From NCBI GenBank assembly GCA_021845805.1, contig JAJZVD010000002.1, positions 62,001 to 126,000 on the forward strand: a stretch of DNA of 64,000 nt. The letters run 5' to 3'. Shown here piece after piece: positions 1-64,000 of the stretch. Source of the stretch: Pseudomonadota bacterium. GTDB lineage: Bacteria; Pseudomonadota; Alphaproteobacteria; Rhodobacterales; Rhodobacteraceae. Numbering within the stretch: position 1 is the stretch's first letter; each line of letters opens with the position of its first letter. The notes beneath the pieces were generated by a model. That model worked only from the letters and a program-made list of their open reading frames with translations, did not search any database and was not told where the DNA came from. A program made the translations under genes and the position numbers.

Positions 1-2174
1 TCGTGGCTCCAGCGGCGGGCAAAGGCGGCCAGTTCCCCGGCGCCCGCCCCGATCGACAGCAGGCAGGCCAGCGCGCCCAGTTCCTCGGTCATGTTCCCGG
101 CCTCGGCAAACTGGGCGCGGGCGCGGGCGCCGTCGTCGATCCGGGTCAGGTAGGCCAGCGCCTGCAGCCGCAGCGCGCGTTGCCCTGCGCCCCGGGCGTC
201 GGGCACATAGGGGCCGGGCACCGCCATCGCGGCGTGAAGATCGGCCAGCGCCCCGCGCAGGTGGGTGGCGATGGCGCCCGCCAGCCGTTCGCGCGCCGCG
301 TGGATGGCCGCCGGGTCGGGGGTGCGACCTGCGGCATGCAGGGTGTGGGCCATGTCGTCTTCCGACGGCAGCCGCAGCGCATAGGCCCGGAAGGCCGGGT
401 CGAGGCTGTCGTCGCGCGCCACCCGCAGCAGCGCGTCAAGATAGTCCGGCCCCGGTGCCGCGCCCTCGGTCACCATGTGCGACAGCACGTCCTTGGCCAG
501 CGCGCGCCCGGCCTCCCACCGGTTGAAGGGGTCGGTGTCATGCGCCAGCAGGAAGGCGCGCTCCTCCGGTGTCGAGGCGCGCTCGAGCACGACGGGCGCC
601 GAGAAATCCCGCAGGATCGAAGGGATCGGCCGCGTGGCCAGCCCCTCGAAGCGGAAGCTCTGACGCGCCTCTGTCATCTCCAGCACGGTGGTGGGCAGCA
701 CTTCGTCGCCGTTCGGGTTCAGAAGGCCAAGCGCAATCGGGATCACCCGCGGCGGCTTTTCGGGCTGGCCGGGGGTGGGGGCGGTTTCCTGCGTGACATG
801 AAGGGTGTAGCAGCCGTCCTTCCAGTCTTCTTCCACGCTCAGGCGGGGTGTGCCGGCATCGGTGTACCAGCGCTTGAACTGCGTCAGGTCGCGCCCGGTG
901 GTGTCTTCGAACACCTTCAGCCAGTCTTCGATCGTGGCGGCCTGCCCGTCGTGGCGGCTGAAGTAGAGGTCAAGCGCGCGGCGATAGTCCTGCGGGCCCA
1001 CCAGCCGCCTGAGCATCCCGATCACCTCGGCGCCTTTTTCGTAGACCGTGGCGGTGTAGAAATTGTTGATTTCCTGATACATCCCGGGCCGGACCGGGTG
1101 GGCGAGCGGGCCTGCGTCCTCGCGGAACTGGCGGGCGCGCAGCGTCAGCACATCCTCGATCCGCTTGACCGGGGCCGAGCGCATGTCGGCCGAGAACTGC
1201 TGATCGCGGAACACGGTCAGCCCTTCCTTCAGGCAAAGCTGGAACCAGTCGCGGCAGGTGATGCGGTTGCCGGTCCAGTTGTGGAAGTATTCATGCGCGA
1301 TGATCGCCTCGATCCGGGCGAAGTCGTCGTCGGTCGCCGTCTCGGGAAGGGCCAGAACGTATTTGGAGTTGAAAATGTTCAACCCCTTGTTCTCCATCGC
1401 GCCCATGTTGAAGTCATCGACGGCGACAATGTTGAAAATGTCCAAGTCGTATTCGCGACCGTAGGTGTCTTCATCCCATTTCATCGACCGTTTCAGCGCG
1501 CCCATGGCGTAGTCGCACTTGCCCTCGTCGCCCGGGCGGACCCAGATGTTCAACTCGACCTGCCGCCCCGAGGCGGTGCGGAAGAAATCCGTGTGGCTGA
1601 CCAGGTTCCCCGCCACCAGCGCGAAGAGATACGAGGGTTTCGGCCAGGGGTCGTGCCATTCGGCGAACCCGGGGCCCGCCCCGATGGGATCGCCGTTCGA
1701 CAGCAAGACCGGCAGGTCCGATTCGATCCGCACGGTGAAGGGGGCCATCACGTCGGGGCGGTCGGGGTAGAAGGTGATCTTGCGGAACCCCTCGGCCTCG
1801 CATTGGGTGCAATACATGCCGCGCGACATGTAGAGCCCTTCGAGCGCGGTGTTGGTCTCGGGCGCGATCTCGACCTCGGCCGCAAAGGTGAAGGGCCCCG
1901 CGGGCAGCGCCGCGGCGGGGATCGTCAGCCCGCGGTCGTCTGGCCGGGCGTCGAGCTGTACACCGTCGACGGTGGCCCGGATCAGCCGCAGATCCTCGCC
2001 ATCCAGCCGCAGGTCATGGGCGCCGGGGCGTGCGGGATTGGGCACGAAGCGGATCTGCGACAGCACCCGCGTGGCGCGGGGCGACAGCCGGAAGGTCAGC
2101 GCCACCTCTTCCACCAGATGGGTGGGCGGCTGGTAGTCGGCCAGAGAAACGGTCTGGGGGGTGGCGTCCTTCAT
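1..2174 (-). CDS. pepN: Aminopeptidase N (M1 zinc metallopeptidase), 3' end beyond window
   Basis: This cytoplasmic M1 aminopeptidase removes N-terminal residues from peptides during protein turnover. The reading frame is open from an ATG at 2174 to the left window edge, giving about 724 codons; the family is usually 850-880 residues, so the C-terminal end lies outside the window. The substrate-binding GAMEN motif is visible in FNMGAMENKG, followed by the zinc motif HEYFHNWTGNR (HEXXH type). The start MKDATPQTVSLADYQPP is typical of proteobacterial PepN. The ORF track does not list it because it has no stop in the window; the 857-residue plus-strand ORF across it is a shadow. It is divergent from the photolyase gene with about 112 bp between the starts. 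Confidence 0.95.
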   Translation of the reverse strand, partial: MKDATPQTVSLADYQPPTHLVEEVALTFRLSPRATRVLSQIRFVPNPARPGAHDLRLDGEDLRLIRATVDGVQLDARPDDRGLTIPAAALPAGPFTFAAEVEIAPETNTALEGLYMSRGMYCTQCEAEGFRKITFYPDRPDVMAPFTVRIESDLPVLLSNGDPIGAGPGFAEWHDPWPKPSYLFALVAGNLVSHTDFFRTASGRQVELNIWVRPGDEGKCDYAMGALKRSMKWDEDTYGREYDLDIFNIVAVDDFNMGAMENKGLNIFNSKYVLALPETATDDDFARIEAIIAHEYFHNWTGNRITCRDWFQLCLKEGLTVFRDQQFSADMRSAPVKRIEDVLTLRARQFREDAGPLAHPVRPGMYQEINNFYTATVYEKGAEVIGMLRRLVGPQDYRRALDLYFSRHDGQAATIEDWLKVFEDTTGRDLTQFKRWYTDAGTPRLSVEEDWKDGCYTLHVTQETAPTPGQPEKPPRVIPIALGLLNPNGDEVLPTTVLEMTEARQSFRFEGLATRPIPSILRDFSAPVVLERASTPEERAFLLAHDTDPFNRWEAGRALAKDVLSHMVTEGAAPGPDYLDALLRVARDDSLDPAFRAYALRLPSEDDMAHTLHAAGRTPDPAAIHAARERLAGAIATHLRGALADLHAAMAVPGPYVPDARGAGQRALRLQALAYLTRIDDGARARAQFAEAGNMTEELGALACLLSIGAGAGELAAFARRWSH

Positions 2175-2286
2175 CGGGGTCTCCTGCGCTTGCGGGCTCA
2201 GCCTAGCCGCTGGCGGCGCGGGCGCAAGGTGGGCGGGGCCGACTGCGGGCTTTACGCCGCCACTGGATGCGCTAGATATTCGTTCC

Positions 2287-3801
2287 ATGAATGTTCTTGT
2301 CTGGTTCAAGCGCGATCTGCGGGTGGCAGACCATCCGGCCCTGACGCTGGCCGCCGGGCTGGGGCCGGTGCTGCCTGTCTATATCGTCGAGCCCGATCTC
2401 TGGCGGCAGGCCGATGCCTCGGGGCGGCAGTGGGCCTTCATCGGGGAAAGCCTTGTGGAACTGCGCGACGCGCTTGGCGCCCTTGGCGCGCCGCTGGTTG
2501 TGCGTGTGGGCGAGGCGGTCGAGGTGCTGGACAAGCTCTGCCGCCTGCATGGGATCGGCCACATCGTCTCGCATGAGGAAACGGGCACGCTCTGGACGTT
2601 CGCGCGCGACCGGGCGGTGGCGGACTGGGCGCGGCGGTCCGGGGTGGCCTGGACCGAGGTGCCGCAGCAGGGGGTGGTGCGTCGTCTGGCCGCCCGCAGC
2701 GACTGGGGCGCGCGGCGCGATGCCTTCCTGGCCGCCGGGCCGCTGCCGGTGCCCGCGGGCCTGACGCCGGTGCCGGGGGTAGAGCCGGGGGCGATCCCGT
2801 CGGCCCGGGCGCTGAAGCTCGCCGAGGATCGCTGCCCGCATCGGCAGGCGGGGGGGCGGGCCCAGGGGCTTGTGCTGACCGAATCGTTCCTGCGGGTCCG
2901 GGGGCAGCCCTACCGGGCGGCGATGTCCTCGCCGGTCAGTGGCGAACGCGCCTGTTCGCGGCTGTCGCCGCATCTGGCCTGGGGCACGCTGTCGGGGCGC
3001 GAGGTGGCGGCGGCGCTGGCCCTGCGGATGGCGGACCGGCCAGGTGCGGGCTGGTCGGGCAGCCTTGCGTCGTTCCGCTCGCGGCTGGCCTGGCGCGACC
3101 ATTTCATCCAGAAGCTGGAAACCCGGCCCGATCTGGAGGTGGCCTGCCTGCATCCGGCCTACGAGGGTCTGCGCCCGCGCGAGACCGACCGCGCGCGGCT
3201 TTCGGCCTGGGAGGCGGGGCAGACCGGCATCCCCTTCGTCGATGCCTGCCTGCGCTATCTGCGGGCCACCGGCTGGCTGAATTTCCGCATGCGCAGCATG
3301 GTGGTTTCGGTTGCGGCGCAGCATCTGTGGCTGGACTGGCGCGCGCTGGGCGCCCCGCTGGCGCGGATGTTCACCGATTACGAACCCGGCATCCACTGGC
3401 CGCAACTGCAGATGCAGGCGGGCACCACCGGGATGAACACGATCCGCATCTACAACCCGGTGAAACAGGGGCAGGAGCAGGACCCGACCGGCGCCTTTAC
3501 CCGCCGCTGGGTGCCCGAACTGGCCGAGGTGCCCGACACCTTCCTGCAGGAGCCCTGGCGCTGGAGCGGGGCGGCGGGGCTTCTGGGGCGCCGCTACCCC
3601 GAGCCGCTTGTGGACCTGGCCGCCGCCGCGCGTGCCGCGCGTGAGGCGGTCTATGCGGTGCGCAAGACGCCCGGCTTTCGCGACGAGGTGCCGCGGCTGG
3701 TGGCGGCGCTGGCCTCCGGACAAGGCAGGACGGGGCAGGGCGCGCGTGGCCGCGGCCGACGGGCGAAGCCGGTGCCGGGGCAGTTGAGCCTGGGGCTGTA
3801 G
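2287..3801 (+). CDS. phrB: Deoxyribodipyrimidine photolyase / cryptochrome family
   Basis: The predicted product is a 504-residue flavoprotein that uses blue light to split cyclobutane pyrimidine dimers. The N-terminal Rossmann-type antenna domain begins MNVLVWFKRDLRVADHPA, and the C-terminal FAD-binding helical domain contains TGIPFVDACLRYLRATGW near residues 310-328 and the WPQLQMQAGTTGMNT region. The internal ATG at 2287 is chosen over the track start at 2161 because the family N-terminus begins exactly there and the extra 42 residues run back into pepN. The tail after the FAD domain is short, basic and Gly/Arg-rich. A conserved 3' hairpin element follows the stop, then the small DUF2256 gene. 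Photolyase rather than signalling cryptochrome is inferred, not proven. Confidence 0.93.
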   Translation: MNVLVWFKRDLRVADHPALTLAAGLGPVLPVYIVEPDLWRQADASGRQWAFIGESLVELRDALGALGAPLVVRVGEAVEVLDKLCRLHGIGHIVSHEETGTLWTFARDRAVADWARRSGVAWTEVPQQGVVRRLAARSDWGARRDAFLAAGPLPVPAGLTPVPGVEPGAIPSARALKLAEDRCPHRQAGGRAQGLVLTESFLRVRGQPYRAAMSSPVSGERACSRLSPHLAWGTLSGREVAAALALRMADRPGAGWSGSLASFRSRLAWRDHFIQKLETRPDLEVACLHPAYEGLRPRETDRARLSAWEAGQTGIPFVDACLRYLRATGWLNFRMRSMVVSVAAQHLWLDWRALGAPLARMFTDYEPGIHWPQLQMQAGTTGMNTIRIYNPVKQGQEQDPTGAFTRRWVPELAEVPDTFLQEPWRWSGAAGLLGRRYPEPLVDLAAAARAAREAVYAVRKTPGFRDEVPRLVAALASGQGRTGQGARGRGRRAKPVPGQLSLGL

Positions 3802-3816
3802 CGCCGGGCGCAGAGG

Positions 3817-3870
3817 GTGGGGGGCTGTCTGCCCCCCACACCCCCCGAGGATATTTGCGGACAGAAAATG
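3817..3870 (+). repeat. Copy A of the 3'-end hairpin-plus-tail element
   Basis: A perfect 9-bp stem (GTGGGGGGC / GCCCCCCAC, loop TGTCT) begins 15 bases after the phrB stop and is followed by CCCCCCGAGG and the fixed tail ATATTTGCGGACAGAAAATG. No T-run follows the hairpin. The same layout occurs at four other places in the window, always just 3' of a gene. It probably forms a transcript end or a stability element. The final ATG of the tail does not start a gene; the real DUF2256 start is 14 bases further on. Confidence 0.85.
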
Positions 3871-3883
3871 CGGGGCCGATGGC

Positions 3884-4033
3884 ATGAAGATGCGGAAGAA
3901 GGGCGATCTGCCCACCAGGGTCTGTGCCACCTGCGGGCGGCCCTTCGCCTGGCGGAAGAAATGGGCGAAGGTCTGGGACGAGGTGCGCCACTGTTCCGAC
4001 CGGTGCCGGAACGAGGCGCGCCGCAAGTCCTGA
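3884..4033 (+). CDS. DUF2256 small zinc-ribbon-like protein
   Basis: This 49-residue protein is too short for the ORF track. It reads MKMRKKGDLPTRVCATCGRP, then a Trp/Lys-rich segment and a second cysteine pair in HCSDRCRNEARRKS. The CXXC...CXXXC spacing suggests a small metal-binding fold, and the whole protein matches what I know of the DUF2256 family, whose members are about 40-60 residues and often lie next to photolyase or cryptochrome genes, as here. The function is unknown. It is transcribed in the same direction as phrB and separated from it by the hairpin element, so it may depend on read-through or on its own promoter. Confidence 0.85.
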   Translation: MKMRKKGDLPTRVCATCGRPFAWRKKWAKVWDEVRHCSDRCRNEARRKS

Positions 4034-4039
4034 GGCGCG

Positions 4040-4501
4040 TCAGAGGGTGATCGCCAGCGCCTCGAGCTGGCTGAGTGCGGTGCCCCAGCCGCCGTGGAAG
4101 CCCATATCTTCGTGCCGCGCGCGGTCTTCGGGGCTGCGGTGCATGGCGCGGGCGGTGTAGCGCGTCCTGTCGCCTTCGGGGGCGATGGTCAGGATCGCGG
4201 TGAAGAAGGGCTCGGGCGCGGGGCGCCAGCCTTCATGCAGGGCGTCCGTGAAGATCAGCCGCTGGCGGGGGATCAGGTCGAGGAATATCCCCTCGGTCGG
4301 AAAGGTCTGCGCGCCCAGCTGCATCACGGTGGCAAACCGGCCGCCCGGACGGAGGTCGAGCGTGGCCTCGACCGTCTCGACGGGCTTGGGCGCCCACCAC
4401 TGTTTCAGCAGCTCCGGTTCGGTCCAGCAGCGCCAGATCTGGGCCGGGCTGGCCGCGACGAGGCGCGTCAGTTCAAGATCAAGTGCGGGGTTCAGCGTCA
4501 T
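4040..4501 (-). CDS. AHSA1/SRPBCC-domain protein
   Basis: The 153-residue product is a START-like hydrophobic-cavity protein of the activator-of-Hsp90-ATPase (AHSA1) group. Typical features are the N-terminal LTRLVAASPAQIWRCWTEPE and the WWAPKPVET segment, followed by DLRPGGRFATVM and a C-terminal helix starting GFHGGWGTALSQLE. The start MTLNPALDLEL at 4501 is chosen because the track's longer form only adds out-of-family residues from inside the upstream regulator gene. It overlaps the arsR-type gene by 23 bp, so the two are translationally coupled. ArsR-AHSA1 pairs are common in alphaproteobacteria and actinobacteria; the ligand or substrate is unknown. Confidence 0.88.
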   Translation of the reverse strand: MTLNPALDLELTRLVAASPAQIWRCWTEPELLKQWWAPKPVETVEATLDLRPGGRFATVMQLGAQTFPTEGIFLDLIPRQRLIFTDALHEGWRPAPEPFFTAILTIAPEGDRTRYTARAMHRSPEDRARHEDMGFHGGWGTALSQLEALAITL

Positions 4502-4835
4502 CTTCGATCTCCGGCAGGGTCGCAAGAAGGGTGTCGAGGCGGTCGAGCCGTTGCTCCCACGCCGCCCGCTGGCGCGAGAGCCAGTCGAGCGCGGGGGCAA
4601 GGCGGGCAGGCTGGGCCCGGCAGATGCGGGTGCGGCCCGACTTCTCGGTGGCGATGAGCCCGGCGTCTTCGAGCACGCCAAGATGGCGCAGCACGGTGGG
4701 CAGGGCGAGGCCGGTGGGCGCGGCGAGGTCGGTCACCCGGGCCGGACCCTCCATCAACCGTTCCAGCATGGCGCGGCGGGTGTCATCGGCCAGGGCCTGG
4801 AAGAGGGGCGTGAGGGCGCGGTCAAACTTAGCCAT
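4479..4835 (-). CDS. ArsR-family winged-helix transcriptional regulator
   Basis: This 118-residue repressor has the usual ArsR winged-helix layout: ALADDTRRAMLERLMEG, then the recognition region TGLALPTVLRHLGVLEDAGL and a wing with EKSGRTRICRAQP. No metal-binding cysteines are visible (there is only the C in ICRAQP), so it is unlikely to sense metals through the classical CXC site. It probably senses a small molecule together with the AHSA1 protein encoded behind it. Two identical inverted repeats (ACTTAG-N8-CTAAGT) lie at and upstream of its start codon, strongly suggesting autoregulation. Confidence 0.92.
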   Translation of the reverse strand: MAKFDRALTPLFQALADDTRRAMLERLMEGPARVTDLAAPTGLALPTVLRHLGVLEDAGLIATEKSGRTRICRAQPARLAPALDWLSRQRAAWEQRLDRLDTLLATLPEIEDDAEPRT

Positions 4836-4845
4836 GACGCTAAGT
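4826..4845. promoter_or_regulatory. Proximal ArsR operator, overlapping the start codon
   Basis: The sequence ACTTAG-CCATGACG-CTAAGT is a perfect 6-8-6 inverted repeat whose spacer contains the regulator's ATG (on the minus strand). The arms are identical to those of a second site whose centre is 50 bp away, which makes chance unlikely. Binding here would block translation-start-proximal transcription of the regulator/AHSA1 operon. Confidence 0.75.
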
Positions 4846-4875
4846 ATCTCGGTCGGGCGCAGTTTGGCAAGGAAA

Positions 4876-4895
4876 ACTTAGTGAAATTGCTAAGT
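4876..4895. promoter_or_regulatory. Distal ArsR operator
   Basis: The sequence ACTTAG-TGAAATTG-CTAAGT is a perfect 6-8-6 inverted repeat with the same arms as the site at 4826-4845. The centre-to-centre distance is 50 bp, close to five helical turns, so dimers on both sites would lie on the same face of the DNA. The site lies where the promoter of the minus-strand operon would be expected, and about 150 bp upstream of glcB on the other strand. Confidence 0.75.
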
Positions 4896-4964
4896 GAATT
4901 GCATTCTTCGGCAGATCCGAAAGATGTTTTTGCCCGGATTGGTCATTTGGATTGACCGGATTTG

Positions 4965-4993
4965 TTGCCTATCGGAAACTTTGTGCCTAATTG
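4965..4993 (+). promoter_or_regulatory. Candidate sigma-70 type promoter for glcB
   Basis: TTGCCT and TAATTG are separated by 17 bases in an unusually AT-rich stretch of this GC-rich window, about 50 bases before the malate synthase start. A short inverted repeat, TTCGG-CAGAT-CCGAA, lies just upstream at 4907-4921 and could be an activator or repressor site. The match is only moderate. Confidence 0.35.
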
Positions 4994-5045
4994 TGTGCGG
5001 CGGCATACCGGTTCGGGTGGCCGGGCAAGCAAGGAGGCGGCTGGA

Positions 5046-7190
5046 ATGGTCGATCGCGTGGAAAAGCAGGGGCTTCAGGTCGACGCCGGTCTGGCCGGGT
5101 TCATCGACGGGCAGGCGTTGCCGGGATCGGGCGTGGCGGCCGAGACCTTCTGGTCGGCGCTGTCGGCCGCCATCCACGAGCTTGGCCCGCAGAACCGTGC
5201 CCTGCTGGCCCGCCGCGAGGCGATCCAGGCCCAGATCGACGCCTGGCACAAGGCCCGCAGGGGCAAGCCGCAGGATCACGCGGCCTACATGAGCTTTCTG
5301 CGCGAGATCGGCTATCTGGTGCCCGAAGGCCCCGACTTCACCATTGCGACGACCGGCACGGACCCGGAGTTTGCCAGCATCCCCGGCCCGCAGCTGGTCG
5401 TGCCGGTGACGAACGCGCGCTATGCGCTGAACGCCGCGAATGCGCGCTGGGGCTCGCTTTACGATGCGCTCTACGGGACCGATGCGCTGGGCGATCTGCC
5501 CGCGGGCGGTGGCTTCGATCCGGCGCGCGGGGCGCGGGTGATTGCCTGGGGGCGCGCGTTCCTTGATGATGTGGTGCCGCTGGCGGCGGGGTCCTGGGCC
5601 GATGTCGCGGGGCTGGCGGTCGAGGCGGGGCAGCTTGCCCCTGCGCTGCGCGATCCGGCGATGTTCGTGGGCTACGCGGGCGCGCCTGCGGCGCCTTCGG
5701 CGGTCGTGCTGAAGCAGAACCACCTGCATCTGATCCTCGAGATCGACCGGGGCACCCGCGTGGGGGGCATGGACCGGGCCGGGATCGCCGACATCCGGCT
5801 GGAGTCGGCCGTCTCGTCGATCATGGATTGCGAGGATTCGGTGGCGGCCGTCGATGGCGCCGACAAGGTGGTGGCCTATGCCAACTGGCTGGGCCTGATG
5901 AAGGGCGACCTTTCGGAACGTTTCAGCAAGAATGGCCGCGAGGTCGTGCGTGCGCTGAACCCGGATCTGACGTTCACCGCCCCCGACGGGGGCAGCCTGA
6001 CGCTCAAGGGGCGCGCGATGATGCTGGTGCGCAACGTGGGCCACCTGATGACCACGCCCGCGATCCTGGACCGCGCGGGGCTGGAGGCGGGCGAGGGGAT
6101 CATGGATGCCTTCTGCACCGTGCTTTGCGCGCTGCACGACCTGAACAAGGCCGCGGGGCCGCGCAACTCGCAGACCGGATCGGTCTATGTCGTGAAGCCC
6201 AAGATGCACGGGCCGGACGAGGTTGCCTTTGCCGACACGCTCTTTGCCCGGGTGGAGGATGCGCTGGGTCTGCCGCGCTACACCGTCAAGCTTGGCATCA
6301 TGGACGAGGAGCGGCGGACCTCGGCCAACCTCAAGGAATGCATCCGGGCCGCGCGCCATCGCGTGGCCTTCATCAACACGGGCTTCCTGGACCGGACGGG
6401 CGACGAGATTCACACCTCGATGGAAGCCGGGCCGATGGTGCGCAAGGGCGACATGAAGGCGGCCGCCTGGATCAAGGCCTACGAGGATCGCAATGTCGAC
6501 ATCGGGCTGGCCTGCGGGCTGTCGGGCATTGCCCAGATCGGCAAGGGGATGTGGGCCGCCCCTGACCTGATGGCCGAGATGCTGACGCAGAAGATCGGCC
6601 ATCCGATGGCCGGGGCCAATACGGCCTGGGTGCCCTCGCCCACCGCGGCGACGCTGCATGCCACGCATTACCACCGGGTCGATGTGTTTGCCCGGCAGGC
6701 CGAGATCGCCAAAGCGGGCCCGCGCGGCAGGCTGGACGACCTGCTGACCGTGCCGCTGGCAGGTGGCGCGAACTGGAGCGAGGCCGAGATCCAGGCCGAG
6801 ATCGAGAACAACGCGCAGGGTATCCTGGGCTATGTGGTGCGCTGGGTCGATCAGGGGGTGGGGTGTTCCAAGGTTCCCGACATCCATGATGTGGCGCTGA
6901 TGGAAGACCGGGCGACCTGCCGGATCTCGTCGCAGGCGCTGGCGAACTGGCTGCACCACGGCGTGGTGAGCGAGGCGCAGGTGATGGCGGCGATGCGGAA
7001 GATGGCGGCGGTGGTCGACCGGCAGAATGCCGATGACCCGGCCTATGTGCCGATGGCGCCGGGCTTCGACGGCATCGCCTTCAAGGCGGCCTGCGATCTG
7101 GTGTTCAAGGGTCGCATCCAGCCCTCCGGCTATACCGAGCCGGTGCTGCATGCGCGTCGGCAGGAACTGAAGGCCGCGCGCGCGGCCTAG
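5046..7190 (+). CDS. glcB: Malate synthase G
   Basis: The enzyme condenses glyoxylate with acetyl-CoA to malate, completing glyoxylate use from glycolate or C2 compounds. The 714-residue length fits malate synthase G (about 720) rather than the shorter A form. The central TIM-barrel carries [15 protein letters not shown] and the family segment [20 protein letters not shown]. The start at 5046 is preceded by AAGGAGG 7-8 bases upstream and gives [10 protein letters not shown]; the track start at 4962 adds 28 residues with no family resemblance. No isocitrate lyase gene is in the window, so a glycolate or ethylmalonyl-CoA context is possible but not shown. Confidence 0.96.
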
Positions 7191-7209
7191 CATCGCGTCC
7201 GATCCGGTG

Positions 7210-7240
7210 CCCCCCGAGGTCGCGGCGAACCTTCGGGGGG
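7210..7240 (+). terminator. Hairpin after glcB
   Basis: CCCCCCGAGG pairs with CTTCGGGGGG across an 11-base loop (10 pairs including one G-U). It starts about 20 bases after the glcB stop and has no T-run. It could be a factor-dependent end or a stability hairpin. Unlike the five tail-bearing elements, no ATATTTGCGGACAG tail follows. Confidence 0.4.
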
Positions 7241-7382
7241 TGCCGCATGGTGCTCGCGCAGCGCCGCGATCTGCACAATTTTGCGACAGTCGTGCAGCGA
7301 ACAGGCTTTGTGCGCGGCTGCCCCCTCGACCCGCCGCGTGCCGCGGCCTATGTTCGGCAGGAGAACCAGCGGGGAAGGGAAA

Positions 7383-8159
7383 ATGGCGCGCCCTGTCGTC
7401 GGCATCATCGGCAACATGTCCATCCTGAACGAAACCTACAGGGTTCACGCGGGTGGTCTGATGAACAGCGAGGCCGTGGCGCAGGTGGCCGAGTGCCTGC
7501 CGCTGATCATCCCCTCTGATCCGCATTTCGTTGCGGTCGACGACCTGCTCGAGCAATGCGACGGTTTCCTGCTGACGGGGGGGCGGCCGAACGTGCACCC
7601 TTCGGAATATGGCGAGGAGGAAACCCCCGCGCATGGCGCCTTCGACCGCTGCCGGGACGCGATCACCCTGCCGCTGATCCGCGCCTGCGTGGAGCGCGGC
7701 CAGCCCTTCCTCGGGGTCTGCCGCGGCTTCCAGGAGGTGAACGTGGCGATGGGGGGGACGCTTTACCCCGAGATCCGCGACCTGCCGGGCCGGATGAACC
7801 ACAGGATGCCGCCCGATGGCACGCTGGAGGAAAAGTTCGCCCTGCGCCACCATGTCCGCTTCGCCGCTGACGGTGTCTTTGCCCGCCTGATGGGGGCAGA
7901 GGAGGTGATGACCAACACGCTGCACGGGCAGGGGATCAAGGACCCCGGGGCGCGGGTGGTGGTGGATGGCTGGGCCGAAGACGGCACGCCCGAGGCGCTT
8001 TACGTGAAGGATGCGCCGGGCTTCACGCTATCGGTACAGTGGCACCCCGAGTTCAACGCGGTGAACGACCCGGTGTCGCGGCCGCTGTTCCGGGCTTTCG
8101 GCGAGGCGGTGCATGCCTGGGCCGCGCGGGGCGCGGTTCCTGTCCGGCGGCGCGCCTGA
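7383..8159 (+). CDS. Class I glutamine amidotransferase / gamma-glutamyl-gamma-aminobutyrate hydrolase family (peptidase C26)
   Basis: The 258-residue product has the C26/PuuD-like fold, with the nucleophile cysteine in QPFLGVCRGFQEVNVAMGG (around residue 111) and the His-Glu pair in SVQWHPEF. The region LLTGGRPNVHPSEYG is also characteristic. Such enzymes hydrolyse gamma-glutamyl amides, for example in polyamine or GABA catabolism. The start at 7383 is preceded by a purine-rich GGGAAGGGAA and yields the canonical MARPVVGIIGN. No other polyamine genes are nearby, so the exact substrate is open. Copy B of the 3' element follows the stop. Confidence 0.88.
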   Translation: MARPVVGIIGNMSILNETYRVHAGGLMNSEAVAQVAECLPLIIPSDPHFVAVDDLLEQCDGFLLTGGRPNVHPSEYGEEETPAHGAFDRCRDAITLPLIRACVERGQPFLGVCRGFQEVNVAMGGTLYPEIRDLPGRMNHRMPPDGTLEEKFALRHHVRFAADGVFARLMGAEEVMTNTLHGQGIKDPGARVVVDGWAEDGTPEALYVKDAPGFTLSVQWHPEFNAVNDPVSRPLFRAFGEAVHAWAARGAVPVRRRA

Positions 8160-8176
8160 GGCGGGCCGGGACAGGA

Positions 8177-8243
8177 AGGGGGCTGTCTGCCCCCTCGGCG
8201 CGTGCCGCGCCTCACCCCCGAGGATGTTTTCGGACAGAAAATG
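8177..8243 (+). repeat. Copy B of the 3'-end hairpin-plus-tail element
   Basis: A perfect 7-bp stem (AGGGGGC / GCCCCCT) with the same TGTCT loop as copy A starts 17 bases after the amidotransferase stop. It is followed by a GC-rich insert and the tail GATGTTTTCGGACAGAAAATG-like sequence, with two changes from the consensus. It sits between two convergent genes and ends 10 bases before the kynU stop. Confidence 0.8.
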
Positions 8244-8253
8244 ATCGGGGCTG

Positions 8254-9447
8254 TCAGGTGACCTTTGCGCGCACCTTGTGTTCCGGCCGGTCCCAGAGCG
8301 CGTTGTCCATCACGTCCTTCAGGATGGCGATGGCGCCCGCCACCTCGGCCTCGCCGATGTAGAGCGGCGTGAAGCCGAAGCGCAGGATGTCGGGGGCACG
8401 GAAATCGCCGATCACGCCACGGGCGATCAGCGCCTGCATGATGGCGTAGCCCTCGGGGTGGCGGAAGCTGACCTGGCTGCCGCGGGTGACAGGATCGCGC
8501 GGGCTGGCCAGATGCAGCGCCGGGCAGGCGGCCTCGACCCCGGCGATGAACTGTTCGGTGAGCGCGATCGAGCGGGCGCGGATCGCCTCCATCGTCACGC
8601 CGTCCCAGACGTCCATCGCGGCATCGAGCGCCGCGAGTTGCAGGATCGGCGGGGTGCCCACGCGCATCCGGTCGACGCCGCGGCCCGGGCGGTAGCCGAG
8701 ATCGAAGGCGAAGGGGCTTTCATGGCCGAGCCAGCCCGACAGCGCCGGGCGCGCCACCTCGGCATGGCGGGGCGCGACGTAGATGAAGGCCGGGCCGCCG
8801 GGGCCGGAGTTCAGGTATTTGTAGGTGCAACCCACGGCGAAATCGGCGCCGCATCCGGCCAGATCGACCGGCAGCGCGCCCGCCGAATGCGCCAGATCCC
8901 AGACCGCCAGCGCGCCCGCGGCATGCGCCCTTGCGGTCAGTCGCTGCATGTCATGCCGCCGCCCGGTGCGATAGTCGACCTCGGTCAGCATCAGCACGGC
9001 GACGGTGTCGTCGATGTTCGCCTCGACCTCTTCGGGCGCCACGGTCTTGAGCGCGTAGCCCTGGCCCAGCGTGCGCACCAGCCCGTCGGCCATGTAGAGA
9101 TCCGAGGGGAAGTTGCCGGTATCCGACAGGATCACCCGGCGGCCCGGGGTCATCTCCAGCGCCGAGGCCAGCGCCTGGTAGACCTTGATCGACAACGTGT
9201 CGCCCAGCACGACCGAGCCGGGTTCCGCCCCGATCAGCCGGGCGATCCGGTCGCCCACACGCCGCGGCATGTCCATCCAGCCCGCCTTGTTCCAGCCGGT
9301 GATCAGCATCTCGCCCCATTCCGCCTCGATGGTGCGGTTCACCCGGGCGGCGGCGGCCTTCGGCAGGGGCCCGAGCGAGTTGCCATCGAGGTAGATCACC
9401 CCGGCGGGAATGTGGAACATGGCCTTGGTCTTGGCAAAGTCGGTCAT
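8254..9447 (-). CDS. kynU: Kynureninase
   Basis: This 397-residue PLP enzyme of the aminotransferase V fold cleaves kynurenine to anthranilate and alanine in tryptophan breakdown. The N-terminus shows IYLDGNSLGPLPKAAA, and the PLP lysine lies in GCTYKYLNSGPGGPAF (near residue 210). The ATG at 9447 is preferred over the track start at 9468 because GGAGG lies 5 bases before it. No kynA or kynB gene is adjacent; an SDR gene lies immediately upstream on the same strand with a gap of about 90 bases. Confidence 0.95.
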   Translation of the reverse strand: MTDFAKTKAMFHIPAGVIYLDGNSLGPLPKAAAARVNRTIEAEWGEMLITGWNKAGWMDMPRRVGDRIARLIGAEPGSVVLGDTLSIKVYQALASALEMTPGRRVILSDTGNFPSDLYMADGLVRTLGQGYALKTVAPEEVEANIDDTVAVLMLTEVDYRTGRRHDMQRLTARAHAAGALAVWDLAHSAGALPVDLAGCGADFAVGCTYKYLNSGPGGPAFIYVAPRHAEVARPALSGWLGHESPFAFDLGYRPGRGVDRMRVGTPPILQLAALDAAMDVWDGVTMEAIRARSIALTEQFIAGVEAACPALHLASPRDPVTRGSQVSFRHPEGYAIMQALIARGVIGDFRAPDILRFGFTPLYIGEAEVAGAIAILKDVMDNALWDRPEHKVRAKVT

Positions 9448-9539
9448 TTGAACCTCCGTTTGGCGCAAGAAGCGCCCGCGGTGGGGGGCAAGTCAACCCC
9501 GGCAGGCAAAATTATTTCAGGCTTGAAATGTTTTTGGCC

Positions 9540-10295
9540 TCAGGCCTGCCCGCCCGCGATCTCGATCGCCTGGCCGTTCACGCTGTCCGAGCCGGGCGAA
9601 CAGAGCCAGAGCGCGGCAGCGGCGACTTCCTCGGGCGCGATCAGCCGCCCGTGGCGGTTGGCGCCCGTCATCAAGGCGCGCGCCTCTTCGGGTGTGATCC
9701 CGGCGCGGCGGGCGATGCTTTCGCTGTTCTGCAGCACGATGTCGGTATCGGTATAGCCGGGGCAGAGCGCGTTGAAGGTGATGCCGGTGCCCAGGTAATC
9801 CTCGCTGAGCGCGCGGATCAGGCCGATCACCCCGTGCTTCGAGGCGGTGTAGGCCGGGGCCCCCTTCAGCCCGCGCAGGCCCGCAACCGAGGAGACGGCG
9901 ATCACCCGGCCCCAGCCCGCGGCGCGCATGCCGGGCAGGCAGTCACGGATGGTCAGGAAGGCACCGTCGAGATTGGTGGCCATCACCCGGCGCCAGAAGC
10001 TGAGTTCGGTCTTGTGCAGCGCGCGGCCCTCGGCGATGCCCGCATTGGCCACGCAGATGGTGATCGGGCCGTTGCGCCGTGTCGCCGCCTGGATCGCGTT
10101 GGTGATCGAGGCCTCGACGGTCACGTCCATCATGACCGGGGTCAGCCCGTGGATGTCGCCCGCCTGTTCCAGCACCGTCGTGCGGCGTCCGGTGATCGTC
10201 ACCTGCGCGCCGGCCCCGGCCAGCGCCCGTGCGATGGCGAGCCCGATCCCGGTGCCGCCGCCGGTCACCAGCGCATGTCTGCCCTCAAGGCTCAT
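9540..10295 (-). CDS. Short-chain dehydrogenase/reductase
   Basis: The 251-residue protein is a classical NAD(P)-dependent SDR. It has the TGGGTGIG nucleotide motif at residues 11-18, the NAG motif in CVANAGIAEG and the YTASK catalytic pair following the serine of VIAVSSVAG. It ends with VNGQAIEIAGGQA, typical of 3-hydroxyacyl or 3-hydroxybutyrate dehydrogenase-like SDRs. The substrate cannot be named from sequence. It may be cotranscribed with kynU downstream. A GGGGGGACC purine-rich site precedes the start. Confidence 0.9.
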   Translation of the reverse strand: MSLEGRHALVTGGGTGIGLAIARALAGAGAQVTITGRRTTVLEQAGDIHGLTPVMMDVTVEASITNAIQAATRRNGPITICVANAGIAEGRALHKTELSFWRRVMATNLDGAFLTIRDCLPGMRAAGWGRVIAVSSVAGLRGLKGAPAYTASKHGVIGLIRALSEDYLGTGITFNALCPGYTDTDIVLQNSESIARRAGITPEEARALMTGANRHGRLIAPEEVAAAALWLCSPGSDSVNGQAIEIAGGQA

Positions 10296-10363
10296 CCTGC
10301 GGTCCCCCCTGCAACGGCGCAGAGGGTAGCGGTGTGATCCCCCGCGTCAACGCCCGGCCGCGC

Positions 10364-11689
10364 TCAGGGGTGCCAGCCGTCCGTCAGCGTATTCAGGAAG
10401 GCAACGATATCGCCCGCCTCGGCTTCGGTCAGGGCCGGCGGGTCGCCCGCGCGGCGGTTCAGCGGGGCGTCGGTGCGGTCGATGTTGCCGCGGTATTGCG
10501 GCGGCAGGTCGTTGTAGGCCTCGACCGTGCCATCGGGGCCACGCGGATAGATCCGCGCGGGGCGGGTATCGCGCAGGGCGTAGAATTCGACCGCATCCGA
10601 CAGCTTCGTATAGGCGCCGTTGTGGAAGAACACGCCGCGGGTGGCGACGTTGCGCAGCGTCGGCGTCTTGAACAGGCCGCAGTTGGCGGCCTGGGGCGCA
10701 TCCTTGCGCAGGGGCCCGCAGAGGCCGAGGTCGTGATAGGCCGGGTCGGCATTGGCCGGGATCGCCGGGTTGCGCGGCACGGCCAGGGCCTCGAATTCGA
10801 AATCGGTGAACAGCGGGGGCTTGCCGGTCGCGTCGGGCCGGTCAAGGTGGCAGGCCGCGCAGTTGCCCTTCTTCGGGTCGTCGAAGAGCGCCCGACCGCG
10901 CGCCTCGGCTTCAGTCAGGGTGGCCTTGCCCGCAAGCCAGGCATCGTATTTCGACGAGAACGGGTGGAACGAGGGGTCTTCCGTCTGGAATCGGGCCAGC
11001 GCATAGGCGGCCTCGTCCACCGTCATCCGGTCGTCCTTCAGGATCTGGTCGCCGAAGAACCGGCCAAGCGGCTTGCCATAGGCCGCGCGGATCCTGGCGG
11101 CGAGCGTGGGGATGTCTGCGTTCGCCATCTCGAAGGGTGACAGCAGCGGCCCCTCGGCCTGGTCCTGCAAGGTCTGGGCGCGGCCGTCCCAGAAGAGGCC
11201 GCCGCGGGCGACCATGTTGCCCGAGGTGTCGCCGCTCTTGGCGGCGGCGGGCGCGCGGTTGGCGATCACCAGCTTGGTGATGGCGGTGGCGGGCGAGAAG
11301 GGCACCGTATCGGTGGTTTCCGCGATCTGCATCGGCAGCGCCTCGGCCGCCTCGCTGGTGGCGTTCTCGGGGCCGATGGAAAACGGCGGGGTCAGCGACT
11401 TGTAGGCCAGCGAGGGGACGGTGCGGAAGCCGGGCCGGTCCATTCCCGGGCCGCCCTGTTCCACCACCACCCCGGCCTGAGGGCCGTAGTGGTTGGCGGG
11501 ATCGTGGCAGAAGGCGCAGGACATCGCCCCCGAGGCCGACAGCGAAGGGTCGAAGAACATCTGCCTGCCAAGGGTGGCCACCGCGCTCAGCCCGTCGGCG
11601 TCCGCCGCCGGGACGACCCCGGCGAGGATCAGCCCCGCCAGGGCAACTGCGCGGCGGCCGGACAGGGTAGGGCCGCCGCGGCGCGTCAC
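10364..11689 (-). CDS. Di-haem cytochrome c peroxidase / MauG family protein
   Basis: The 441-residue protein has an N-terminal signal segment (AVALAGLILAGVVPAADAD) and two CXXCH haem sites, CAFCH at about residues 58-62 and CAACH near residue 276, as in bacterial di-haem peroxidases and MauG. The C-terminal half includes TPTLRNVATRGVFFHNGAY, a family hallmark. It therefore acts in the periplasm, either reducing peroxide or modifying a partner by radical chemistry. Its start is a GTG that overlaps the stop of the upstream phosphoesterase gene (GTGA), so translation of the two is coupled. A functional link with that secreted hydrolase is implied but unexplained. Confidence 0.92.
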   Translation of the reverse strand: MTRRGGPTLSGRRAVALAGLILAGVVPAADADGLSAVATLGRQMFFDPSLSASGAMSCAFCHDPANHYGPQAGVVVEQGGPGMDRPGFRTVPSLAYKSLTPPFSIGPENATSEAAEALPMQIAETTDTVPFSPATAITKLVIANRAPAAAKSGDTSGNMVARGGLFWDGRAQTLQDQAEGPLLSPFEMANADIPTLAARIRAAYGKPLGRFFGDQILKDDRMTVDEAAYALARFQTEDPSFHPFSSKYDAWLAGKATLTEAEARGRALFDDPKKGNCAACHLDRPDATGKPPLFTDFEFEALAVPRNPAIPANADPAYHDLGLCGPLRKDAPQAANCGLFKTPTLRNVATRGVFFHNGAYTKLSDAVEFYALRDTRPARIYPRGPDGTVEAYNDLPPQYRGNIDRTDAPLNRRAGDPPALTEAEAGDIVAFLNTLTDGWHP

Positions 11690-13293
11690 TTGGTCTCGCC
11701 CGTGGCCGGGTCGAGCGTCAGCTTGGCCGCCGTGGGCTTGGCCCAGTCGAACATGCCGTCGATCGAGCCTGCAACCGCATCGAACGAGCCCTGACCAAGC
11801 CGCTGGCCACCCATCCAGTTGTCCTCGATGAAGCGCATGACCGAGCTTTGGTCGGTCACGGTATGGTCGACGTAGTTCACCTTGGCATAGGGCGAGATCA
11901 CCAGGAACGGCATGCGGGTGCCGTAGCCGCAGCGGCCCTGCGCCGGCTGGCCGAACACGCCCGGCAGCGGGGTGCCGGTTTCGCAGGCGGTGCCGTTCAG
12001 CACGTCGTAGCCCTTCACCGGGATGTTCGACGGGTTCACCACATGGTGGGCGTGGTCATACCAGCCGTCCGAGTCGTCATAGGCCACGATGATGGCCGTA
12101 TCCTTCCAGAACGGCGAGGCCTGGACCGCGTTCACCGCCTGAACCACGAACTGCTGTTCGTCCAGCGGGTCCGAATAGCCCGCGTGGCCATCCTGATAGG
12201 CCGGGGCCTTCAGGAACGACACCTGCGGCAGGTTGCCCGCGGCCAGCGCGTCGTACCAGTCGTGCAGGTCGTACTGGTGGTTCGCCCCGCCGTCATTCGC
12301 GGTGCCGATCGCCGCCACCGAGGCGGGCCGCACATGGGTCGGGTTCGCGGTCGAGGGATAGTACTGGAACGGCTCGTGGTGGGGGATGTAGTCGCCCGAC
12401 TTCACGTTGATGATCGACGAGGTGGTCGTGCGCCCGCAGCCGGTGGTGCCGTCGGCGTTCTTCACGGTCAGGTCGAATCCGCCCTCGAAGAAGCCCCAGC
12501 TGATGCCGCGGTCGTTCATCATGTCGCCGATGTTCCGGCCGATCATCAGCCCGGTGGGATACTTCGGGTTCGAGCAGACGTCGCCGGTGGGGTCGAGGTC
12601 GGAGATCATCGTCCAGTTGCCGTTGCCGTCCGGCACGACCCGGCCGCCATCGTAGGTGCCGTCCTTTTCCAGCTTGTAGCCCGGCGGCAGTTGCATGCCG
12701 TTGGTCTGGCCCGACACAAGGTTGATCGCGCCCGGGCTCGAGGGGCCGAAGGTGGTGGAATAGGACGCATCGTTCATCGCGTAGGTCTGCGCGTAGTTCC
12801 AGAGCGCCGTGACGGTATTGCCGTCATAGTAGCCCATCACCTGCCCCTTGGTGCCAAAGGCGCCGGCGCCGTCCTTGGTGCCCTTCCCCGTCATCTTCGG
12901 GAAAAGGTCCATCTTGTAGCCGTTGTAGGCCGCCTGTTCGGCGGTATAGCCGTGGTTCTGGTCGGCGGTGCCCGCCTGCGTGCGGTCCAGCCGGAACGGC
13001 CCGGTCGCGTCGGGGCCATTCGCGGCGCCCGCGTTGGGATTGGTGTCCAGCAGCCCGGCATGGGCCAGCGTGTCGATGTCGGCGGGGGTGTCGGCCTTGG
13101 CGGTGAAGGAGGGCTCTCCGTCCGGGTTCGCGGCCTTCGGGTAGGTGGCGAAGTAGTGATCGAAGGACACGTTTTCCTGGAAGATCACCACCAGATGCTT
13201 GATCGGGGTGGCGGTCTCTGCCAGCGCCGGGCCTGCGGCAAGCGCAAGCGCGCTGCAGGCAGCGGACAAGAGGTAGGGGTGCGGTCTGGGCAT
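11686..13293 (-). CDS. Secreted phosphoesterase (phospholipase C / acid phosphatase AcpA family)
   Basis: The 535-residue protein starts with a signal peptide (YLLSAACSALALAAGPALAE) and then the PF04185-type motif HLVVIFQENVSFDHYF. The metal-site segment IIVAYDDSDGWYDH and the RMPFLVISPYAK region are also present. Members cleave phosphate esters, either phospholipid head groups or small phosphomonoesters. The ATG at 13293 is used because AAGGAG lies 7 bases upstream and the signal peptide begins there; the track's extra 25 residues do not look like a signal peptide. It is coupled to the di-haem peroxidase gene by a 4-bp overlap. Confidence 0.92.
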   Translation of the reverse strand: MPRPHPYLLSAACSALALAAGPALAETATPIKHLVVIFQENVSFDHYFATYPKAANPDGEPSFTAKADTPADIDTLAHAGLLDTNPNAGAANGPDATGPFRLDRTQAGTADQNHGYTAEQAAYNGYKMDLFPKMTGKGTKDGAGAFGTKGQVMGYYDGNTVTALWNYAQTYAMNDASYSTTFGPSSPGAINLVSGQTNGMQLPPGYKLEKDGTYDGGRVVPDGNGNWTMISDLDPTGDVCSNPKYPTGLMIGRNIGDMMNDRGISWGFFEGGFDLTVKNADGTTGCGRTTTSSIINVKSGDYIPHHEPFQYYPSTANPTHVRPASVAAIGTANDGGANHQYDLHDWYDALAAGNLPQVSFLKAPAYQDGHAGYSDPLDEQQFVVQAVNAVQASPFWKDTAIIVAYDDSDGWYDHAHHVVNPSNIPVKGYDVLNGTACETGTPLPGVFGQPAQGRCGYGTRMPFLVISPYAKVNYVDHTVTDQSSVMRFIEDNWMGGQRLGQGSFDAVAGSIDGMFDWAKPTAAKLTLDPATGETK

Positions 13294-13381
13294 CACGGTC
13301 TCCTTGGCGGGCGGTGTCACTGCGGCCTGCCCGAGGAATGTGACACAGGGGTTAAACCCGATCGTCACGTTTGCGTGAGGC

Positions 13382-14089
13382 TCACGGATCGGGTTCGCTT
13401 GACGGTTGCACGATCGGCGCCGGCCCCGGCGCGGTGTCGGCCGTGGCCTGTGGCAGCGGCCCGGTCACCGGCATCGGCCCGCCCGGGCTGTCGGCCACCG
13501 GATCGACCGTTTCGCCCGGCGCCCCGGCCGCGGCCTCGGGCTGGCCAAGGTTGTAGCTGACCAGCCCGAGTTGCCGGGCGGCGCCCAGCGACAGGATCTC
13601 GCTGTCGAGTCCGAGCGGCGCCTGATAGCGCCGGATGGCGGCACGGGTCGCTGCGTCCATCGCCCCGGTCAGCGCCCCGCTGTAATAGCCCCGCGCCAGC
13701 AGCGCCCGCTGCAGGGCGCCCAGAAAGGCGGGCGTCATCAGGGCGGGGCAGGGGCTGCGGAACCAGACTTGCGAGCGGTCCTTGACGATCCGCTGGCGGC
13801 TGACCGTCTGATAGACCGCGGGCACTGCCGGATGCCCCGCCGTGGCGGGCCGCGCGGCCGAGACCATCTCATGCGTGGTCGCGGTCTCGAACACCGCGGG
13901 GGTGACGGCATCGGCCCAGCATTCGCCCGGTTTCGCCGAGGGCGGGCGGTCGGCGCCGGAATGGATCAGCGTGGGCTCCAGCGAGGCGGGCCCCAGGGCG
14001 TCCGGCTTCAGCAACGGGTCGCCCGGCGCCCCGTCGACACAGGCGCCAAGCGCCAGAACGAGGCCCAGACGGGCAATGGCACGAAACAT
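13382..14089 (-). CDS. Lipoprotein with peptidoglycan-binding-like domain
   Basis: The 235-residue product begins with a lipoprotein signal peptide, MFRAIARLGLVLALGACVDG, where LGAC is a clear lipobox. The middle holds a PG_binding_1-like repeat (FLGALQRALLARGYYSGAL...AAIRRYQAPLGL), and the C-terminus is Pro/Ala-rich and disordered. It is likely anchored to the envelope and may bind peptidoglycan; no enzymatic domain is visible. It is transcribed in the same direction as the phosphoesterase gene downstream (about 90 bases away). Confidence 0.8.
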   Translation of the reverse strand: MFRAIARLGLVLALGACVDGAPGDPLLKPDALGPASLEPTLIHSGADRPPSAKPGECWADAVTPAVFETATTHEMVSAARPATAGHPAVPAVYQTVSRQRIVKDRSQVWFRSPCPALMTPAFLGALQRALLARGYYSGALTGAMDAATRAAIRRYQAPLGLDSEILSLGAARQLGLVSYNLGQPEAAAGAPGETVDPVADSPGGPMPVTGPLPQATADTAPGPAPIVQPSSEPDP

Positions 14090-14155
14090 GCGGGCGGAAC
14101 TCCTGCCGGATTTGCGGCAGGTTAGCGGCTTCGCCGGGGACCGGGAAGAGGCGCC

Positions 14156-14764
14156 TTATGACCGCTTGCCCGTGGCGAAGCGGGTGTTGAAGGCAGCGGT
14201 GCTGTTGGCGTGCGGATAGGGCTGGTCGGGCACCGGCACACCCAGATGCGCACAGAGCGGCCCCCAGCCGTCGCCGATCCGGTGGACCAAGAGCCGCGCC
14301 GGCGGCACCGTGGCCAGCACGTCTTCGACATGGGCGCGGTAGACGGCCAGCGCATGCGCGCGGTCGTCGGGGCGGCCGTCGAAGACCTGCATCACCACCA
14401 TCCGCCCGGTCGTGGCGGCCTCTGTCTCGGGCAGGATGCGCGGCAGGATCGTGGTGGAAAAGCTGTTCCACCAGCTTTCGGGCGTCCGCCAGGTCAGCAG
14501 AACCCTGGCCTCGGGGTAGGCCGCGATCAACTCGCGCCAATAGGCGGCCGAGGGCCAGTCGACGCAGGCCGCATAGCCGTCGAAGAGGGCGCCCCAATCC
14601 GGTGCCCCGCCGCGCAGCAGCGCGCGCCAGCGGTCCTTCTGCAGGTCATGCGCGATGACCTCGAACATGTGATGGCAGGGGCCGAAGCCCAGGATCGTCA
14701 GCGCCTCGCGCATCGAATCCGTCCCGGTGCGGCCGAAGCCCGCGCCGATCACCTTCAGTGTCAT
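14156..14764 (-). CDS. Sulfotransferase-like protein
   Basis: The 202-residue protein resembles PAPS-dependent sulfotransferases of the Sulfotransfer_4 type. The N-terminal VIGAGFGRTGTDSMREAL corresponds to the 5'-phosphosulfate-binding loop, and ARVLLTWRTPESWWNSF is the 3'-phosphate-binding segment. The start at 14764 is chosen because the fold begins at once with MTLKVIGAGF, and GGGGGGAA lies just upstream. Acceptor unknown. It is divergent from the ferredoxin gene. Confidence 0.85.
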   Translation of the reverse strand: MTLKVIGAGFGRTGTDSMREALTILGFGPCHHMFEVIAHDLQKDRWRALLRGGAPDWGALFDGYAACVDWPSAAYWRELIAAYPEARVLLTWRTPESWWNSFSTTILPRILPETEAATTGRMVVMQVFDGRPDDRAHALAVYRAHVEDVLATVPPARLLVHRIGDGWGPLCAHLGVPVPDQPYPHANSTAAFNTRFATGKRS

Positions 14765-14876
14765 GCCGTTCCCCCCCGGGGTGATCGCTCTGCGCGCGCG
14801 ACCAGAGTGGCCGCGCGGCACGAGTCGGGCAAGGGGGGTGGAAGGCCGCCCGCACCTCGGCTAGATAACGCACTGA

Positions 14877-15227
<351 letters not shown>

Positions 15228-15244
15228 GCGACCGGCCGGGGCGC

Positions 15245-15306
15245 GGGGGGCGCTGCCCCCCGTCGGCTGCGCCGACTCCCCCCGGGATATTTGCGGACAG
15301 AAAATG
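15245..15306 (+). repeat. Copy C of the 3'-end hairpin-plus-tail element
   Basis: The stem GGGGGGC / GCCCCCC (loop GCT) begins 17 bases after the ferredoxin stop. It is followed by a second small hairpin GTCGGC-TGC-GCCGAC and then the consensus tail ending ATATTTGCGGACAGAAAATG. It lies between two convergent genes. Confidence 0.85.
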
Positions 15307-15318
15307 AGGGCGGGCGGG

Positions 15319-16581
15319 TCAGAGGGCCCGCCAGCCGATGTCGCTGCGGCAGAACCCGTCCGGCCAGTCGATCTCTGCGACCATGGCATAGGCGGCCTCG
15401 CGCGCGGCGCGCAGCGTCTCGGCCCGGGCGGTGACGTTCAGGACGCGCCCGCCGGTGGCGACCATCGCGCCATCCTTCCGTGCGGTGCCCGCGTGGAACA
15501 CCATGTGGCGCGAATCCTCGGGCAGCGCGTCGAGGCCGCGGATGGGCGTGCCCCTGTCATGATCGCCGGGATAGCCGCGGGCCGCCATCACCACGGTCAG
15601 GGCGTGATCCTCGGCCCAGTTCACCCGGGCCTCGGCCAGCCGCCCTTCGGCGCAGGCCAGAAGCAGGTCGAGCGTCTGCGCGCCCAGCCGCATCATCAGC
15701 ACCTGGGCCTCGGGGTCGCCGAAGCGGACGTTGTATTCCACCAGCCGGGCGCGGCCCCGGTCGATCATCAGCCCGGCGTAGAGCACACCCGTGTAGGGCA
15801 TGCCGCGCCGCGCCATCTCGGCGACCGTGGGTTTCACGATCTCGTCCAGCACCTGCGCCTGGATCGCGGGGGTCAGCACCGGGGCGGGCGAATAGGCGCC
15901 CATGCCGCCGGTGTTGGGGCCGGTGTCGCCGTCGCCCACGCGCTTGTGGTCCTGCGCGGTGCCGACGGGCAGCACGTCGGTGCCGTCGCAGAGGATGAAG
16001 AAACTGGCCTCTTCGCCCGGCATGAAGTCCTCGATCACCACTTCGGCCCCGGCGGCGCCGAGGCTGCCTGCGAACATGTCGGTGACGGCGGCCTCGGCCT
16101 CGGCCAGGGTCATGGCCACCACCACGCCCTTGCCCGCGGCCAGGCCATCGGCCTTGACGACGATGGGCGCGCCCTTCGCGCGGACGTAGGCCAGTGCCGG
16201 GGCGGCCTCGGTGAAGCGCGCCCAGGCCGCTGTGGGGGCGCCGCAGGCGTCGCAGATGTCCTTCGTGAAGGCCTTCGAGGCTTCGAGCCGCGCCGCCGCC
16301 GCCGAGGGCCCGAAGGCGAGGACCCCCGCCGCGGCCAGCGCATCGGCCACGCCCGCGGCCAGCGGCGCCTCGGGGCCGATCACCACGAAGTCGATGGCGT
16401 GGGTTTCACAGAAGGCGACCACCGCCGCGCCGTCGAGGATGTCGAGCGCCGCGCATTCGGCGACGCCCGCGATCCCGGCATTGCCAGGCGCCACGATCAG
16501 CCTGTCGCATTTGGGGTTCTGCGCTATCGCCCATGCCAGCGCATGTTCGCGCCCGCCGCCGCCCAGCACCAGGATGTTCAT
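15319..16581 (-). CDS. purD: Phosphoribosylamine-glycine ligase (GARS)
   Basis: The enzyme performs the second step of purine synthesis, ATP-dependent joining of glycine to phosphoribosylamine. The 420-residue length is normal. The N-terminal [18 protein letters not shown] is diagnostic, and the ATP-grasp region has [17 protein letters not shown]. The ATG at 16581 is used because the family begins there; the track's 12 extra residues run into the divergent promoter. It is divergent from xseA with a 69-bp gap. Confidence 0.97.
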
Positions 16582-16650
16582 CGGCCCGCACCCTTTCCCT
16601 CGGTTTCCCGGCGTCATAAGGTCAGCGGGCCCCGATCACAAGCGAACCCG

Positions 16651-18195
16651 ATGTCCGACCTGTTCGAAGATGCCGCCCCCGCCCCCGGAAACGCGCCGGA
16701 ATTCACCGTCTCGGAACTGTCCGGAGCGGTCAGACGGGTGATCGAGGGGGAATTCGGTCTGGTCCGCGTGCGCGGCGAGGTGGGGCGGGTGTCGCGCCCG
16801 GCCTCGGGGCATCTTTATTTCGACCTGAAGGACGACCGCGCGGTGATCGCCGCCGTCACCTGGAAGGGGCAGGCCGCCCGGCTGACCGCCCGCCCCGAAG
16901 AGGGGATGGAGGTGATCGCCACCGGTCGGCTGACCACGTTTCCCGGGCAGTCCAAGTACCAGCTGATCGTCGATGACGTGGTGCTCGCGGGGGCGGGTGC
17001 GCTGATGGCGATGCTGGAGAAGCGCAAGGCGCAACTGGCGGCCGAAGGGTTGTTCGACGCCGCCCGCAAGATGCCCATCCCCTATCTGCCCGAGGTGATC
17101 GGGGTCGTCACCTCGCCCTCGGGCGCGGTGATCCGCGACATCCTGCACCGGCTGCGTGACCGCTTTCCGCGCCGGGTGCTGATCTGGCCGGTGGCGGTGC
17201 AGGGCGAGAAATGCGCCCCCGAGGTGGCCGCGGCCATCGCGGGGTTCAACGCGCTGCCGCCGGGCGGGGCGATCCCGCGGCCCGACGTGCTGATCGTGGC
17301 GCGTGGTGGCGGCAGTCTGGAGGACCTCTGGGGCTTCAACGAAGAGATCGTGGTGCGGGCGGCCGCCGCCAGCCGCATTCCCCTGATCTCGGCCGTGGGG
17401 CACGAGACCGACACCACCCTGATCGACTTTGCCGCGGACCTGCGGGCGCCGACGCCCACCGCCGCGGCGGAGCTGGCGGTGCCCGTGCGGCTGGAACTGA
17501 TCGCCACGCTCGATGCGCTGGGCGCGCGGCAGAGCCACGCGCTGATGCAGGGGCTGACCCGCCGCGGGCAGCGCCTGCGCGATCTGGGGCGCGCGCTGCC
17601 GCGGCCCGAGGCGCTGACGGCTCCGGCCTCGCAGCGGCTGGATCTGCTGGCCGAGCGGCTGCCGAACGCGCTGGCGCAGGTGGCGGCGCGCAAGCGGACG
17701 GCCTTTGCCGAACGGGCGGCGCATGTCCGGCCGCGGCTGCTGGCCGATCTGGCCGCGCGCCTGCGCGACCGTCTGGGCGACCGCGCGGCGCGGCTTGCGC
17801 CCGCGCTGGCCCGCGGCACGGAAGGCGCCGCGCGCGACCATGCCCGTCTGGCCGCCCGGTTGCGCCCCGAGGCGCTGGCGCGCGCCACGGCCGAGCGCCG
17901 CCGCAGCTTCGACGCGCTGTCGGCCCGGCTGGAGCGGGTTGCCGCGGCGCAGACCGAGGGCTGGCGCGCCCGGCTCGGGGCGCTGGACCGGATGCGGCAG
18001 ACGCTGGGCTATACCGAAACGCTGAAACGCGGCTTTGCCGTGGTGCGGGCGGGGGCGGCCATCGTCACCACGAAAGCCGCCGCCGAGGCCGCCCCCGCGC
18101 TGGAAATCGAGTTCCAGGACGGGCGGCTGCTGCTGGGGCCGCGCGCCGCGAAGAAGGCGAAGGACGAGCCGCCGACGCAGGGCAGCCTGTTCTAG
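16651..18195 (+). CDS. xseA: Exodeoxyribonuclease VII large subunit
   Basis: The 514-residue protein forms the catalytic part of exonuclease VII, which degrades single-stranded DNA. It has the N-terminal OB-fold ([19 protein letters not shown] ... [10 protein letters not shown]), the catalytic domain segments [13 protein letters not shown] and [17 protein letters not shown], and the long Arg/Ala-rich helical C-terminus. The ATG at 16651 gives [10 protein letters not shown], as in relatives; the track ORF of 963 residues runs backward through purD antisense and is wrong. No clear Shine-Dalgarno site is visible before this ATG. The small subunit gene xseB is not in the window. Confidence 0.95.
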
Positions 18196-18216
18196 GCGAC
18201 CCCGCAGGGCGGTCGC
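18196..18216. terminator. Short hairpin shared by convergent xseA and ugpC
   Basis: GCGACC and GGTCGC flank a 9-base loop and fill the whole 21-base gap between the two convergent stop codons. It could act as a bidirectional end, although no T-run is present on either side. Confidence 0.4.
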
Positions 18217-19266
18217 TCAGCCAAGCCGCTTGCCGCTGGCCGCGTCGAACAGATGCACCGCCGCGGGATCGGCCGTCAGCGTCAGCGTGTCGCCTAGATC
18301 GGATTCGACCGGTTGCGCACAGACGACCGACTGGCCGCCCACCGTGCCATGCACCAACCGCTGTGCGCCCAGTTCCTCGACATAGGCCACGTTCATCAGC
18401 AGCGCGCCCTCGGCCCCGGGGCGGGTGCGTTGCAGATCCTCGGGGCGCAGGCCCAGCGTCACCTTGCCATCCGCGGCCCCGGGGGCGGGCAGGCTTGCGC
18501 CGCCCAGCCGGACCCGGCCGCCCGACACCTCGGCTTGCAGCAGGTTCATGGCGGGCGAGCCGATGAAGGCCGCCACGAAGGTCGAGGCGGGCTTGCGGTA
18601 GACCTCCAGCGGGGTGCCGACCTGCTCGATCCGGCCGCCGTTCAGCACCACAAGCCGGTGGGCCAGCGTCATCGCCTCCAACTGGTCATGGGTGACGTAG
18701 ATCGAGGTCGTGCCCAGCCGCGCCTGCAACTGCTTGATCTCGCCGCGCATCTGCACGCGCAGCTTGGCGTCGAGGTTCGACAGCGGCTCGTCGAACAGGA
18801 AGGCCGCCGGTTCGCGCACGATGGCGCGCCCCATGGCCACCCGCTGGCGCTGGCCGCCCGAGAGCGCGCGCGGCTTGCGGTCGAGGAAGCCGCCGATCTC
18901 GAGGATCTTCGCCGCCTCGGCCACCCGGCGGGCGATCTCGTCCTTCGGCACGCCGCGGTTCTTCAGGCCATAGGCAAGGTTTTCACGCACCGACATGTGC
19001 GGATAAAGCGCGTAGTTCTGGAACACCATCGCGATGTCGCGTTCGGCGGGCTCGACCTGGTTGACCACCCGGTTGCCGATCTTCACGGCGCCAGAGCTGA
19101 TGGTTTCCAGCCCGGCGATCATGCGCAGCAGGGTGGACTTGCCACAGCCCGAGGGGCCGACCAGCACCAGAAACTCGCCATCGGCAATCGCGAGGTCGAT
19201 CGCATGCACGGCGGTGACCCCGCCTGCGTAGGTCTTGCCGACGCTTTCGAGCGTGATCGCGGCCAT
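18217..19266 (-). CDS. ugpC: ABC transporter ATPase, sn-glycerol-3-phosphate type
   Basis: The 349-residue ATPase drives the Ugp importer. It shows Walker [10 protein letters not shown], the signature [16 protein letters not shown], Walker [12 protein letters not shown] and a C-terminal TOBE-type regulatory domain (about residues 240-349), as in MalK/UgpC. Its ATG directly follows the ugpE TAA without a gap, so it is the last gene of the ugpBAEC operon. Confidence 0.93.
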
Positions 19267-20115
19267 TTACTTCTCCGTCTCGATCAGGCCCTTCACGAAG
19301 AGCCGTTGCATGAAGATCACCACCAGCACGGGCGGCACCATGGCCAGCACGACGGTGGCCATGATGAAGTTCCATTCCGGCTGCTGGTCGGCGATGTCGG
19401 CCATCCGCTTGATGCCCAGGACGATGGTGTAGTGGTCGGTCCCGGTGGTCACCAGCAGCGGCCAGAGGTACTGGTTCCAGCCGTAGATGAAGAGGATCAC
19501 GAACAGCGCCGCGATGTTGGTGCGCGACAGCGGCAGCAGGATGTCCCAGAAGAACTTCATGGGCCCGGCGCCGTCGATCCGCGCGGCCTCCATCAGCTCT
19601 TCGGGGATGGTCAGGAACACCTGGCGGAACAGGAAGGTGGCGGTGGCCGAGGCGATCAGTGGAACCGTCAGGCCCGCGTAGGTGTTCAGCATCCCCAGTT
19701 CGGCCACCACCTTGTAGGTCGGCAGGATGCGCACCTCGACCGGCAGCATCAGGGTGACGAAGATCAGCCAGAAGGCGATCATCCGGCCGGGAAAGCGGAA
19801 ATAGACGATGGCGAAGGCCGAGATGATCGAGATGGCGATCTTTCCGATCGAGATCGACAGCGCCATGATCAGGCTGTTGCCCAGCATCAGCCAGAGCGGC
19901 GGCGCCCCCGACGAGGCGAGCCCCTGGGTCATCATCGCCGAATAGTTCCGGATCGTGTCATGCCCGGGCAGAAGCGGGATCAGACCCGACAGGAAATCGT
20001 TCTGCCCGTGGGTCGAGGCGATCAGCGCGATGTAGACCGGGAAGGCGACGAAGGCCACGCCCAGGATCAGCACCAGATGCGCCAGAAGGTTCAGGAAGCG
20101 GCGGTTTTCGACCAT
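19267..20115 (-). CDS. ugpE: ABC transporter permease, sn-glycerol-3-phosphate type
   Basis: This 282-residue inner-membrane protein has about six hydrophobic segments and the EAA loop MEAARIDGAGPMKFFWDILL that contacts the ATPase. Gene order (B-A-E-C), size and the N-terminal region LAHLVLILGVAFVAFPVYI fit UgpE. It lies 7 bases after ugpA and abuts ugpC. Confidence 0.92.
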   Translation of the reverse strand: MVENRRFLNLLAHLVLILGVAFVAFPVYIALIASTHGQNDFLSGLIPLLPGHDTIRNYSAMMTQGLASSGAPPLWLMLGNSLIMALSISIGKIAISIISAFAIVYFRFPGRMIAFWLIFVTLMLPVEVRILPTYKVVAELGMLNTYAGLTVPLIASATATFLFRQVFLTIPEELMEAARIDGAGPMKFFWDILLPLSRTNIAALFVILFIYGWNQYLWPLLVTTGTDHYTIVLGIKRMADIADQQPEWNFIMATVVLAMVPPVLVVIFMQRLFVKGLIETEK

Positions 20116-20122
20116 GGCGTCC

Positions 20123-21007
20123 TCAGTATTGCACGCGGCGTTCGACCCAGGCGAACTGGACGACGGTCAGCGCGATGACGATGAACAGCAGCACCACCGA
20201 CTGCGCCGAGGAAGACCCCAGGTTCAGCCCGATGAAGCCGTCGTTGAACACCTTGTAGACCAGGATGTTCGTCGATCCGGCGGGGCCGCCCTGCGTGGTG
20301 GCGTGGATCGTCGCGAAGGTGTTGAACATCGCATAGACGAAGTTCACCACCAGCAGGAAGAACGTGGTCGGCGACAGCAGGGGCAGCGTGATGGTCCAGA
20401 ACCGCTTGGCCGGGCCCGCGCCGTCGATCGCCGCCGCCTCGCGCAGGCTGGCGGGGATGGATTGCAGCCCTGCCACGAAGAACAGGAAGTTGTAGCTGAT
20501 CTGGTTCCAGCTGGCTGCCAGAATCACCAGGATCATCGCATCGGTGCCGTGCAGCCCGTGGTTCCAGTCATAGCCCACCATGTGCAGCAGGTAGGGGAAG
20601 ATCCCGATCGTGGGGTTGAACATGAACCACCACATCACCCCCGACACGGCCGGGGCCACCGCATAGGGCCACACGAGCAGCGTCGTGTAGACCGTGGCGG
20701 ATTTCACCATCCGGTCCACCGCCAGCGCCAGCAGCAGCGCGAGCCCCAGCGAGACGGCCGTCACCCCCAGCGTGAAGACCACCGTCACCTTCAGCGCGTT
20801 CAGGTACTCCGGGTCGGCAAAAAGGGTCTGATAGTTCTGGAACCCGACCCAGGTCGTGGACAGACCGAAGGCGTCCTCCTGTTCGAAGCTCTGGATCACC
20901 GCCTGCGCGGCCGGCCACATGAAGAAGACCAGCGTCACCGCAAGCTGCGGCGCGATCAGCAGGTAGGGCAGGGTCCGGTGGCGGAAGGTGTTGCGTTTGG
21001 TGCTCAT
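20123..21007 (-). CDS. ugpA: ABC transporter permease, sn-glycerol-3-phosphate type
   Basis: The 294-residue permease contains about six membrane segments and the EAA motif [20 protein letters not shown]. The periplasmic insertion after the first helix ([19 protein letters not shown]) is typical of UgpA/MalF-type subunits. It pairs with UgpE to form the channel. A strong inverted repeat lies between it and ugpB. Confidence 0.92.
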
Positions 21008-21058
21008 CGGGCGGGGTCACCTGTTGGGCGGTCGCGCGGACCGGCCGAAATGGCAGAG

Positions 21059-21084
21059 GGGCCCGCGGACGTGTCCGCGGGCCC
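21059..21084 (-). promoter_or_regulatory. Intercistronic hairpin between ugpB and ugpA
   Basis: GGGCCCGCGGAC is followed after only two bases by its perfect complement GTCCGCGGGCCC, giving a 12-bp palindromic stem (the innermost pairs must open to form a loop). In the direction of transcription it lies 19 bases after the ugpB stop and no U-run follows. Such hairpins behind binding-protein genes usually protect the upstream mRNA and lower permease expression. Confidence 0.7.
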
Positions 21085-21103
21085 TTGCATGCGGTGCGGC
21101 GGC

Positions 21104-22426
21104 TTACTTGTTGGCCGCTTCGAACTGCGCGATCAGCTCGTTGCCGCGCTTGTCCACGTTTTCCAGCGCCTGCTTGGCGTCTTCCTGGCCGCCCAGCAGC
21201 TTCTGGAATTCGTCGTCGATGATGTTGCGCACCTGGACGTAGTTGCCAAAGCGCAGGCCCTTCGAGTTCGCGGTCGGCGGGTTCAGGGTGATTTCCTTGA
21301 TCGCCACGTCGGAACCGGGGTTCTTCTCGTAGTAGCCCTGCTTCTGGCCAAGCTCGTAGGCGGCCTGCGTGATCGGCAGGTAGCCCGAGAACTGGTGCCA
21401 GTCGGCCTGCACTTCCGGCGACGACAGGTAGTGCAGGAAGTCGGCCACGCCCTGGTATTCTTCCTTCGGATGGCCCTGCAGCACCCACAGCGTCGCGCCG
21501 CCGATGATGGTGTTCTGTGGCGCGCCCTTCACGTCCTGGTAATAGGGCAGCATGCCGTAGCCCACCTGGAAGTCCTTGGCGTTGGCGATCACCGCCGCGC
21601 GCCCGGCCGAGCTGTCCATGTACATGGCGCATTCCTGGCTGAAGAACTTCGGCGGGGCGTCATTGCCGCCCACCGGGCCGCCATATTCGAAGATGCCGTC
21701 CTTCTGCCATTGCGCCAGGTTCGCCCAGTGCCGGATCAGAACGTCATCCTTGGCATATTCCAGCCGCGCCGCAGTGCCGCCGAAGCCGTTTTCCAGCGTG
21801 CCGATCGCCCGGTTGTGCCAGGCCGACAGGTTCTCGGTCTGGATCCAGCTGATCCAGGCCGAGGTGAAGCCGCACTTGGCCGCGCCCGAGGCGATGATCT
21901 TCTTCGAATCCGCGATCACGTCGTCCCAGGTCTTCGGCGCGACCTCGGGGTCAAGCCCGGCCTTCTTGAACACGTCCTTGTTGTAATAGAAGATCGGCGT
22001 GGACGAGTTGAACGGCATCGACAGCATGTTGCCGTTGGTGTCGGTGTAGTAGCCGACGACGGCGGGCAGGAAGCCCTTCGGATCGAACGGCGCGCCCATG
22101 TCCTTCATCAGCTGGTAGACCGGGTAGATCGCGCCCTTGGCGGCCATCATGGTGCCGGTGCCGACCTCGAAGACCTGCACGATGTCGGGCTGCTGATGCG
22201 CGCGGAAGGCGGCGATCGCGGCGGTCATCGTCTCGGGGTAGGACCCCTTGTAGGTGGCAACCACCTCGTACTTGTCCTGGCTCTTGTTGTAGTCGGCCAC
22301 GATCTGGTTCAGCTTGTCGCCAAGCTTGCCGCCCATCGCGTGCCACCAGGTGATCGTGGTTTTCGCCTGCGCAGACGTCAGGGCCGTTCCGGCCAGCAGC
22401 GCACCAAGCAAGATAGAGCGCATCAT
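21104..22426 (-). CDS. ugpB: sn-Glycerol-3-phosphate ABC transporter periplasmic binding protein
   Basis: This 440-residue periplasmic receptor begins with the signal peptide MMRSILLGALLAGTALTSAQA and continues TTITWWHAMGGKLGDKLN. It follows the E. coli UgpB pattern closely: PTYKG-like ATYKGSYPETM, FEVGTGTMMAAKGAIYPV, PFNSSTPIFYYNKDVF and APQNTIIGGATLWVLQG. The substrate is therefore probably glycerol-3-phosphate or glycerophosphodiesters. Either of two tandem ATGs (22426 or 22423) could start it; GGAGG lies 9-12 bases upstream. Confidence 0.95.
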   Translation of the reverse strand: MMRSILLGALLAGTALTSAQAKTTITWWHAMGGKLGDKLNQIVADYNKSQDKYEVVATYKGSYPETMTAAIAAFRAHQQPDIVQVFEVGTGTMMAAKGAIYPVYQLMKDMGAPFDPKGFLPAVVGYYTDTNGNMLSMPFNSSTPIFYYNKDVFKKAGLDPEVAPKTWDDVIADSKKIIASGAAKCGFTSAWISWIQTENLSAWHNRAIGTLENGFGGTAARLEYAKDDVLIRHWANLAQWQKDGIFEYGGPVGGNDAPPKFFSQECAMYMDSSAGRAAVIANAKDFQVGYGMLPYYQDVKGAPQNTIIGGATLWVLQGHPKEEYQGVADFLHYLSSPEVQADWHQFSGYLPITQAAYELGQKQGYYEKNPGSDVAIKEITLNPPTANSKGLRFGNYVQVRNIIDDEFQKLLGGQEDAKQALENVDKRGNELIAQFEAANK

Positions 22427-22450
22427 CAGTGGGTCCTCCCGTGGGGTTTG

Positions 22451-22516
22451 GTGACTTTGTCACGCTTAGGTGCGCGATGTTACAGAACGGTTTTCGTTTT
22501 GTGTAGCTTTTGTAAC
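22451..22516 (-). promoter_or_regulatory. Upstream region of ugpB with two inverted repeats
   Basis: Two inverted repeats stand out: GTGAC-TTT-GTCAC at 22451-22463 and GTTACA...TGTAAC at 22479-22484 and 22511-22516. The stretch is richer in A/T than its surroundings, as expected for a promoter. On the minus strand CTGTAAC resembles one half of a Pho box, but no properly spaced second half is present, so phosphate control is not claimed. Confidence 0.35.
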
Positions 22517-22617
22517 GGCTCCTGCGCGATTTGCGGCGGGTTTGTTCGGATCGACGCGCCGACCCTGCCGGGCGGGCCTTGCAGTGGGGCCCGATTTGCC
22601 GGAATGCTCGCCCACAA

Positions 22618-24600
22618 ATGACGCATCTGTTCAACGCTCTGGTCGATATCCTGTCGGCGCATCCTGCGCTGTCGGTGGCCATTGCCTTCCTGGTGGCCTT
22701 TGGCGAGGCGCTGCTGATCGTCGGCCTCGTCGTGCCATCCACCACGGTGCTGGTGGGGGCGGGCACGCTGATCGGCGTGGGGGAACTGCCGTTCTGGCCG
22801 ATCTTCCTGGCCACCGTCGCAGGCTGCGTGGCGGGTGATGCGCTGTCCTACTGGATCGGCTGGAAATACAACGAGCGCATCCGCCAGGTCTGGCCCTTCA
22901 GCCGCTATCCCGCGGTCATGACCCAGGGCGAGGCGTTCTTCGACCGCTACGGCGGCATGTCGATCTTCATCGTCCGCTTCATTCCGGGCGCCAAGGCGGT
23001 GGTGCCCGCCATCGCCGCCATGGCCGGGATGCCCGCCTTCCGCTTTACCGTCATCAACGTGCTGTCGGCCTTCGTCTGGTCGGCCGCGCATATCCTTCCG
23101 GCGATCGCGCTGGGCCGCGGCATCCGGGTGGCGCATCTGGCCGACCCGCGGCTGATGATCCTGATCGCGCTGGTGGCCGTGGTGCTGGCGGTGGCCTGGT
23201 TCACGACCCGGCTGGTCTATTTCATCCTGCTGCCCCGGCTGGACCGGCTGCGCCGCGCGCTGGTCATGCGGCTTGCCGCGCGGCCCTCGGCGCTGGCCCA
23301 GGGGGCGGTGCGGGTGCTGGAAAACCGCGACGGCCTGTTCGTCAGCTTTCTTCTGGCCGCGCTTGCGCTGCTGACGCTGCGGGCCTTCTTCTATGTCCTC
23401 GCCGCCTTCCTGCTGGTGCCCGGTGCGCTCAGGTCCGACCAGGCGATCAGCGCGCTGAGCCAGACCCTGCGCGACGAAACCGTGACCCACTGGATGACCA
23501 GCATCACCATGCTGGGCGACGGTCGCGTGCTGGTGCCGGTGATCGTGATGCTGGTGGGCCTCTTCGCGCTTCGCCGCCAATGGGCGGTGGCGGGCACGGT
23601 GGCCGCCGCCGCGGTCGCCTCGGCGGGGCTGGAGCCCATGCTGGCCACCATCCTCTACCGGGCGCCCCCCGGCCATGTGCAGGCGGGCGGCGAGGTCGCG
23701 GCGATCGGCAACATCGCCCATGTGACGGTGGTCTACGGGCTTCTGGCGCTGTTCCTCGCCCGGGCGGTGGCGCGCCGCTACAAGGTGGCGGTCTATCTGG
23801 CCACCGTGCTCTTCATCGCGCTCATCGCGGTGTCGCGCATCTATCTGCTGACCCACTGGCCCAGCGACGTGCTGGCGGGCCTGACCTTCGGCGCCGCGCT
23901 GGTGCTGATCACCGCCTTCCTGCTGCACGGGCGGGGGGTGGACGTGCCGCGCCGCGGGCTGGCCGGGCTGTGCGTCGTGGCCTTCGGCCTGCTGATCCCG
24001 GCGCATCTGGTCCTTGGCTACGATGCCGCCGCCCGCCGCTATTCGGTTCCGACCCCTCCCACGATCCTCACCGTTGCCGACTGGCTGGGCGGCGCCTGGC
24101 AGGACCAGCCGCCCGCCCGCGTCCTGCTGGACGGCGAATATGGCGAGCCGATGATTCTGCAATCCGACCGCGATCTTTCTGCGCTCGTCCAGCCCTTCCT
24201 GCAGAACGGCTGGCGGCTGGCGCGCGCCTCGCAACTCGATTCGCTTCTTGGCGCCATCCTGCCCACGACCGAGGGGCTCGGCCCGCATTCGCCCTGGCCG
24301 CTCACCCATATCGGGCGCACGCCGGTGGCCACGCTGTTGCGGGCCATGTCCGGCGCGCAGGGCGAACGCTATGCCCTGCGGATCTGGAAGACCGGCGTCG
24401 TGGTCGACGATGGCGGCACGCGCTATCCGCTCTTCCTGGCGTCCGTCACCGCCGAAGAACTGGAGCCGGTCACGCTGGGCTGGTCGCTGCTGGAGCCGCT
24501 GGACCTCGATGCGGCGCAGACCGCGGCGCTGCGGGCCGAGGCGGCGCGGCTTCTTGGCGTGTCAGACAGCGGCGGCGGCCCGCTTCTGGTGCCGCGCTGA
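22618..24600 (+). CDS. DedA-PAP2-LssY three-domain membrane protein
   Basis: The 660-residue protein fuses three parts. Residues 1 to about 210 form a DedA/SNARE-associated domain (FGEALLIVGLVVPSTTVL, the FIVRFIPGAKAVVPAIAAMAGM motif). Residues about 250-420 form a PAP2-like phosphatase domain with the third motif SRIYLLTHWPSDVLAG intact. The remainder resembles the soluble LssY C-terminal domain. In the PAP2 part, the first motif is weak (YRAPPGH) and the PSGH motif reads NIAH, so phosphatase activity is doubtful. It probably acts on or moves lipids in the inner membrane. The start MTHLFN at 22618 is chosen by fit to DedA proteins; no strong ribosome site is visible. Confidence 0.85.
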   Translation: MTHLFNALVDILSAHPALSVAIAFLVAFGEALLIVGLVVPSTTVLVGAGTLIGVGELPFWPIFLATVAGCVAGDALSYWIGWKYNERIRQVWPFSRYPAVMTQGEAFFDRYGGMSIFIVRFIPGAKAVVPAIAAMAGMPAFRFTVINVLSAFVWSAAHILPAIALGRGIRVAHLADPRLMILIALVAVVLAVAWFTTRLVYFILLPRLDRLRRALVMRLAARPSALAQGAVRVLENRDGLFVSFLLAALALLTLRAFFYVLAAFLLVPGALRSDQAISALSQTLRDETVTHWMTSITMLGDGRVLVPVIVMLVGLFALRRQWAVAGTVAAAAVASAGLEPMLATILYRAPPGHVQAGGEVAAIGNIAHVTVVYGLLALFLARAVARRYKVAVYLATVLFIALIAVSRIYLLTHWPSDVLAGLTFGAALVLITAFLLHGRGVDVPRRGLAGLCVVAFGLLIPAHLVLGYDAAARRYSVPTPPTILTVADWLGGAWQDQPPARVLLDGEYGEPMILQSDRDLSALVQPFLQNGWRLARASQLDSLLGAILPTTEGLGPHSPWPLTHIGRTPVATLLRAMSGAQGERYALRIWKTGVVVDDGGTRYPLFLASVTAEELEPVTLGWSLLEPLDLDAAQTAALRAEAARLLGVSDSGGGPLLVPR

Positions 24601-24651
24601 CCCTTTCCGCCACCCCGTGCCGCCCTCCCTGCCCTGACGAAGGAGACCCCG

Positions 24652-25680
24652 ATGCCCTGGACCCCCGCCGCCGCCCGCTACGATGGCATGACCTACCGCC
24701 GCTGCGGTGCAACCGGGCTGATGCTGCCCGCGATCTCGCTCGGGCTCTGGCACAACTTCGGTCATGACACGCCCCATCAGGTGAAGCGCGACATCTGCCG
24801 CACGGCCTTCGACCTGGGCATCACCCATTTCGACCTGGCCAACAACTACGGCCCCCCGCCCGGCAGTGCCGAGGAGGCCTTCGGCGACCTCATGCGCACC
24901 GATTTCGCCGGCCATCGGGATGAAATGGTCATCTCGTCCAAGGCTGGCTACCGGATGTGGCAGGGGCCCTACGGCGAATGGGGCAGCCGCAAGTCGCTCA
25001 TCGCCTCCTGCGACCAGTCCCTGAAACGGATGGGGCTCGATTACGTCGACATCTTCTATTCGCATCGCGTCGACCCCGGTACGCCCCTGGAAGAGACGAT
25101 GGGCGCGCTGGATCACATCGTGCGTTCGGGGCGCGCGCTTTATGTCGGGATCTCGTCCTACAATTCCGAACGCACCCGCGCGGCGGCGGCGATCCTGAAG
25201 GATCTGGGCACGCCCTGCGCGATCCACCAGCCGTCCTACAACATGCTGAACCGCTGGGTGGAAACCGACGGGCTGAAGGACACGCTGAAGGATCTCGGCA
25301 TCGGCTCGATCGCCTTCACCCCGCTCGCGCAGGGGATGCTGACGGCGAAATACCTGCACGGCATCCCGGCGGGCAGCCGCGCCACCCAGGGCAAATCGCT
25401 GTTCCCCGACTGGCTGACAGAGGATACGCTGGCCCGTCTGCGCGGCCTGAACGACCTGGCCGCGGCGCGGGGGCAGACGCTGGCGCAGATGGCCATCGCC
25501 TGGGTCCTGCGCGAGGGGGGCATCACCTCGGCCCTGATCGGCGCCTCGCGCCCCGAACAGGTGATCGATTGCGTGGGGGCGCTGGGCAACCTGGCCTTCA
25601 GCCCCGACGAACTGGCCGCCATCGACCGACTGGCCGAGGCGGGGAACGTGAATCTCTGGCAGCAATCCTCCGACGCATGA
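24652..25680 (+). CDS. mgrA: Aldo-keto reductase, L-glyceraldehyde 3-phosphate reductase type
   Basis: The 342-residue protein is an AKR14-type NADPH-dependent reductase (YghZ/MgrA), probably detoxifying L-glyceraldehyde 3-phosphate or methylglyoxal. The active-site tyrosine lies in FDLANNYGPPPGSAE, the lysine in VISSKAGYRMW and the histidine in IFYSHRVD. The N-terminus MPWTPAAARYDGMTYRRCG is as expected. GAAGGAGA lies 5-8 bases before the ATG. It is followed by qor after 7 bases, so the two form an operon. Confidence 0.92.
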   Translation: MPWTPAAARYDGMTYRRCGATGLMLPAISLGLWHNFGHDTPHQVKRDICRTAFDLGITHFDLANNYGPPPGSAEEAFGDLMRTDFAGHRDEMVISSKAGYRMWQGPYGEWGSRKSLIASCDQSLKRMGLDYVDIFYSHRVDPGTPLEETMGALDHIVRSGRALYVGISSYNSERTRAAAAILKDLGTPCAIHQPSYNMLNRWVETDGLKDTLKDLGIGSIAFTPLAQGMLTAKYLHGIPAGSRATQGKSLFPDWLTEDTLARLRGLNDLAAARGQTLAQMAIAWVLREGGITSALIGASRPEQVIDCVGALGNLAFSPDELAAIDRLAEAGNVNLWQQSSDA

Positions 25681-25687
25681 GGCAGGC

Positions 25688-26668
25688 ATGAACACCGCGA
25701 AAACCGTCATCATCGAGGCCTTCGGCGGCCCCGAGGTCCTGAAGATCGTCGACCGCGAGGTGGGCGAACCCGGCGCGGGCCAGATCCGCATCCGCCACAA
25801 GGCGGTGGGGCTGAACTTCATCGACATCTACCAGCGCACCGGGCTTTATCCCAACGCGCTGCCGCTCGCGCTCGGGATGGAGGCCGCGGGCGTGGTCGAG
25901 GCGGTGGGCGAGGGGGTCACCCATCTCAAGCCCGGCGACCGCGCCGCCTATGCCGCCGTCCCGCCCGGCGCCTATGCCGAGGCGCGGGTGATGCCTGCCG
26001 CGCAGGTGGTGCCGCTGCCCGACGCGATCAGCTTCGACGAAGGCGCGGCCATGATGCTGAAGGGGATGACGGTGGTCTATCTCTTCCGCCGGACCGTGCC
26101 GATCGCGCGCGGCGACTGGGTGCTTTTCCACGCCGCCGCGGGGGGCGTGGGGCTGATCGCGTGCCAGTGGGCGCGCGCGGAAGGCATCAACCTGATCGCC
26201 ACCGCCGGGTCCGACGAGAAATGCGCGCTGGCGCTGGCACATGGCGCGACCCATGCGATCAACTACCGGCGCGAGGATTTCGCCCCGCGGGTGCGCGAGA
26301 TCACCGGGGGCCGGGGCGTCGACGTGGTGATGGATTCGGTGGGCAAGGATACGTTCGACGGCTCGCTGAACAGCCTGCGCCCTCTGGGAACGCTCATCAG
26401 CTTCGGCCAGTCCTCGGGCAAGGTGGCGCCGGTGGATCTGGGGGTGCTGTCGGCCAAGGGCTCGCTGATGATCGCGCGGCCGACGCTCTTCACCCATATC
26501 GCCCAGCACGAGGCCTGCCAGCAGATCGCCCGCGACCTGTTCGCGAAGGTCACCTCGGGCGCGGTGAAGATCGTGATCGACCAGAGCTTCCCGCTGGACC
26601 GCGTGGCCGATGCCCACCGCGCCCTGGAATCCCGCGCGACGACCGGCGCCACGATCCTGACCCCCTGA
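25688..26668 (+). CDS. qor: NADPH:quinone oxidoreductase (zeta-crystallin type)
   Basis: This 326-residue medium-chain dehydrogenase lacks the zinc ligands of alcohol dehydrogenases and has the NADPH motif AAAGGVGLIACQWAR with the Qor-type N-terminus LNFIDIYQRTGLYP. It reduces quinones by one electron or reduces reactive enones. It is in an operon with mgrA (7-base gap), consistent with a shared carbonyl or redox detoxification role. It is convergent with the GNAT gene across copy D of the 3' element, which is oriented with the GNAT gene. Confidence 0.93.
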   Translation: MNTAKTVIIEAFGGPEVLKIVDREVGEPGAGQIRIRHKAVGLNFIDIYQRTGLYPNALPLALGMEAAGVVEAVGEGVTHLKPGDRAAYAAVPPGAYAEARVMPAAQVVPLPDAISFDEGAAMMLKGMTVVYLFRRTVPIARGDWVLFHAAAGGVGLIACQWARAEGINLIATAGSDEKCALALAHGATHAINYRREDFAPRVREITGGRGVDVVMDSVGKDTFDGSLNSLRPLGTLISFGQSSGKVAPVDLGVLSAKGSLMIARPTLFTHIAQHEACQQIARDLFAKVTSGAVKIVIDQSFPLDRVADAHRALESRATTGATILTP

Positions 26669-26678
26669 GGGCGCCCCC

Positions 26679-26731
26679 CATTTTCTGTCCGCAAATATCC
26701 TCGGGGGGGGCGGGGGGCAGACGGCCCCCCG
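26679..26731 (-). repeat. Copy D of the 3'-end hairpin-plus-tail element (minus orientation)
   Basis: Read on the minus strand, CGGGGGGC / GCCCCCCG forms an 8-bp stem (loop CGTCT) beginning 9 bases after the GNAT gene stop. It is followed by a C-run, GAGG and the exact tail ATATTTGCGGACAGAAAATG. The tail ends 10 bases before the convergent qor stop. Confidence 0.85.
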
Positions 26732-26740
26732 CGGGTTGGC

Positions 26741-27220
26741 TCAGGGCGCGCCAAGGTCCATCCGCAGCACATGCTGCGGCCCCGCCCGCCCGCCCAGCCA
26801 CAGCTCGCCCGTATCGGTGAACCCGGCCTTCAGGTAGACCGCCCGTGCGGCGGGGTTGGCCGCGTTGACCGTCAGCACAAGCCCCGGCACCCCCGGGTAG
26901 TCCCGCCCCATCAGCCCGCGCAGCCCCGCCATCGCGGCGGTGCCCAGCCCCTGGCCCTGCCGCGCGGCGTCGATCAGCACGGAGCGCAGCCCGTGCTCGC
27001 CCGACCGGGCGAAGGGATGGGCCGCGGGATAGCCGCGGTCGATGACCAGAAACCCCACCACCGCGCCCGCGGCATCCAGCACGCCCCAGGCATCCTGGTC
27101 GGGGGGCAAGCCTTGCAGCCGCCGCATCGGGTCGGCGGTGAACCGTTCCTGCCCCGGGGCCATCGCCAGATGTCGGACGCGGGCCGTGTCCGCCGGGGTC
27201 AGCCGGGTATAGGCGATCAC
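26741..27220 (-). CDS. GNAT-family N-acetyltransferase
   Basis: The 159-residue protein has the GNAT acetyl-CoA loop in DAARQGQGLGTAAMAGL (Q/R-X-X-G-X-G/A) and the late segment VNAANPAARAVYLKAGF. The acyl acceptor is unknown. It begins with GTG overlapping the pepF stop by 4 bases (GTGA), so it is translationally coupled to pepF and may modify peptides or amino acids released by it. This last idea is inference. Confidence 0.9.
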   Translation of the reverse strand: MIAYTRLTPADTARVRHLAMAPGQERFTADPMRRLQGLPPDQDAWGVLDAAGAVVGFLVIDRGYPAAHPFARSGEHGLRSVLIDAARQGQGLGTAAMAGLRGLMGRDYPGVPGLVLTVNAANPAARAVYLKAGFTDTGELWLGGRAGPQHVLRMDLGAP

Positions 27221-29043
27221 GCCTCCATCGCCTCCAGCTCGTCGATGAAGCCCGCGATCATGCTCAACCCCTTGTCCCAGAACGCAGGATCGGACGCGTC
27301 GAGGCCGAAGGGGGCCAGCAGTTCCCTGTGGTGCTTCGATCCGCCCGCCTTCAGCATGTCGAAATACTTGTCCTGGAAGCCCGGCGTGCCCTCGGCATAG
27401 ACGGCGTAAAGCGCGTTCACCAGCCCGTCACCGAACGCATAGGCGTAGACGTAGAAGGGCGAGTGGACGAAGTGCGGGATATAGGCCCAGAAGGTCTCGT
27501 AGCCGTCCATGAACGTGAAGGCCGGGCCCAGGCTTTCGGCCTGCACGCTCATCCACAGCGCGTTGATCCCGTCGGGCGTCAGCTCGCCGTCGCGGCGGGC
27601 GTCGTGCAGCTTGCATTCGAAATCGTAGAACGCGATCTGGCGGACGACCGTGTTGATCATGTCCTCGACCTTGCCCGCCAGCAGCGTCTTGCGTTCGGCC
27701 GGGGTCTTCGCCTGATCCAGCAGGCGGCGGAAGGTCAGCATCTCGCCGAAGACGCTGGCGGTTTCGGCCAGCGTCAGGGGGGTCGAAGACAGAAGCTCGC
27801 CTTGCCCTGCGGCCAGCACCTGATGGACGCCGTGGCCCAGTTCATGCGCCAGCGTCATCACGTCGCGCGGCTTGCCCAGATAGTTCAGCATCACATAGGG
27901 ATGCACCGTGGTCACCGTCGGATGGGCGAAGGCGCCGGGCGCCTTGCCCGCCTTCACGCCCGCGTCGATCCAGCCGCGGTCGAAGAAGGGCTGCGCGATC
28001 TCGGCCATCTTCGGCGAGAAGGCGGCATAGGCCGACAGCACCGTGTCCCTGGCCTCGGCCCAGCCGACGGTCTTTGGCTGCTCGATCGGCAGGGGGGCGT
28101 TGCGGTCCCAGACCTGCAGCGTGTCGAGCCCCATCCATTTGGCCTTCAGCAGGTAGTAGCGGTGCGAGAGCTTGGGATAGGCCGCCACCACGGCGTTGCG
28201 CAGCGCCTCGACCACTTCGGGTTCGACGTGGTTCGACAGGTGCCGCGCGGTCTGGGGCGTCGGCATCTTGCGCCAGCGGTCCTCGATCTCCTTCTCTTTC
28301 GCCAGCGTGTTGTGGACGCGGGCGAAGAGCTTGATGTTGCGGTCGAACACCGCGGCCAGCGCGCGGGCCGCGGCCTCTCGCCTGGCGCGGTCGGTATCGG
28401 TCAGCAGGTTCAGCGTGGCTTCCAGGTTCAGCGGCTCGTCCTCGCCCGGCACGGGGAAGGTCAGGCCCGCCATGGTCTCGTCAAAGAGCTTGTTCCAGGC
28501 CGAGGCGCCGACCTGGCTCTGGTCGTGCAGGAAGCGTTCCATCTCGTCCGAAAGCTGGTGGGGCCGCATCGCGCGCATCCGGTCGAACACCGGCTTGTAA
28601 CGGGCCAGATCCGCATTGGCAGCCATCAGCGCGGCCAGGTGGTCATCCTCCAGCCGGTTGAATTCCAGGCTGAAGAACACCAGCGGGGTCGTGGCCTCGG
28701 TGATCGCCTCTTGGGCGTCGCCCATGAACTTGGCGCGGTCGCTGTCCATCGTGTTCTGATAGTAGCGCAGCCCCGCGTAGGACATGATCCGGCCGGCCGT
28801 GATGTCGATCTGCTCGTAAGCCCGCACGCAGGCCAGAAGCCCTGCCGCGTCCAGTGTGGCCAGCTTGCCCTCGTAGGCCGCGGCAAAGGCGCGGCCCTCG
28901 GCGGCCACCCAGTCCAGGTCGCGTTCGTATTCCGGCGCATCGGGCGCGGGGTAAAGATCGGTCAGATCCCAGTCGGGCAGCGGGCCGAGGCTGCCCCCCG
29001 CGCTGGCGTTGGCATCGAAAACAGGGTGGCGATCTGCGCGCAT
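27217..29043 (-). CDS. pepF: Oligoendopeptidase F
   Basis: The 608-residue M3 family metallopeptidase degrades short cytoplasmic peptides. The zinc motif HELGHGVH sits in MTLAHELGHGVHQVLA, and the flanking segments PYVMLNYLGKPRDVMTL and EFECKLHD-like FYDFECKLHDARR fit PepF. The start at 29043 (MRADRHPVFDANAS) is preceded by AGAGGTG and is preferred to the track start at 29127, which adds 28 low-complexity residues. It is divergent from the Anbu operon. Confidence 0.94.
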   Translation of the reverse strand: MRADRHPVFDANASAGGSLGPLPDWDLTDLYPAPDAPEYERDLDWVAAEGRAFAAAYEGKLATLDAAGLLACVRAYEQIDITAGRIMSYAGLRYYQNTMDSDRAKFMGDAQEAITEATTPLVFFSLEFNRLEDDHLAALMAANADLARYKPVFDRMRAMRPHQLSDEMERFLHDQSQVGASAWNKLFDETMAGLTFPVPGEDEPLNLEATLNLLTDTDRARREAAARALAAVFDRNIKLFARVHNTLAKEKEIEDRWRKMPTPQTARHLSNHVEPEVVEALRNAVVAAYPKLSHRYYLLKAKWMGLDTLQVWDRNAPLPIEQPKTVGWAEARDTVLSAYAAFSPKMAEIAQPFFDRGWIDAGVKAGKAPGAFAHPTVTTVHPYVMLNYLGKPRDVMTLAHELGHGVHQVLAAGQGELLSSTPLTLAETASVFGEMLTFRRLLDQAKTPAERKTLLAGKVEDMINTVVRQIAFYDFECKLHDARRDGELTPDGINALWMSVQAESLGPAFTFMDGYETFWAYIPHFVHSPFYVYAYAFGDGLVNALYAVYAEGTPGFQDKYFDMLKAGGSKHHRELLAPFGLDASDPAFWDKGLSMIAGFIDELEAMEA

Positions 29044-29227
29044 GGGGCACCTCTTTGACCTTTGTCCCCATGTAGGGCCGGGGCGGGGCCGGGTGCAAGG
29101 CGGGGTGGGCGGGGCGGGTTGCCTCATTTTTGGGCGGGGGGCGCGGAAACGCTGCGCGTCCGTTGCGCGAAGCCTTTACCTGCGCAGAACGCCGTCCTTA
29201 ACTGGCCCAAGCAGAACAGGCGCAGTG

Positions 29228-30643
29228 ATGGCACCGACCTACTTCAACGAGATGTACCAGAATGGGCAGGTTCGCCCGCCTTACCGCCACCTTGAAGACT
29301 GGACGGCGGCCATGCCCGCCGAGCTGCGAAGTCTGAAGCAGGCCGAGGCCGAGGCCCTGTTCCGCCGGATCGGCATCACCTTCGCGGTCTATGGTGAAGG
29401 CGGTGATCCCGACCGGCTGATCCCGTTCGACATGTTTCCGCGGGTCTTCACCGCCTCGGAATGGGCCCGGCTGGACCGCGGCATCAAGCAGCGCGCCCGG
29501 GCGCTCAACGCCTTTCTGGTCGATGTCTATGGCCGGGGCGAGATCGTGCGGGCAGGCCGCATCCCCGCCCGGCTGGTCTACCAGAACGAGGCCTATGAAC
29601 GTGCGGTCGCGGGCATCGTGCCGCCGCGGGGGGTCTATTCGCATATCGTCGGCATCGACCTGGTGCGTACCGGGCCCGATGACTTCTTCGTGCTTGAAGA
29701 CAACTGCCGCACCCCCTCGGGCGTCAGCTACATGCTGGAAAACCGCGAGATCATGATGCGGATGTTCCCGGCGCTGTTCCGGGAAAGCCGCATCCAGCCG
29801 GTGGACCGCTATCCCGAGATCCTGCGCCGCACGCTGGCCTCGGTCGCGCCGGCCAAATGCGACAGCGACCCGACCGTGGTGATCCTGACGCCGGGGCATT
29901 TCAACTCGGCCTATTACGAACACAGCTTCCTTGCCGATCTGATGGGGGTGGACCTGGTCGAGGGGCAGGATCTGTTCGTGGAGGGCGAGTTCGTCTGGAT
30001 GCGGACCACGGAAGGCCCCAAGAAGGTCGACGTGATCTATCGCCGGATCGACGATGCCTTCATCGACCCGCTCTGCTTCCGCCCCGATTCCATGCTGGGC
30101 GTGCCGGGCCTGATGGATGTCTACCGCTCTGGCGGGGTGTCGATCTGCTCGGCGCCCGGGGCGGGGGTCGCGGATGACAAGGCCGTCTATACCTTCGTGC
30201 CCGAGATGATCCGCTTCTACCTGGGCGAGACGCCGATCCTGCAGAACGTGCCCACCTGGCAATGCGGCAAGTCCGATGAGCTGACCTATGTTCTGGAGAA
30301 TCTTGCCGAACTGGTGGTGAAAGAGGTGCACGGCTCGGGCGGATACGGGATGCTGGTGGGCCCGAAATCGACCAAGGAGCAGATCGCCGCCTTCGCCGAG
30401 CGGGTGAAGGCCGATCCGGGCAACTACATCGCGCAGCCGACGCTCGCGCTTTCCACCGTGCCGACCTTCGTGGACGAGGGCATCGCGCCGCGGCATGTGG
30501 ACCTGCGGCCCTATTGTCTGGTGGGCGAGCGGGTGGAACTGGTGCCCGGCGGATTGACCCGCGTGGCGCTGAAGGACGGCAGCCTTGTGGTGAACTCGTC
30601 GCAGGGCGGGGGCGTCAAGGACACCTGGGTTCTGGCGGAGTGA
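29228..30643 (+). CDS. Circularly permuted ATP-grasp protein of the Anbu operon
   Basis: The 471-residue protein belongs to the circularly permuted type-2 ATP-grasp family (formerly DUF404/DUF407). Recognisable blocks are YGEGGDPDRLIPFDMFPRVF, NEAYERAVAGIVPPRGVYSH, LEDNCRTPSGVSYMLENR and VVKEVHGSGGYGMLVGP. Such proteins are predicted to ligate amino groups to carboxylates, making a peptide-like tag or metabolite. The ATG at 29228 is chosen because the family starts there (MAPTYFNEMYQNG); the upstream 73 codons are non-family. The alpha-E gene follows after 4 bases. The product of the reaction has not been established to my knowledge. Confidence 0.93.
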   Translation: MAPTYFNEMYQNGQVRPPYRHLEDWTAAMPAELRSLKQAEAEALFRRIGITFAVYGEGGDPDRLIPFDMFPRVFTASEWARLDRGIKQRARALNAFLVDVYGRGEIVRAGRIPARLVYQNEAYERAVAGIVPPRGVYSHIVGIDLVRTGPDDFFVLEDNCRTPSGVSYMLENREIMMRMFPALFRESRIQPVDRYPEILRRTLASVAPAKCDSDPTVVILTPGHFNSAYYEHSFLADLMGVDLVEGQDLFVEGEFVWMRTTEGPKKVDVIYRRIDDAFIDPLCFRPDSMLGVPGLMDVYRSGGVSICSAPGAGVADDKAVYTFVPEMIRFYLGETPILQNVPTWQCGKSDELTYVLENLAELVVKEVHGSGGYGMLVGPKSTKEQIAAFAERVKADPGNYIAQPTLALSTVPTFVDEGIAPRHVDLRPYCLVGERVELVPGGLTRVALKDGSLVVNSSQGGGVKDTWVLAE

Positions 30644-30647
30644 CACG

Positions 30648-31601
30648 ATGCTGAGCCGGACCGCCGACAACCTCTACTGGATCACCCGCTACATGGAGCG
30701 CGCCGAGACGATGGCGCGGCTTCTGGACGTGGGCGCGCGGATGTCCCTTCTGCCCTCGACGGGCGAGGGCTATCACAGCGAATGGGAAAGCCTGTTGCAG
30801 GCCTCGGGCACCGCCGAAGGCTTTGCCCGCAAGTACGGCGACCCCGTGCAGCGCAACATCGAGAGCTACTTCTTCTTCGACCGCGACAACCCGTCGTCCA
30901 TCGCGTCCTGCATCGGGCGGGCCCGCGAGAATGCGCGGATCGTGCGCGGCGCGCTGACGACGCAGGTCTGGGATGCGCTGAACGGCGCCTTTCAGGAGAT
31001 GCGCGCGCTGGAACGCCGCCCGCGGTCAGAGCTTGACCTGAGCGTGCTGACCGACTGGACGATGCGCCATTCCGCGCAGTTGCGCGGCGCGATCGATGGA
31101 ACCCAGTTGCGCAAGGACGGCTGGGATTTCCTGAATCTCGGCTATTTCCTGGAACGCGCCGACAACACCGCGCGCCTGCTGGACGTGAAGTATTACGTCC
31201 TGCTGCCGGGGGTGGAGTTCGTAGGCTCTGGCCTCGACAATTACCAGTGGACCACGCTTCTGCGGGCGATGAGCGCGCATCGCGCCTTCCACTGGGCCTA
31301 TGGCGGCGAGGTCACGGCGCGCAAGATCGCGGATTTCCTGATCCTGAACGCGGCCTCGCCGCGGTCGCTGCGCACCTCGATCGAGGCCACGACCGTTCAC
31401 CTCGACCGGTTGGCGCGCGGCTACGGGCGCACCACCGCGGCGCAGAGCAAGGCGCGCGCGGTGCTGGCCGAACTGGCCGAGACGCGGGTGTCGGACATCT
31501 TCGACGAGGGCCTGCACGAGTTCCTGACCCGCTTCATCCGCGAGGTGGCGACGCTGGGGGCGCTGGTGCATGACGTCTATCTCAGCGGGGACCAGCGATG
31601 A
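30648..31601 (+). CDS. Alpha-E domain protein of the Anbu operon
   Basis: The 317-residue all-helical protein starts MLSRTADNLYWITRYMERAE, the hallmark of the alpha-E (DUF403) family, and has a second related motif FLNLGYFLERADNTARLLD. The paired YMERAE / FLERAD motifs suggest an internally duplicated helical bundle. No enzymatic activity is known; it always travels with the ATP-grasp and transglutaminase genes. Its stop overlaps the next start by 4 bases (ATGA). Confidence 0.93.
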   Translation: MLSRTADNLYWITRYMERAETMARLLDVGARMSLLPSTGEGYHSEWESLLQASGTAEGFARKYGDPVQRNIESYFFFDRDNPSSIASCIGRARENARIVRGALTTQVWDALNGAFQEMRALERRPRSELDLSVLTDWTMRHSAQLRGAIDGTQLRKDGWDFLNLGYFLERADNTARLLDVKYYVLLPGVEFVGSGLDNYQWTTLLRAMSAHRAFHWAYGGEVTARKIADFLILNAASPRSLRTSIEATTVHLDRLARGYGRTTAAQSKARAVLAELAETRVSDIFDEGLHEFLTRFIREVATLGALVHDVYLSGDQR

Positions 31602-32407
31602 TCCTGTCTGTCTTGCATGTGACGACCTATCGCTATGACACGCCCGTGCGCGGCGTGGTTCAAAGCCACCGGCTGACGCCCTCCGGCTTCGAGGGCCAGA
31701 AGGTGCTGCGCTGGTCGGTCGAGGTGGAAGGCGGGCTGCCCGGTGGCGGCTACCGCGACGGGGCGGGCGACTGGGTGCAAAGCCATTCCGTGCGCGGCCC
31801 GGTGTCCGACATCACCGTGCGGGTGGCGGGCGATGTGGAGACCCGCGACATGGCGGGCGTGCTGCGCGGCCACCGCGAACATGTGCCGCCCGAGGCCTAT
31901 CTGCGCGAGACCGTCGCCACCGCCGCCGATGTGGCGCTGCGCGAGCTGGGGCAGGCCGCCGTGACCGGTGCGCGCGACCCGCTGGATGCCGCGCACCGGC
32001 TGGCCGCCGCGGTCAGCGAGGCTGTGGCCTATGTTCCGGGTGCGACACATGCGCACACCACCGCGGCCGAGGCGCTGGCCCGCGCCGAGGGTGTCTGCCA
32101 GGACCATGCCCATGTCCTGATCGCGGCCGCCCGGTCGCAGGCGATCCCTGCGCGTTATGTTTCGGGCTATCTTCTCGCCGCTGACGGGATCCCGCACGAG
32201 GCCGCGCACGCCTGGGCAGAGCTGTGGGTGCCGGGGCTGGGCTGGGTGGGCTTCGACCCCGCCAACCGCTGCTGCCCGGATGAACGCTTCATCCGCCTCG
32301 GGTCGGGGGACGACGCGCGCGACGCGGCGCCGATCAAGGGCATCGCCCGCGGTCCGGGCAGCGAAAGCCTGGATGTGACCGTTGCCATCCAGTCGGTGCA
32401 GCAATAG
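31598..32407 (+). CDS. Transglutaminase-like cysteine protease of the Anbu operon
   Basis: The 269-residue protein has the transglutaminase-like catalytic triad: cysteine in EGVCQDHAHVLIAAARS (near residue 168), histidine in EAAHAWAELWVPG (near 205) and aspartate in WVGFDPANR (near 220). The N-terminal beta domain begins LSVLHVTTYRYDTPVRG, typical of this group. It probably cleaves or transfers isopeptide/peptide bonds on whatever the ATP-grasp enzyme makes. It overlaps the alpha-E gene and precedes anbu by 37 bases. Confidence 0.94.
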   Translation: MILSVLHVTTYRYDTPVRGVVQSHRLTPSGFEGQKVLRWSVEVEGGLPGGGYRDGAGDWVQSHSVRGPVSDITVRVAGDVETRDMAGVLRGHREHVPPEAYLRETVATAADVALRELGQAAVTGARDPLDAAHRLAAAVSEAVAYVPGATHAHTTAAEALARAEGVCQDHAHVLIAAARSQAIPARYVSGYLLAADGIPHEAAHAWAELWVPGLGWVGFDPANRCCPDERFIRLGSGDDARDAAPIKGIARGPGSESLDVTVAIQSVQQ

Positions 32408-32444
32408 TCTGCCGCGATCTTTCCCAACACCACCGGGGCCAGCC

Positions 32445-33170
32445 ATGACCTATTGCGTGGGCCTGCTCTTGCGCCAGGGCATGGTTCTTCTGTCCGACAC
32501 GCGCACCAATGCCGGGCTCGACAACATCTCGACCTATCGCAAGATGTTCACCTTCGAACAGCCGGGCGAACGGGTGATCGTGATCCTGACGGCGGGCAGC
32601 CTGTCGGTGACCCAGACAACCATCGCCCGCCTGCGCGACGCGATCGACAGCCCTGACGCCAACCCCGACACCTCGATCCTGAAGGCCGAGACGATGCTGA
32701 AGGTGGGCGAGATCGTGGGCAATGCGCTGGCACGCACCCGCGCCGAGATCGACGGGAAGCTGGCCGCCAGCCAGCAGGGCGCCACCGCCTCGATGATCGT
32801 GGCGGGCCAGCGCCGGGGCGGGGGCATGCGGATGTTCCTGATCTACCCCGAAGGCAACTTCATCGAGGCGACCGAGGATACGCCCTTCCTTCAGATCGGC
32901 GAACACAAGTACGGCAAGCCGATCCTCGACCGCGTGGTGACGCCCGACACCTCGCTGGAGGACGCGCGCAAGGCGGTGCTGCTGTCGATGGATTCCACCC
33001 TGCGCTCCAACCTGTCGGTGGGGATGCCGCTGGATCTTGCCGTGGTCGAGAAGGACAGCTTCACCATCGGCTCGACCCGTCGGATCGAGGCGGGCGATCC
33101 GCAGTTTTCCGCCATGAGCCAGGCCTGGAGCCAGGCGCTGCGCGACGCGTTCACCCAGATCCAGATCTGA
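32445..33170 (+). CDS. anbu: Anbu (ancestral beta-subunit, proteasome-like peptidase)
   Basis: The 241-residue protein is a proteasome-superfamily Ntn-hydrolase. After removal of Met, Thr would be the N-terminal nucleophile in MTYCVGLLLRQGMVLLSDTR; the conserved Asp (D18) and Lys (K33, in TYRKMFTF) complete the usual Thr-Asp-Lys set. Known family members assemble into open or helical rings and lack a proven substrate. The ATG at 32445 is essential because the Thr must follow Met directly; the track's start at 32382 would bury it. The gene ends in a TGATG overlap with the dehydrogenase gene. No HslV/HslU or 20S proteasome gene lies nearby. Confidence 0.93.
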   Translation: MTYCVGLLLRQGMVLLSDTRTNAGLDNISTYRKMFTFEQPGERVIVILTAGSLSVTQTTIARLRDAIDSPDANPDTSILKAETMLKVGEIVGNALARTRAEIDGKLAASQQGATASMIVAGQRRGGGMRMFLIYPEGNFIEATEDTPFLQIGEHKYGKPILDRVVTPDTSLEDARKAVLLSMDSTLRSNLSVGMPLDLAVVEKDSFTIGSTRRIEAGDPQFSAMSQAWSQALRDAFTQIQI

Positions 33171-34090
33171 TGCGCGTCGTGGTGACCGAGCCGGTGCATC
33201 CCGATGCGCTGGCGCTTCTGGCCGGGGCGGGGTGCGCGGTGGCCTATCTGCCCGCGCTTGCGGCCACCGAAGCCGACGCCGCGCTACGCAGCGCCGAGGC
33301 GATCCTGGTCCGCATCCGGCCGGTGCCCGCCGCGCTGATGGCGCCGCCCCTGCGGCTGGTCGTCAAGCACGGAACCGGGGTGGACAACATTCCGCTGGCT
33401 GCGGCCAAGGCTGCCGGGGTGGCGGTGATGAACACGCCCGGCGCCAATGCGCAGGCGGCGGCGGAACATACGCTGGCGCTGATTCTGGCATTGGCCAAGG
33501 CGCTGCCCGCCATGCAGGCCACCGTTGCCGCCGGGCGCCGCACCGATCCCGCCTGCCGGGTGATCGACCTTGCCGACGCGCGGCTGCTGCTGGTGGGCTA
33601 CGGCGCCATCGCGCGGCGGGTCGGCGCACTGGCCACGGCGTTTGGCATGGCGGTCACGGTGCATTCGCCCCGCCTGACCGGCACGCAGACCGCCGAGGGC
33701 TGGGCCGTGGCGCCCGACCTGCGCGCCGCCTTGCCCGGCACCGACATCCTGAGCCTGCACTGCCCGCTGACGCCCGCCACCCGGCGGATGATCGGTGCCG
33801 GCGAACTGGCGCTGCTGCCCCCGGGGGCGCTGGTGGTGAACACCGCCCGCGGCGGGATCATCGACGAGGCGGCACTGGCCGCCGCCCGGCATCTTGGTGG
33901 CATCGCGCTGGACGCGACCGAGGTCGAGCCGCTGCCGCCCGATCACCCGCTGCAGGGCCGGGCCGACGTGATCCTGACCCCGCACAGCGCGGGGGCAAGC
34001 ATCGGGGCCTTCCGCGCTGTGGGCATGGCCGCGGCGCGCAACATCCTCGATTTCGCCGCCGGGCGCCCGGATCCCGCGCACCTGCTGTAG
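33170..34090 (+). CDS. D-2-hydroxyacid dehydrogenase (SerA-like), coupled to anbu
   Basis: The 306-residue protein is an NAD-dependent D-isomer-specific 2-hydroxyacid dehydrogenase. The Rossmann loop is LLLVGYGAIARRV, with the substrate/catalytic arginine region VVNTARGGIIDE and the catalytic histidine in ILTPHSAGAS. It lacks the C-terminal ACT domain of true phosphoglycerate dehydrogenases. Its ATG overlaps the anbu stop (TGATG), so it is translated with the Anbu operon here; it is not part of the usual Anbu gene set as I know it. Confidence 0.9.
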   Translation: MRVVVTEPVHPDALALLAGAGCAVAYLPALAATEADAALRSAEAILVRIRPVPAALMAPPLRLVVKHGTGVDNIPLAAAKAAGVAVMNTPGANAQAAAEHTLALILALAKALPAMQATVAAGRRTDPACRVIDLADARLLLVGYGAIARRVGALATAFGMAVTVHSPRLTGTQTAEGWAVAPDLRAALPGTDILSLHCPLTPATRRMIGAGELALLPPGALVVNTARGGIIDEAALAAARHLGGIALDATEVEPLPPDHPLQGRADVILTPHSAGASIGAFRAVGMAAARNILDFAAGRPDPAHLL

Positions 34091-35023
34091 CTAGCGCTGC
34101 GCCTCGAACAGCGCCGCCGCCCCGTCGAAGAACCGGGCGCGGATCGCGGCGGTTTCCATCATCACCTCGTGTTCGGCGCCCGGCACCATCTCGAGCCGCC
34201 CGCCGGGCCAGCGCGCCATCCGCGCGATCACGGGCGCGGGGTCCACCACGCGTTCGTTGGTGCCGAGGTAGGTGACGACCGGCACCGCGGGCGAGGGCAG
34301 GGCCGCAAGCGCACGGCATTCGGCCATCGCCTCGTGCAGCCAGTTCAGGCTGGGCCCCCCCAGCGCCAGATCCGGCTCGCCCAGGATCTGCGCCTTCATG
34401 TAGTCCCACATGCCGCTGTCGGTCGTCAGCACGTTGTCGGCGAAGGGGGCCGAGGCGACGTAGGTCACAGGGCCGGTGCTGGGCGCATAACGGCCGGCAA
34501 GGCCAAGGCCGCGCGCCAGCACCGTGACCACCCCGGCCAGCACCCGTGTGGCGGGCTTCAGCATCAGGCCCCACATCGGTGCGGAAAACACCGCCGCGCG
34601 CACCGGCAGCCCTTCGGACAGCGCGCGCAGGGCGATGGCGCCGCCCATCGAATGGCTGATGAGGTAGAAGGGTTCCGGCAGCGCCAGCGCGCGTACGGCA
34701 TCAAGCACCGCCGCCACATCGCGCTGAAAGTCGCCAAAGCGCGCCACATGGCCCACGTTGCGGTCGGCCAGCGGCCGGTCGGACAGCCCCTGGCCGCGCC
34801 AGTCCACCGCGATCGTCGCATAGCCGCGCGCCGCCAGATCCCCCGCGGCGCGGCCGTATTTCTCGGCGTATTCGGTCCGGCCGGGGAACAGCAGCACGGT
34901 GCCCCGGCTTCCCGCGGGCCAGACCGCCACGCGCAGGCGCGGGCCGTCCGCCGCGCGCAGCCAGCGGGCAAAGCCCCCCGGCGGCCCGTCGGCCAGCGCG
35001 GCGTGAAACGGCGCGGGGTCCAT
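34091..35023 (-). CDS. Alpha/beta hydrolase, lysophospholipase / monoacylglycerol lipase type
   Basis: The 310-residue serine hydrolase has the nucleophile motif FYLISHSMGGAIALR near residue 120, the oxyanion region LLFPGRTEYAEKYGR and a late histidine in GAEHEVMMET. The pattern matches the PldB/monoacylglycerol lipase family. It starts within a TGATG overlap with the SCP2 gene, so both products probably act on lipids together. It is convergent with the hydroxyacid dehydrogenase gene, with no bases between the stops. Confidence 0.9.
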   Translation of the reverse strand: MDPAPFHAALADGPPGGFARWLRAADGPRLRVAVWPAGSRGTVLLFPGRTEYAEKYGRAAGDLAARGYATIAVDWRGQGLSDRPLADRNVGHVARFGDFQRDVAAVLDAVRALALPEPFYLISHSMGGAIALRALSEGLPVRAAVFSAPMWGLMLKPATRVLAGVVTVLARGLGLAGRYAPSTGPVTYVASAPFADNVLTTDSGMWDYMKAQILGEPDLALGGPSLNWLHEAMAECRALAALPSPAVPVVTYLGTNERVVDPAPVIARMARWPGGRLEMVPGAEHEVMMETAAIRARFFDGAAALFEAQR

Positions 35024-35310
35024 CAGCTGAGCGCCGAGCCCAGTTGCATCGCCAGCCCCATCGAACCATCGACCGAAAGCTTGCCCGACATGAAGGCCAT
35101 CGTCGGGTTCAGATCGCCGTCAAGGATCGCCTTGAAGGTTTCGGCATCCGCCGTCAGCGTCACATCGGCCGGCTCGTCGCCCGGGCGCACGCCGCTTGCG
35201 TCGATCATCAGCGCGCCTTCGCCCGGCATCACGAACTTCGCGACCCCGTCGAACCCGCCGCTCAGCCGCTTCTGCAGGGCGGCCACCGCCGCGTCGATCA
35301 CTGCGCTCAT
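35023..35310 (-). CDS. SCP2 sterol-binding domain protein
   Basis: This 95-residue single-domain SCP2 protein (MSAVIDAAVAALQKRLSGGFDG...AILDGDLNPTMAFMSGKLSVDGSMGLAMQLG) is a lipid-binding fold. The second half, with the segment GDLNPTMAFMSGKLSVDG, is the family hallmark. The start at 35310 is chosen over 35418 because SCP2 proteins begin there. It is coupled to the lysophospholipase-like gene. Confidence 0.92.
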   Translation of the reverse strand: MSAVIDAAVAALQKRLSGGFDGVAKFVMPGEGALMIDASGVRPGDEPADVTLTADAETFKAILDGDLNPTMAFMSGKLSVDGSMGLAMQLGSALS

Positions 35311-35380
35311 CCCGATTCCTCCGATTGTGACCGCGGCGCCTCTCGCATTTCCCGCGGACAGGGTTACATTCCCGAGTGTT

Positions 35381-35938
35381 ATGGGTGCGTCAACCAGATA
35401 TCTCAATCGTGCCGTCACGGCAGTGTGTGCGTTCTGGCTTGCCGCCGGGGCCCATGCGGCGCGCGCCGATGACGCGCAGCTTCTGAAAGACCTGAAATCC
35501 AGCGATCCCGCGACCTGGCAGCGGGCCCAGGCGGATCTTCAGCGGGAGTGGTCGTCCTCGGGCTCGCCCTCGATGGATCTGTTGTTGCAGCGGGGGGTGG
35601 CCGCGCTTGTCGCCAACGATCCGCGCGCGGCGGTGGACCACCTCTCGGCGCTGATCGACCATGCGCCCGACTTCGCCGAAGGCTATGCGATGCGGGCGCG
35701 CGCCTTCCAGGCGCAGGGCGCGTTCGGCCCGGCCCTGAACGATCTGGCCCGCGCCCTGACGCTCAACCCCAACGACTACGTCGCCATTGCCCAGCTTGGC
35801 GGCATCCTCGAGGCGACCGGCAACCGCAAGGACGCGCTGGCCGCCTATCGGATGTCGACGGCTATACTTCCCCACCAGCCAGAGGTATTGGACGCGATCA
35901 AGCGGCTCGAGGCGAGGGCGAACGGGCAGGAACTCTAA
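35381..35938 (+). CDS. Secreted tetratricopeptide-repeat protein
   Basis: The 185-residue protein has an N-terminal signal sequence (LNRAVTAVCAFWLAAGAHAARA) followed by about three TPR units, for example LLLQRGVAALVANDPRAAVDHLSALIDHAPDFAEGYAMRA and AFGPALNDLARALTLNPND. It would mediate protein contacts in the periplasm. The ATG at 35381 is the first that yields a signal peptide; the track's 589-residue form is antisense to other genes. It lies 12 bases upstream of the helicase gene, so they may be cotranscribed. Confidence 0.87.
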   Translation: MGASTRYLNRAVTAVCAFWLAAGAHAARADDAQLLKDLKSSDPATWQRAQADLQREWSSSGSPSMDLLLQRGVAALVANDPRAAVDHLSALIDHAPDFAEGYAMRARAFQAQGAFGPALNDLARALTLNPNDYVAIAQLGGILEATGNRKDALAAYRMSTAILPHQPEVLDAIKRLEARANGQEL

Positions 35939-35950
35939 TCGGGGCTGGCC

Positions 35951-38938
35951 ATGCAGGCGCAGGGCAGGGTGACGGCGGTCCTCGGGCCGACCAACACCGG
36001 CAAGACTCATCATGCCATCGAACGGATGCTGGCCCATCGTACCGGGGTGATCGGCCTTCCGCTGCGCCTTCTGGCGCGCGAGGTCTATGACCGGATCGTT
36101 GCGGCCCGCGGCCCCTCGGTGGTGGCGCTGGTGACGGGCGAAGAACGGATCGTGCCCGACCGGACGTGCTACTGGGTCTGCACCACCGAGGCGATGCCGC
36201 TGGAGATCGGCGCCGATTTCGTGGCGGTCGATGAAATCCAGCTTTGCGCCGACCCCGACCGGGGCCATGTGTTCACCGACCGCCTGCTGCATGCTCGCGG
36301 CCTGCACGAGACGCTGTTTCTGGGCTCGGACACCATGCGCCAGGCGATTGCCGCGCTGGTGCCCGGGGTCACCTTCGTCAGCCGCGAGCGGTTCTCCGAA
36401 CTCAGCTATTCCGGCGCCAAGAAGCTGAGCCGGATGCCGCCGCGCTCGGCCATCGTCGGTTTCTCGGTGGAAAACGTCTATGCCATCGCCGAGCTGATCC
36501 GGCGGCAGAAGGGGGGCTGCGCGGTGGTGATGGGGGCGCTGTCGCCCCGCACCCGCAATGCGCAGGTCGCGCTCTACCAGAACGGCGACGTGGATTATCT
36601 GGTGGCCACCGATGCAATCGGGATGGGGCTGAACCTCGACATCCAGCATGTCGCCTTTTCCGCGCTGGCGAAGTTCGATGGCCACCGGATGCGCGGGCTT
36701 TATCCGCACGAACTGGCACAGATCGCGGGGCGGGCAGGGCGGCACACCCACAACGGCACCTTCGGCGTGACCGGCGAGGCCCACGCCATCGACGACGAGA
36801 CGGTGGCGGCGATCGAATCCCACCGCTTCAGCCCGGTGCGCAAGCTGCACTGGCGCAACGGCGCGCTGGAATTCGGCACGGTAGACCGGCTGATCGCCTC
36901 GCTCGAGCGGCACACCGGGCATGACTGGCTGACGCGGGTGCGCGACAGCGACGATCTTGTGGCGCTGAAGACGCTGGCCGCCCAGCCGGAGCTGCGCGCG
37001 CGGTTGGGCGGCGGGCCGGATGTGCGTCTGCTGTGGGATGTCTGCCGAATCCCCGACTTTCGCGGGGCATCGGAAACCGAACATGCGACGCTTCTGGCCC
37101 GGATCTTCGAGTTCCTGCACGGCGGCGGCAAGGTGCCGAACGACTGGATGGCGCGCGCCATCGCCCGGATCGACCGGACCGATGGCGACATCGATGCGAT
37201 TTCCAAGCGATTGGCGTATATCCGCACATGGACATACGTCGCGCAGCGTCGCGGATGGGTCGATGACGAAAGCCATTGGCGCGACGAAACGCGCGCGGTA
37301 GAAGACCGCCTGTCAGATGCGCTTCACGCGGTTTTGACTCAGCGATTTGTTGACCGGCGCACCTCGGTTCTGATGCGCCGGTTGAAGCAGAAGGAGACCC
37401 TCGTGGCCGAGGTGAACGACAAGGGCGAAGTGACGGTCGAAGGCGAGTTCATCGGCCGTCTGGAAGGCTTCCGGTTCCGTCAGGACGCAAGCTCCTCGCC
37501 CGATGAGGCGCGCACGTTGCGGCAGGCGGCTGTCCAGGCGCTTCGCCCCGAGTTCAGCCTGCGGGCCGACCGGTTCTACAACGCGCCGGATACCGAGCTT
37601 GATTACACCGAACAGGGCGGCCTGATGTGGGGCAATGCCGCGGTGGGCAAGCTGGTGAAGGGCGCCGACGCGCTCAAGCCGCAGGTGGAACCCTTCGTCG
37701 ACGAGGAAGCCGGTCCCGATGTCGCCGAGAAGGTGCGCCGCCGCCTGCAGCATTTCATCGACCGCAAGGTGGCCGCGCTTTACGAACCGCTGCTGGCCAT
37801 GGGCCGCGACGAGGCGCTTACGGGGCTGGCCCGCGGCTTTGCCTTCCGCATGCTCGAGTCGCTGGGCGTGCTGTCGCGCGATGGCGTGGCCGACGATGTG
37901 AAGGCGCTGGACCAGGAGGCGCGCTCGGCGCTGCGCAAGCACGGGTTGCGCTTTGGCCAGTTCACGATCTTCCTGCCGCAGTTGCTGAAACCCGCGCCCA
38001 CCCGGCTGCGGCTGGTGCTGTGGTCGCTCTGGAACGGGCTGCAGGAGTTTCCCTCCAGCCCGCCGCCCGGCCTTGTGACCATCCCGAACCTGCCGGACGT
38101 TCCGCGCGACCACTACACGCTTGGCGGCTATCGCCCTGCCGGGGCGCGGGCGATCCGCATCGACATGCTGGAACGTCTGGCCGACCTGCTGCGCGCCAAG
38201 GACAGCCGCGCGGGCTTCGAGGCGACGCCCGAGATGCTGTCGATCACCGGCATGACGCTGGACCAGTTCGCCGACCTGATGGGCGGCCTGGGCTACAAGG
38301 CCGAGAAGGCCGAACGCCCGAAGTCGCGGCCGGAGGCCGCGGTGGCGGTTGCCGCTGGCGGGGATCCGGAGCTGCCTGCCGAGGTTCCGGCCGACGCGCC
38401 CGCCGAGGTCCCCGCCGAGGCGCCGGCCGAGACCCCGGTCGAGGTTCCCTCCGAAGCCCCCGCCGAGGCGCCGGCCGAAATGCCGGCCGACGTTCCCGCC
38501 GAGGCGCCGCCTGCCGAGACGGAAAGCTACTACACCTTCACCTGGGCGCCGCGCCCGCGTGGCAACGACCGGCGCGGCGGCGAGCGGCGTGAACGCCCGG
38601 CGGGCAGCGCCCCGCGTGGCCGCGGTCCGCGCGCCGATGCCCCGGCAGAGGCCACCGCCGCCCCGGCGGAAGGCGAGGCGCGTCCGCCCCGCGGCGACCG
38701 TCGTCCCGACCGGCAGGACCGTGGCGACCGCCCGGATCGCAACCGGCCCAAGGGTGGCAAGCCGCAGGGTGACCGCGAGGGCCGCGGCGACCGGCCCCAG
38801 CACGGCAAGCCGCATGACAAGGGCCCCCGCCGCGACGAGCGCGCCAAGAGCTTCGAGGCCCGCCCGCCGCGGAAGGAAACGCAGATCGACCCAGACAACC
38901 CCTTCGCCGTGCTCGCGGCCCTGCGCGACCGCAACTGA
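35951..38938 (+). CDS. SUV3-like superfamily 2 RNA/DNA helicase with repetitive tail
   Basis: The 995-residue protein has a helicase core like mitochondrial Suv3: Walker A GPTNTGKTHHAIERML (residues 12-19 for the loop), the DEAD-like box AVDEIQLCAD near residue 95, and motifs DYLVATDAIGMGLNL and ELAQIAGRAGRHTHNG. After a long helical middle region, residues about 805-860 are a Pro-Ala-Glu repeat (PAEVPADAPAEVPAEAPAE) and residues about 870-970 are Arg/Gly/Asp-rich and strongly basic, a typical RNA-binding disordered tail. The position next to an S4 RNA-binding gene (TGATG overlap) suggests a role in RNA turnover or ribosome handling. Confidence 0.92.
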   Translation: MQAQGRVTAVLGPTNTGKTHHAIERMLAHRTGVIGLPLRLLAREVYDRIVAARGPSVVALVTGEERIVPDRTCYWVCTTEAMPLEIGADFVAVDEIQLCADPDRGHVFTDRLLHARGLHETLFLGSDTMRQAIAALVPGVTFVSRERFSELSYSGAKKLSRMPPRSAIVGFSVENVYAIAELIRRQKGGCAVVMGALSPRTRNAQVALYQNGDVDYLVATDAIGMGLNLDIQHVAFSALAKFDGHRMRGLYPHELAQIAGRAGRHTHNGTFGVTGEAHAIDDETVAAIESHRFSPVRKLHWRNGALEFGTVDRLIASLERHTGHDWLTRVRDSDDLVALKTLAAQPELRARLGGGPDVRLLWDVCRIPDFRGASETEHATLLARIFEFLHGGGKVPNDWMARAIARIDRTDGDIDAISKRLAYIRTWTYVAQRRGWVDDESHWRDETRAVEDRLSDALHAVLTQRFVDRRTSVLMRRLKQKETLVAEVNDKGEVTVEGEFIGRLEGFRFRQDASSSPDEARTLRQAAVQALRPEFSLRADRFYNAPDTELDYTEQGGLMWGNAAVGKLVKGADALKPQVEPFVDEEAGPDVAEKVRRRLQHFIDRKVAALYEPLLAMGRDEALTGLARGFAFRMLESLGVLSRDGVADDVKALDQEARSALRKHGLRFGQFTIFLPQLLKPAPTRLRLVLWSLWNGLQEFPSSPPPGLVTIPNLPDVPRDHYTLGGYRPAGARAIRIDMLERLADLLRAKDSRAGFEATPEMLSITGMTLDQFADLMGGLGYKAEKAERPKSRPEAAVAVAAGGDPELPAEVPADAPAEVPAEAPAETPVEVPSEAPAEAPAEMPADVPAEAPPAETESYYTFTWAPRPRGNDRRGGERRERPAGSAPRGRGPRADAPAEATAAPAEGEARPPRGDRRPDRQDRGDRPDRNRPKGGKPQGDREGRGDRPQHGKPHDKGPRRDERAKSFEARPPRKETQIDPDNPFAVLAALRDRN

Positions 38939-39282
38939 TGGCGGGCGCGCCTGCCTCGCCCCCGCGTCCGACCGTGCGTCTGGACAAGTGGCTGTGGCAG
39001 GCGCGGTTCTTCAAGACCCGGACGCTGGCTGCCCGCGCCGTCGAGGCGGGCGAGGTGCGGCTGAATGCGGTGCGGGTGGTGAAGCCCGCCCATGCGATCG
39101 GGCCCGGCGATACGCTGACCTTCATCCAGGGCGGCCGGGTGCGGGTGATCCGCTGCACCGCGCTGGCCATCCGCCGCGGCCCCGCGACCGAGGCGCAGGG
39201 GCTTTTCGACGACCTCGCCCCCGACGAGGGTGGGAAAGATCGCCGCAACGCCGCGGAAATGCCGCCGCATCCGCTTGAATGA
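38938..39282 (+). CDS. hslR: S4-domain RNA-binding protein, Hsp15 family
   Basis: The 114-residue protein contains the S4 fold [32 protein letters not shown], as in Hsp15, which binds stalled 50S subunits carrying nascent chains. The C-terminus is charged and presumably flexible. Its start overlaps the helicase stop (TGATG), which argues for coordinated synthesis with the helicase. Confidence 0.9.
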
Positions 39283-39334
39283 TCCGGTCTGCTGGTCTAG
39301 CAACACGGCGTTCAGCGTCCGAAGGGGTTACGGC

Positions 39335-39673
39335 ATGACCTATGTCGTCATCGACAACTGCATCGCCTGCAAATACACCGACTGCGTCGAAGTCTGTCCG
39401 GTGGACTGCTTCTACGAGGGTGAGAACATGCTGGTGATCCACCCCGACGAGTGCATCGACTGCGGGGTCTGCGAACCCGAGTGCCCCGCCGACGCGATCC
39501 GCCCGGATACCGAGCCCGACATGGAAAAGTGGGTGGAGTTCAACCGCAAGTATTCCGAACTCTGGCCCGTGATCACCGTCAAGAAGGACGCGCTGCCGGA
39601 AGCCACCGAACGCGATGGCGAACTCGACAAGCTGTCGAAGTATTTCTCCGAGGCGGCAGGGCCGGGCAACTGA
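39335..39673 (+). CDS. fdxA: Seven-iron ferredoxin (3Fe-4S/4Fe-4S)
   Basis: The 112-residue ferredoxin closely follows Azotobacter ferredoxin I, with [29 protein letters not shown] and [20 protein letters not shown]. Nine cysteines (9, 12, 17, 21, 25, 40, 43, 46, 50) provide the ligands for a 3Fe-4S and a 4Fe-4S cluster. It carries electrons in the cytoplasm. The start at 39335 is fixed by the family N-terminus. The gene lies 52 bases after hslR, in the conserved alphaproteobacterial helicase-S4-fdxA-carD order. Confidence 0.96.
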
Positions 39674-39724
39674 GGCGAATCGCGCGGGCCCGGCGGAAGG
39701 GCGCCGATCGCAAGCAGATTATTT

Positions 39725-39802
39725 CGAATCAATGGGCGGCCTTGCGCATTATGCAGGGAGCCCGCTCTTTGATTCGTGGCGGCGACATGATATATACATG
39801 TC
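39725..39802 (+). promoter_or_regulatory. Promoter-operator region of the carD-type gene
   Basis: The 283-base gap between fdxA and carD is relatively AT-rich. TTGATT (39769-39774) and TATATA (39791-39796) are separated by 16 bases and form a plausible promoter. The -10 lies inside a perfect palindrome, GACATG-ATATATA-CATGTC (39784-39802). A second inverted repeat, CGAATCAA (39725-39732) with TTGATTCG (39769-39776), covers the -35. This arrangement suggests tight control of the carD promoter. The remaining ~150 bases before the start would be the 5' leader, where I see no clear structure. Confidence 0.5.
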
Positions 39803-39955
39803 ACAAATAACCGTGGAAGCCTGCCCAGCCACTCGCAGCGCCATGCGCCTGCGATGTGGTTTCATCAGCGCCAAGATGATCCATTCGCCGGGGATTCGCC
39901 ATCCCGGGTGGTGTTCTTGTCACTGATGTCGGTTTCCTTGCGAGGAAGCGACTGG

Positions 39956-40465
39956 ATGACCAAGACCAAGAAATCAGATTTCCGTCCGAACGACTTCGTG
40001 GTTTACCCCGCGCATGGTGTCGGTCGGATCGTCTCGATCGAAGAGCAGGAGATCGCGGGCCTGCGTCTGGAACTGTTCGTCATCTCCTTCGAGAAGGACA
40101 AGATGACGCTGCGGGTGCCGACGCACAAGGCGACCGAAATCGGGATGCGCTCGCTGTCGTCGCCCGATGTGGTGACCAAGGCGCTGGACACGCTGCGCGG
40201 CAAGGCGCGGGTCAAGCGGGCCATGTGGTCGCGCCGCGCGCAGGAATACGAGCAGAAGATCAACTCGGGCGACCTGCTGTCCATCGCCGAGGTGGTGCGC
40301 GACCTGCACCGCTCGGACGACCAGCGCGAACAGAGCTATTCCGAGCGTCAGCTTTACGAAGCCGCGCTGGAGCGGCTGACCCGCGAGGTTGCAGCCGTGT
40401 CGGGTGTGGACGAGATGAATGCCCAGAAGACGGTCGACAACGCGCTGACCTCGCGCGCGGCCTGA
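39956..40465 (+). CDS. CarD/CdnL-family transcription regulator
   Basis: The 169-residue protein has the N-terminal RNA-polymerase-interacting domain (FRPNDFVVYPAHGVGRIVSIEEQEIAG) and the C-terminal helical DNA-binding part (MWSRRAQEYEQKINSGDLLSIAEVV). CarD/CdnL proteins bind the RNA polymerase beta subunit and stabilise open complexes at rRNA and other housekeeping promoters. The ATG at 39956 is preceded by GAGGAAG. A rho-independent terminator follows. Confidence 0.95.
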   Translation: MTKTKKSDFRPNDFVVYPAHGVGRIVSIEEQEIAGLRLELFVISFEKDKMTLRVPTHKATEIGMRSLSSPDVVTKALDTLRGKARVKRAMWSRRAQEYEQKINSGDLLSIAEVVRDLHRSDDQREQSYSERQLYEAALERLTREVAAVSGVDEMNAQKTVDNALTSRAA

Positions 40466-40488
40466 GGCCGGGCGACGCCATCGGATCG

Positions 40489-40523
40489 GGGCCGCAGGGG
40501 AAAGCCTCTGCGGCCCTTTCCTT
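40489..40523 (+). terminator. Rho-independent terminator of the carD-type gene
   Basis: GGGCCGCAGGGG pairs with CCTCTGCGGCCC (12 pairs with one G-U, loop AAAG) and is followed directly by TTTCCTTT. The hairpin begins 23 bases after the stop. Confidence 0.85.
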
Positions 40524-40595
40524 TGCGGCCGGGGTGCGTTGACACGCCCTTTTGGCCGTGCCAGACCCCGCAACCGGGCAGACACGGGGGACAGC

Positions 40596-41444
40596 ATGGA
40601 CAATCTGCGGGGCAGCCTGTTCATGACGGTCTCGATGCTGCTGTTCGCGGTCGAGGACATGCTGGTGAAGCTGGCCGCCGCGGCCCTGCCGCTGGGCGAG
40701 GTGATGCTCGCCGAAGGGCTGGTGGGGGCGCTGGCCTTTGCCGCGCTGGCGGCGGCGAAGGGGCAGGCCGCGCTGCCGCGGGCGCTTTTTTCCCGCGGGA
40801 TCGCCGTCCGGTCGGTGTTCGAGGTGACGGGGCGGCTTTTCTATGCCTTCGCGATCGCACTCACCCCGCTGTCGGCCGCCTCGGCGATCCTGCAGGCGAC
40901 GCCGCTTGTCGTGGTCGCGGGGGCCGCGGCCGTGCTGGGCGAGACGGTCGGCGCCCGTCGCTGGGCGGCTGTGTTTGCGGGCTTTGCCGGGGTGATGGTG
41001 GTGCTGCGCCCCGGTCTGTCCGGCTTCGATGCGCTGTCGCTGCTGGCGGTGGTGGGGATGGCAGGCTTTGCCGGGCGCGATCTGGCCACCCGGGCCGCGC
41101 CGCCGCACCTGACCAGCGCGCAACTGGGCGTGGCGGGGTTCGTGATGCTGGCACTGGCCGGGGCGATCGCGCTTGCGACACAGACCCCGGCGCTGCCGCC
41201 CGCCGGGCTGTGGCCCGTGCTGGTGGCGCTGCCCGTCTTCGGCACGGCCGGCTATCAGGCCCTGACGCTGGCCATGCGGACGGGCGAGGTGGCCGCCGTC
41301 ACCCCGTTCCGCTACACCCGGCTGATCTTCGGCACGGCGCTGGGGGTGGCGGTTTTCCATGAGCGGCCCGATGCCTTCACCCTGCTTGGCGGTGCGCTGA
41401 TCGTCGCATCGGGCCTCTACGCGCTGCACGCTGCGCGCCGCTGA
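40596..41444 (+). CDS. DMT/EamA-family transporter
   Basis: The 282-residue membrane protein has about ten hydrophobic helices in two EamA halves; the second half includes [31 protein letters not shown], typical of EamA exporters. It probably exports an amino-acid-like or other small metabolite. The start [10 protein letters not shown] at 40596 follows a GGGGGAC stretch and is preferred to the track start, whose 19 extra residues are Arg-rich and unlike a membrane start. Confidence 0.88.
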
Positions 41445-41517
41445 TCCGCGCCGCGCGCGTGCCTTGGCAGCGTCGGCCATCCGCGCTATCAGGCGGCGAG
41501 CAGATGAGGAACGCCAG

Positions 41518-42864
41518 ATGTCCGGCCACGATACCCCGATCCCGATGACCGCTTCGCAATCCGGCCCGCTGTCCGGCGTGGCCGAGATTCCGGGCGACAA
41601 GTCGATCAGCCACCGCTCGCTGATCCTGGGCGCGCTGTCGGTCGGCGAGACGAAGATCACCGGGCTGCTGGAGGGCGAGGACGTGCTGGACACCGCCCGC
41701 GCCATGCGGGCCTTCGGGGCCGAGGTGACGCAGCACGGGACCGGGCGCTGGTCGGTGCATGGTGTGGGGGTGGGCGGGTTTTCCGAACCTGCCGACGTGA
41801 TCGATTGCGGCAACTCGGGCACCGGGGTGCGGCTGATCATGGGGGCGATGGCCACCACCGCGATGACCGCGACCTTCACCGGCGACGCCAGCCTGCGCAA
41901 GCGGCCGATGGGGCGGGTGACCGACCCGCTGGCACTGTTCGGCGCGCAGGCATACGGGCGCAAGGGGGGGCGGCTGCCGATGACGGTGGTGGGCGCGGCC
42001 GATCCCCGCCCGGTGCGCTACACCACGCCGGTGCCTTCGGCGCAGGTGAAATCGGCGATCCTTCTGGCCGCGCTGAACGCCCCGGGCGAAACCGTGGTGA
42101 TCGAACGCGAGCCCACGCGCGACCATTCCGAACGGATGCTGCGCGGCTTCGGCGCGCGGCTGTCGGTCGAACGGACGGCCGAGGGCAACCAGATCACCCT
42201 GCTGGGGCGGCCGGAACTGGTCGCGCAGACGGTGGCGGTGCCGCGCGATCCGTCCTCGGCGGCCTTCCCGGTCTGTGCCGCGCTGATCGTGCCGGGGTCC
42301 GACATCACCGTGCCCGGCGTCAGCCAGAACCCGACGCGCAACGGGCTTTACACCACGCTGGTCGAGATGGGCGCCGACATCGCCTTTGAAAACCCCCGCG
42401 AAGAGGGGGGCGAGCCGGTGGCCGATCTGCGCGTGCGCTTCACCGGCGCGCTGAAGGGCATTTCCGTGCCGCCCGAGCGCGCGGCGAGCATGATCGACGA
42501 ATACCCGGTGCTGTCGGTCGTGGCGGCCTGCGCCGAAGGCACCACCGTCATGCGCGGCGTCAAGGAACTGCGGGTGAAGGAAAGCGACCGGATCGACGCG
42601 ATGGCGCGCGGGCTCGAGGCCTGCGGCGTGCGGGTCGAGGAGGACGAGGATACGCTGATCGTCCACGGCCTTGGCGCGGGCGGCGTGCTGGGCGGGGCGA
42701 CCTGCGCCGTGCACCTCGACCACCGCATCGCGATGAGCTTTCTGGTGCTGGGGCTGGCCGCCCGGAAGCCGATCACGGTCGATGACGGCGCGCCCATCGC
42801 GACCAGTTTTCCGATCTTCGAGGGGCTGATGCAGCGCCTGGGCGCCAGCCTGCGCCGGGCCTGA
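41518..42864 (+). CDS. aroA: 3-Phosphoshikimate 1-carboxyvinyltransferase (EPSP synthase)
   Basis: The 448-residue enzyme joins shikimate-3-phosphate and PEP in aromatic amino acid synthesis. Motifs are [16 protein letters not shown] and [17 protein letters not shown] at the N-terminal half, and [15 protein letters not shown] and [15 protein letters not shown] near the end. The internal ATG at 41518 follows GAGGAA by 7 bases and is preferred over 41464. aroA followed by cmk and rpsA is a conserved alphaproteobacterial order; here the minus-strand gene at 42867-43499 interrupts it. Confidence 0.97.
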
Positions 42865-42866
42865 GG

Positions 42867-43499
42867 TCACGCGCCGCTGGTGAACCCGATCCCCTGACGT
42901 GCAAGGCGGGCGCGCAGCGCGGGCCAGCGGCGACGCGCGCCACCAAGAATGGCATCCTCGCGCAGTGTCACGGCGTAGCCCCGGTGACGGGCGGCCAGCG
43001 CGGTGCTGGCTACCGCCGTCGTGGCATCCGCCCCGGCGATTTCCAGCGCGCCGACACCCAGATAATCCAGCAGCGTATCCAGCGTGCCATCCGCGAACCC
43101 GTCCCGGACAGAGGTGTCAAGGATGTGGTCGGCCTCGTCCGCGGGGTGCATCAGCGCCGTGCCCGCGGTTCCGGGCAGGCCACGGCCCCGCAGGAAGCCG
43201 CGCGCCAGCCCGCGCAGCACCGGATCGTGCCAGCCGTGCCGCAGCGCGATCACCGGCCGCCCTGTCACCTGTGCGGCATCGGTCAGCGCGTCGATCCGCG
43301 CCAGCACGGCGTCGCGTTCCTCGGGCGGATAGGGGCCCCGTTGCACCCAGTCGGGCTGCAGATGCACGAGGATCAGCGCGCTGCCCCGGCGGCCGGTGGT
43401 GGGAATGGGGGTGCCCTTGCTGACCCGCAGGACGGGGCGCAGCCGCAGGGCAACGATGCCCGCCATCAGCAGCGCCAGAAGTGTCAGCGCAAGACCCAT
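42867..43499 (-). CDS. Membrane-anchored isochorismatase-fold protein lacking catalytic cysteine
   Basis: The 210-residue protein has one N-terminal membrane segment ([20 protein letters not shown]), then a cysteine-hydrolase/isochorismatase fold recognisable by [23 protein letters not shown] and [28 protein letters not shown]. In active members the first motif has an Asp where His stands here (LVHLQ), and the GxxTDxCVxxTA motif has Cys where Ala stands here (ATTAVASTA). It is therefore probably not a hydrolase of the usual kind. The start at 43499 is chosen because the membrane segment begins there. It is convergent with aroA (2 bases between stops) and divergent from cmk. Confidence 0.75.
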
Positions 43500-43569
43500 C
43501 CGCTTGCCTCTGCCGGTTGACAACAGGACCGGAGTGGAACAAGGCCGGAGCCGGGTCAAGAGGACAAAG

Positions 43570-44151
43570 ATGCAGTTCACAGTCGCCATCGACGGGCCCG
43601 CCGCGGCCGGCAAGGGCACCATCGGCCGCGCCATCGCGGCCCGCTTCGGCTTTGCCCATCTGGATACCGGGGCGCTTTACCGCGCGGTTGGGGCGAAGGG
43701 CGGCGACCCGGTGCTGGCTGCGCAAAGCCTGAGCGCCGCCGATCTGGCGCGGCCTGACCTGCGGACGCTGGCGGCGGGGCAGGCGGCAAGCCGCGTGGCG
43801 GCGATCCCCGAGGTGCGCGCCGCGCTTCTGGACTTTCAGCGCCGCTTCGCGCGGGCCGAAGGCGGCGCCGTGCTGGACGGGCGCGACATCGGCACGGTCA
43901 TCTGCCCCGACGCCGAGGTGAAGATCTACGTCACGGCCAGCCCCGAGGTGCGCGCCCACCGCCGCTGGCTGGAGGTGGGCGGCGATCCGGCGCTGGTGCT
44001 GGCCGAGGTGAAGGAACGCGACGCGCGCGACATGAACCGGACCGACGCGCCGCTGAAACCCGCGGCGGATGCGGTGATCCTCGATACCTCGGCGCTTGGC
44101 ATCGACGCGGCGGTGGCACGGGCCGTGGCGCTGGTCGAAGCCCGGCTGTGA
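43570..44151 (+). CDS. cmk: Cytidylate kinase
   Basis: The 193-residue kinase phosphorylates CMP and dCMP. The P-loop [18 protein letters not shown] and the CMP region [10 protein letters not shown] are clear, and [23 protein letters not shown] is the family signature. It is shorter than E. coli Cmk (about 227) mainly in the region between the P-loop and LDGRDIG. The ATG at 43570 is the family start; the track's 58 extra residues extend into the divergent gene. Confidence 0.95.
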
Positions 44152-44190
44152 CCGTCTGGGCGCGCCCGCCCGCCCCTGCGCGGTGGCGCG

Positions 44191-44219
44191 CCTCCTGCAA
44201 TTGCAGGGGGCTTTCGCTT
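44191..44219 (+). terminator. Terminator-like hairpin after cmk
   Basis: CCTCCTGCAA and TTGCAGGGGG are directly adjacent complements (10 pairs including one G-U; the inner pairs open to form a loop), followed by CTTTCGCTT. It separates cmk from the rpsA promoter. Confidence 0.5.
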
Positions 44220-44246
44220 GCCAGGGGGCGTGTTTGGTTCTATACG
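44218..44246 (+). promoter_or_regulatory. Candidate rpsA promoter
   Basis: TTGCCA and TATACG are separated by exactly 17 bases in the cmk-rpsA gap, and would place the transcript start near 44253, about 120 bases before the rpsA ATG. A leader of this length allows for autogenous control by S1, but no specific structure is claimed. Confidence 0.5.
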
Positions 44247-44372
44247 CCCCCCATCCCGAACCCCAGGTGCGCGGCCCGGCTTGCCGGAGGCCGCGTGTTT
44301 TGGCGGGAAACGAAAGACCGGCGGAGCCAACCGCCAGGCCCGTGAAACAGACGACAAAGGAAACTGAACCGC

Positions 44373-46055
44373 ATGTGCGCCAAAGCTAGCATGGAAGAAT
44401 TCGAGGCCCTCCTGAAGGAGAGCCTGGAGATCGACACCCCGCAAGAGGGTTCGGTCGTCAAGGGCAAGGTCATCGCCATCGAGGCGGGCCAGGCCATCAT
44501 CGACGTCGGCTACAAGATGGAAGGCCGCGTCGACCTGAAGGAATTTGCCGGACCCGGCGAACAGCCGAACATCAAGGTCGGCGATGAGGTCGAGGTTTAC
44601 CTGGACCGCGTCGAGAACGTCCGGGGCGAAGCCGTCATCAGCCGCGACAAGGCCCGCCGCGAGGAAGCCTGGGACCGTCTGGAAAAGGCCTACGCCAGCG
44701 AGACCCGCGTCGAAGGCGCGATCTTCGGCCGCGTCAAGGGCGGCTTCACGGTCGACCTGGGCGGCGCCGTGGCCTTCCTGCCCGGCAGCCAGGTTGACGT
44801 GCGCCCGGTGCGCGATGCCGGCCCGCTGATGGGCATGAAGCAGCCCTTCCAGATCCTGAAGATGGACCGCCGCCGCGGCAACATCGTGGTGTCGCGCCGC
44901 GCAATCCTGGAAGAGTCGCGTGCCGAACAGCGCGCCGAAGTCATCGGCAGCCTGAGCGAAGGCCAGGTGGTTGACGGCGTGGTCAAGAACATCACCGAAT
45001 ACGGTGCGTTCGTTGACCTCGGCGGCGTCGACGGCCTGCTGCACGTCACCGACATGGCCTGGCGCCGCGTGAACCACCCGTCGGAAATCCTGTCGATCGG
45101 CGAGACCGTCAAGGTTCAGGTCATCAAGATCAACAAGGAAACCCACCGCATCAGCCTGGGCATGAAGCAGCTTCTGGCGGATCCGTGGGATGCCGTGGAA
45201 CGCAATTTCCCGATCGGCTCGGTCCACAAGGGCCGCGTGACCAACATCACCGACTACGGCGCCTTCGTGGAGCTGGAGCCGGGTGTGGAAGGTCTTGTCC
45301 ACGTCTCGGAAATGTCCTGGACCAAGAAGAACGTCCACCCGGGCAAGATCGTGTCGACCTCGCAAGAGGTGGATGTGATGGTTCTGGAAATCGACAGCGC
45401 CAAGCGCCGCGTGTCGCTGGGCCTGAAGCAGACCATGCGCAACCCGTGGGAAGTCTTCGCCGAAACCCACCCCGTTGGCTCGGCCATCGAGGGCGAGGTG
45501 AAGAACATCACCGAGTTCGGTCTGTTCGTGGGTCTCGACAACGACATCGACGGCATGGTGCACCTGTCGGACCTGAGCTGGGACCAGCGCGGGGAAGAGG
45601 CCATCCAGAACTACCGCAAGGGCGACACGGTCAAGGCCGTCGTCACCGAAGTGGACACCGACAAGGAGCGTATCTCGCTCTCGATCAAGGCGCTGGGCGA
45701 CGACACCTTCACGGATGCCGTTGACGGCGTGAAGCGCGGCTCGGTCATCACCGTGACGGTGACGGCGATCGAGGATGGCGGGATCGAGGTGGAATACAAC
45801 GGCGCCAAGTCGTTCATCCGCCGCTCGGACCTGTCGCGCGACCGCTCGGAACAGCGCCCCGAGCGCTTCCAGGTGGGCGACCACGTCGATGCGCGCGTGA
45901 CCAACATCGACCCCAAGACCCGCCGTCTGGGTCTGTCGATCAAGGCGCGCGAAATCGCGGAAGAGAAGGAAGCCGTGGAACAGTACGGCTCGTCCGACTC
46001 GGGCGCGTCGCTGGGCGACATCCTTGGCGCGGCACTCAAGGGCGACCGCAACTGA
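44373..46055 (+). CDS. rpsA: 30S ribosomal protein S1
   Basis: The 560-residue protein consists of about six S1/OB-fold repeats, for example EGSVVKGKVIAIEAGQAIID, EGQVVDGVVKNITEYGAFVDLGG, VHKGRVTNITDYGAFVELEPG and AIEGEVKNITEFGLFVGLDN. S1 brings mRNA to the 30S subunit during initiation. AAAGGAAA lies upstream of the start MCAKASMEEFEALL; the Cys at position 2 is a small deviation from the MAKASMEEF form I would expect. Codon use is typical of a highly expressed gene. A clear terminator follows. Confidence 0.97.
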   Translation: MCAKASMEEFEALLKESLEIDTPQEGSVVKGKVIAIEAGQAIIDVGYKMEGRVDLKEFAGPGEQPNIKVGDEVEVYLDRVENVRGEAVISRDKARREEAWDRLEKAYASETRVEGAIFGRVKGGFTVDLGGAVAFLPGSQVDVRPVRDAGPLMGMKQPFQILKMDRRRGNIVVSRRAILEESRAEQRAEVIGSLSEGQVVDGVVKNITEYGAFVDLGGVDGLLHVTDMAWRRVNHPSEILSIGETVKVQVIKINKETHRISLGMKQLLADPWDAVERNFPIGSVHKGRVTNITDYGAFVELEPGVEGLVHVSEMSWTKKNVHPGKIVSTSQEVDVMVLEIDSAKRRVSLGLKQTMRNPWEVFAETHPVGSAIEGEVKNITEFGLFVGLDNDIDGMVHLSDLSWDQRGEEAIQNYRKGDTVKAVVTEVDTDKERISLSIKALGDDTFTDAVDGVKRGSVITVTVTAIEDGGIEVEYNGAKSFIRRSDLSRDRSEQRPERFQVGDHVDARVTNIDPKTRRLGLSIKAREIAEEKEAVEQYGSSDSGASLGDILGAALKGDRN

Positions 46056-46078
46056 TCGCTTGCGCCTGACGAATCGGG

Positions 46079-46109
46079 AAACGGCCCCCTTGCGGGGCCG
46101 TTTTCTTTT
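46079..46109 (+). terminator. Rho-independent terminator of rpsA
   Basis: AAACGGCCCC pairs perfectly with GGGGCCGTTT (loop CTTGC), and the stem is followed by a TTTTCTTTT run. The hairpin begins 23 bases after the stop. Confidence 0.92.
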
Positions 46110-46228
46110 GCGCCGACCGCCCCGCGACGGAGTGCCGCGGCAACCGGATTTGGCAACGATCCACCGCCGACCGCCAGAAGCGCCGCCGCGGCACGGGAAA
46201 TACACCGCCTTTCCAATGGCTTTCCTGT

Positions 46229-46256
46229 TTGTATGCCGGAAATTTCACCCTATAGT
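46229..46256 (+). promoter_or_regulatory. Candidate ihfB promoter
   Basis: TTGTAT and TATAGT are separated by 16 bases in the AT-rich part of the rpsA-ihfB gap, about 55 bases before the ihfB start. The -10 hexamer is a good match and the -35 hexamer weak. Confidence 0.45.
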
Positions 46257-46310
46257 CGGCCCATCATAAAAAGAGGGGCGGCGCCGGGCTGCCCGCAGGG
46301 GGATATTCGC

Positions 46311-46598
46311 ATGATCCGTTCGGAACTGATCGAGAAGATCGCCGCAGAAAACCCGCACCTCTACCAGCGCGATGTCGAGAAGATCGTGAACACGATCTTC
46401 GAAGAGATCACCGAGGCTCTGGCCCGGGGTGATCGGGTGGAACTGCGCGGCTTCGGCGCCTTCTCGGTGAAGAAGCGCGACGCGCGCACCGGCCGCAACC
46501 CGCGCACCGGTGAGGCGGTCGCGGTCGACGAGAAGGCGGTGCCGTTCTTCAAGACCGGCAAGCTCTTGCGCGACCGGCTGAACGGAAAGGCGGGGTGA
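46311..46598 (+). CDS. ihfB: Integration host factor subunit beta
   Basis: The 95-residue DNA-bending protein has the HU/IHF signature [22 protein letters not shown] and the N-terminal [26 protein letters not shown] typical of the beta subunit. It works as a heterodimer with IhfA, whose gene is elsewhere. AGGGGG precedes the ATG by about 9 bases. It overlaps lapA by TGATG. Confidence 0.96.
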
Positions 46599-46972
46599 TG
46601 CGGCTTCTGCGGCTGCTGCGATACCTGGTGATCGTGGTGCTGGCCGTGGTGCTGGTGCTGGTCGCCATGGCCAACCGCGCCCCGGTCAGCCTGCATCTGC
46701 TGCCGGGCGATCTTGCGGATTACGTCGGTTTCAGCGCGACGGCCCAGATACCGCTGTTCCTCGTGATCTTCGCCGCGGCGGCGGCGGGCCTGGTGATCGG
46801 CTTCGTCTGGGAATGGCTGCGCGAGGGAAAGCACCGCAAGACCGCCAGCCGCGGGCAGCGTCAGGTCACGGCCCTGTCGCGCGAGGTGGCGCGCCTGCGT
46901 GACAAGGACGCGCGCCCGAAGGACGAGGTGCTGGCCCTGCTGGACAGCCCGCAGAAGACGCGCGCGCGCTAG
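46598..46972 (+). CDS. lapA: LapA-family inner-membrane protein
   Basis: The 124-residue protein has two membrane segments (LRYLVIVVLAVVLVLVAMANRAPV and IPLFLVIFAAAAAGLVIGFVWEW) and then a basic, probably coiled cytoplasmic tail. This is the LapA (DUF1049) pattern, linked to lipopolysaccharide assembly in Enterobacteria, where LapA works with LapB. The ATG at 46598 overlaps the ihfB stop; a GTG one codon earlier is the track's start. ihfB-lapA-trpF is a common order. Confidence 0.88.
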   Translation: MRLLRLLRYLVIVVLAVVLVLVAMANRAPVSLHLLPGDLADYVGFSATAQIPLFLVIFAAAAAGLVIGFVWEWLREGKHRKTASRGQRQVTALSREVARLRDKDARPKDEVLALLDSPQKTRAR

Positions 46973-46984
46973 GAAGGGCAGACA

Positions 46985-47641
46985 ATGAGCGGGCAGGTCG
47001 GGGCGACCCGCGTGAAGATCTGCGGCCTGCGCACCCCGCAGGACGTGGCGGTGGCCGCCGAGGCGGGTGCGGCCTATATCGGCCTTGTCTTCTTTGCCCG
47101 GTCGCCCCGGTCGGTGACGCCCGAGACGGCCCGCGCCTTGGCCTGGGCCGCGCCGCCGGGTGTGGCCAAGGTCGCGCTGGTGGTGGATGCGGCCGACGCC
47201 GAGATCGACGCGATCACCGGCACTGTTCCGCTGGACATGCTTCAGCTTCACGGGGCCGAGACCCCCGCGCGGGTGGCCGCGCTGCGCGCCCGCACCGGCC
47301 TGCCGGTGATGAAGGCGCTGGGGCTGGCCACGGCCGACGACTTGCCCCGGATCGCGGATTTCGAGGCCGTGGCCGATCAGATCCTGGTCGACGCGAAGGC
47401 GCCGAAGGATGCCGTGCTGCCGGGCGGCAACGGGCTTGCCTTCGACTGGCGGCTGGTGGCGGGCCGGACGTGGCGGCGGCCCTGGATGCTGGCCGGGGGG
47501 CTGACGCCCGCGACCGTGGCCGAGGCGATCCGGCTGACCGGGGCGCGGCAGGTGGATGTGTCGTCCGGTGTCGAAAGCGCGCCGGGGGTGAAGGACGGCG
47601 GCCTGATCCGCGCCTTCATCGCCGCGGCGAAGTCTGCCTGA
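46985..47641 (+). CDS. trpF: Phosphoribosylanthranilate isomerase
   Basis: The 218-residue TIM-barrel enzyme isomerises phosphoribosylanthranilate in tryptophan synthesis. The catalytic cysteine motif is [11 protein letters not shown] near residues 10-16, with [10 protein letters not shown], the segment [15 protein letters not shown] and the phosphate-binding [15 protein letters not shown]. The gene lies 12 bases after lapA. Confidence 0.96.
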
Positions 47642-47679
47642 GCCCGCGTGCAGAACCCGGCGCGTAGCGTCGCGGTGGT

Positions 47680-47747
47680 GGGCCCGCGCCAGGTCGATCG
47701 CGATCCCGATTTCTCGGGACGGCGGGCCCCAGCGCATGCGCATGCGC
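47680..47747 (+). promoter_or_regulatory. Structured trpF-trpB leader
   Basis: The 164-base gap contains a nested hairpin: outer arms GGGCCCGC / GCGGGCCC (47680-47687, 47722-47729) and inner TCCCGA-TTTC-TCGGGA (47704-47719). Next comes the 16-base palindrome GCGCATGCGCATGCGC at 47732-47747. There is no T-run, so it is more likely an mRNA-processing or regulatory structure than a terminator. I found no obvious Trp-rich leader peptide. Confidence 0.45.
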
Positions 47748-47805
47748 CCTTTACCGGCCCCCGTGCAGGCGCTACGTCAGGGGAAACCCGCGGGAGACTT
47801 GCGCC

Positions 47806-49038
47806 ATGGCCGACGACCTCTTCAACTCCTTCATGACCGGCCCCGACGAGCGTGGCCGCTTCGGCCAGTTCGGCGGCCGTTTCGTCAGCGAGACGCTGAT
47901 GCCGCTGATCCTCGATCTAGAGGCGGAATACGAGAAGGCCAAGACCGACCCGAGCTTCTGGGCCGAGATGGACGACCTGTGGAAACACTACGTCGGACGC
48001 CCCAGCCCGCTTTACCTCGCGCCGCGGCTGACGGAACACCTTGGCGGTGCCAAGGTCTACATGAAGCGCGACGAGTTGAACCACACCGGCGCCCACAAGA
48101 TCAACAACGTGCTGGGCCAGATCCTGCTGGCGCGGCGGATGGGCAAGACGCGGATCATCGCGGAAACCGGTGCGGGGCAGCACGGGGTGGCCACCGCCAC
48201 GGTCTGCGCCAAGTTCGGGCTGAAATGCGTGGTCTACATGGGCGCGCATGATGTCGAGCGCCAGGCCCCGAACGTGTTCCGGATGAAGCTGCTGGGCGCC
48301 GAGGTTCACCCGGTGACCTCGGGCCGCGGCACGCTGAAGGACGCGATGAACGACGCGCTGCGCGACTGGGTGACCAATGTGCGCGATACCTTCTACTGCA
48401 TCGGTACGGTCGCGGGGCCGCACCCCTATCCGGCGATGGTGCGCGATTTCCAGTCGATCATCGGCAAGGAAGTGCGCTGGCAACTGGCCGAACAGGAAGG
48501 CGAAGGCCGCCTGCCCGATACGGTAGTGGCCGCGATCGGCGGCGGATCGAACGCGATGGGGCTGTTCTATCCGTTCCTCGACGATTCGTCGGTGAAGATC
48601 ATCGGGGTCGAGGCGGGCGGCAAGGGCGTGGATGACCGCTTCCAGCACTGCGCCAGCCTGACCGGCGGGCGGCCGGGGGTGCTGCATGGCAACAAGACCT
48701 ACCTGTTGCAGGATGACGACGGGCAGATTCTTGAAGGCTTCTCGATCTCGGCCGGGCTCGACTATCCCGGCATCGGCCCGGAACATGCCTGGCTGCATGA
48801 CATCGGCCGGGCCGAATATGTGGCGATCACCGACGCAGAGGCGCTCGAGGCGTTCAAGCTCTGCTGCCAGCTTGAAGGGATCATCCCGGCGCTGGAGCCC
48901 AGCCACGCGCTCGCCCATGTGATGAAGATCGCGCCGACGCTGCCCAAGGACCACATCATCGTCATGAACATGTGTGGCCGGGGCGACAAGGACATCTTCA
49001 CCGTGGCGCGTCATCTTGGCGTCTCGCTTCAGGTCTGA
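47806..49038 (+). CDS. trpB: Tryptophan synthase beta chain
   Basis: The 410-residue PLP enzyme makes tryptophan from indole and serine. The PLP lysine lies in [16 protein letters not shown], the phosphate-binding loop is [13 protein letters not shown], and the end is [16 protein letters not shown]. The start [20 protein letters not shown] is normal. trpA does not follow, so the alpha subunit must be encoded elsewhere. Confidence 0.97.
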
Positions 49039-49041
49039 GGG

Positions 49042-49080
49042 CATAAACCTGGGTTTATGGGCACGATCCGGTTGTATAAA
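49042..49080 (+). promoter_or_regulatory. Palindrome after trpB and candidate promoter for the downstream small gene
   Basis: CATAAACC-TG-GGTTTATG is an 8-bp inverted repeat starting 3 bases after the trpB stop. TATAAA at 49075-49080 is a good -10 match, with TTTATG 15 bases upstream as a weak -35. An outer repeat ATCCGG (49066-49071) / CCGGAT (49085-49090) brackets the -10. This could be both the trpB transcript end and an operator for the next gene. Confidence 0.4.
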
Positions 49081-49180
49081 GCCGCCGGATGTGCCGCCCG
49101 GCCGATGGACCGGGGCCGCGAAACGGGGCGATCTGGGATGAGGGTGCCGCCTCCGGCCCCGCAACAGACAGGATGGACCC

Positions 49181-49522
49181 ATGCAACGCTTCACCCTTCG
49201 CCATGTTCTTGCGATCGCCGCGATTGGCGTGATCTCGACCGCGCCGCTGGCCCAGGCGCAGACGGCGCCCACGACCGGCACGACGACGGGCACGACGACG
49301 GTGATCGTGCCGACCGTGCCCGGTTCGGGCAATTCCGGCAGCGGAACCTCGGCCTCGACCGACGATCACGGCATGCATGATGCGAACGATGACGGCAGCT
49401 CGCATGATGCGGCCGAACATGCCGGTGGCGATGACCATGGCGGCGACCACGGCGGTTCGGGCGGTGGCGACCACGGCGGTTCGGGTGGCGGCGGCCATGG
49501 CGGCTCGGGTGGTGATGACTGA
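49181..49522 (+). CDS. Small secreted Gly/His/Asp-rich protein
   Basis: The 113-residue product has a signal peptide (HVLAIAAIGVISTAPLAQAQ), a Thr-rich linker and then a low-complexity tail of DHGG, GGSGG and HGGSGG units containing many His and Asp. Such a tail could bind divalent metals or form an extracellular matrix. No domain is recognised. It lies 71 bases before a second gene with a similar Ser/Gly/Asp/His tail, and a membrane LuxR gene follows, suggesting a three-gene unit. Confidence 0.75.
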   Translation: MQRFTLRHVLAIAAIGVISTAPLAQAQTAPTTGTTTGTTTVIVPTVPGSGNSGSGTSASTDDHGMHDANDDGSSHDAAEHAGGDDHGGDHGGSGGGDHGGSGGGGHGGSGGDD

Positions 49523-49593
49523 CGGCCCAGGCCGGGGGCCGTCCTGACGGCGGCCCTCGGCACCGACTGGCTTTGACCGATGGGGGAGACGCA

Positions 49594-50079
49594 ATGCGAA
49601 CCGGCCTTGTGCTGATGACCCTGTGGACGCTCTGGGCCGGCGCGGCGCTGGCCGAGACCAGTGCGCTGACCCTCAGGATCGAGCGTGAACTTCGCCAACA
49701 GGGGTTCAGCCAGTTGCGCGTGACCACCACATGGCTGGGCCGCACGCGCATCGAGGCAACGGGCCCTGCGGCCCGGCGCGAGATCGTGCTGAACCCCAAC
49801 ACCGGCGAGATCCTTCGCGACTACACGACCACCCTGTCCGGCGCCCCGCAGGAGGACATCCTGCAGAACGCAGACCGCAGCGGCTCGGGGGGCGGGGACA
49901 GCGGCCATGACAGCGGCGAGGGGGGCTCCGGCGGTTCGGGATCAGGCGGTTCCGGATCAAGCGCTTCGGGGTCGGGCGATTCCGGATCCGGCGGTTCGGG
50001 ATCGAGCGGGGGATCGGGCGACCATTCGGGCAGCGACGGCGGTGACCATTCCGGCGAGGGCGGGCATGGGTCCGACTGA
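49594..50079 (+). CDS. Secreted PepSY-like protein with Ser/Gly/Asp-rich tail
   Basis: The 161-residue protein begins with a signal peptide (TGLVLMTLWTLWAGAALAE). Residues about 22-85 resemble a PepSY-type domain: RIERELRQQGFSQLRVTTTW, then IEATGPAARREIVLNPNTGEILRDY. The C-terminal half is a low-complexity GSGGSGSGGS tail with interspersed Asp and His (GDHSGSDGGDHSGEGGH). The start at 49594 is preceded by GGGGGAGA and removes 7 non-signal residues of the track ORF. Function unknown. Confidence 0.75.
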   Translation: MRTGLVLMTLWTLWAGAALAETSALTLRIERELRQQGFSQLRVTTTWLGRTRIEATGPAARREIVLNPNTGEILRDYTTTLSGAPQEDILQNADRSGSGGGDSGHDSGEGGSGGSGSGGSGSSASGSGDSGSGGSGSSGGSGDHSGSDGGDHSGEGGHGSD

Positions 50080-50148
50080 CAGCCGCCTGCAAGCCTTGAT
50101 GCATCACAGGTGGCCATGTCGCGATGAAGCCTTGACCGGAGAGCCCTT

Positions 50149-50682
50149 GTGAAGACCGTTGCCCTTGTTGCGGGCCTTCTGGCCGTGCAGGTGACCTGCA
50201 CGCTTTTCTTTGTCTGGGATATTCTCAGCTCCATCCTCGGGCTCGGCGGGCCGCCGGTGCGCTGGGAAACGCGCGAGATGATCGAGATCGGCGCGGCCGT
50301 CGGGCTGATCCTTGGGGTGGGGATCGGCACGGCACTGCTTTACCGCACCATCCGCCGGTCGCGCGAGACCGAACGGAAGCTGCGCAACGTCTCGATCGCC
50401 TTTCGCGACCTCATGGACGAACGCTTTGCGGACTGGGGGCTGACCCCGGCCGAGCGTGACGTGGCGCTTTTCGCGATCAAGGGCCTGTCCACCGCCGACA
50501 TCGCCCGGATGCGGCAGACCAGCGAAGGCACGGTGAAGGCGCAGACCGCGGCGATCTACCGCAAGGCAGGCGTCAGCGGGCGGCCGCAGCTTCTGAGCCT
50601 GTTCATCGATGACCTCATGACGGGCGATGCGCTGCCCGCGCCCATGCCCGAGCGGGCCGAGCGCGTTCAGTCCGTCCCGTAA
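50149..50682 (+). CDS. Membrane-bound LuxR-type HTH regulator
   Basis: The 177-residue protein has two membrane helices (VALVAGLLAVQVTCTLFFVW and MIEIGAAVGLILGVGIGTALL) and a cytoplasmic LuxR HTH: LTPAERDVALFAIKGLSTADIARMRQ, TSEGTVKAQTAAIYRKAGVSGR. It lacks any receiver or autoinducer domain, so signals would have to be sensed by the short periplasmic loop between the helices. It starts at GTG with GGAGA upstream. It is likely to control the two preceding secreted-protein genes or to be cotranscribed with them. Confidence 0.85.
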   Translation: MKTVALVAGLLAVQVTCTLFFVWDILSSILGLGGPPVRWETREMIEIGAAVGLILGVGIGTALLYRTIRRSRETERKLRNVSIAFRDLMDERFADWGLTPAERDVALFAIKGLSTADIARMRQTSEGTVKAQTAAIYRKAGVSGRPQLLSLFIDDLMTGDALPAPMPERAERVQSVP

Positions 50683-51041
50683 AGCTCGAGGACCTCGAGC
50701 GGGACAACGCTCAGGGTGCGTCGATGGGTCGCCCGCAGCTTCACCCGGGGGGCCGCGCCTTCCTCGTGCGCCTGCAGGAAACGCCCGGCGCACAGGCACC
50801 ACTGGTCGCCCGGCTTCAGCCCGGCAAAGCCCCATTCGGGGCGCGGGGTCGACAGGTCGTTGCCGAGATACTTCGACATGGCCAGGAATTCAGCCGTCAT
50901 GATCGCGCAGACGGTATGCACGCCGCGATCCGAGGCCGCGGTATCGCAGCAGCCGTTGCGGAAGAAGCCCGTCAGCGGGTCGCGCGAGCATTCCTCCAGC
51001 GGGCCGCCCAGAACGTTGACCGAAGGTTCCATCACCGACAT
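50667..51041 (-). CDS. DUF2237 family protein
   Basis: The 124-residue protein reads SVNVLGGPLEECSRDPLTGF, FRNGCCDTAASDRGVHTVCA and DQWCLCAGRF, the conserved cysteine-rich DUF2237 pattern. The many conserved cysteines suggest metal or redox chemistry, but the function is unknown. The ATG at 51041 is preceded by GGGAGGATGCG and is the family start; the track's extra residues are low-complexity. Its 3' end overlaps the LuxR gene by 16 bases in convergent orientation. Confidence 0.87.
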   Translation of the reverse strand: MSVMEPSVNVLGGPLEECSRDPLTGFFRNGCCDTAASDRGVHTVCAIMTAEFLAMSKYLGNDLSTPRPEWGFAGLKPGDQWCLCAGRFLQAHEEGAAPRVKLRATHRRTLSVVPLEVLELYGTD

Positions 51042-51096
51042 CGCATCCTCCCGTTGGCCTGCCTCATCATAGGGCCCGGCACGCCGGGGGGAAGGG

Positions 51097-51783
51097 TCAG
51101 CGAAACTTCTGCGCCAGCCGCTGCAGGTCGGTAAGGCCGTCGCCCTCTTGCGCCGCCGCGGGCGGGGCGACCGGGCCCGCCTCGCGCGGCGGCGCCGCGG
51201 GTCTGGCGGCGGGCGGCCGGGCCATCCGGTTGGCGATGGCCTGCTGGAACTTCGCGCCCTCATCCGCCGCCAGCGCCACGGCCCCGTCGGAAATGCCGCG
51301 CATCAGGTCATCCAGCCAGCCTTCCTCGGCCTTGGCGAAATCGTGCAGCACATAGCCCGCCACCTTGGCCTTGTCGCCCGGATGCCCGATGCCCAGCCGC
51401 ACCCGGCCATAGCCCTCGCCGATATGGGCGTGGATCGACCGCAGGCCGTTGTGCCCGGCATGCCCGCCGCCCACCTTCAGCCGCACCTTGCCGGGCGCAA
51501 GGTCAAGCTCGTCATGGAAAACCGTGACCTCGTTCGGCGCCAGCTTGAAGAAGCGCATCGCCTCGCCCACCGACTGGCCCGAGAGGTTCATGAACGTGGC
51601 GGGCTTCAGCAGCACCACCTTTTCCAGGCCAAGCCTGCCCTCGGCCACCTCGCCCTGAAAGCGCGCGCGCCAGGGGGTGAAGCCGTTATCGGCGGCGATC
51701 CGGTCGACGGCCATGAAGCCGATGTTGTGGCGGTTGCCCGCATATTGCGTGCCCGGATTGCCGAGACCGACGAAGAGCCGCAT
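51097..51783 (-). CDS. pth: Peptidyl-tRNA hydrolase
   Basis: The 228-residue enzyme releases tRNA from peptidyl-tRNA dropped by ribosomes. The family N-terminus [20 protein letters not shown] includes the catalytic His, and [13 protein letters not shown] is the second conserved block. A Pro/Ala-rich extension of about 40 residues precedes the C-terminal helix. AAGGAGA precedes the ATG at 51783 by 5-6 bases. rplY lies upstream on the same strand with a terminator between them. Confidence 0.97.
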
Positions 51784-51860
51784 GGGTATCTCCTTTCCGC
51801 AGTCTTTTGCCCCGGACGGGGCAAAAACACCAGACGGTTCCGGGGCAGGGCGGCACAAAC

Positions 51861-51888
51861 GAAAAACGCAGGGCCGGGGCCCTGCGTT
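51861..51888 (-). terminator. Rho-independent terminator of rplY
   Basis: On the minus strand AACGCAGGGCC and GGCCCTGCGTT form a perfect 11-bp stem with a CC core, followed by a TTTTTC run. It lies about 27 bases after the rplY stop and about 80 bases before the pth start, so it partly uncouples pth from rplY. Confidence 0.85.
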
Positions 51889-51914
51889 CATCCGATCTGC
51901 GACGCGGGGCGCGA

Positions 51915-52514
51915 TCAGCCCGCGGCGGCTTCTTCCGCCACCAGGCCCGACGGGGCCGCGATGTTGGCGATCACGAAGTTCCGCTCGATCGTGGGCTTGG
52001 CGCCCGAGGGCAGCACCACGTCGTTGATGTGGATCACGTCGCCGATCTGCTTGCCGGTCAGGTCCACGGTGATGTGGTCCGGGATCTCGGACGCGGTGAC
52101 TTCCAGTTCCACTTCCGGGCGCACCACGGTCAGCGTACCGCCGCGCTTCAGCCCCGGCGACGCTTCGTGGTTTTCGAAGGTCACATGGATGAACAGGTTG
52201 ATCCGGCTGTTGCGGTGCAGGCGCATCAGGTCGACGTGGGTCGGAAGATCCTTCACCACGTCGCGTTGCACGCCGCGGCAGATCACGCGCACGTCTTCGT
52301 GCCCGTCAACCTTCAGGTTGAACAGCGTCTGCAGGAAGCGGCCTGCCTTCAGCTTGTTCAGCAGCGGATAGAATTCGAAGTTCAGCGGCAGCGGCTCCTT
52401 GCCGTCACCGTAGACGATACCGGGTACGTAGCCCTTGCGACGAGCTTGACGAGCGGCCCCCTTGCCTGTCCCCGTCCGTACCTCGGCGTGAAGATCCGGG
52501 ATCTCACCAGCCAT
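51915..52514 (-). CDS. rplY: 50S ribosomal protein L25/Ctc (general stress form)
   Basis: The 199-residue protein binds 5S rRNA. It has the N-terminal L25 domain ([27 protein letters not shown]) and the C-terminal TL5 domain (residues about 100-199, ending [14 protein letters not shown]), which E. coli L25 lacks. The ATG at 52514 follows GGAGAACCTCT; the track's longer form is not family sequence. rplY-pth is a common gene pair. Confidence 0.96.
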
Positions 52515-52684
52515 AGAGGTTCTCCATAGGTTAGCGGCCGCCCTCCAAGGGTGCGCGACCGTGAGCGCGAGCCTATAGGTCAGATTCGCCTGAAAGGAAA
52601 GCGCAAAAGCGGACCCGGCCTTGCCGCGGCGGCGCTGTCGCGATAGGTGTCGCCGGGCCGAAGCCCCGTGGCCGGAGTCCTCCC

Positions 52685-53839
52685 ATGATGACGCTTGATA
52701 CGCTGCGCGCCGCCCGCGCGCCACTCGCCAGTTTTGCCGCGATGGGCGTCCTGTGGGGGGCCTATGCCGGGATGGTGCCCGCGACAAAGGCGCAACTGGG
52801 CGTTGACGACAGCACCTGGGGGCTTCTGTTCCTCTGCTCGTCCTCGGCGGCGGTCTTCGCCATGCTCTTCGCGCCCCGGATCGGTGCCGCGCTGGGCGGG
52901 CGGGTGCTGCCGGTGGTGACCTTCGCGATGGGGCTGGCCTTCGTCTTGCCCGGGCACATGACGCAGGTGATCTGGTTCATCCCCTGCATGATGCTGCTGG
53001 GCATGTCCTCGGGCTCGCTTGACGTGCTGATGAACGCCCGCGTCTCGGCCATCGAGACCGAGCGCGGACTGCACCTGATGAACCTCAGCCACGCGGCCTA
53101 TTCCTTTGCCTATGCGGCGGGGGCGGCGGCGACCGGCATCGCGCGGGGGTTCGGGCTCGGGCCCGCCGCGGTGTTGAGCGGGGTGGCCTGCGTCGCCATG
53201 CTGATGGCCTTTCTGACCGTCGAGCGCGACGGCCGCATCCCAGGCCTTGGCCGGCGGCGCGAGGACCGGGCGGGCGCGCTTGGGATGCTGCCGGTGGTGG
53301 GCGGCTTTGTCATCCTGATCGCCTTTCTCAGCGAGAACGCGGCCGAGGCCTGGTCGGCGCTGCATATCGAACGCACGCTGGGCGGAAGCCCGGGGTTCGG
53401 CAGCTACGGCCCGGCGCTGCTGGGGCTGACGATGGGCGTGGGGCGGATGTTCGGGCAGGTGCTGGTGGCGCGGCTGTCGGAATCGGTCCTGCTCCGCTGG
53501 GGCACGCTGGTGGCCGCCGCGGGGGCCGTGGTGGCGGCGCTCGCCCCCACGCCGCTGGTGGCCTATGGCGGCTTTGTCATCCTGGGCGGCGGGGTCTCGG
53601 TGATCGCGCCGGTGGCGCTGGCGCTGATCGGGCGGCTGGTCGACCCGCGGCTGCGCACCCAGGCCATCGCGCGGGCCTCGATGCTGGGCTATCTGGGGTA
53701 TTTCTTCGGCCCGCCCGCGCTGGGGGGGATTTCAAGCCTGTTCGGCCTGCGCATCGCCTTCGGCGTCGTGGCGCTGGTGCTGCTGGGCCTCTTGCCGCTG
53801 GTGCCGGTGATGCTGCGCGGGCGGGTGGCCCGCGCCTGA
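52685..53839 (+). CDS. Major facilitator superfamily transporter
   Basis: The 384-residue protein has about twelve membrane helices. The first half contains the GxxxD/GRR-like loop after helix 2 ([16 protein letters not shown]), and the second half [23 protein letters not shown]. It resembles the FucP/YbjJ-like or drug/sugar MFS groups but the substrate is unknown. Either of the tandem ATGs (52685, 52688) could be used. It ends directly against the convergent lldD gene; the two stop codons form TGATCA. Confidence 0.88.
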
Positions 53840-55003
53840 TCAGGCCCAGTTGCCCTCGAAATCGGCGGGGATCAGCAGGTTTTCTCGCCGCAGGTCCTGC
53901 ACCTTGCGCTCGCCGCAGAGCGCCATCGAGGTGTCAAGCTCCTTGCGGATCACCTCGAGCGCCGTGGTCACGCCCGCCTCGCCCATCGCGCCAAGGCCGT
54001 AGATGTAGCTGCGGCCGATGAAGGTGCCATGCGCCCCAAGCGCCAGCGCCTTCAGAACGTCCTGCCCCGAGCGGATGCCGGAATCCATCAGCACTTCGAC
54101 CCGGTCGCCCACCGCGCGCACGATCGAGGGAAGCATGCGGATCGACGACAGCGCGCCATCCAGTTGGCGCCCGCCGTGGTTCGACACGATGATCGCATCG
54201 GCGCCGAAGTCGGCGGCGCGCTTGGCGTCCTCCACGTCAAGGATGCCCTTCAGGATGATCTTGCCGCCCCACATCTCGCGGATGCGCCGGATCTTGGACC
54301 AGTCAAGCTGCGGGTCGAACTGTTCGTTCGTCCAGGACGACAGCGACGAGGCATCGCCCACCCCCTTCGCATGGCCCACGATGTTGCCGAAGAAGCGCCG
54401 CTTGGTCTGCAGCATCTCGATGCCCCAGCCCCATTTGGTGGCCAGGTTCAGCATCGTGGGGATGGTCAGCTTCGGCGGGGCCGAAAGCCCGTTCTTCAGA
54501 TCCTTGTGGCGCTGGCCCAGGATCTGCAGATCGAGCGTCAGCACCATTGCCGAACATTTTGCGGCCTTGGCCCGGTTGATGATGTTCTCGACGAATTCCC
54601 AGTCTTTCATGACGTAAAGCTGGAACCAGAACGGCTTCGAGGTATGCGCCGCCACATCCTCGATCGAGCAGATCGACATCGTCGACAGGGTGAAGGGCAC
54701 CCCGAACTTTTCGGCTGCGCGCGCGGCCAGGATCTCGCCATCGGCGTGCTGCATCCCCGTCAGCCCCACCGGGGCCAGCGCGACCGGCATCGTGATCGGC
54801 TCGCCGATCATCGTGGTGGCGGTTGAGCGCCCCGACATGTCGACCGCCACCTTCTGGCGCAGCCGCAGCCGGGCGAAATCCGACGTGTTCTCGCGGAAGG
54901 TCTGTTCGGTGTAGCTGCCCGACTCTGCGTAGTCGTAGAACATCTTCGGCACGCGGCGCTTGTGGATGCGCCGCAGGTCTTCGATGCAGGTGATGACGGG
55001 CAT
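53840..55003 (-). CDS. lldD: FMN-dependent L-lactate dehydrogenase (alpha-hydroxy acid oxidase family)
   Basis: The 387-residue flavoenzyme oxidises L-lactate, or a related 2-hydroxy acid, and passes electrons to the quinone pool. Typical are DYAESGSYTEQTFREN, PVALAPVGLTGMQHADGE and the active-site motif IIVSNHGGRQLDGALSS with catalytic His and Arg. The ATG at 55003 follows GGAGG by about 5 bases. No lldP or lldR gene is next to it. Confidence 0.92.
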   Translation of the reverse strand: MPVITCIEDLRRIHKRRVPKMFYDYAESGSYTEQTFRENTSDFARLRLRQKVAVDMSGRSTATTMIGEPITMPVALAPVGLTGMQHADGEILAARAAEKFGVPFTLSTMSICSIEDVAAHTSKPFWFQLYVMKDWEFVENIINRAKAAKCSAMVLTLDLQILGQRHKDLKNGLSAPPKLTIPTMLNLATKWGWGIEMLQTKRRFFGNIVGHAKGVGDASSLSSWTNEQFDPQLDWSKIRRIREMWGGKIILKGILDVEDAKRAADFGADAIIVSNHGGRQLDGALSSIRMLPSIVRAVGDRVEVLMDSGIRSGQDVLKALALGAHGTFIGRSYIYGLGAMGEAGVTTALEVIRKELDTSMALCGERKVQDLRRENLLIPADFEGNWA

Positions 55004-55066
55004 GGCGGCCTCCGCTGCGGACTGGTCAGCTTGATTTACCAATCAGGGTCGGTTGGGGCAATGGCT

Positions 55067-55636
55067 TCACGCGTGCCGTTCGAACCGCCGGTCAGGCACA
55101 AACCACAGAAGCGCCACCGCCACCACCAGTGTCAGCGCGACCCAGTTCGACACGAAGGCCATCGGCAGTGCGATCAGGTAGAGGACGACCGAGGCCTTGT
55201 CCTTCCACGACCGGCCGAGCGACTTCGCGAAGGTCGAATCGCGTCCGTGCTGGGCGATCAGGACGCGTTCCAGCAGGAAATAGGCCGCCGCGCACATCAG
55301 CAGGTCGACGACATAGACCGCGAGCGGAAAGCCTGCGAATTCGCTTTCGCCCATGAAGGCGGTGGCAAAGGGCATCAGCGACAGCCAGAACAGCAGGTGC
55401 AGGTTGGCCCAGAGCACCCAGCCGCCGACATGGGTGACGCTGTGGAACATGTGGTGATGGTTGTTCCAGTAGAGCCCGACATTGGCGAAGGACAGCACAT
55501 AGGACAGGAACACCGGGATCAGCGGCTGCAGCGCCGCGGCATCGTGGCCTTCGGGCACTTTCAGTTCCAGAACCATGATGGTGATGATGATGGCGATCAC
55601 GCCATCGGAGAAGGCCTCGATCCTGCCCTTGGTCAT
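55067..55636 (-). CDS. TMEM175-family (DUF1211) channel-like membrane protein
   Basis: The 189-residue protein starts MTKGRIEAFSDGVIAIIITI, containing the (R)xxxFSD motif on helix 1 that marks bacterial TMEM175 potassium channels, and has about five or six helices with FANVGLYWNNHHHMFHSV as the second conserved part. It would function as an oligomer in the inner membrane. It lies 63 bases upstream of lldD on the same strand. Confidence 0.9.
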   Translation of the reverse strand: MTKGRIEAFSDGVIAIIITIMVLELKVPEGHDAAALQPLIPVFLSYVLSFANVGLYWNNHHHMFHSVTHVGGWVLWANLHLLFWLSLMPFATAFMGESEFAGFPLAVYVVDLLMCAAAYFLLERVLIAQHGRDSTFAKSLGRSWKDKASVVLYLIALPMAFVSNWVALTLVVAVALLWFVPDRRFERHA

Positions 55637-55684
55637 GCGCGTCCCCCCGGCTGAGCGGGGTCGAGCGTAGCGGGGCGCCCTGCG

Positions 55685-56230
55685 TCAGGAAACCCCGATC
55701 CGCAACCAGCCCGCGGGTTTGGCCACCCGGCGCGCCAGCCGGGCGGGCAGGACGATGCCATGCGCCCCGGGCACCCGCAGGGCGGTGCGGCGGGCCGCGG
55801 CGCGGTCCGGCAGGGCGATGACCGCTGCGGGCTGCGGCTGCGGCGGCGGAAGGGCGGGCAGCGCCTGCGGCCGGACCAGCGCGCGCGCCCGGTCGGCGCC
55901 CAGCAGGGCGTAGTCATGCGCCATCACTGCCGCCCGCGTGCGCAGCCGGCAGAGCCGGGCCCAGAGCTGGCGCACCGCTTCGGCCCGCAACCCCTCTGTC
56001 CCGTCGCCCGCGCGAGCCAGCGTTGCCTCGGTGATGCGGATCTCAAGCGCGGCGAGGCGGGCGATGACCAGAAACTGGCCCGTTCCCCCGCCGGGCAGGC
56101 CGACGCCGGGAAAGAACGGGGCAGGCCCCGCCATCAGCACGTCGACCACGAAATCGGCGGCGGGCGAGCCTGGGTAGCTGGCCGCGAGCGTCCTGCGGAT
56201 GTCTTCCCGATCCGTGACACGTCCCAACAT
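55685..56230 (-). CDS. Hypothetical protein
   Basis: This 181-residue ORF is not recognised. It starts MLGRVTDREDIRRTLAASYP, has a helical N-terminal half with a Gly-rich patch (FFPGVGLPGGGTGQF), a Pro-rich linker (LPALPPPQPQPAAV) and an Ala/Arg-rich end. Codon use is like the neighbours and the frame is free of competing real genes. GGAGG lies 13 bases upstream of the ATG. No signal peptide or membrane helix is visible. Confidence 0.6.
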   Translation of the reverse strand: MLGRVTDREDIRRTLAASYPGSPAADFVVDVLMAGPAPFFPGVGLPGGGTGQFLVIARLAALEIRITEATLARAGDGTEGLRAEAVRQLWARLCRLRTRAAVMAHDYALLGADRARALVRPQALPALPPPQPQPAAVIALPDRAAARRTALRVPGAHGIVLPARLARRVAKPAGWLRIGVS

Positions 56231-56339
56231 GATCCCGCTTGCCTCCGATGCCCCGATTGCCGGAGCGAGCCTAGCCAGACAGGCCTTTAGCTTCGGTAAA
56301 CTCCGCGGCGAAAGTTGGGCGCGGCGGGGGCGGGCGGGA

Positions 56340-56972
56340 TCAGATGACCCCGATGCCGCGCAGGATCAGCGTCTTGACGCTGTCCTTCGCGTCCTTCCAT
56401 TGCCGGTCGGACAGCGGCTTGCCACCGTTCAGCGTCTCGATCTGATGGCCGAAGTCGGCGTAATGCTGGGTCGTGGCCCAGAGCATGTACAGCAGGTGGC
56501 GCGGATCGACACGGGCCATCCGCCCTTCGTCGATCCAGCGCTGGATGACCCGGGCGCGCCCCTCGGTCCAGTCGCGCAGCGTGGTTTCCAGATAGTCCTG
56601 GATCACCGGCGCGCCGTGCATCACCTCGCTGGCCCAGACCTTCGATCCATGCGGATGTCGCCGCGAGATTTCCATCTTGGCGTCGATATAGGCCCCGATC
56701 CCCTCGGCGGGGCCTGCGGCCTCGTCCATGCTGCCTGCGGCATGCAGCCAGATCTCGAAGATGTTGCGCACGACCTGCCGGTAAAGGTCTTCCTTGGTTG
56801 CGAAATAATAGTGCAGGTTCGCCTTGGGCAGCCCGGCCATGTCGGCGATCAGCTGCATGGTGGCGCCGCCAAAGCCGGCCTCGGCAAAGACTTTTTCCGC
56901 TGCCTGCAAAATCAGCGCCTCGCGCTCGCGCCGGATGTCGGTGCGACGGAGCGGACGTTCGGCTGCTGTCAT
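56340..56972 (-). CDS. rutR: TetR-family regulator, RutR type
   Basis: The 210-residue repressor has a TetR HTH (ATMQLIADMAGLPKANLHYYFATKEDLY) and a C-terminal domain like RutR (SKVWASEVMHGAPVIQDYLETTLRDW). RutR senses uracil or thymine and controls pyrimidine catabolism. This assignment is supported by two RutR-type operators in the divergent region and by the pyrimidine-degradation genes next to it. The symbol is by analogy. Confidence 0.88.
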   Translation of the reverse strand: MTAAERPLRRTDIRREREALILQAAEKVFAEAGFGGATMQLIADMAGLPKANLHYYFATKEDLYRQVVRNIFEIWLHAAGSMDEAAGPAEGIGAYIDAKMEISRRHPHGSKVWASEVMHGAPVIQDYLETTLRDWTEGRARVIQRWIDEGRMARVDPRHLLYMLWATTQHYADFGHQIETLNGGKPLSDRQWKDAKDSVKTLILRGIGVI

Positions 56973-56994
56973 GCGGTGCCCCTCGCGATTTTCG

Positions 56995-57010
56995 TTGACC
57001 GGATGGTCAA
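56995..57010. promoter_or_regulatory. RutR-type operator 1
   Basis: TTGACC-GGAT-GGTCAA is an inverted repeat that matches the E. coli RutR consensus TTGACCANNTGGTCAA at all but one position. It lies 23 bases upstream of the regulator start and would repress it and the divergent hydrolase gene. Confidence 0.8.
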
Positions 57011-57026
57011 GCTGTGGTGCGCTTCA

Positions 57027-57044
57027 CCTGACCATATGGTCAGG
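57027..57044. promoter_or_regulatory. RutR-type operator 2
   Basis: CCTGACCATATGGTCAGG is a perfect 18-base palindrome whose core TGACCANNTGGTCA matches the RutR consensus completely. Its centre is 33 bp from that of operator 1, about three helical turns, so both dimers could bind on one DNA face. Confidence 0.85.
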
Positions 57045-57109
57045 AATGGATTCGAACAAGGGTCCGGCCGAAGGCGCCAAAGAGCACCGCGGCGGACAGG
57101 GAGACTGCG

Positions 57110-58360
57110 ATGACCGTGCCCGGCGCCAATCTGCGCATCAATGGCGAACGGCTGTGGGACAGCCTGATGGAGATGGCCAGGATCGGCCCCGGCGTGGCGG
57201 GCGGCAACAACCGCCAGACGCTGACCGATGCCGATGCCGCGGGGCGCAGCCTGTTCAAGTCGTGGTGCGAGGCCGCGGGCTGCACCATGGGTCTGGACCG
57301 CATGGGCAACATGTTCGCCCGCCGCGACGGGACCGACCCCGACGCGCTGCCCGTCTACATCGGCAGCCACCTGGATACCCAGCCCACGGGCGGCAAGTAC
57401 GACGGCGTGCTGGGCGTGCTGGGCGGGCTCGAGGTGATCCGGACGATGAACGACCTTGGGCTGCGCACGAAACACCCGGTGGTGGTCACGAACTGGACCA
57501 ATGAAGAAGGCACCCGCTTTGCCCCGGCGATGCTGGCCTCGGGCGTCTTCGCGGGCATCCACGGGCTCGACTGGGCCTATGGACGTGCCGATGCCGAGGG
57601 CAAGCGGTTCGGCGACGAGCTGAAGCGGATCGGCTGGGTGGGCGCGGAAGAGGTCGGCGCCCGCAAGATGCATGCGATGTTCGAACTGCACATCGAACAG
57701 GGGCCGATCCTCGAGGCCGAGGGCCGCGACATCGGGGTGGTCACCCACGGGCAGGGGCTGTGGTGGCTGCAGATCACCCTGACCGGCAAGGACGCGCATA
57801 CCGGATCGACGCCCATGCACATGCGGGTGAACGCGGGCCTGGGCATGGCGCGGGTGATCGAGCGGGTCCACCAGATCGCCATGAGCCACCAGCCGAACGC
57901 GGTGGGCGCGGTGGGGCAGGCGAATGTCTACCCGAACTCGCGCAACGTGATCCCGGGGCGCGCGGTCTTTACCGTCGACATCCGCAGCCCCGAGCAGGCC
58001 AAGCTGGACGCGATGCGGGCCGAGGTGGAGCGTGCGGCGCATGCGGTGGCGGCCGAACTGGGGCTGGGCTGCGAGATCGAGGCTGTGGGGCATTTCGACC
58101 CGGTCACCTTTGACCCGGGCCTCGTGAAGGTGGTGCGCGGCGCCGCAGAGCGGCTGGGGTATTCGCACATGGATATCGTGTCGGGTGCGGGCCACGATGC
58201 CTGCTGGATCAACCGCGTGGCGCCGACGGTGATGATCATGTGCCCCTGCGTGGACGGGCTGTCGCATAACGAGGCCGAGGAGATTTCGCCCCAATGGGCG
58301 GCGGCCGGGACGGACGTCCTGTTCCACGCGGTGGTGGAGACGGCGGGGGTGGTTTCCTGA
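57110..58360 (+). CDS. pydC: Zinc-dependent beta-ureidopropionase / N-carbamoyl-amino acid hydrolase
   Basis: The 416-residue M20-type amidohydrolase cleaves N-carbamoyl-beta-alanine (or N-carbamoyl amino acids), the last step of reductive pyrimidine breakdown. Metal-binding segments are YIGSHLDTQPTGGKYDGVLG, VTNWTNEEGTRF, FELHIEQGPIL and SGAGHDACW. The start at 57110 follows GGGAGA. It is the first gene of the RutR-controlled set. The symbol follows pyrimidine usage; a hydantoinase-type substrate range is possible. Confidence 0.9.
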   Translation: MTVPGANLRINGERLWDSLMEMARIGPGVAGGNNRQTLTDADAAGRSLFKSWCEAAGCTMGLDRMGNMFARRDGTDPDALPVYIGSHLDTQPTGGKYDGVLGVLGGLEVIRTMNDLGLRTKHPVVVTNWTNEEGTRFAPAMLASGVFAGIHGLDWAYGRADAEGKRFGDELKRIGWVGAEEVGARKMHAMFELHIEQGPILEAEGRDIGVVTHGQGLWWLQITLTGKDAHTGSTPMHMRVNAGLGMARVIERVHQIAMSHQPNAVGAVGQANVYPNSRNVIPGRAVFTVDIRSPEQAKLDAMRAEVERAAHAVAAELGLGCEIEAVGHFDPVTFDPGLVKVVRGAAERLGYSHMDIVSGAGHDACWINRVAPTVMIMCPCVDGLSHNEAEEISPQWAAAGTDVLFHAVVETAGVVS

Positions 58361-58366
58361 GGCAGG

Positions 58367-58414
58367 CCGGGGGCTCTGCCCCCGGACCCCCGGGATATTT
58401 GGGGACAGAAAATG
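58367..58414 (+). repeat. Copy E of the 3'-end hairpin-plus-tail element
   Basis: CCGGGGGC / GCCCCCGG (8-bp stem, loop TCT) begins 6 bases after the pydC stop and is followed by ACCCCCGGG and the tail ATATTTGGGGACAGAAAATG (one change from the consensus). Here the next gene runs in the same direction, so the element is intercistronic, not just an operon end. Confidence 0.85.
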
Positions 58415-58443
58415 GGGCCGATGGCCCCGGAGCGGGAGGCGAG

Positions 58444-59895
58444 ATGAGCACGGTCATCAAGGGTGGCACCATCGTCACGGCGGACCTGACCTACACGGCC
58501 GACGTGAAGATCGAGGGCGGGCGGATCGTCGAGATCGGCGCGGGGCTGAAGGGCGACACGGTGCTGGATGCCACCGGCTGCTATGTGATGCCGGGCGGGA
58601 TCGATCCGCATACGCATCTCGAGATGCCGTTCATGGGCACCTATTCCAGCGACGATTTCGATTCCGGCACCCGCGCCGCCTTGGCGGGCGGTACCACGAT
58701 GGTGGTGGATTTCGCGTTGCCCGCGCCCGGGCAGGGGCTGCTGGATGCGCTGTCCATGTGGCACAACAAGGCGGGCCGGGCGCATTGCGACTATTCCTAC
58801 CACATGGCGATCACCTGGTGGGGGGAACAGGTCTTCACCGAGATGAAGGCCGTGGTGGATCAGGGCATCAACACCTTCAAGCATTTCATGGCCTACAAGG
58901 GCAGCCTGATGGTGAACGACGACGAGCTGTTCGCCAGTTTCCGCCGCTGCGCCGAACTGGGGGCGCTGCCGCTGGTGCATGCCGAGAACGGCGATGTGGT
59001 GGCGGAACTGTCGGCGCGGCTTCTGGCCGAGGGGAACACCGGGCCCGAGGCCCATGCCTACAGCCGGCCTCCGCAGGTGGAAGGCGAGGCCACGAACCGT
59101 GCGATCATGATCGCCGACATGGCGGGCGTGCCGCTTTACGTCGTGCACACCTCGTGCGAGGAGGCGCATGAGGCGATCCGGCGGGCGCGGGCGGCGGGCA
59201 AGCGGGTCTGGGGCGAGCCGCTGATCCAGCACCTGACGCTGGACGACAGCGAATACATGAACAAGGATTGGGACCATGCCGCACGGCGCGTGATGAGCCC
59301 GCCGTTCCGCGACAAGCGGCATCAGGACAGCCTGTGGGCGGGGCTCGCCTCGGGCAGTCTGTCGGTGGTGGCGACCGACCATTGCGCCTTCACCACCGCG
59401 CAGAAGCGCACCGGGATGGGCAACTTCACCCGGATCCCGAACGGGACCGGCGGGCTCGAGGACCGGATGCCGATGCTTTGGACCCATGGGGTGAACACCG
59501 GGCGGCTGACCCCGAACGAATTCGTGGCCGTCACCTCGACCAATATCGCGAAGATCCTGAACGTTTACCCGCGCAAGGGGGCGGTGCTGGTCGGCGCCGA
59601 TGCCGATCTGGTCGTGTGGGATCCGAAGGCCAGCAAGACGATCAGCGCCAAGAGCCAGCAATCCGCCATCGATTACAACGTGTTCGAGGGGAAGGTTGTT
59701 ACCGGTCTGCCGCGCTTCACGCTGAGCCGGGGGCATGTCGCGGTGACCGAAGGCCGCATGAGTTCGCGCGAGGGGCATGGCGAATTCGTCAAGCGCGCGC
59801 CGAACGGGTCGGTGAACCGCGCGCTTTCGACCTGGAAGGAACTGACGGCGCCGCGCCCGGTGGTGCGGGCGGGCATTCCGGTCAGCGGGGTCTAG
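58444..59895 (+). CDS. hydA: Dihydropyrimidinase (hydantoinase)
   Basis: The 483-residue cyclic amidohydrolase opens dihydrouracil/dihydrothymine rings. The HxH motif lies in GGIDPHTHLEMPF (near residues 57-59) and the carbamylated lysine in FKHFMAYKGSLMVNDDEL (near 150). The ATG at 58444 is the family start; the track's start at 58294 overlaps pydC. It acts just before PydC. The first enzyme of the pathway (dihydropyrimidine dehydrogenase, PreAT/PydA) is not in the window and may lie past its right end. Confidence 0.95.
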   Translation: MSTVIKGGTIVTADLTYTADVKIEGGRIVEIGAGLKGDTVLDATGCYVMPGGIDPHTHLEMPFMGTYSSDDFDSGTRAALAGGTTMVVDFALPAPGQGLLDALSMWHNKAGRAHCDYSYHMAITWWGEQVFTEMKAVVDQGINTFKHFMAYKGSLMVNDDELFASFRRCAELGALPLVHAENGDVVAELSARLLAEGNTGPEAHAYSRPPQVEGEATNRAIMIADMAGVPLYVVHTSCEEAHEAIRRARAAGKRVWGEPLIQHLTLDDSEYMNKDWDHAARRVMSPPFRDKRHQDSLWAGLASGSLSVVATDHCAFTTAQKRTGMGNFTRIPNGTGGLEDRMPMLWTHGVNTGRLTPNEFVAVTSTNIAKILNVYPRKGAVLVGADADLVVWDPKASKTISAKSQQSAIDYNVFEGKVVTGLPRFTLSRGHVAVTEGRMSSREGHGEFVKRAPNGSVNRALSTWKELTAPRPVVRAGIPVSGV

Positions 59896-60287
59896 GGCAC
59901 CAGATGCTCCAGTTCGGGCAACAGCATCACGCTTTCCTGCTCGTGCGGGTCGGTTCGCGCGATCACCGCGACGGCGGGCCGGTCCGAGATGTTCATCGGC
60001 AGGTGCGGCATGTCGGCGGGGATGTAGAGGATCTCGCCCTCGCTGACCTCCATCCGGTGTTCCAGCGCGGGGCCCCAGAACATCACCGTTTCCCCCGAGA
60101 TCGCGTAGATCGCGGTTTCATGGGTCGCGTGCTTGTGGGCCTTGGCGCGGCCGCCGGGCGGGATGGTCAAGAGGTGCATGCAGATGCCGCTGGCGCCCAT
60201 CGACTCGGCGGAGACCCCCTCGAGGTAACTGAACCCCTGCTTGCCGGCATAGCTGCCGGACGGGCGGATTTTCTGGCATGATTTCAC
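59892..60287 (-). CDS. Cupin-domain protein
   Basis: The 131-residue single cupin has GRAKAHKHATHETAIYAISGE and GEILYIPADMPHLPMNIS, where His and Glu residues can bind a metal (HxH, then E, then H). It lies antisense within the pyrimidine cluster: its stop overlaps the hydA stop as CTAG, and its start is a GTG with GGAGG 9 bases upstream, only about 30 bases from the ABC-ATPase start. The ATG six bases into the same region is in another frame. Its reaction is unknown; a role in pyrimidine use is only implied by location. Confidence 0.82.
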   Translation of the reverse strand: MKSCQKIRPSGSYAGKQGFSYLEGVSAESMGASGICMHLLTIPPGGRAKAHKHATHETAIYAISGETVMFWGPALEHRMEVSEGEILYIPADMPHLPMNISDRPAVAVIARTDPHEQESVMLLPELEHLVP

Positions 60288-60317
60288 GGGGAAGGGCCTC
60301 CGGTGGGTGATGGACGG

Positions 60318-61136
60318 ATGGCAGCGATGATAGCGCGGAACGCGGGCGGCGCACAGGTGGCACCGGTGGTCGAGGCACGGGGCGTGGGGTTGACGTTCCA
60401 GACCGCCGACGGGCCGGTGCATGCCCTGAAGGATGTGAACCTGACCATCGCCAAGGGCGATTTCGTCAGCTTCATCGGGCCCTCGGGCTGTGGCAAGACC
60501 ACCTTCCTGCGCGCCATCGCGGCGCTGGAGGCGCCGACCGAGGGCAGCCTGACGGTGAACGGGATGACACCCGACGCCGCACGGCGGGCGCGGGCCTATG
60601 GCTATGTGTTCCAGGCGGCCGGGCTTTACCCCTGGCGCACGATTGCGGGAAATGTGAAGCTTCCGCTGGAGATCATGGGGTTTTCCAGGGCGGAACAGGA
60701 CGCACGTGTTGCAAAAGTGCTGGAGCTGGTCGAGCTGACGGGCTTTGGCAAGAAGTTTCCCTGGCAGTTGTCGGGGGGCATGCAGCAGCGCGCCAGCATC
60801 GCGCGGGCGCTGGCCTTCGATGCCGACATCCTGCTGATGGACGAACCCTTCGGCGCGCTGGACGAGATTGTCCGCGACCGGCTGAACGAAGAGCTTCTGA
60901 AGCTTTGGAACAACACCGGAAAAACCATTGGATTCGTGACACATTCCATCCCCGAGGCGGTGTATCTGTCGACCAAGATCGTGGTGATGAGCCCGCGTCC
61001 GGGGCGGATCACCGACGTGATCGAAAGCCCGCTGCCGCGCGTGCGGCCGCTGGAGATCCGCGATACGCCCGAATTCATGGCGATTGCCCACCGGGTGCGC
61101 GAAGGCTTGCGGGCGGGGCACAGCTATGACGTGTAA
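60318..61136 (+). CDS. ABC transporter ATPase, pyrimidine/nitrate-taurine type
   Basis: The 272-residue ATPase of the SsuB/TauB/NrtD class shows Walker A FIGPSGCGKTTFLR, signature QLSGGMQQRASIARALAF and Walker B ILLMDEPFGALDE. It drives the two permeases and receptor that follow, probably importing a pyrimidine. Possible starts are GTG 60303, ATG 60318 and ATG 60327; 60318 is taken because a purine-rich GGTGGGTGATGGACGG precedes it, but the choice is uncertain. Confidence 0.88.
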   Translation: MAAMIARNAGGAQVAPVVEARGVGLTFQTADGPVHALKDVNLTIAKGDFVSFIGPSGCGKTTFLRAIAALEAPTEGSLTVNGMTPDAARRARAYGYVFQAAGLYPWRTIAGNVKLPLEIMGFSRAEQDARVAKVLELVELTGFGKKFPWQLSGGMQQRASIARALAFDADILLMDEPFGALDEIVRDRLNEELLKLWNNTGKTIGFVTHSIPEAVYLSTKIVVMSPRPGRITDVIESPLPRVRPLEIRDTPEFMAIAHRVREGLRAGHSYDV

Positions 61137-61196
61137 GGGATTGTCGAACTTTGTGAAATCGTGCCGCCAAGCCATCGCGGCCGCAGGGAGGCGCGG

Positions 61197-62060
61197 ATGA
61201 AATCGGCGGGCCCCGTGCTGACGGTGCTGATCGCGATCCTGGCGCTGTGGTACGCGGGCGCGGTCTGGATGAATGCGCAATGGGTCCGCGACCAGGCCGA
61301 GCGCGCCGGGCAGACGGTTACCTGGGAACAGATCGTGCCGCAAACGATGAACCAGAGCCGCCCGGTGCTGCCTGCGCCGCATCAGGTGGCGGTGGAACTG
61401 TGGAAGGCGGTGGTGGTGACGCCGCCCACCTCGAAGCGGAGCCTGATCTACCACGCCTGGGTCACGCTGAGCGCGACGCTGCTGGGCTTTGCCATCGGCA
61501 CCGGGGCCGGCATTCTCCTGGCGGCGGGGATCGTGCACAACCGGGCGATGGACATGAGCGTGATGCCCTGGGCCATCGCCAGCCAGACGATCCCGATCCT
61601 GGCGGTGGCGCCGATGATCATCGTGGTGCTGAATTCCATCGGCATCACCGGGCTGGTGCCCAAGGCGATCATCTCGGCCTATCTCAGTTTCTTCCCGGTG
61701 GTGGTGGGCATGGTGAAGGGCTTCCGCAGCCCCGACGCGATGCAGCTTGACCTGCTGAAGACCTATAGCGCCAGCCGGATGCAGGCGTTCTGGAAGCTGC
61801 GGCTGCCCTCGTCGATGCCCTATCTCTTCGCCTCGCTGAAGGTGGGGGCGGCGGCGGCGCTGGTCGGCACCATCGTGGGCGAACTGCCCACCGGGGCGGT
61901 GGCGGGGCTTGGCGCGCGGCTTCTGTCGGGCAGCTACTACGGGCAGACGGTGCAGATCTGGGCCGCGCTGTTCGTTGCGGCGGCGCTGGCGGCGGGGCTG
62001 GTCATCGTGATCGGCATGGTGCAGCGCGTGACGCTTCGGCGGATGGGGATGCTGCGATGA
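61197..62060 (+). CDS. ABC transporter permease (pyrimidine importer)
   Basis: The 287-residue permease has about six membrane segments and the BPD-type loop DLLKTYSASRMQAFWKLRLPSSMPYLFASLK. An amino-terminal periplasmic segment of about 50 residues lies after the first helix. The start at 61197 has AGGGAGG 5 bases upstream. It overlaps the second permease by 4 bases (ATGA). Confidence 0.9.
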   Translation: MKSAGPVLTVLIAILALWYAGAVWMNAQWVRDQAERAGQTVTWEQIVPQTMNQSRPVLPAPHQVAVELWKAVVVTPPTSKRSLIYHAWVTLSATLLGFAIGTGAGILLAAGIVHNRAMDMSVMPWAIASQTIPILAVAPMIIVVLNSIGITGLVPKAIISAYLSFFPVVVGMVKGFRSPDAMQLDLLKTYSASRMQAFWKLRLPSSMPYLFASLKVGAAAALVGTIVGELPTGAVAGLGARLLSGSYYGQTVQIWAALFVAAALAAGLVIVIGMVQRVTLRRMGMLR

Positions 62061-62902
62061 CCTGGCTGATCCTGGCGGCTCTGGTCTGGGCGGGGGGCTG
62101 GGGCCTGAACGTGGCGCTGTCGCGTTCGGCGCTGGCCGCGACGCGGGGCGGGCGGCTTCTGGTGCCCGCGATCTTCGGCGCCGTGATCCTGTTCGTCTGG
62201 GAGGCGGTGGTGCGCGGGCTGAACGTGCCCGGCGTGATCCTGCCGCCCCCCACCGCCATCGCGGAACGGCTGGTCGAGAACGTCCCGCTGTTCTGGCAGG
62301 ATTTCCAGCAGACGTTCCTGAAGGGCGCGCTGGGCGGCTATGCCATCGGGTGTTCTGCGGCGATCCTGACCGCGATCGCCATCGACCGCTCGCCCTTCCT
62401 GCAACGTGGCCTTCTGCCGGTGGGCAACTTCGTGGCCGCCCTGCCCATCGTGGGGATCGCGCCGATCCTGGTGATGTGGTTCGGCTTCGACTGGCAGTCG
62501 AAGGCGGCGGTAGTGGTGGTGATGGTCTATTTCCCCGTGCTGGTGAACACGGTGGCGGGGCTTGCCGCGGCGGATGCGATGCAGCGCGACCTGATGGCCA
62601 CCTGGAGCGCGTCTTACGGGCAAAGCCTGCTGAAGCTGCGGCTGCCCGCGGCGATGCCCTTCATCTTCAACGGCTTGAAGATCGCGACCACGCTCGCGCT
62701 GATCGGGGCGATCGTGGCAGAGTTTTTCGGATCGCCCATCAAGGGCATGGGCTTTCGCATCTCGACCGAGGTGGGCAAGCTGAGCCTCGACATGGTGTGG
62801 GCGGAAATCACGGTGGCGGCCCTTGCGGGGAGCGCTTTCTACGGGCTTGTCGCGGCGGTGGAGAAGGCGGTGACCTTCTGGCATCCGTCGCAACGGGGGT
62901 AA
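62057..62902 (+). CDS. Second ABC transporter permease (pyrimidine importer)
   Basis: The 281-residue permease belongs to the same family as the preceding one (loop DLMATWSASYGQSLLKLRLPAAMPFIFNGLK), so the importer is a heterodimer in the membrane. The two genes overlap by ATGA and the receptor gene follows after 42 bases. Confidence 0.9.
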   Translation: MTWLILAALVWAGGWGLNVALSRSALAATRGGRLLVPAIFGAVILFVWEAVVRGLNVPGVILPPPTAIAERLVENVPLFWQDFQQTFLKGALGGYAIGCSAAILTAIAIDRSPFLQRGLLPVGNFVAALPIVGIAPILVMWFGFDWQSKAAVVVVMVYFPVLVNTVAGLAAADAMQRDLMATWSASYGQSLLKLRLPAAMPFIFNGLKIATTLALIGAIVAEFFGSPIKGMGFRISTEVGKLSLDMVWAEITVAALAGSAFYGLVAAVEKAVTFWHPSQRG

Positions 62903-62944
62903 GGTAACAGGGCCACGCAAGAAGGCCCGCAACACGGAGGTCGT

Positions 62945-63940
62945 ATGATGAAGAAGGTGATCGCGGGCGCCCTGGGGGCCCTGCTGATGACGACGGCGGC
63001 CCATGCCGCCGACAAGGTGACGCTGCAGCTCAAATGGGTCACGCAGGCCCAGTTCATGGGCTACTACGTCGCCAAGGACAAAGGCTTCTACAAGGACGAA
63101 GGGCTTGACGTGACGATCAAGCCGGGCGGCCCCGACATCGCGCCGGAACAGGTGATCGCGGGCGGCGGCGCCGATGTGATCGTGGACTGGATGGCCGCCG
63201 CGCTGGCCGCCCGCGAACGGGGCCTGCCGCTGGTGAACATCGCCCAGCCGTTCAAGCACGGCGGGCTTGAACTGACCTGCCTGAAATCCTCGGGCATCTC
63301 GTCGCCCAAGGACTTCCCCGGCCATACGCTCGGCGTCTGGTTCTACGGCAACGAATATCCGTTCTACGCCTGGATGGCGAAGCTTGGCGTCAAGACCGAC
63401 GGCAGCGCCGGCGGGGTCAAGGTGCTCAAGCAGGCGTTCAACGTCGATCCGCTGCTGCAGAAGCAGGCCGACTGCATCTCGGTCATGACCTACAACGAAT
63501 ATGGCCAGGTGCTGGACGCCGGGATCAAGCCGGACCAGCTTGTGACCTTCAACTACCTGAAGGAAGGCGTGGGCATGATGGAGGACGGGCTGTACGTCCT
63601 GCAGAAGAGCCTCGACGACGCGGCGTTCAAGGAAAAGATGGTGAAGTTCGTGCGCGCCTCGATGAAGGGCTGGAAATATGCCGAAGCGCACCCGGATGAA
63701 GCCGCGCAGATCGTGATCGACAACGACGCCAGCGGCGCGCAGACGCTGGAGCATCAGAAGTACATGGCGGGCGAGGTCGCGAAGCTGACCCAGGGGTCGA
63801 ACGGGTCGCTGGACCCCGAGGACTACAAGGAAACCGTGGCGACGCTTCTGTCGGCGGTCTCGCCCGACAACCCGGCGATCACCAAGGACCCGGGTGCGGG
63901 TGCCTGGACGCATGCGATCACTGACGCGGCGCTGAAGTAG
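62945..63940 (+). CDS. ABC transporter substrate-binding protein, NMT1/THI5-like
   Basis: The 331-residue receptor has a signal peptide (VIAGALGALLMTTAAHAA) and the NMT1/THI5-like pattern VTLQLKWVTQAQFMGYYVAKDKGFYKDEGLDVTI. This family binds thiamine-pyrimidine and related pyrimidines, which matches the neighbouring dihydropyrimidinase and RutR-type control. Either tandem ATG may start it: GGAGG is 4 bases before the first (62945) and 7 before the second (62948). The ligand is inferred. Confidence 0.9.
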   Translation: MMKKVIAGALGALLMTTAAHAADKVTLQLKWVTQAQFMGYYVAKDKGFYKDEGLDVTIKPGGPDIAPEQVIAGGGADVIVDWMAAALAARERGLPLVNIAQPFKHGGLELTCLKSSGISSPKDFPGHTLGVWFYGNEYPFYAWMAKLGVKTDGSAGGVKVLKQAFNVDPLLQKQADCISVMTYNEYGQVLDAGIKPDQLVTFNYLKEGVGMMEDGLYVLQKSLDDAAFKEKMVKFVRASMKGWKYAEAHPDEAAQIVIDNDASGAQTLEHQKYMAGEVAKLTQGSNGSLDPEDYKETVATLLSAVSPDNPAITKDPGAGAWTHAITDAALK

Positions 63941-63957
63941 GCCTACGCATCGGCGAC

Positions 63958-63996
63958 AAAGGGGGGGGCGTGCCCGGGGCCGGGTGCGCCCCCTTT
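63958..63996 (+). terminator. Terminator after the pyrimidine importer operon
   Basis: GGGGGCG pairs with CGCCCCC, with an inner CCCGG/CCGGG stem, flanked by AAA and TTT; the hairpin begins 17 bases after the stop. It marks the end of the ABC operon at the window edge. Confidence 0.75.
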
Positions 63997-64000
63997 CCGT

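Follow-up and report, generated by a model that had tools for sequence, protein, structure and literature searches.

A membrane-anchored isochorismatase-fold protein without the Asp-Lys-Cys triad, encoded between aroA and cmk in a lineage of Rhodobacteraceae

INTRODUCTION

The PF00857 superfamily, to which the nicotinamidase of P. horikoshii (1ilw/1im5), 3eef and biuret hydrolase belong, has a catalytic triad of Asp, Lys and Cys. The nucleophilic Cys is dispensable in some members: PhzD (D38-K122-G155) and YecD (D26-K112-G145) have the same fold without it, and mutation of D, K or C in a relative cut or abolished activity (PMC5353710). The protein described here is encoded in the window, the whole stretch of 64,000 nucleotides of a Rhodobacteraceae genome that was analyzed. 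It has the whole domain in common with the enzymes of the superfamily but is devoid of D, K and C and carries an N-terminal membrane helix; PhzD and YecD keep Asp and Lys, whereas the window protein has neither. The second system to be considered is the autoregulated operon of the MarR family. The unit found in relatives of the window protein likewise comprises a MarR_2 gene, a promoter palindrome and a translationally coupled downstream gene, but the product of the latter is a membrane-anchored hydrolase, and in the window lineage, both the regulator and the palindrome are absent.

RESULTS

The hydrolase-fold gene lies between aroA and cmk on the opposite strand (Table 1), and its coordinates agree with the gene order given in a preliminary description of the locus. 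There is no gene at this site in the congeners G001, G003 and G006, in which aroA is directly followed by cmk. A start codon further upstream, which would give a protein of 255 amino acids, was rejected because the reading frame would then overlap cmk and because the N termini of the family agree with a start at position 43499.

Table 1. Coordinates of the features at the aroA-cmk locus of the window
Feature	Position	Strand	Remark
aroA	41518..42864	+	Convergent with the hydrolase-fold gene; stop codons separated by two bases
Membrane-anchored isochorismatase-fold protein without D-K-C triad	42867..43499	-	210 amino acids
Position of nucleophilic Cys, Ala162 (GCG)	43014..43016	-	Profile alignment
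Position of catalytic Lys, Thr129 (ACC)	43113..43115	-	Profile alignment
Position of catalytic Asp, His46 (CAT)	43362..43364	-	Profile alignment
N-terminal membrane anchor, residues 2 to 24	43428..43496	-	Helix in the AlphaFold2 model
Divergent intergenic region, hydrolase-fold gene/cmk	43500..43569	.	70 bp
cmk	43570..44151	+	Divergent from the hydrolase-fold gene

The protein matched the Pfam family Isochorismatase (PF00857) with 72.2 bits (cutoff, 27) over residues 40 to 201, corresponding to positions 1 to 165 of the 175 positions of the profile. An AlphaFold2 model based on 19 family sequences had a mean pLDDT of 91.7 and started with the helix of residues 2 to 24, which was followed by a hydrolase domain of alternating strands and helices. 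The retention of the fold, proposed earlier, was thus borne out by both the profile score and the model. When the model was used as the query in Foldseek, many structures of the family were found with a probability of 1.00, and 1ilw was matched with an E value of 1e-11. The closest solved folds included the Pyrococcus nicotinamidase 1ilw and the N-carbamoylsarcosine amidase-related protein 3eef, which were also the top sequence-profile matches (E of about 1e-18). There is no Lys or Arg ahead of the N-terminal helix, and the 15 residues after it include four. Therefore, according to the positive-inside rule, the predicted topology is N-out/C-in, which would place the hydrolase-fold domain on the cytoplasmic side. 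The anchor had been regarded as rare in this family; a helix is indeed predicted, but it is not peculiar to the window protein, since all 19 aligned homologues, the window protein included, begin with a membrane helix that has positive charges after it.

The positions of the triad were located by profile alignment to the solved relatives 3eef and 1ilw and to 18 homologues. All three are changed in the window protein (D46H, K129T and C162A). The replacement of Cys by Ala and that of Asp by His had been recognized correctly, and no misassignment of catalytic positions was found; the replacement of Lys by Thr had been overlooked. Since PhzD and YecD are D-K-G (PMC5353710), loss of the Cys alone would not make a pseudoenzyme, and because Lys is lost as well, the case is stronger than originally claimed. 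Neither the Asp-Lys-Cys triad of an active cysteine hydrolase of the nicotinamidase/CSHase type nor the Asp and Lys kept by active isochorismatases of the PhzD/EntB type (H46 and T129 in the window protein) is present. There are 28 columns that are at least 90% conserved, as defined on the 16 homologues outside the group of the window genome (G000), its sister species (G004) and the congener G002. The window protein deviates at five of them, the three triad positions and two near-invariant residues, a Phe (residue 51) adjoining the Asp motif and a Leu (residue 157) adjoining the Cys motif. Thus, change is concentrated at the active site.

We searched 61 near relatives, about 400 members of the family to which the window belongs and 385 members of the class. 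Of 397 genomes sampled from the family, 15 had a member of the subfamily of anchored homologues, which also extends to at least two further families. Among 19 homologues, 16 have D-K-C, two (G000 and G004) have H-T-A and one (G212) has E-K-A, and the tree of these homologues needs two independent losses, of which the one in G212 is partial. The G004 protein is 88% identical to the window protein (aroA, 99%) and carries the same three substitutions in a separate assembly, which rules out a sequencing artifact or assembly error. The G002 orthologue, with 61% identity, occupies the same site between aroA and cmk and has kept D-K-C; the residues lost from the window protein are thus retained by an orthologue at the same locus. 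The proposal that the protein is a pseudoenzyme therefore holds for G000 and G004, but not in the sense of a conserved trait, because most orthologues, 16 of 19 with G002 among them, keep Cys and Asp and the loss is confined to the two sister species. A pseudoenzyme conserved throughout the family was ruled out by the same count. What is supported by these alignments is a lineage-specific pseudoenzyme of the isochorismatase-like fold with a membrane anchor.

The E-K-A homologue of G212 (L031/L069; L069, 646 to 1266, minus strand) also adjoins aroA and has no marR. Since it retains an acid and the Lys, it may be active, and it may act in the manner of the Cys-less isochorismatases.

In 14 of 19 genomes, the hydrolase gene follows a MarR-type regulator. 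The gene directly upstream codes for a MarR_2 winged-helix protein of about 150 amino acids in 13 of the 16 loci examined, and the same order was found outside the Rhodobacteraceae (G611). The stop codon of marR and the start codon of the hydrolase gene share 4 bases in 9 of 13 Rhodobacteraceae loci. Upstream of marR, 11 of 13 Rhodobacteraceae operons have the palindrome TGACA-N7-TGTCA at about -36, often or usually with a second copy 20 bp downstream, and the upstream copy overlaps TTGACA in most loci. Elsewhere in each locus of 10 to 13 kb, there was at most one near-match, and the G312 genome has two exact copies in all, both at marR; several extra copies were present in some of the other genomes. 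Such an arrangement would be expected of a regulator that represses its own synthesis, and the palindrome is probably an autoregulatory operator. We did not find a description of this marR-hydrolase operon in the open-access literature searched. The triad is intact in all 14 members with marR; of the five without it (G000, G004, G002, G212 and G666), three do not have an intact triad.

Locus by locus, the operon of MarR_2 and anchored D-K-C hydrolase was seen in L057 to L067 and in L074, with palindromes over the marR promoter in L057 to L067. A subclade (G369 and G061; L068 and L070) does not have TGACA-N7-TGTCA; instead, TGTCAACTTAGTTGACA lies close to the start of marR in L068, which suggests a changed operator.

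An orthologue of marR was not found in the genomes of G000, G002 and G004, with best E values of about 1e-7 to 1e-8 versus 1e-65 for the positive controls; the absences in G212, G004 and G002 are at risk because these assemblies are incomplete (86%, 91% and 93%, respectively). A match in G005 (E, 1e-17) was rejected as a relocated marR since it is another MarR-type gene without such a hydrolase alongside. At the window locus itself, the short distance to cmk leaves no room for a coupled marR, and indeed, there was no marR in the spacer and no TGACA-N7-TGTCA upstream of the gene at up to three mismatches. The window protein thus shares the membrane helix with the operon-encoded hydrolases, and its gene has neither the coupled marR nor the upstream palindrome. 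Because marR is widespread on the tree, and is found even beside aroA in G280 and G302, we infer that it was lost in the window lineage rather than gained elsewhere.

The spacer between the hydrolase-fold gene and cmk is well conserved among G000, G004 and G002, with TTGACA and AGTGGAACAAGG invariant, and probably holds the promoter of cmk and/or a divergent promoter. It retains a TTGTCAA half-site that is indistinguishable from chance. Scans for consensus promoters and terminators at the window locus found nothing.

Since G000 and G004 share the loss of the triad, the differences that separate them arose after it. Pairwise codon maximum likelihood on these two sequences, the only triad-less sisters in the comparison, gave an omega of 0.191 (bootstrap, 0.123 to 0.299; 2dlnL of 36.7 versus omega = 1), with the lowest value, 0.091, at residues 39 to 127. 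Third codon positions held 41 of the 70 nucleotide differences in the alignment. The omega of cmk was 0.10, which is a rough comparison only, as the alignments ran from stop to stop. A neutral gene would not show this excess at third positions together with a low omega; therefore, the gene is not selectively neutral, and pure neutral decay is ruled out for the G000 and G004 branches. The protein branch lengths within the pair were about 3 times those of cmk (1.5 times for the G002 branch), and the stem to the pair had a length of 0.48 versus 0.17 for G002 (aroA, 0.07 versus 0.08). Moreover, the differences between G000 and G004 do not avoid the columns conserved in the family (Fisher P, 0.26 to 1.0). 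Selection was thus maintained after the loss but relaxed relative to the ancestral pattern: the constraint on the protein is real, but it is changed and weaker.

DISCUSSION

The explanation that we favor, with a probability of roughly 0.55, is that the window protein is a deregulated, catalytically dead remnant that has been kept, so far, for a noncatalytic role on the cytoplasmic side of the membrane. The starting unit would have been a self-regulated operon of marR and an anchored D-K-C cysteine hydrolase, located at the aroA-cmk site in some Rhodobacteraceae, and this operon is presumed to be the ancestral state. Its MarR probably binds TGACA-N7-TGTCA at the marR promoter and would come off the palindrome in the presence of a small-molecule inducer. 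The hydrolase, anchored in the inner membrane with its domain toward the cytoplasm, would then degrade this inducer or an amide related to it. The marR gene and the operator would have disappeared from the window lineage, and in the common ancestor of G000 and G004, Asp, Lys and Cys would have been lost together with Phe (51) and Leu (157). Without the triad, the protein is predicted to have no catalytic activity. Since its fold and anchor stay under purifying selection, the most likely reason for its persistence is a noncatalytic function in binding or as a scaffold at the membrane; the regulatory or scaffold role suggested in the preliminary description is possible.

The main rival is final decay. 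If the hydrolase became useless after the loss of marR and its operator, the active site may simply have degraded, and the gene would be on its way out. The clean absence of the gene from three congeners (G001, G003 and G006), the loss of the regulator and operator, the accelerated evolution of the protein and the fact that changes hit conserved and variable columns alike are all in line with such an end, and the low omega could then reflect nothing more than a weak or remaining constraint, such as one against misfolding of a membrane protein. However, both G000 and G004 have an intact reading frame, differences are in excess at third codon positions, and omega is well below 1. We therefore regard decay as possible but the less probable outcome. 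Retention of a dead enzyme may also be part of a broader trend, in which two or more lineages that had already lost the MarR autorepressor independently disarmed such hydrolases to noncatalytic, membrane-bound ligand sensors or scaffolds; this generalization is unlikely.

It would be more surprising if the protein were still an enzyme of altered chemistry, with His46 or a neighboring residue taking over. Its predicted fold is intact, PhzD does without the Cys (PMC5353710), and Lys and an acidic residue are still present in the G212 homologue, but in the window protein all three triad positions are changed, along with the near-invariant Phe and Leu by the motifs, and the Cys-less members named in PMC5353710 retain Asp and Lys; we consider this very improbable. 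An ordinary active hydrolase with a misassigned active site or an assembly error can be dismissed on the sequence evidence, since the profile alignments to solved structures and to 18 homologues agree, the second assembly shows the same residues and no support for it was found.

The window protein completes a series at one locus within one genus, which comprises no gene, an active-type enzyme without a regulator and a triad-less protein without a regulator, with the intact and probably autoregulated operon outside the genus as the reference. This makes the locus a modest but tractable case of an enzyme becoming a nonenzyme or fading away, in which it can be asked whether the loss of regulation comes before that of catalysis and whether binding is the reason for which an inactive enzyme is retained. 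The operon of marR and hydrolase, together with its palindrome, forms by itself a small regulatory unit that can be tested. In G302, G217, G423 and G143, TGACA-N7-TGTCA occurs eight to ten times per genome, compared to 0 to 5 times for a reversed-pattern control, and thus, this MarR or a relative of it may have further targets.

Follow-up and report, generated by a model that had tools for sequence, protein, structure and literature searches.

The regulatory systems closest to the locus considered here are those of RutR in E. coli, with operators at rutA and carAB, and of PydR in P. putida, a RutR-like protein which, according to the title of Hidese et al. 2012 (via PMC7332683), is the repressor of the dehydrogenase gene in reductive pyrimidine breakdown. 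Predictions of RutR regulons that govern pyrimidine catabolism, outlined in PMC5343134 (RegPrecise), cover 68 genomes from 13 groups of Proteobacteria, the motif showing changes specific to the taxon. The regulator encoded in the window (the whole 64-kb stretch of DNA analyzed), called RutR1, shares with E. coli RutR the protein family, the uracil pocket, the DNA-contacting lysines, an operator of the TTGACCANNTGGTCAA type and the connection with pyrimidine catabolism. It differs from it in sequence (37% identity), in scoring below the equivalog cut-offs, in the recognition helix, in having a double operator, and in being linked to the reductive rather than the oxidative pathway. PydR, compared by description only, is likewise a RutR-like regulator of the reductive pathway, but the operon in the window lacks dehydrogenase genes, and includes an NMT1-type importer and two operators. 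RutR control of pyrimidine catabolism is the trait shared with the regulons outlined in PMC5343134. The preliminary description had claimed a different regulon under the same operator. Reductive genes and an importer do lie behind RutR-type sites, but PydR and the predicted regulons, as presented in these sources, make the locus an example of an arrangement already known. Control of reductive pyrimidine breakdown by RutR-like proteins has thus been reported before, and the basic mechanism is not new. Paired paralogues, a fixed double operator and a link to deoC were not found described in the limited literature covered; the RegPrecise tables may include them.

The regulator gene rutR1 (56340-56972, minus strand) encodes a TetR/RutR-family repressor of 210 aa with TetR_N and TetR_C_3 domains, and is divergent from pydC (57110-58360, plus strand), the gene for an N-carbamoyl-beta-alanine amidohydrolase of the M20 family (phmmer scores of 740.8 bits with 8apz, an N-carbamoyl-L-amino-acid hydrolase, and 731.7 bits with 8c46, an N-carbamoyl-beta-alanine amidohydrolase). 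On the plus strand follow pydB/hydA, encoding a dihydropyrimidinase (58444-59895; TIGR02033 597.5 bits, cut-off 393.25; 926 bits with the dihydropyrimidinase 3dc8), and the genes of an ABC importer, made up of an ATPase of the taurine/nitrate/sulfonate type (60303-61136), two BPD_transp_1 permeases (61161-62060 and 62057-62902) and an NMT1/THI5-type substrate-binding protein (62945-63940; PF09084), whose nearest solved relatives are 4nmy and the pyrimidine-binding 3ix1. The gene calls of the preliminary description, hydA/pydC and an NMT1-type importer behind the operators, hold, the enzymes being strongly matched. The window carries only steps 2-3 of the pathway and import, the dihydropyrimidine dehydrogenase of step 1 and the likely beta-alanine aminotransferase of step 4 being encoded on another contig, where they have their own boxes. 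A TMEM175-type potassium channel gene (PF06736; 55067-55636) adjoins the regulator; only a few close relatives have it in this place, and it marks a rearranged flank.

Two 16-bp inverted repeats, for which no strand is assigned, lie between rutR1 and pydC. Operator 1, on the rutR1 side (56995-57010), is TTGACCGGATGGTCAA, with a single change from TTGACCANNTGGTCAA; operator 2, on the pydC side (57028-57043), is CTGACCATATGGTCAG, with a perfect 14-bp core, TGACCATATGGTCA, and a change at each outer base. A RutR-type operator is present near the rutR1 gene twice, with one and with two mismatches, in forms kept in relatives, and the two sites first described, one with a perfect core and one with a single change, were both found in place. 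The operator centres, at 57002.5 and 57035.5, are 33 bp apart, a distance taken earlier to suggest side-by-side dimers; 33-34 bp slightly exceeds three helical turns, enough space for two dimers. In the 64-kb window TTGACCANNTGGTCAA is matched with up to three mismatches at 6 places vs. 0.8 expected, a number reached in 0 of 100 shuffles. The best of the four further places, at 44971 (two mismatches), lies within a coding frame.

A pydC promoter at 56995-57023 (plus strand) is predicted from the conserved block around both operators, with the -35 hexamer TTGACC (56995-57000) inside operator 1, a 17-bp spacer and a weak -10-like TGCGCT (57018-57023). Scanning with a promoter consensus gave no sigma-70 match, so the prediction depends on conservation.

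Conservation of the pair was monitored in 80 related loci taken from genome_contigs, in which the regulator is 78-100% identical to RutR1. Both operators are found in 78 loci, spaced by 34 (most), 33 or 32 bp; the counterpart of operator 1 is kept in 78/80, that of operator 2 in 80/80, mostly as TGACCRTATGGTCA. They form nearly invariant columns of a block of about 85 bp that is conserved, while the remaining intergenic region drifts. This conservation is the strongest sign against a chance origin of the pair, although the loci share kinship, and 78/80 does not equal 78 independent events. The same pair, at 33 bp, recurs in L193 and L202, which belong to a different family of the class, and in L186, a locus from the same family but more distantly related; one site remains in some relatives (L119 and L134, and also L040 and L041). 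The pyd genes and the importer are located downstream of the divergent promoter in nearly all longer loci. Exact TGACCRNNYGGTCA sequences, monitored in 142 loci (1.81 Mb), reside upstream of rutR, pydC or an omega-aminotransferase gene in 178 of 182 cases, about 0.4 matches being expected by simple base counting.

RutR1 carries the YcdC-like C-terminal domain TetR_C_3 (PF08362 175.8 bits, cut-off 25), and its best solved relatives are the E. coli RutR structures 3loc and 6z1b. It scores below both RutR equivalog cut-offs (TIGR03613, 206 vs. 368; NF011584, 166.3 vs. 230). The regulator had been called RutR-like, which is correct as to family and pocket, but not in the sense of a RutR equivalog; direct RutR orthology is rejected, as RutR1 misses the cut-offs and a second paralogue of the same genome matches better. 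All five residues contacting uracil in E. coli RutR (W77, Y97, W167, Q171 and Q179; PMC10891134) are kept in RutR1, along with the DNA-contacting K52 and K62. The pocket residues are identical in 87/87 RutR1, 117/117 RutR2 and 24/24 E. coli-type rows, and variable in more distant family members; K52 and K62 are invariant across the 87 RutR1 rows. The recognition helix differs from that of E. coli RutR by changes of S51 to P, T53 to A and L56 to H, so it is not certain that RutR1 has the same operator preference. In a tree of 98 proteins, whose bootstrap is not fully settled and whose finer branching is rough, RutR1 stands apart from E. coli RutR and RutR2 (100/97), in a supported group (100/98) with other Pseudomonadota regulators, one of which adjoins pydB-preT-preA (L224); P. 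putida PydR is not part of the tree. Reductive pathway genes accompany rutR1, namely pydC and pydB in the window; in most relatives the cluster also includes preT-preA. RutR1 is probably a PydR-type, diverged paralogue of the RutR family.

The second paralogue, RutR2, is encoded on another contig (C7:42408-42953 of the window genome, G000), between preT-preA, the dihydropyrimidine dehydrogenase genes, and an omega-aminotransferase gene. It shares with RutR1 the family, the pocket and the operator core, but is 51% identical to E. coli RutR, passes one RutR cut-off (NF011584, 236 vs. 230), and has a single site, TGACCATTTGGTCA at C7:43028, in the promoter region shared by rutR2 and the omega-aminotransferase gene. 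The two paralogues are clustered with the pyd genes in most relatives; some genomes of the genus have the cluster split (in G002 the parts share a contig and are separated by about 55 kb). Many family genomes have RutR2 alone with a single site, the same motif lying in the interval from rutR2 to pydC or to the aminotransferase gene. RutR2 promoters have at most one site, RutR1 loci mostly two; the motif profiles of the two paralogues are nearly identical, and their recognition helices consistently different. In many two-paralogue loci of the Tabrizicola type (L077-L142) the rutR2 promoter contains a degenerate box only (TTTGACCT..CGGT), as though the rutR2 operator were in decay.

A genome scan for further sites, proposed in the preliminary description, gave 7 exact matches to TGACCRNNYGGTCA in the 3.4-Mb genome vs. 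2 for the reversed control pattern. Of the six that were examined, three belong to pyd loci (C7:43028 and the two in the window) and one is upstream of deoC, which adds boxes at RutR2 and deoC to the pair; the two at C3:5120 and C65:42639 lie within coding frames and were set aside as sites. The deoC box, TTGACCATCCGGTCAG, is found upstream of deoC and an aldehyde dehydrogenase gene, and reads TGACCATCCGGTCA on the deoC strand (3617-3630 of locus L027; C67:7616-7629 of the genome). Sites with at most one mismatch occur in 12/30 deoC upstream regions from family genomes, the window genome included (L266-L295), base counting predicting about 0.003 per region.

Scored with a weight matrix for the TGACC form, 47/48 loci showed no site above background at preT. 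The notion that preT lies outside the regulon was overturned by a k-mer search, which found a conserved TTTACC variant. This box, TTTACCRNTTGATAAA (listed also as TTTACCGTTTGATAAA; 2668-2683 of locus L025, corresponding to C7:38667-38682), is present exactly once per genome in 41/61 family genomes, preA being present in 52/61, and its reversed control almost nowhere; in the window genome it is a single match even at two mismatches. The preT start lies 58-88 bp beyond it in 30 of the 31 places examined. TTTACCRNTTGATAAA resembles the RutR box with G changed to T in each half; the rutR2 promoter of certain relatives carries a symmetric form, TTTACCATTTGGTAAA, and mixed forms exist. The preT box is likely a variant of the RutR box and would be bound by RutR1 or RutR2, and its right half, TTGATA, may double as a -35 hexamer. 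A sigma-54 promoter at preT, matched in one distant locus only, was discarded. The boxes at preT and deoC are likely further sites. RutA was not found over cut-off in the genome (best score 48.5 bits vs. 498.3), and the oxidative Rut pathway is thus not seen in it.

Taken together, the two operators are very probably occupied by a RutR-related repressor. We put at roughly 0.8 the probability that they are the operators of the divergently encoded RutR1, serving pyrimidine-relieved repression of the promoter of pydC, pydB and the importer. When free pyrimidine is lacking, RutR1 dimers would sit side by side on both operators, shutting this promoter and probably the promoter of rutR1 too. The -35 region would be covered by operator 1, transcription would start within operator 2, and the two dimers would clamp the promoter. 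Uracil or thymine entering the kept pocket would release RutR1, and import, ring opening and carbamoyl-beta-alanine hydrolysis would be switched on. As preT-preA and the omega-aminotransferase gene carry the same general type of box, the pathway would respond as one unit. We infer binding, repression, effector, promoter geometry and the assignment of paralogues to sites from sequence comparisons.

RutR2 could be the main repressor at the pair, or both paralogues could compete there, a possibility we regard as real but doubtful. The same motif at the RutR2 promoter, the nearly identical motif profiles, the presence of RutR2 alone at equivalent loci in many family genomes and its closer relationship to E. 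coli RutR are in its favour, but the double operator tracks RutR1, RutR2 promoters having at most one site, and the recognition helices consistently differ. A chance origin of the palindromes may be discarded almost with certainty: short palindromes do arise by chance, but the shuffles, the conservation in 78/80 loci, the promoter placement of 178/182 TGACCRNNYGGTCA matches and the conserved block rule it out.

The mode of control and the effector may be questioned as well. Activation, too, can operate through two sites a fixed distance apart, and E. coli RutR indirectly activates carAB (PMC10891134), so that a pyrimidine-bound regulator might switch the operon on from the pair. This is quite unlikely, as the operators seem to lie over the -35 and start region, not upstream of it, and the RutR-type regulators of catabolic operons described so far are, to our knowledge, repressors. 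Slightly less remote, yet improbable, is that a dihydropyrimidine, an N-carbamoyl-beta-amino acid or a hydantoin acts as effector in place of uracil or thymine. The operon in the window encodes steps 2-3, and hydantoins are also substrates of pydB-type enzymes, but the five uracil-contacting residues are invariant.

Repression by RutR1 of the pydC promoter could be part of a division of labour, which is proposed tentatively and has less than an even chance of being correct. RutR1 would act at pydC, by way of the double operator with its rigid spacing; RutR2 would use the single boxes at the aminotransferase gene and deoC and the G-to-T variant TTTACCRNTTGATAAA at preT, whose asymmetric half would also be a -35 element, two paralogues with different recognition helices thus dividing one pathway. 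If this is true, the pyrimidine response extends to the breakdown of deoxyribose-phosphate (deoC). The data provide a map, open to testing, of the switching of pyrimidine use in Rhodobacteraceae and some other Alphaproteobacteria, by a sensor family that serves another pathway in E. coli. Paired paralogues and three operator forms make a case for studying how duplicated repressors share or split their targets.

In the two loci from a different family, L193 and L202, RutR1 is 77% identical to that of the window and has the same double operator, while several RutR1 proteins of the same family are only 51-63% identical, which hints at horizontal transfer of the rutR1 locus. A Rhodobacteraceae-type rutR1-pyd locus (86% identity) is also found in L089, a metagenome-assembled genome record titled Exiguobacterium profundum (CP059262.1), a label which is probably wrong.
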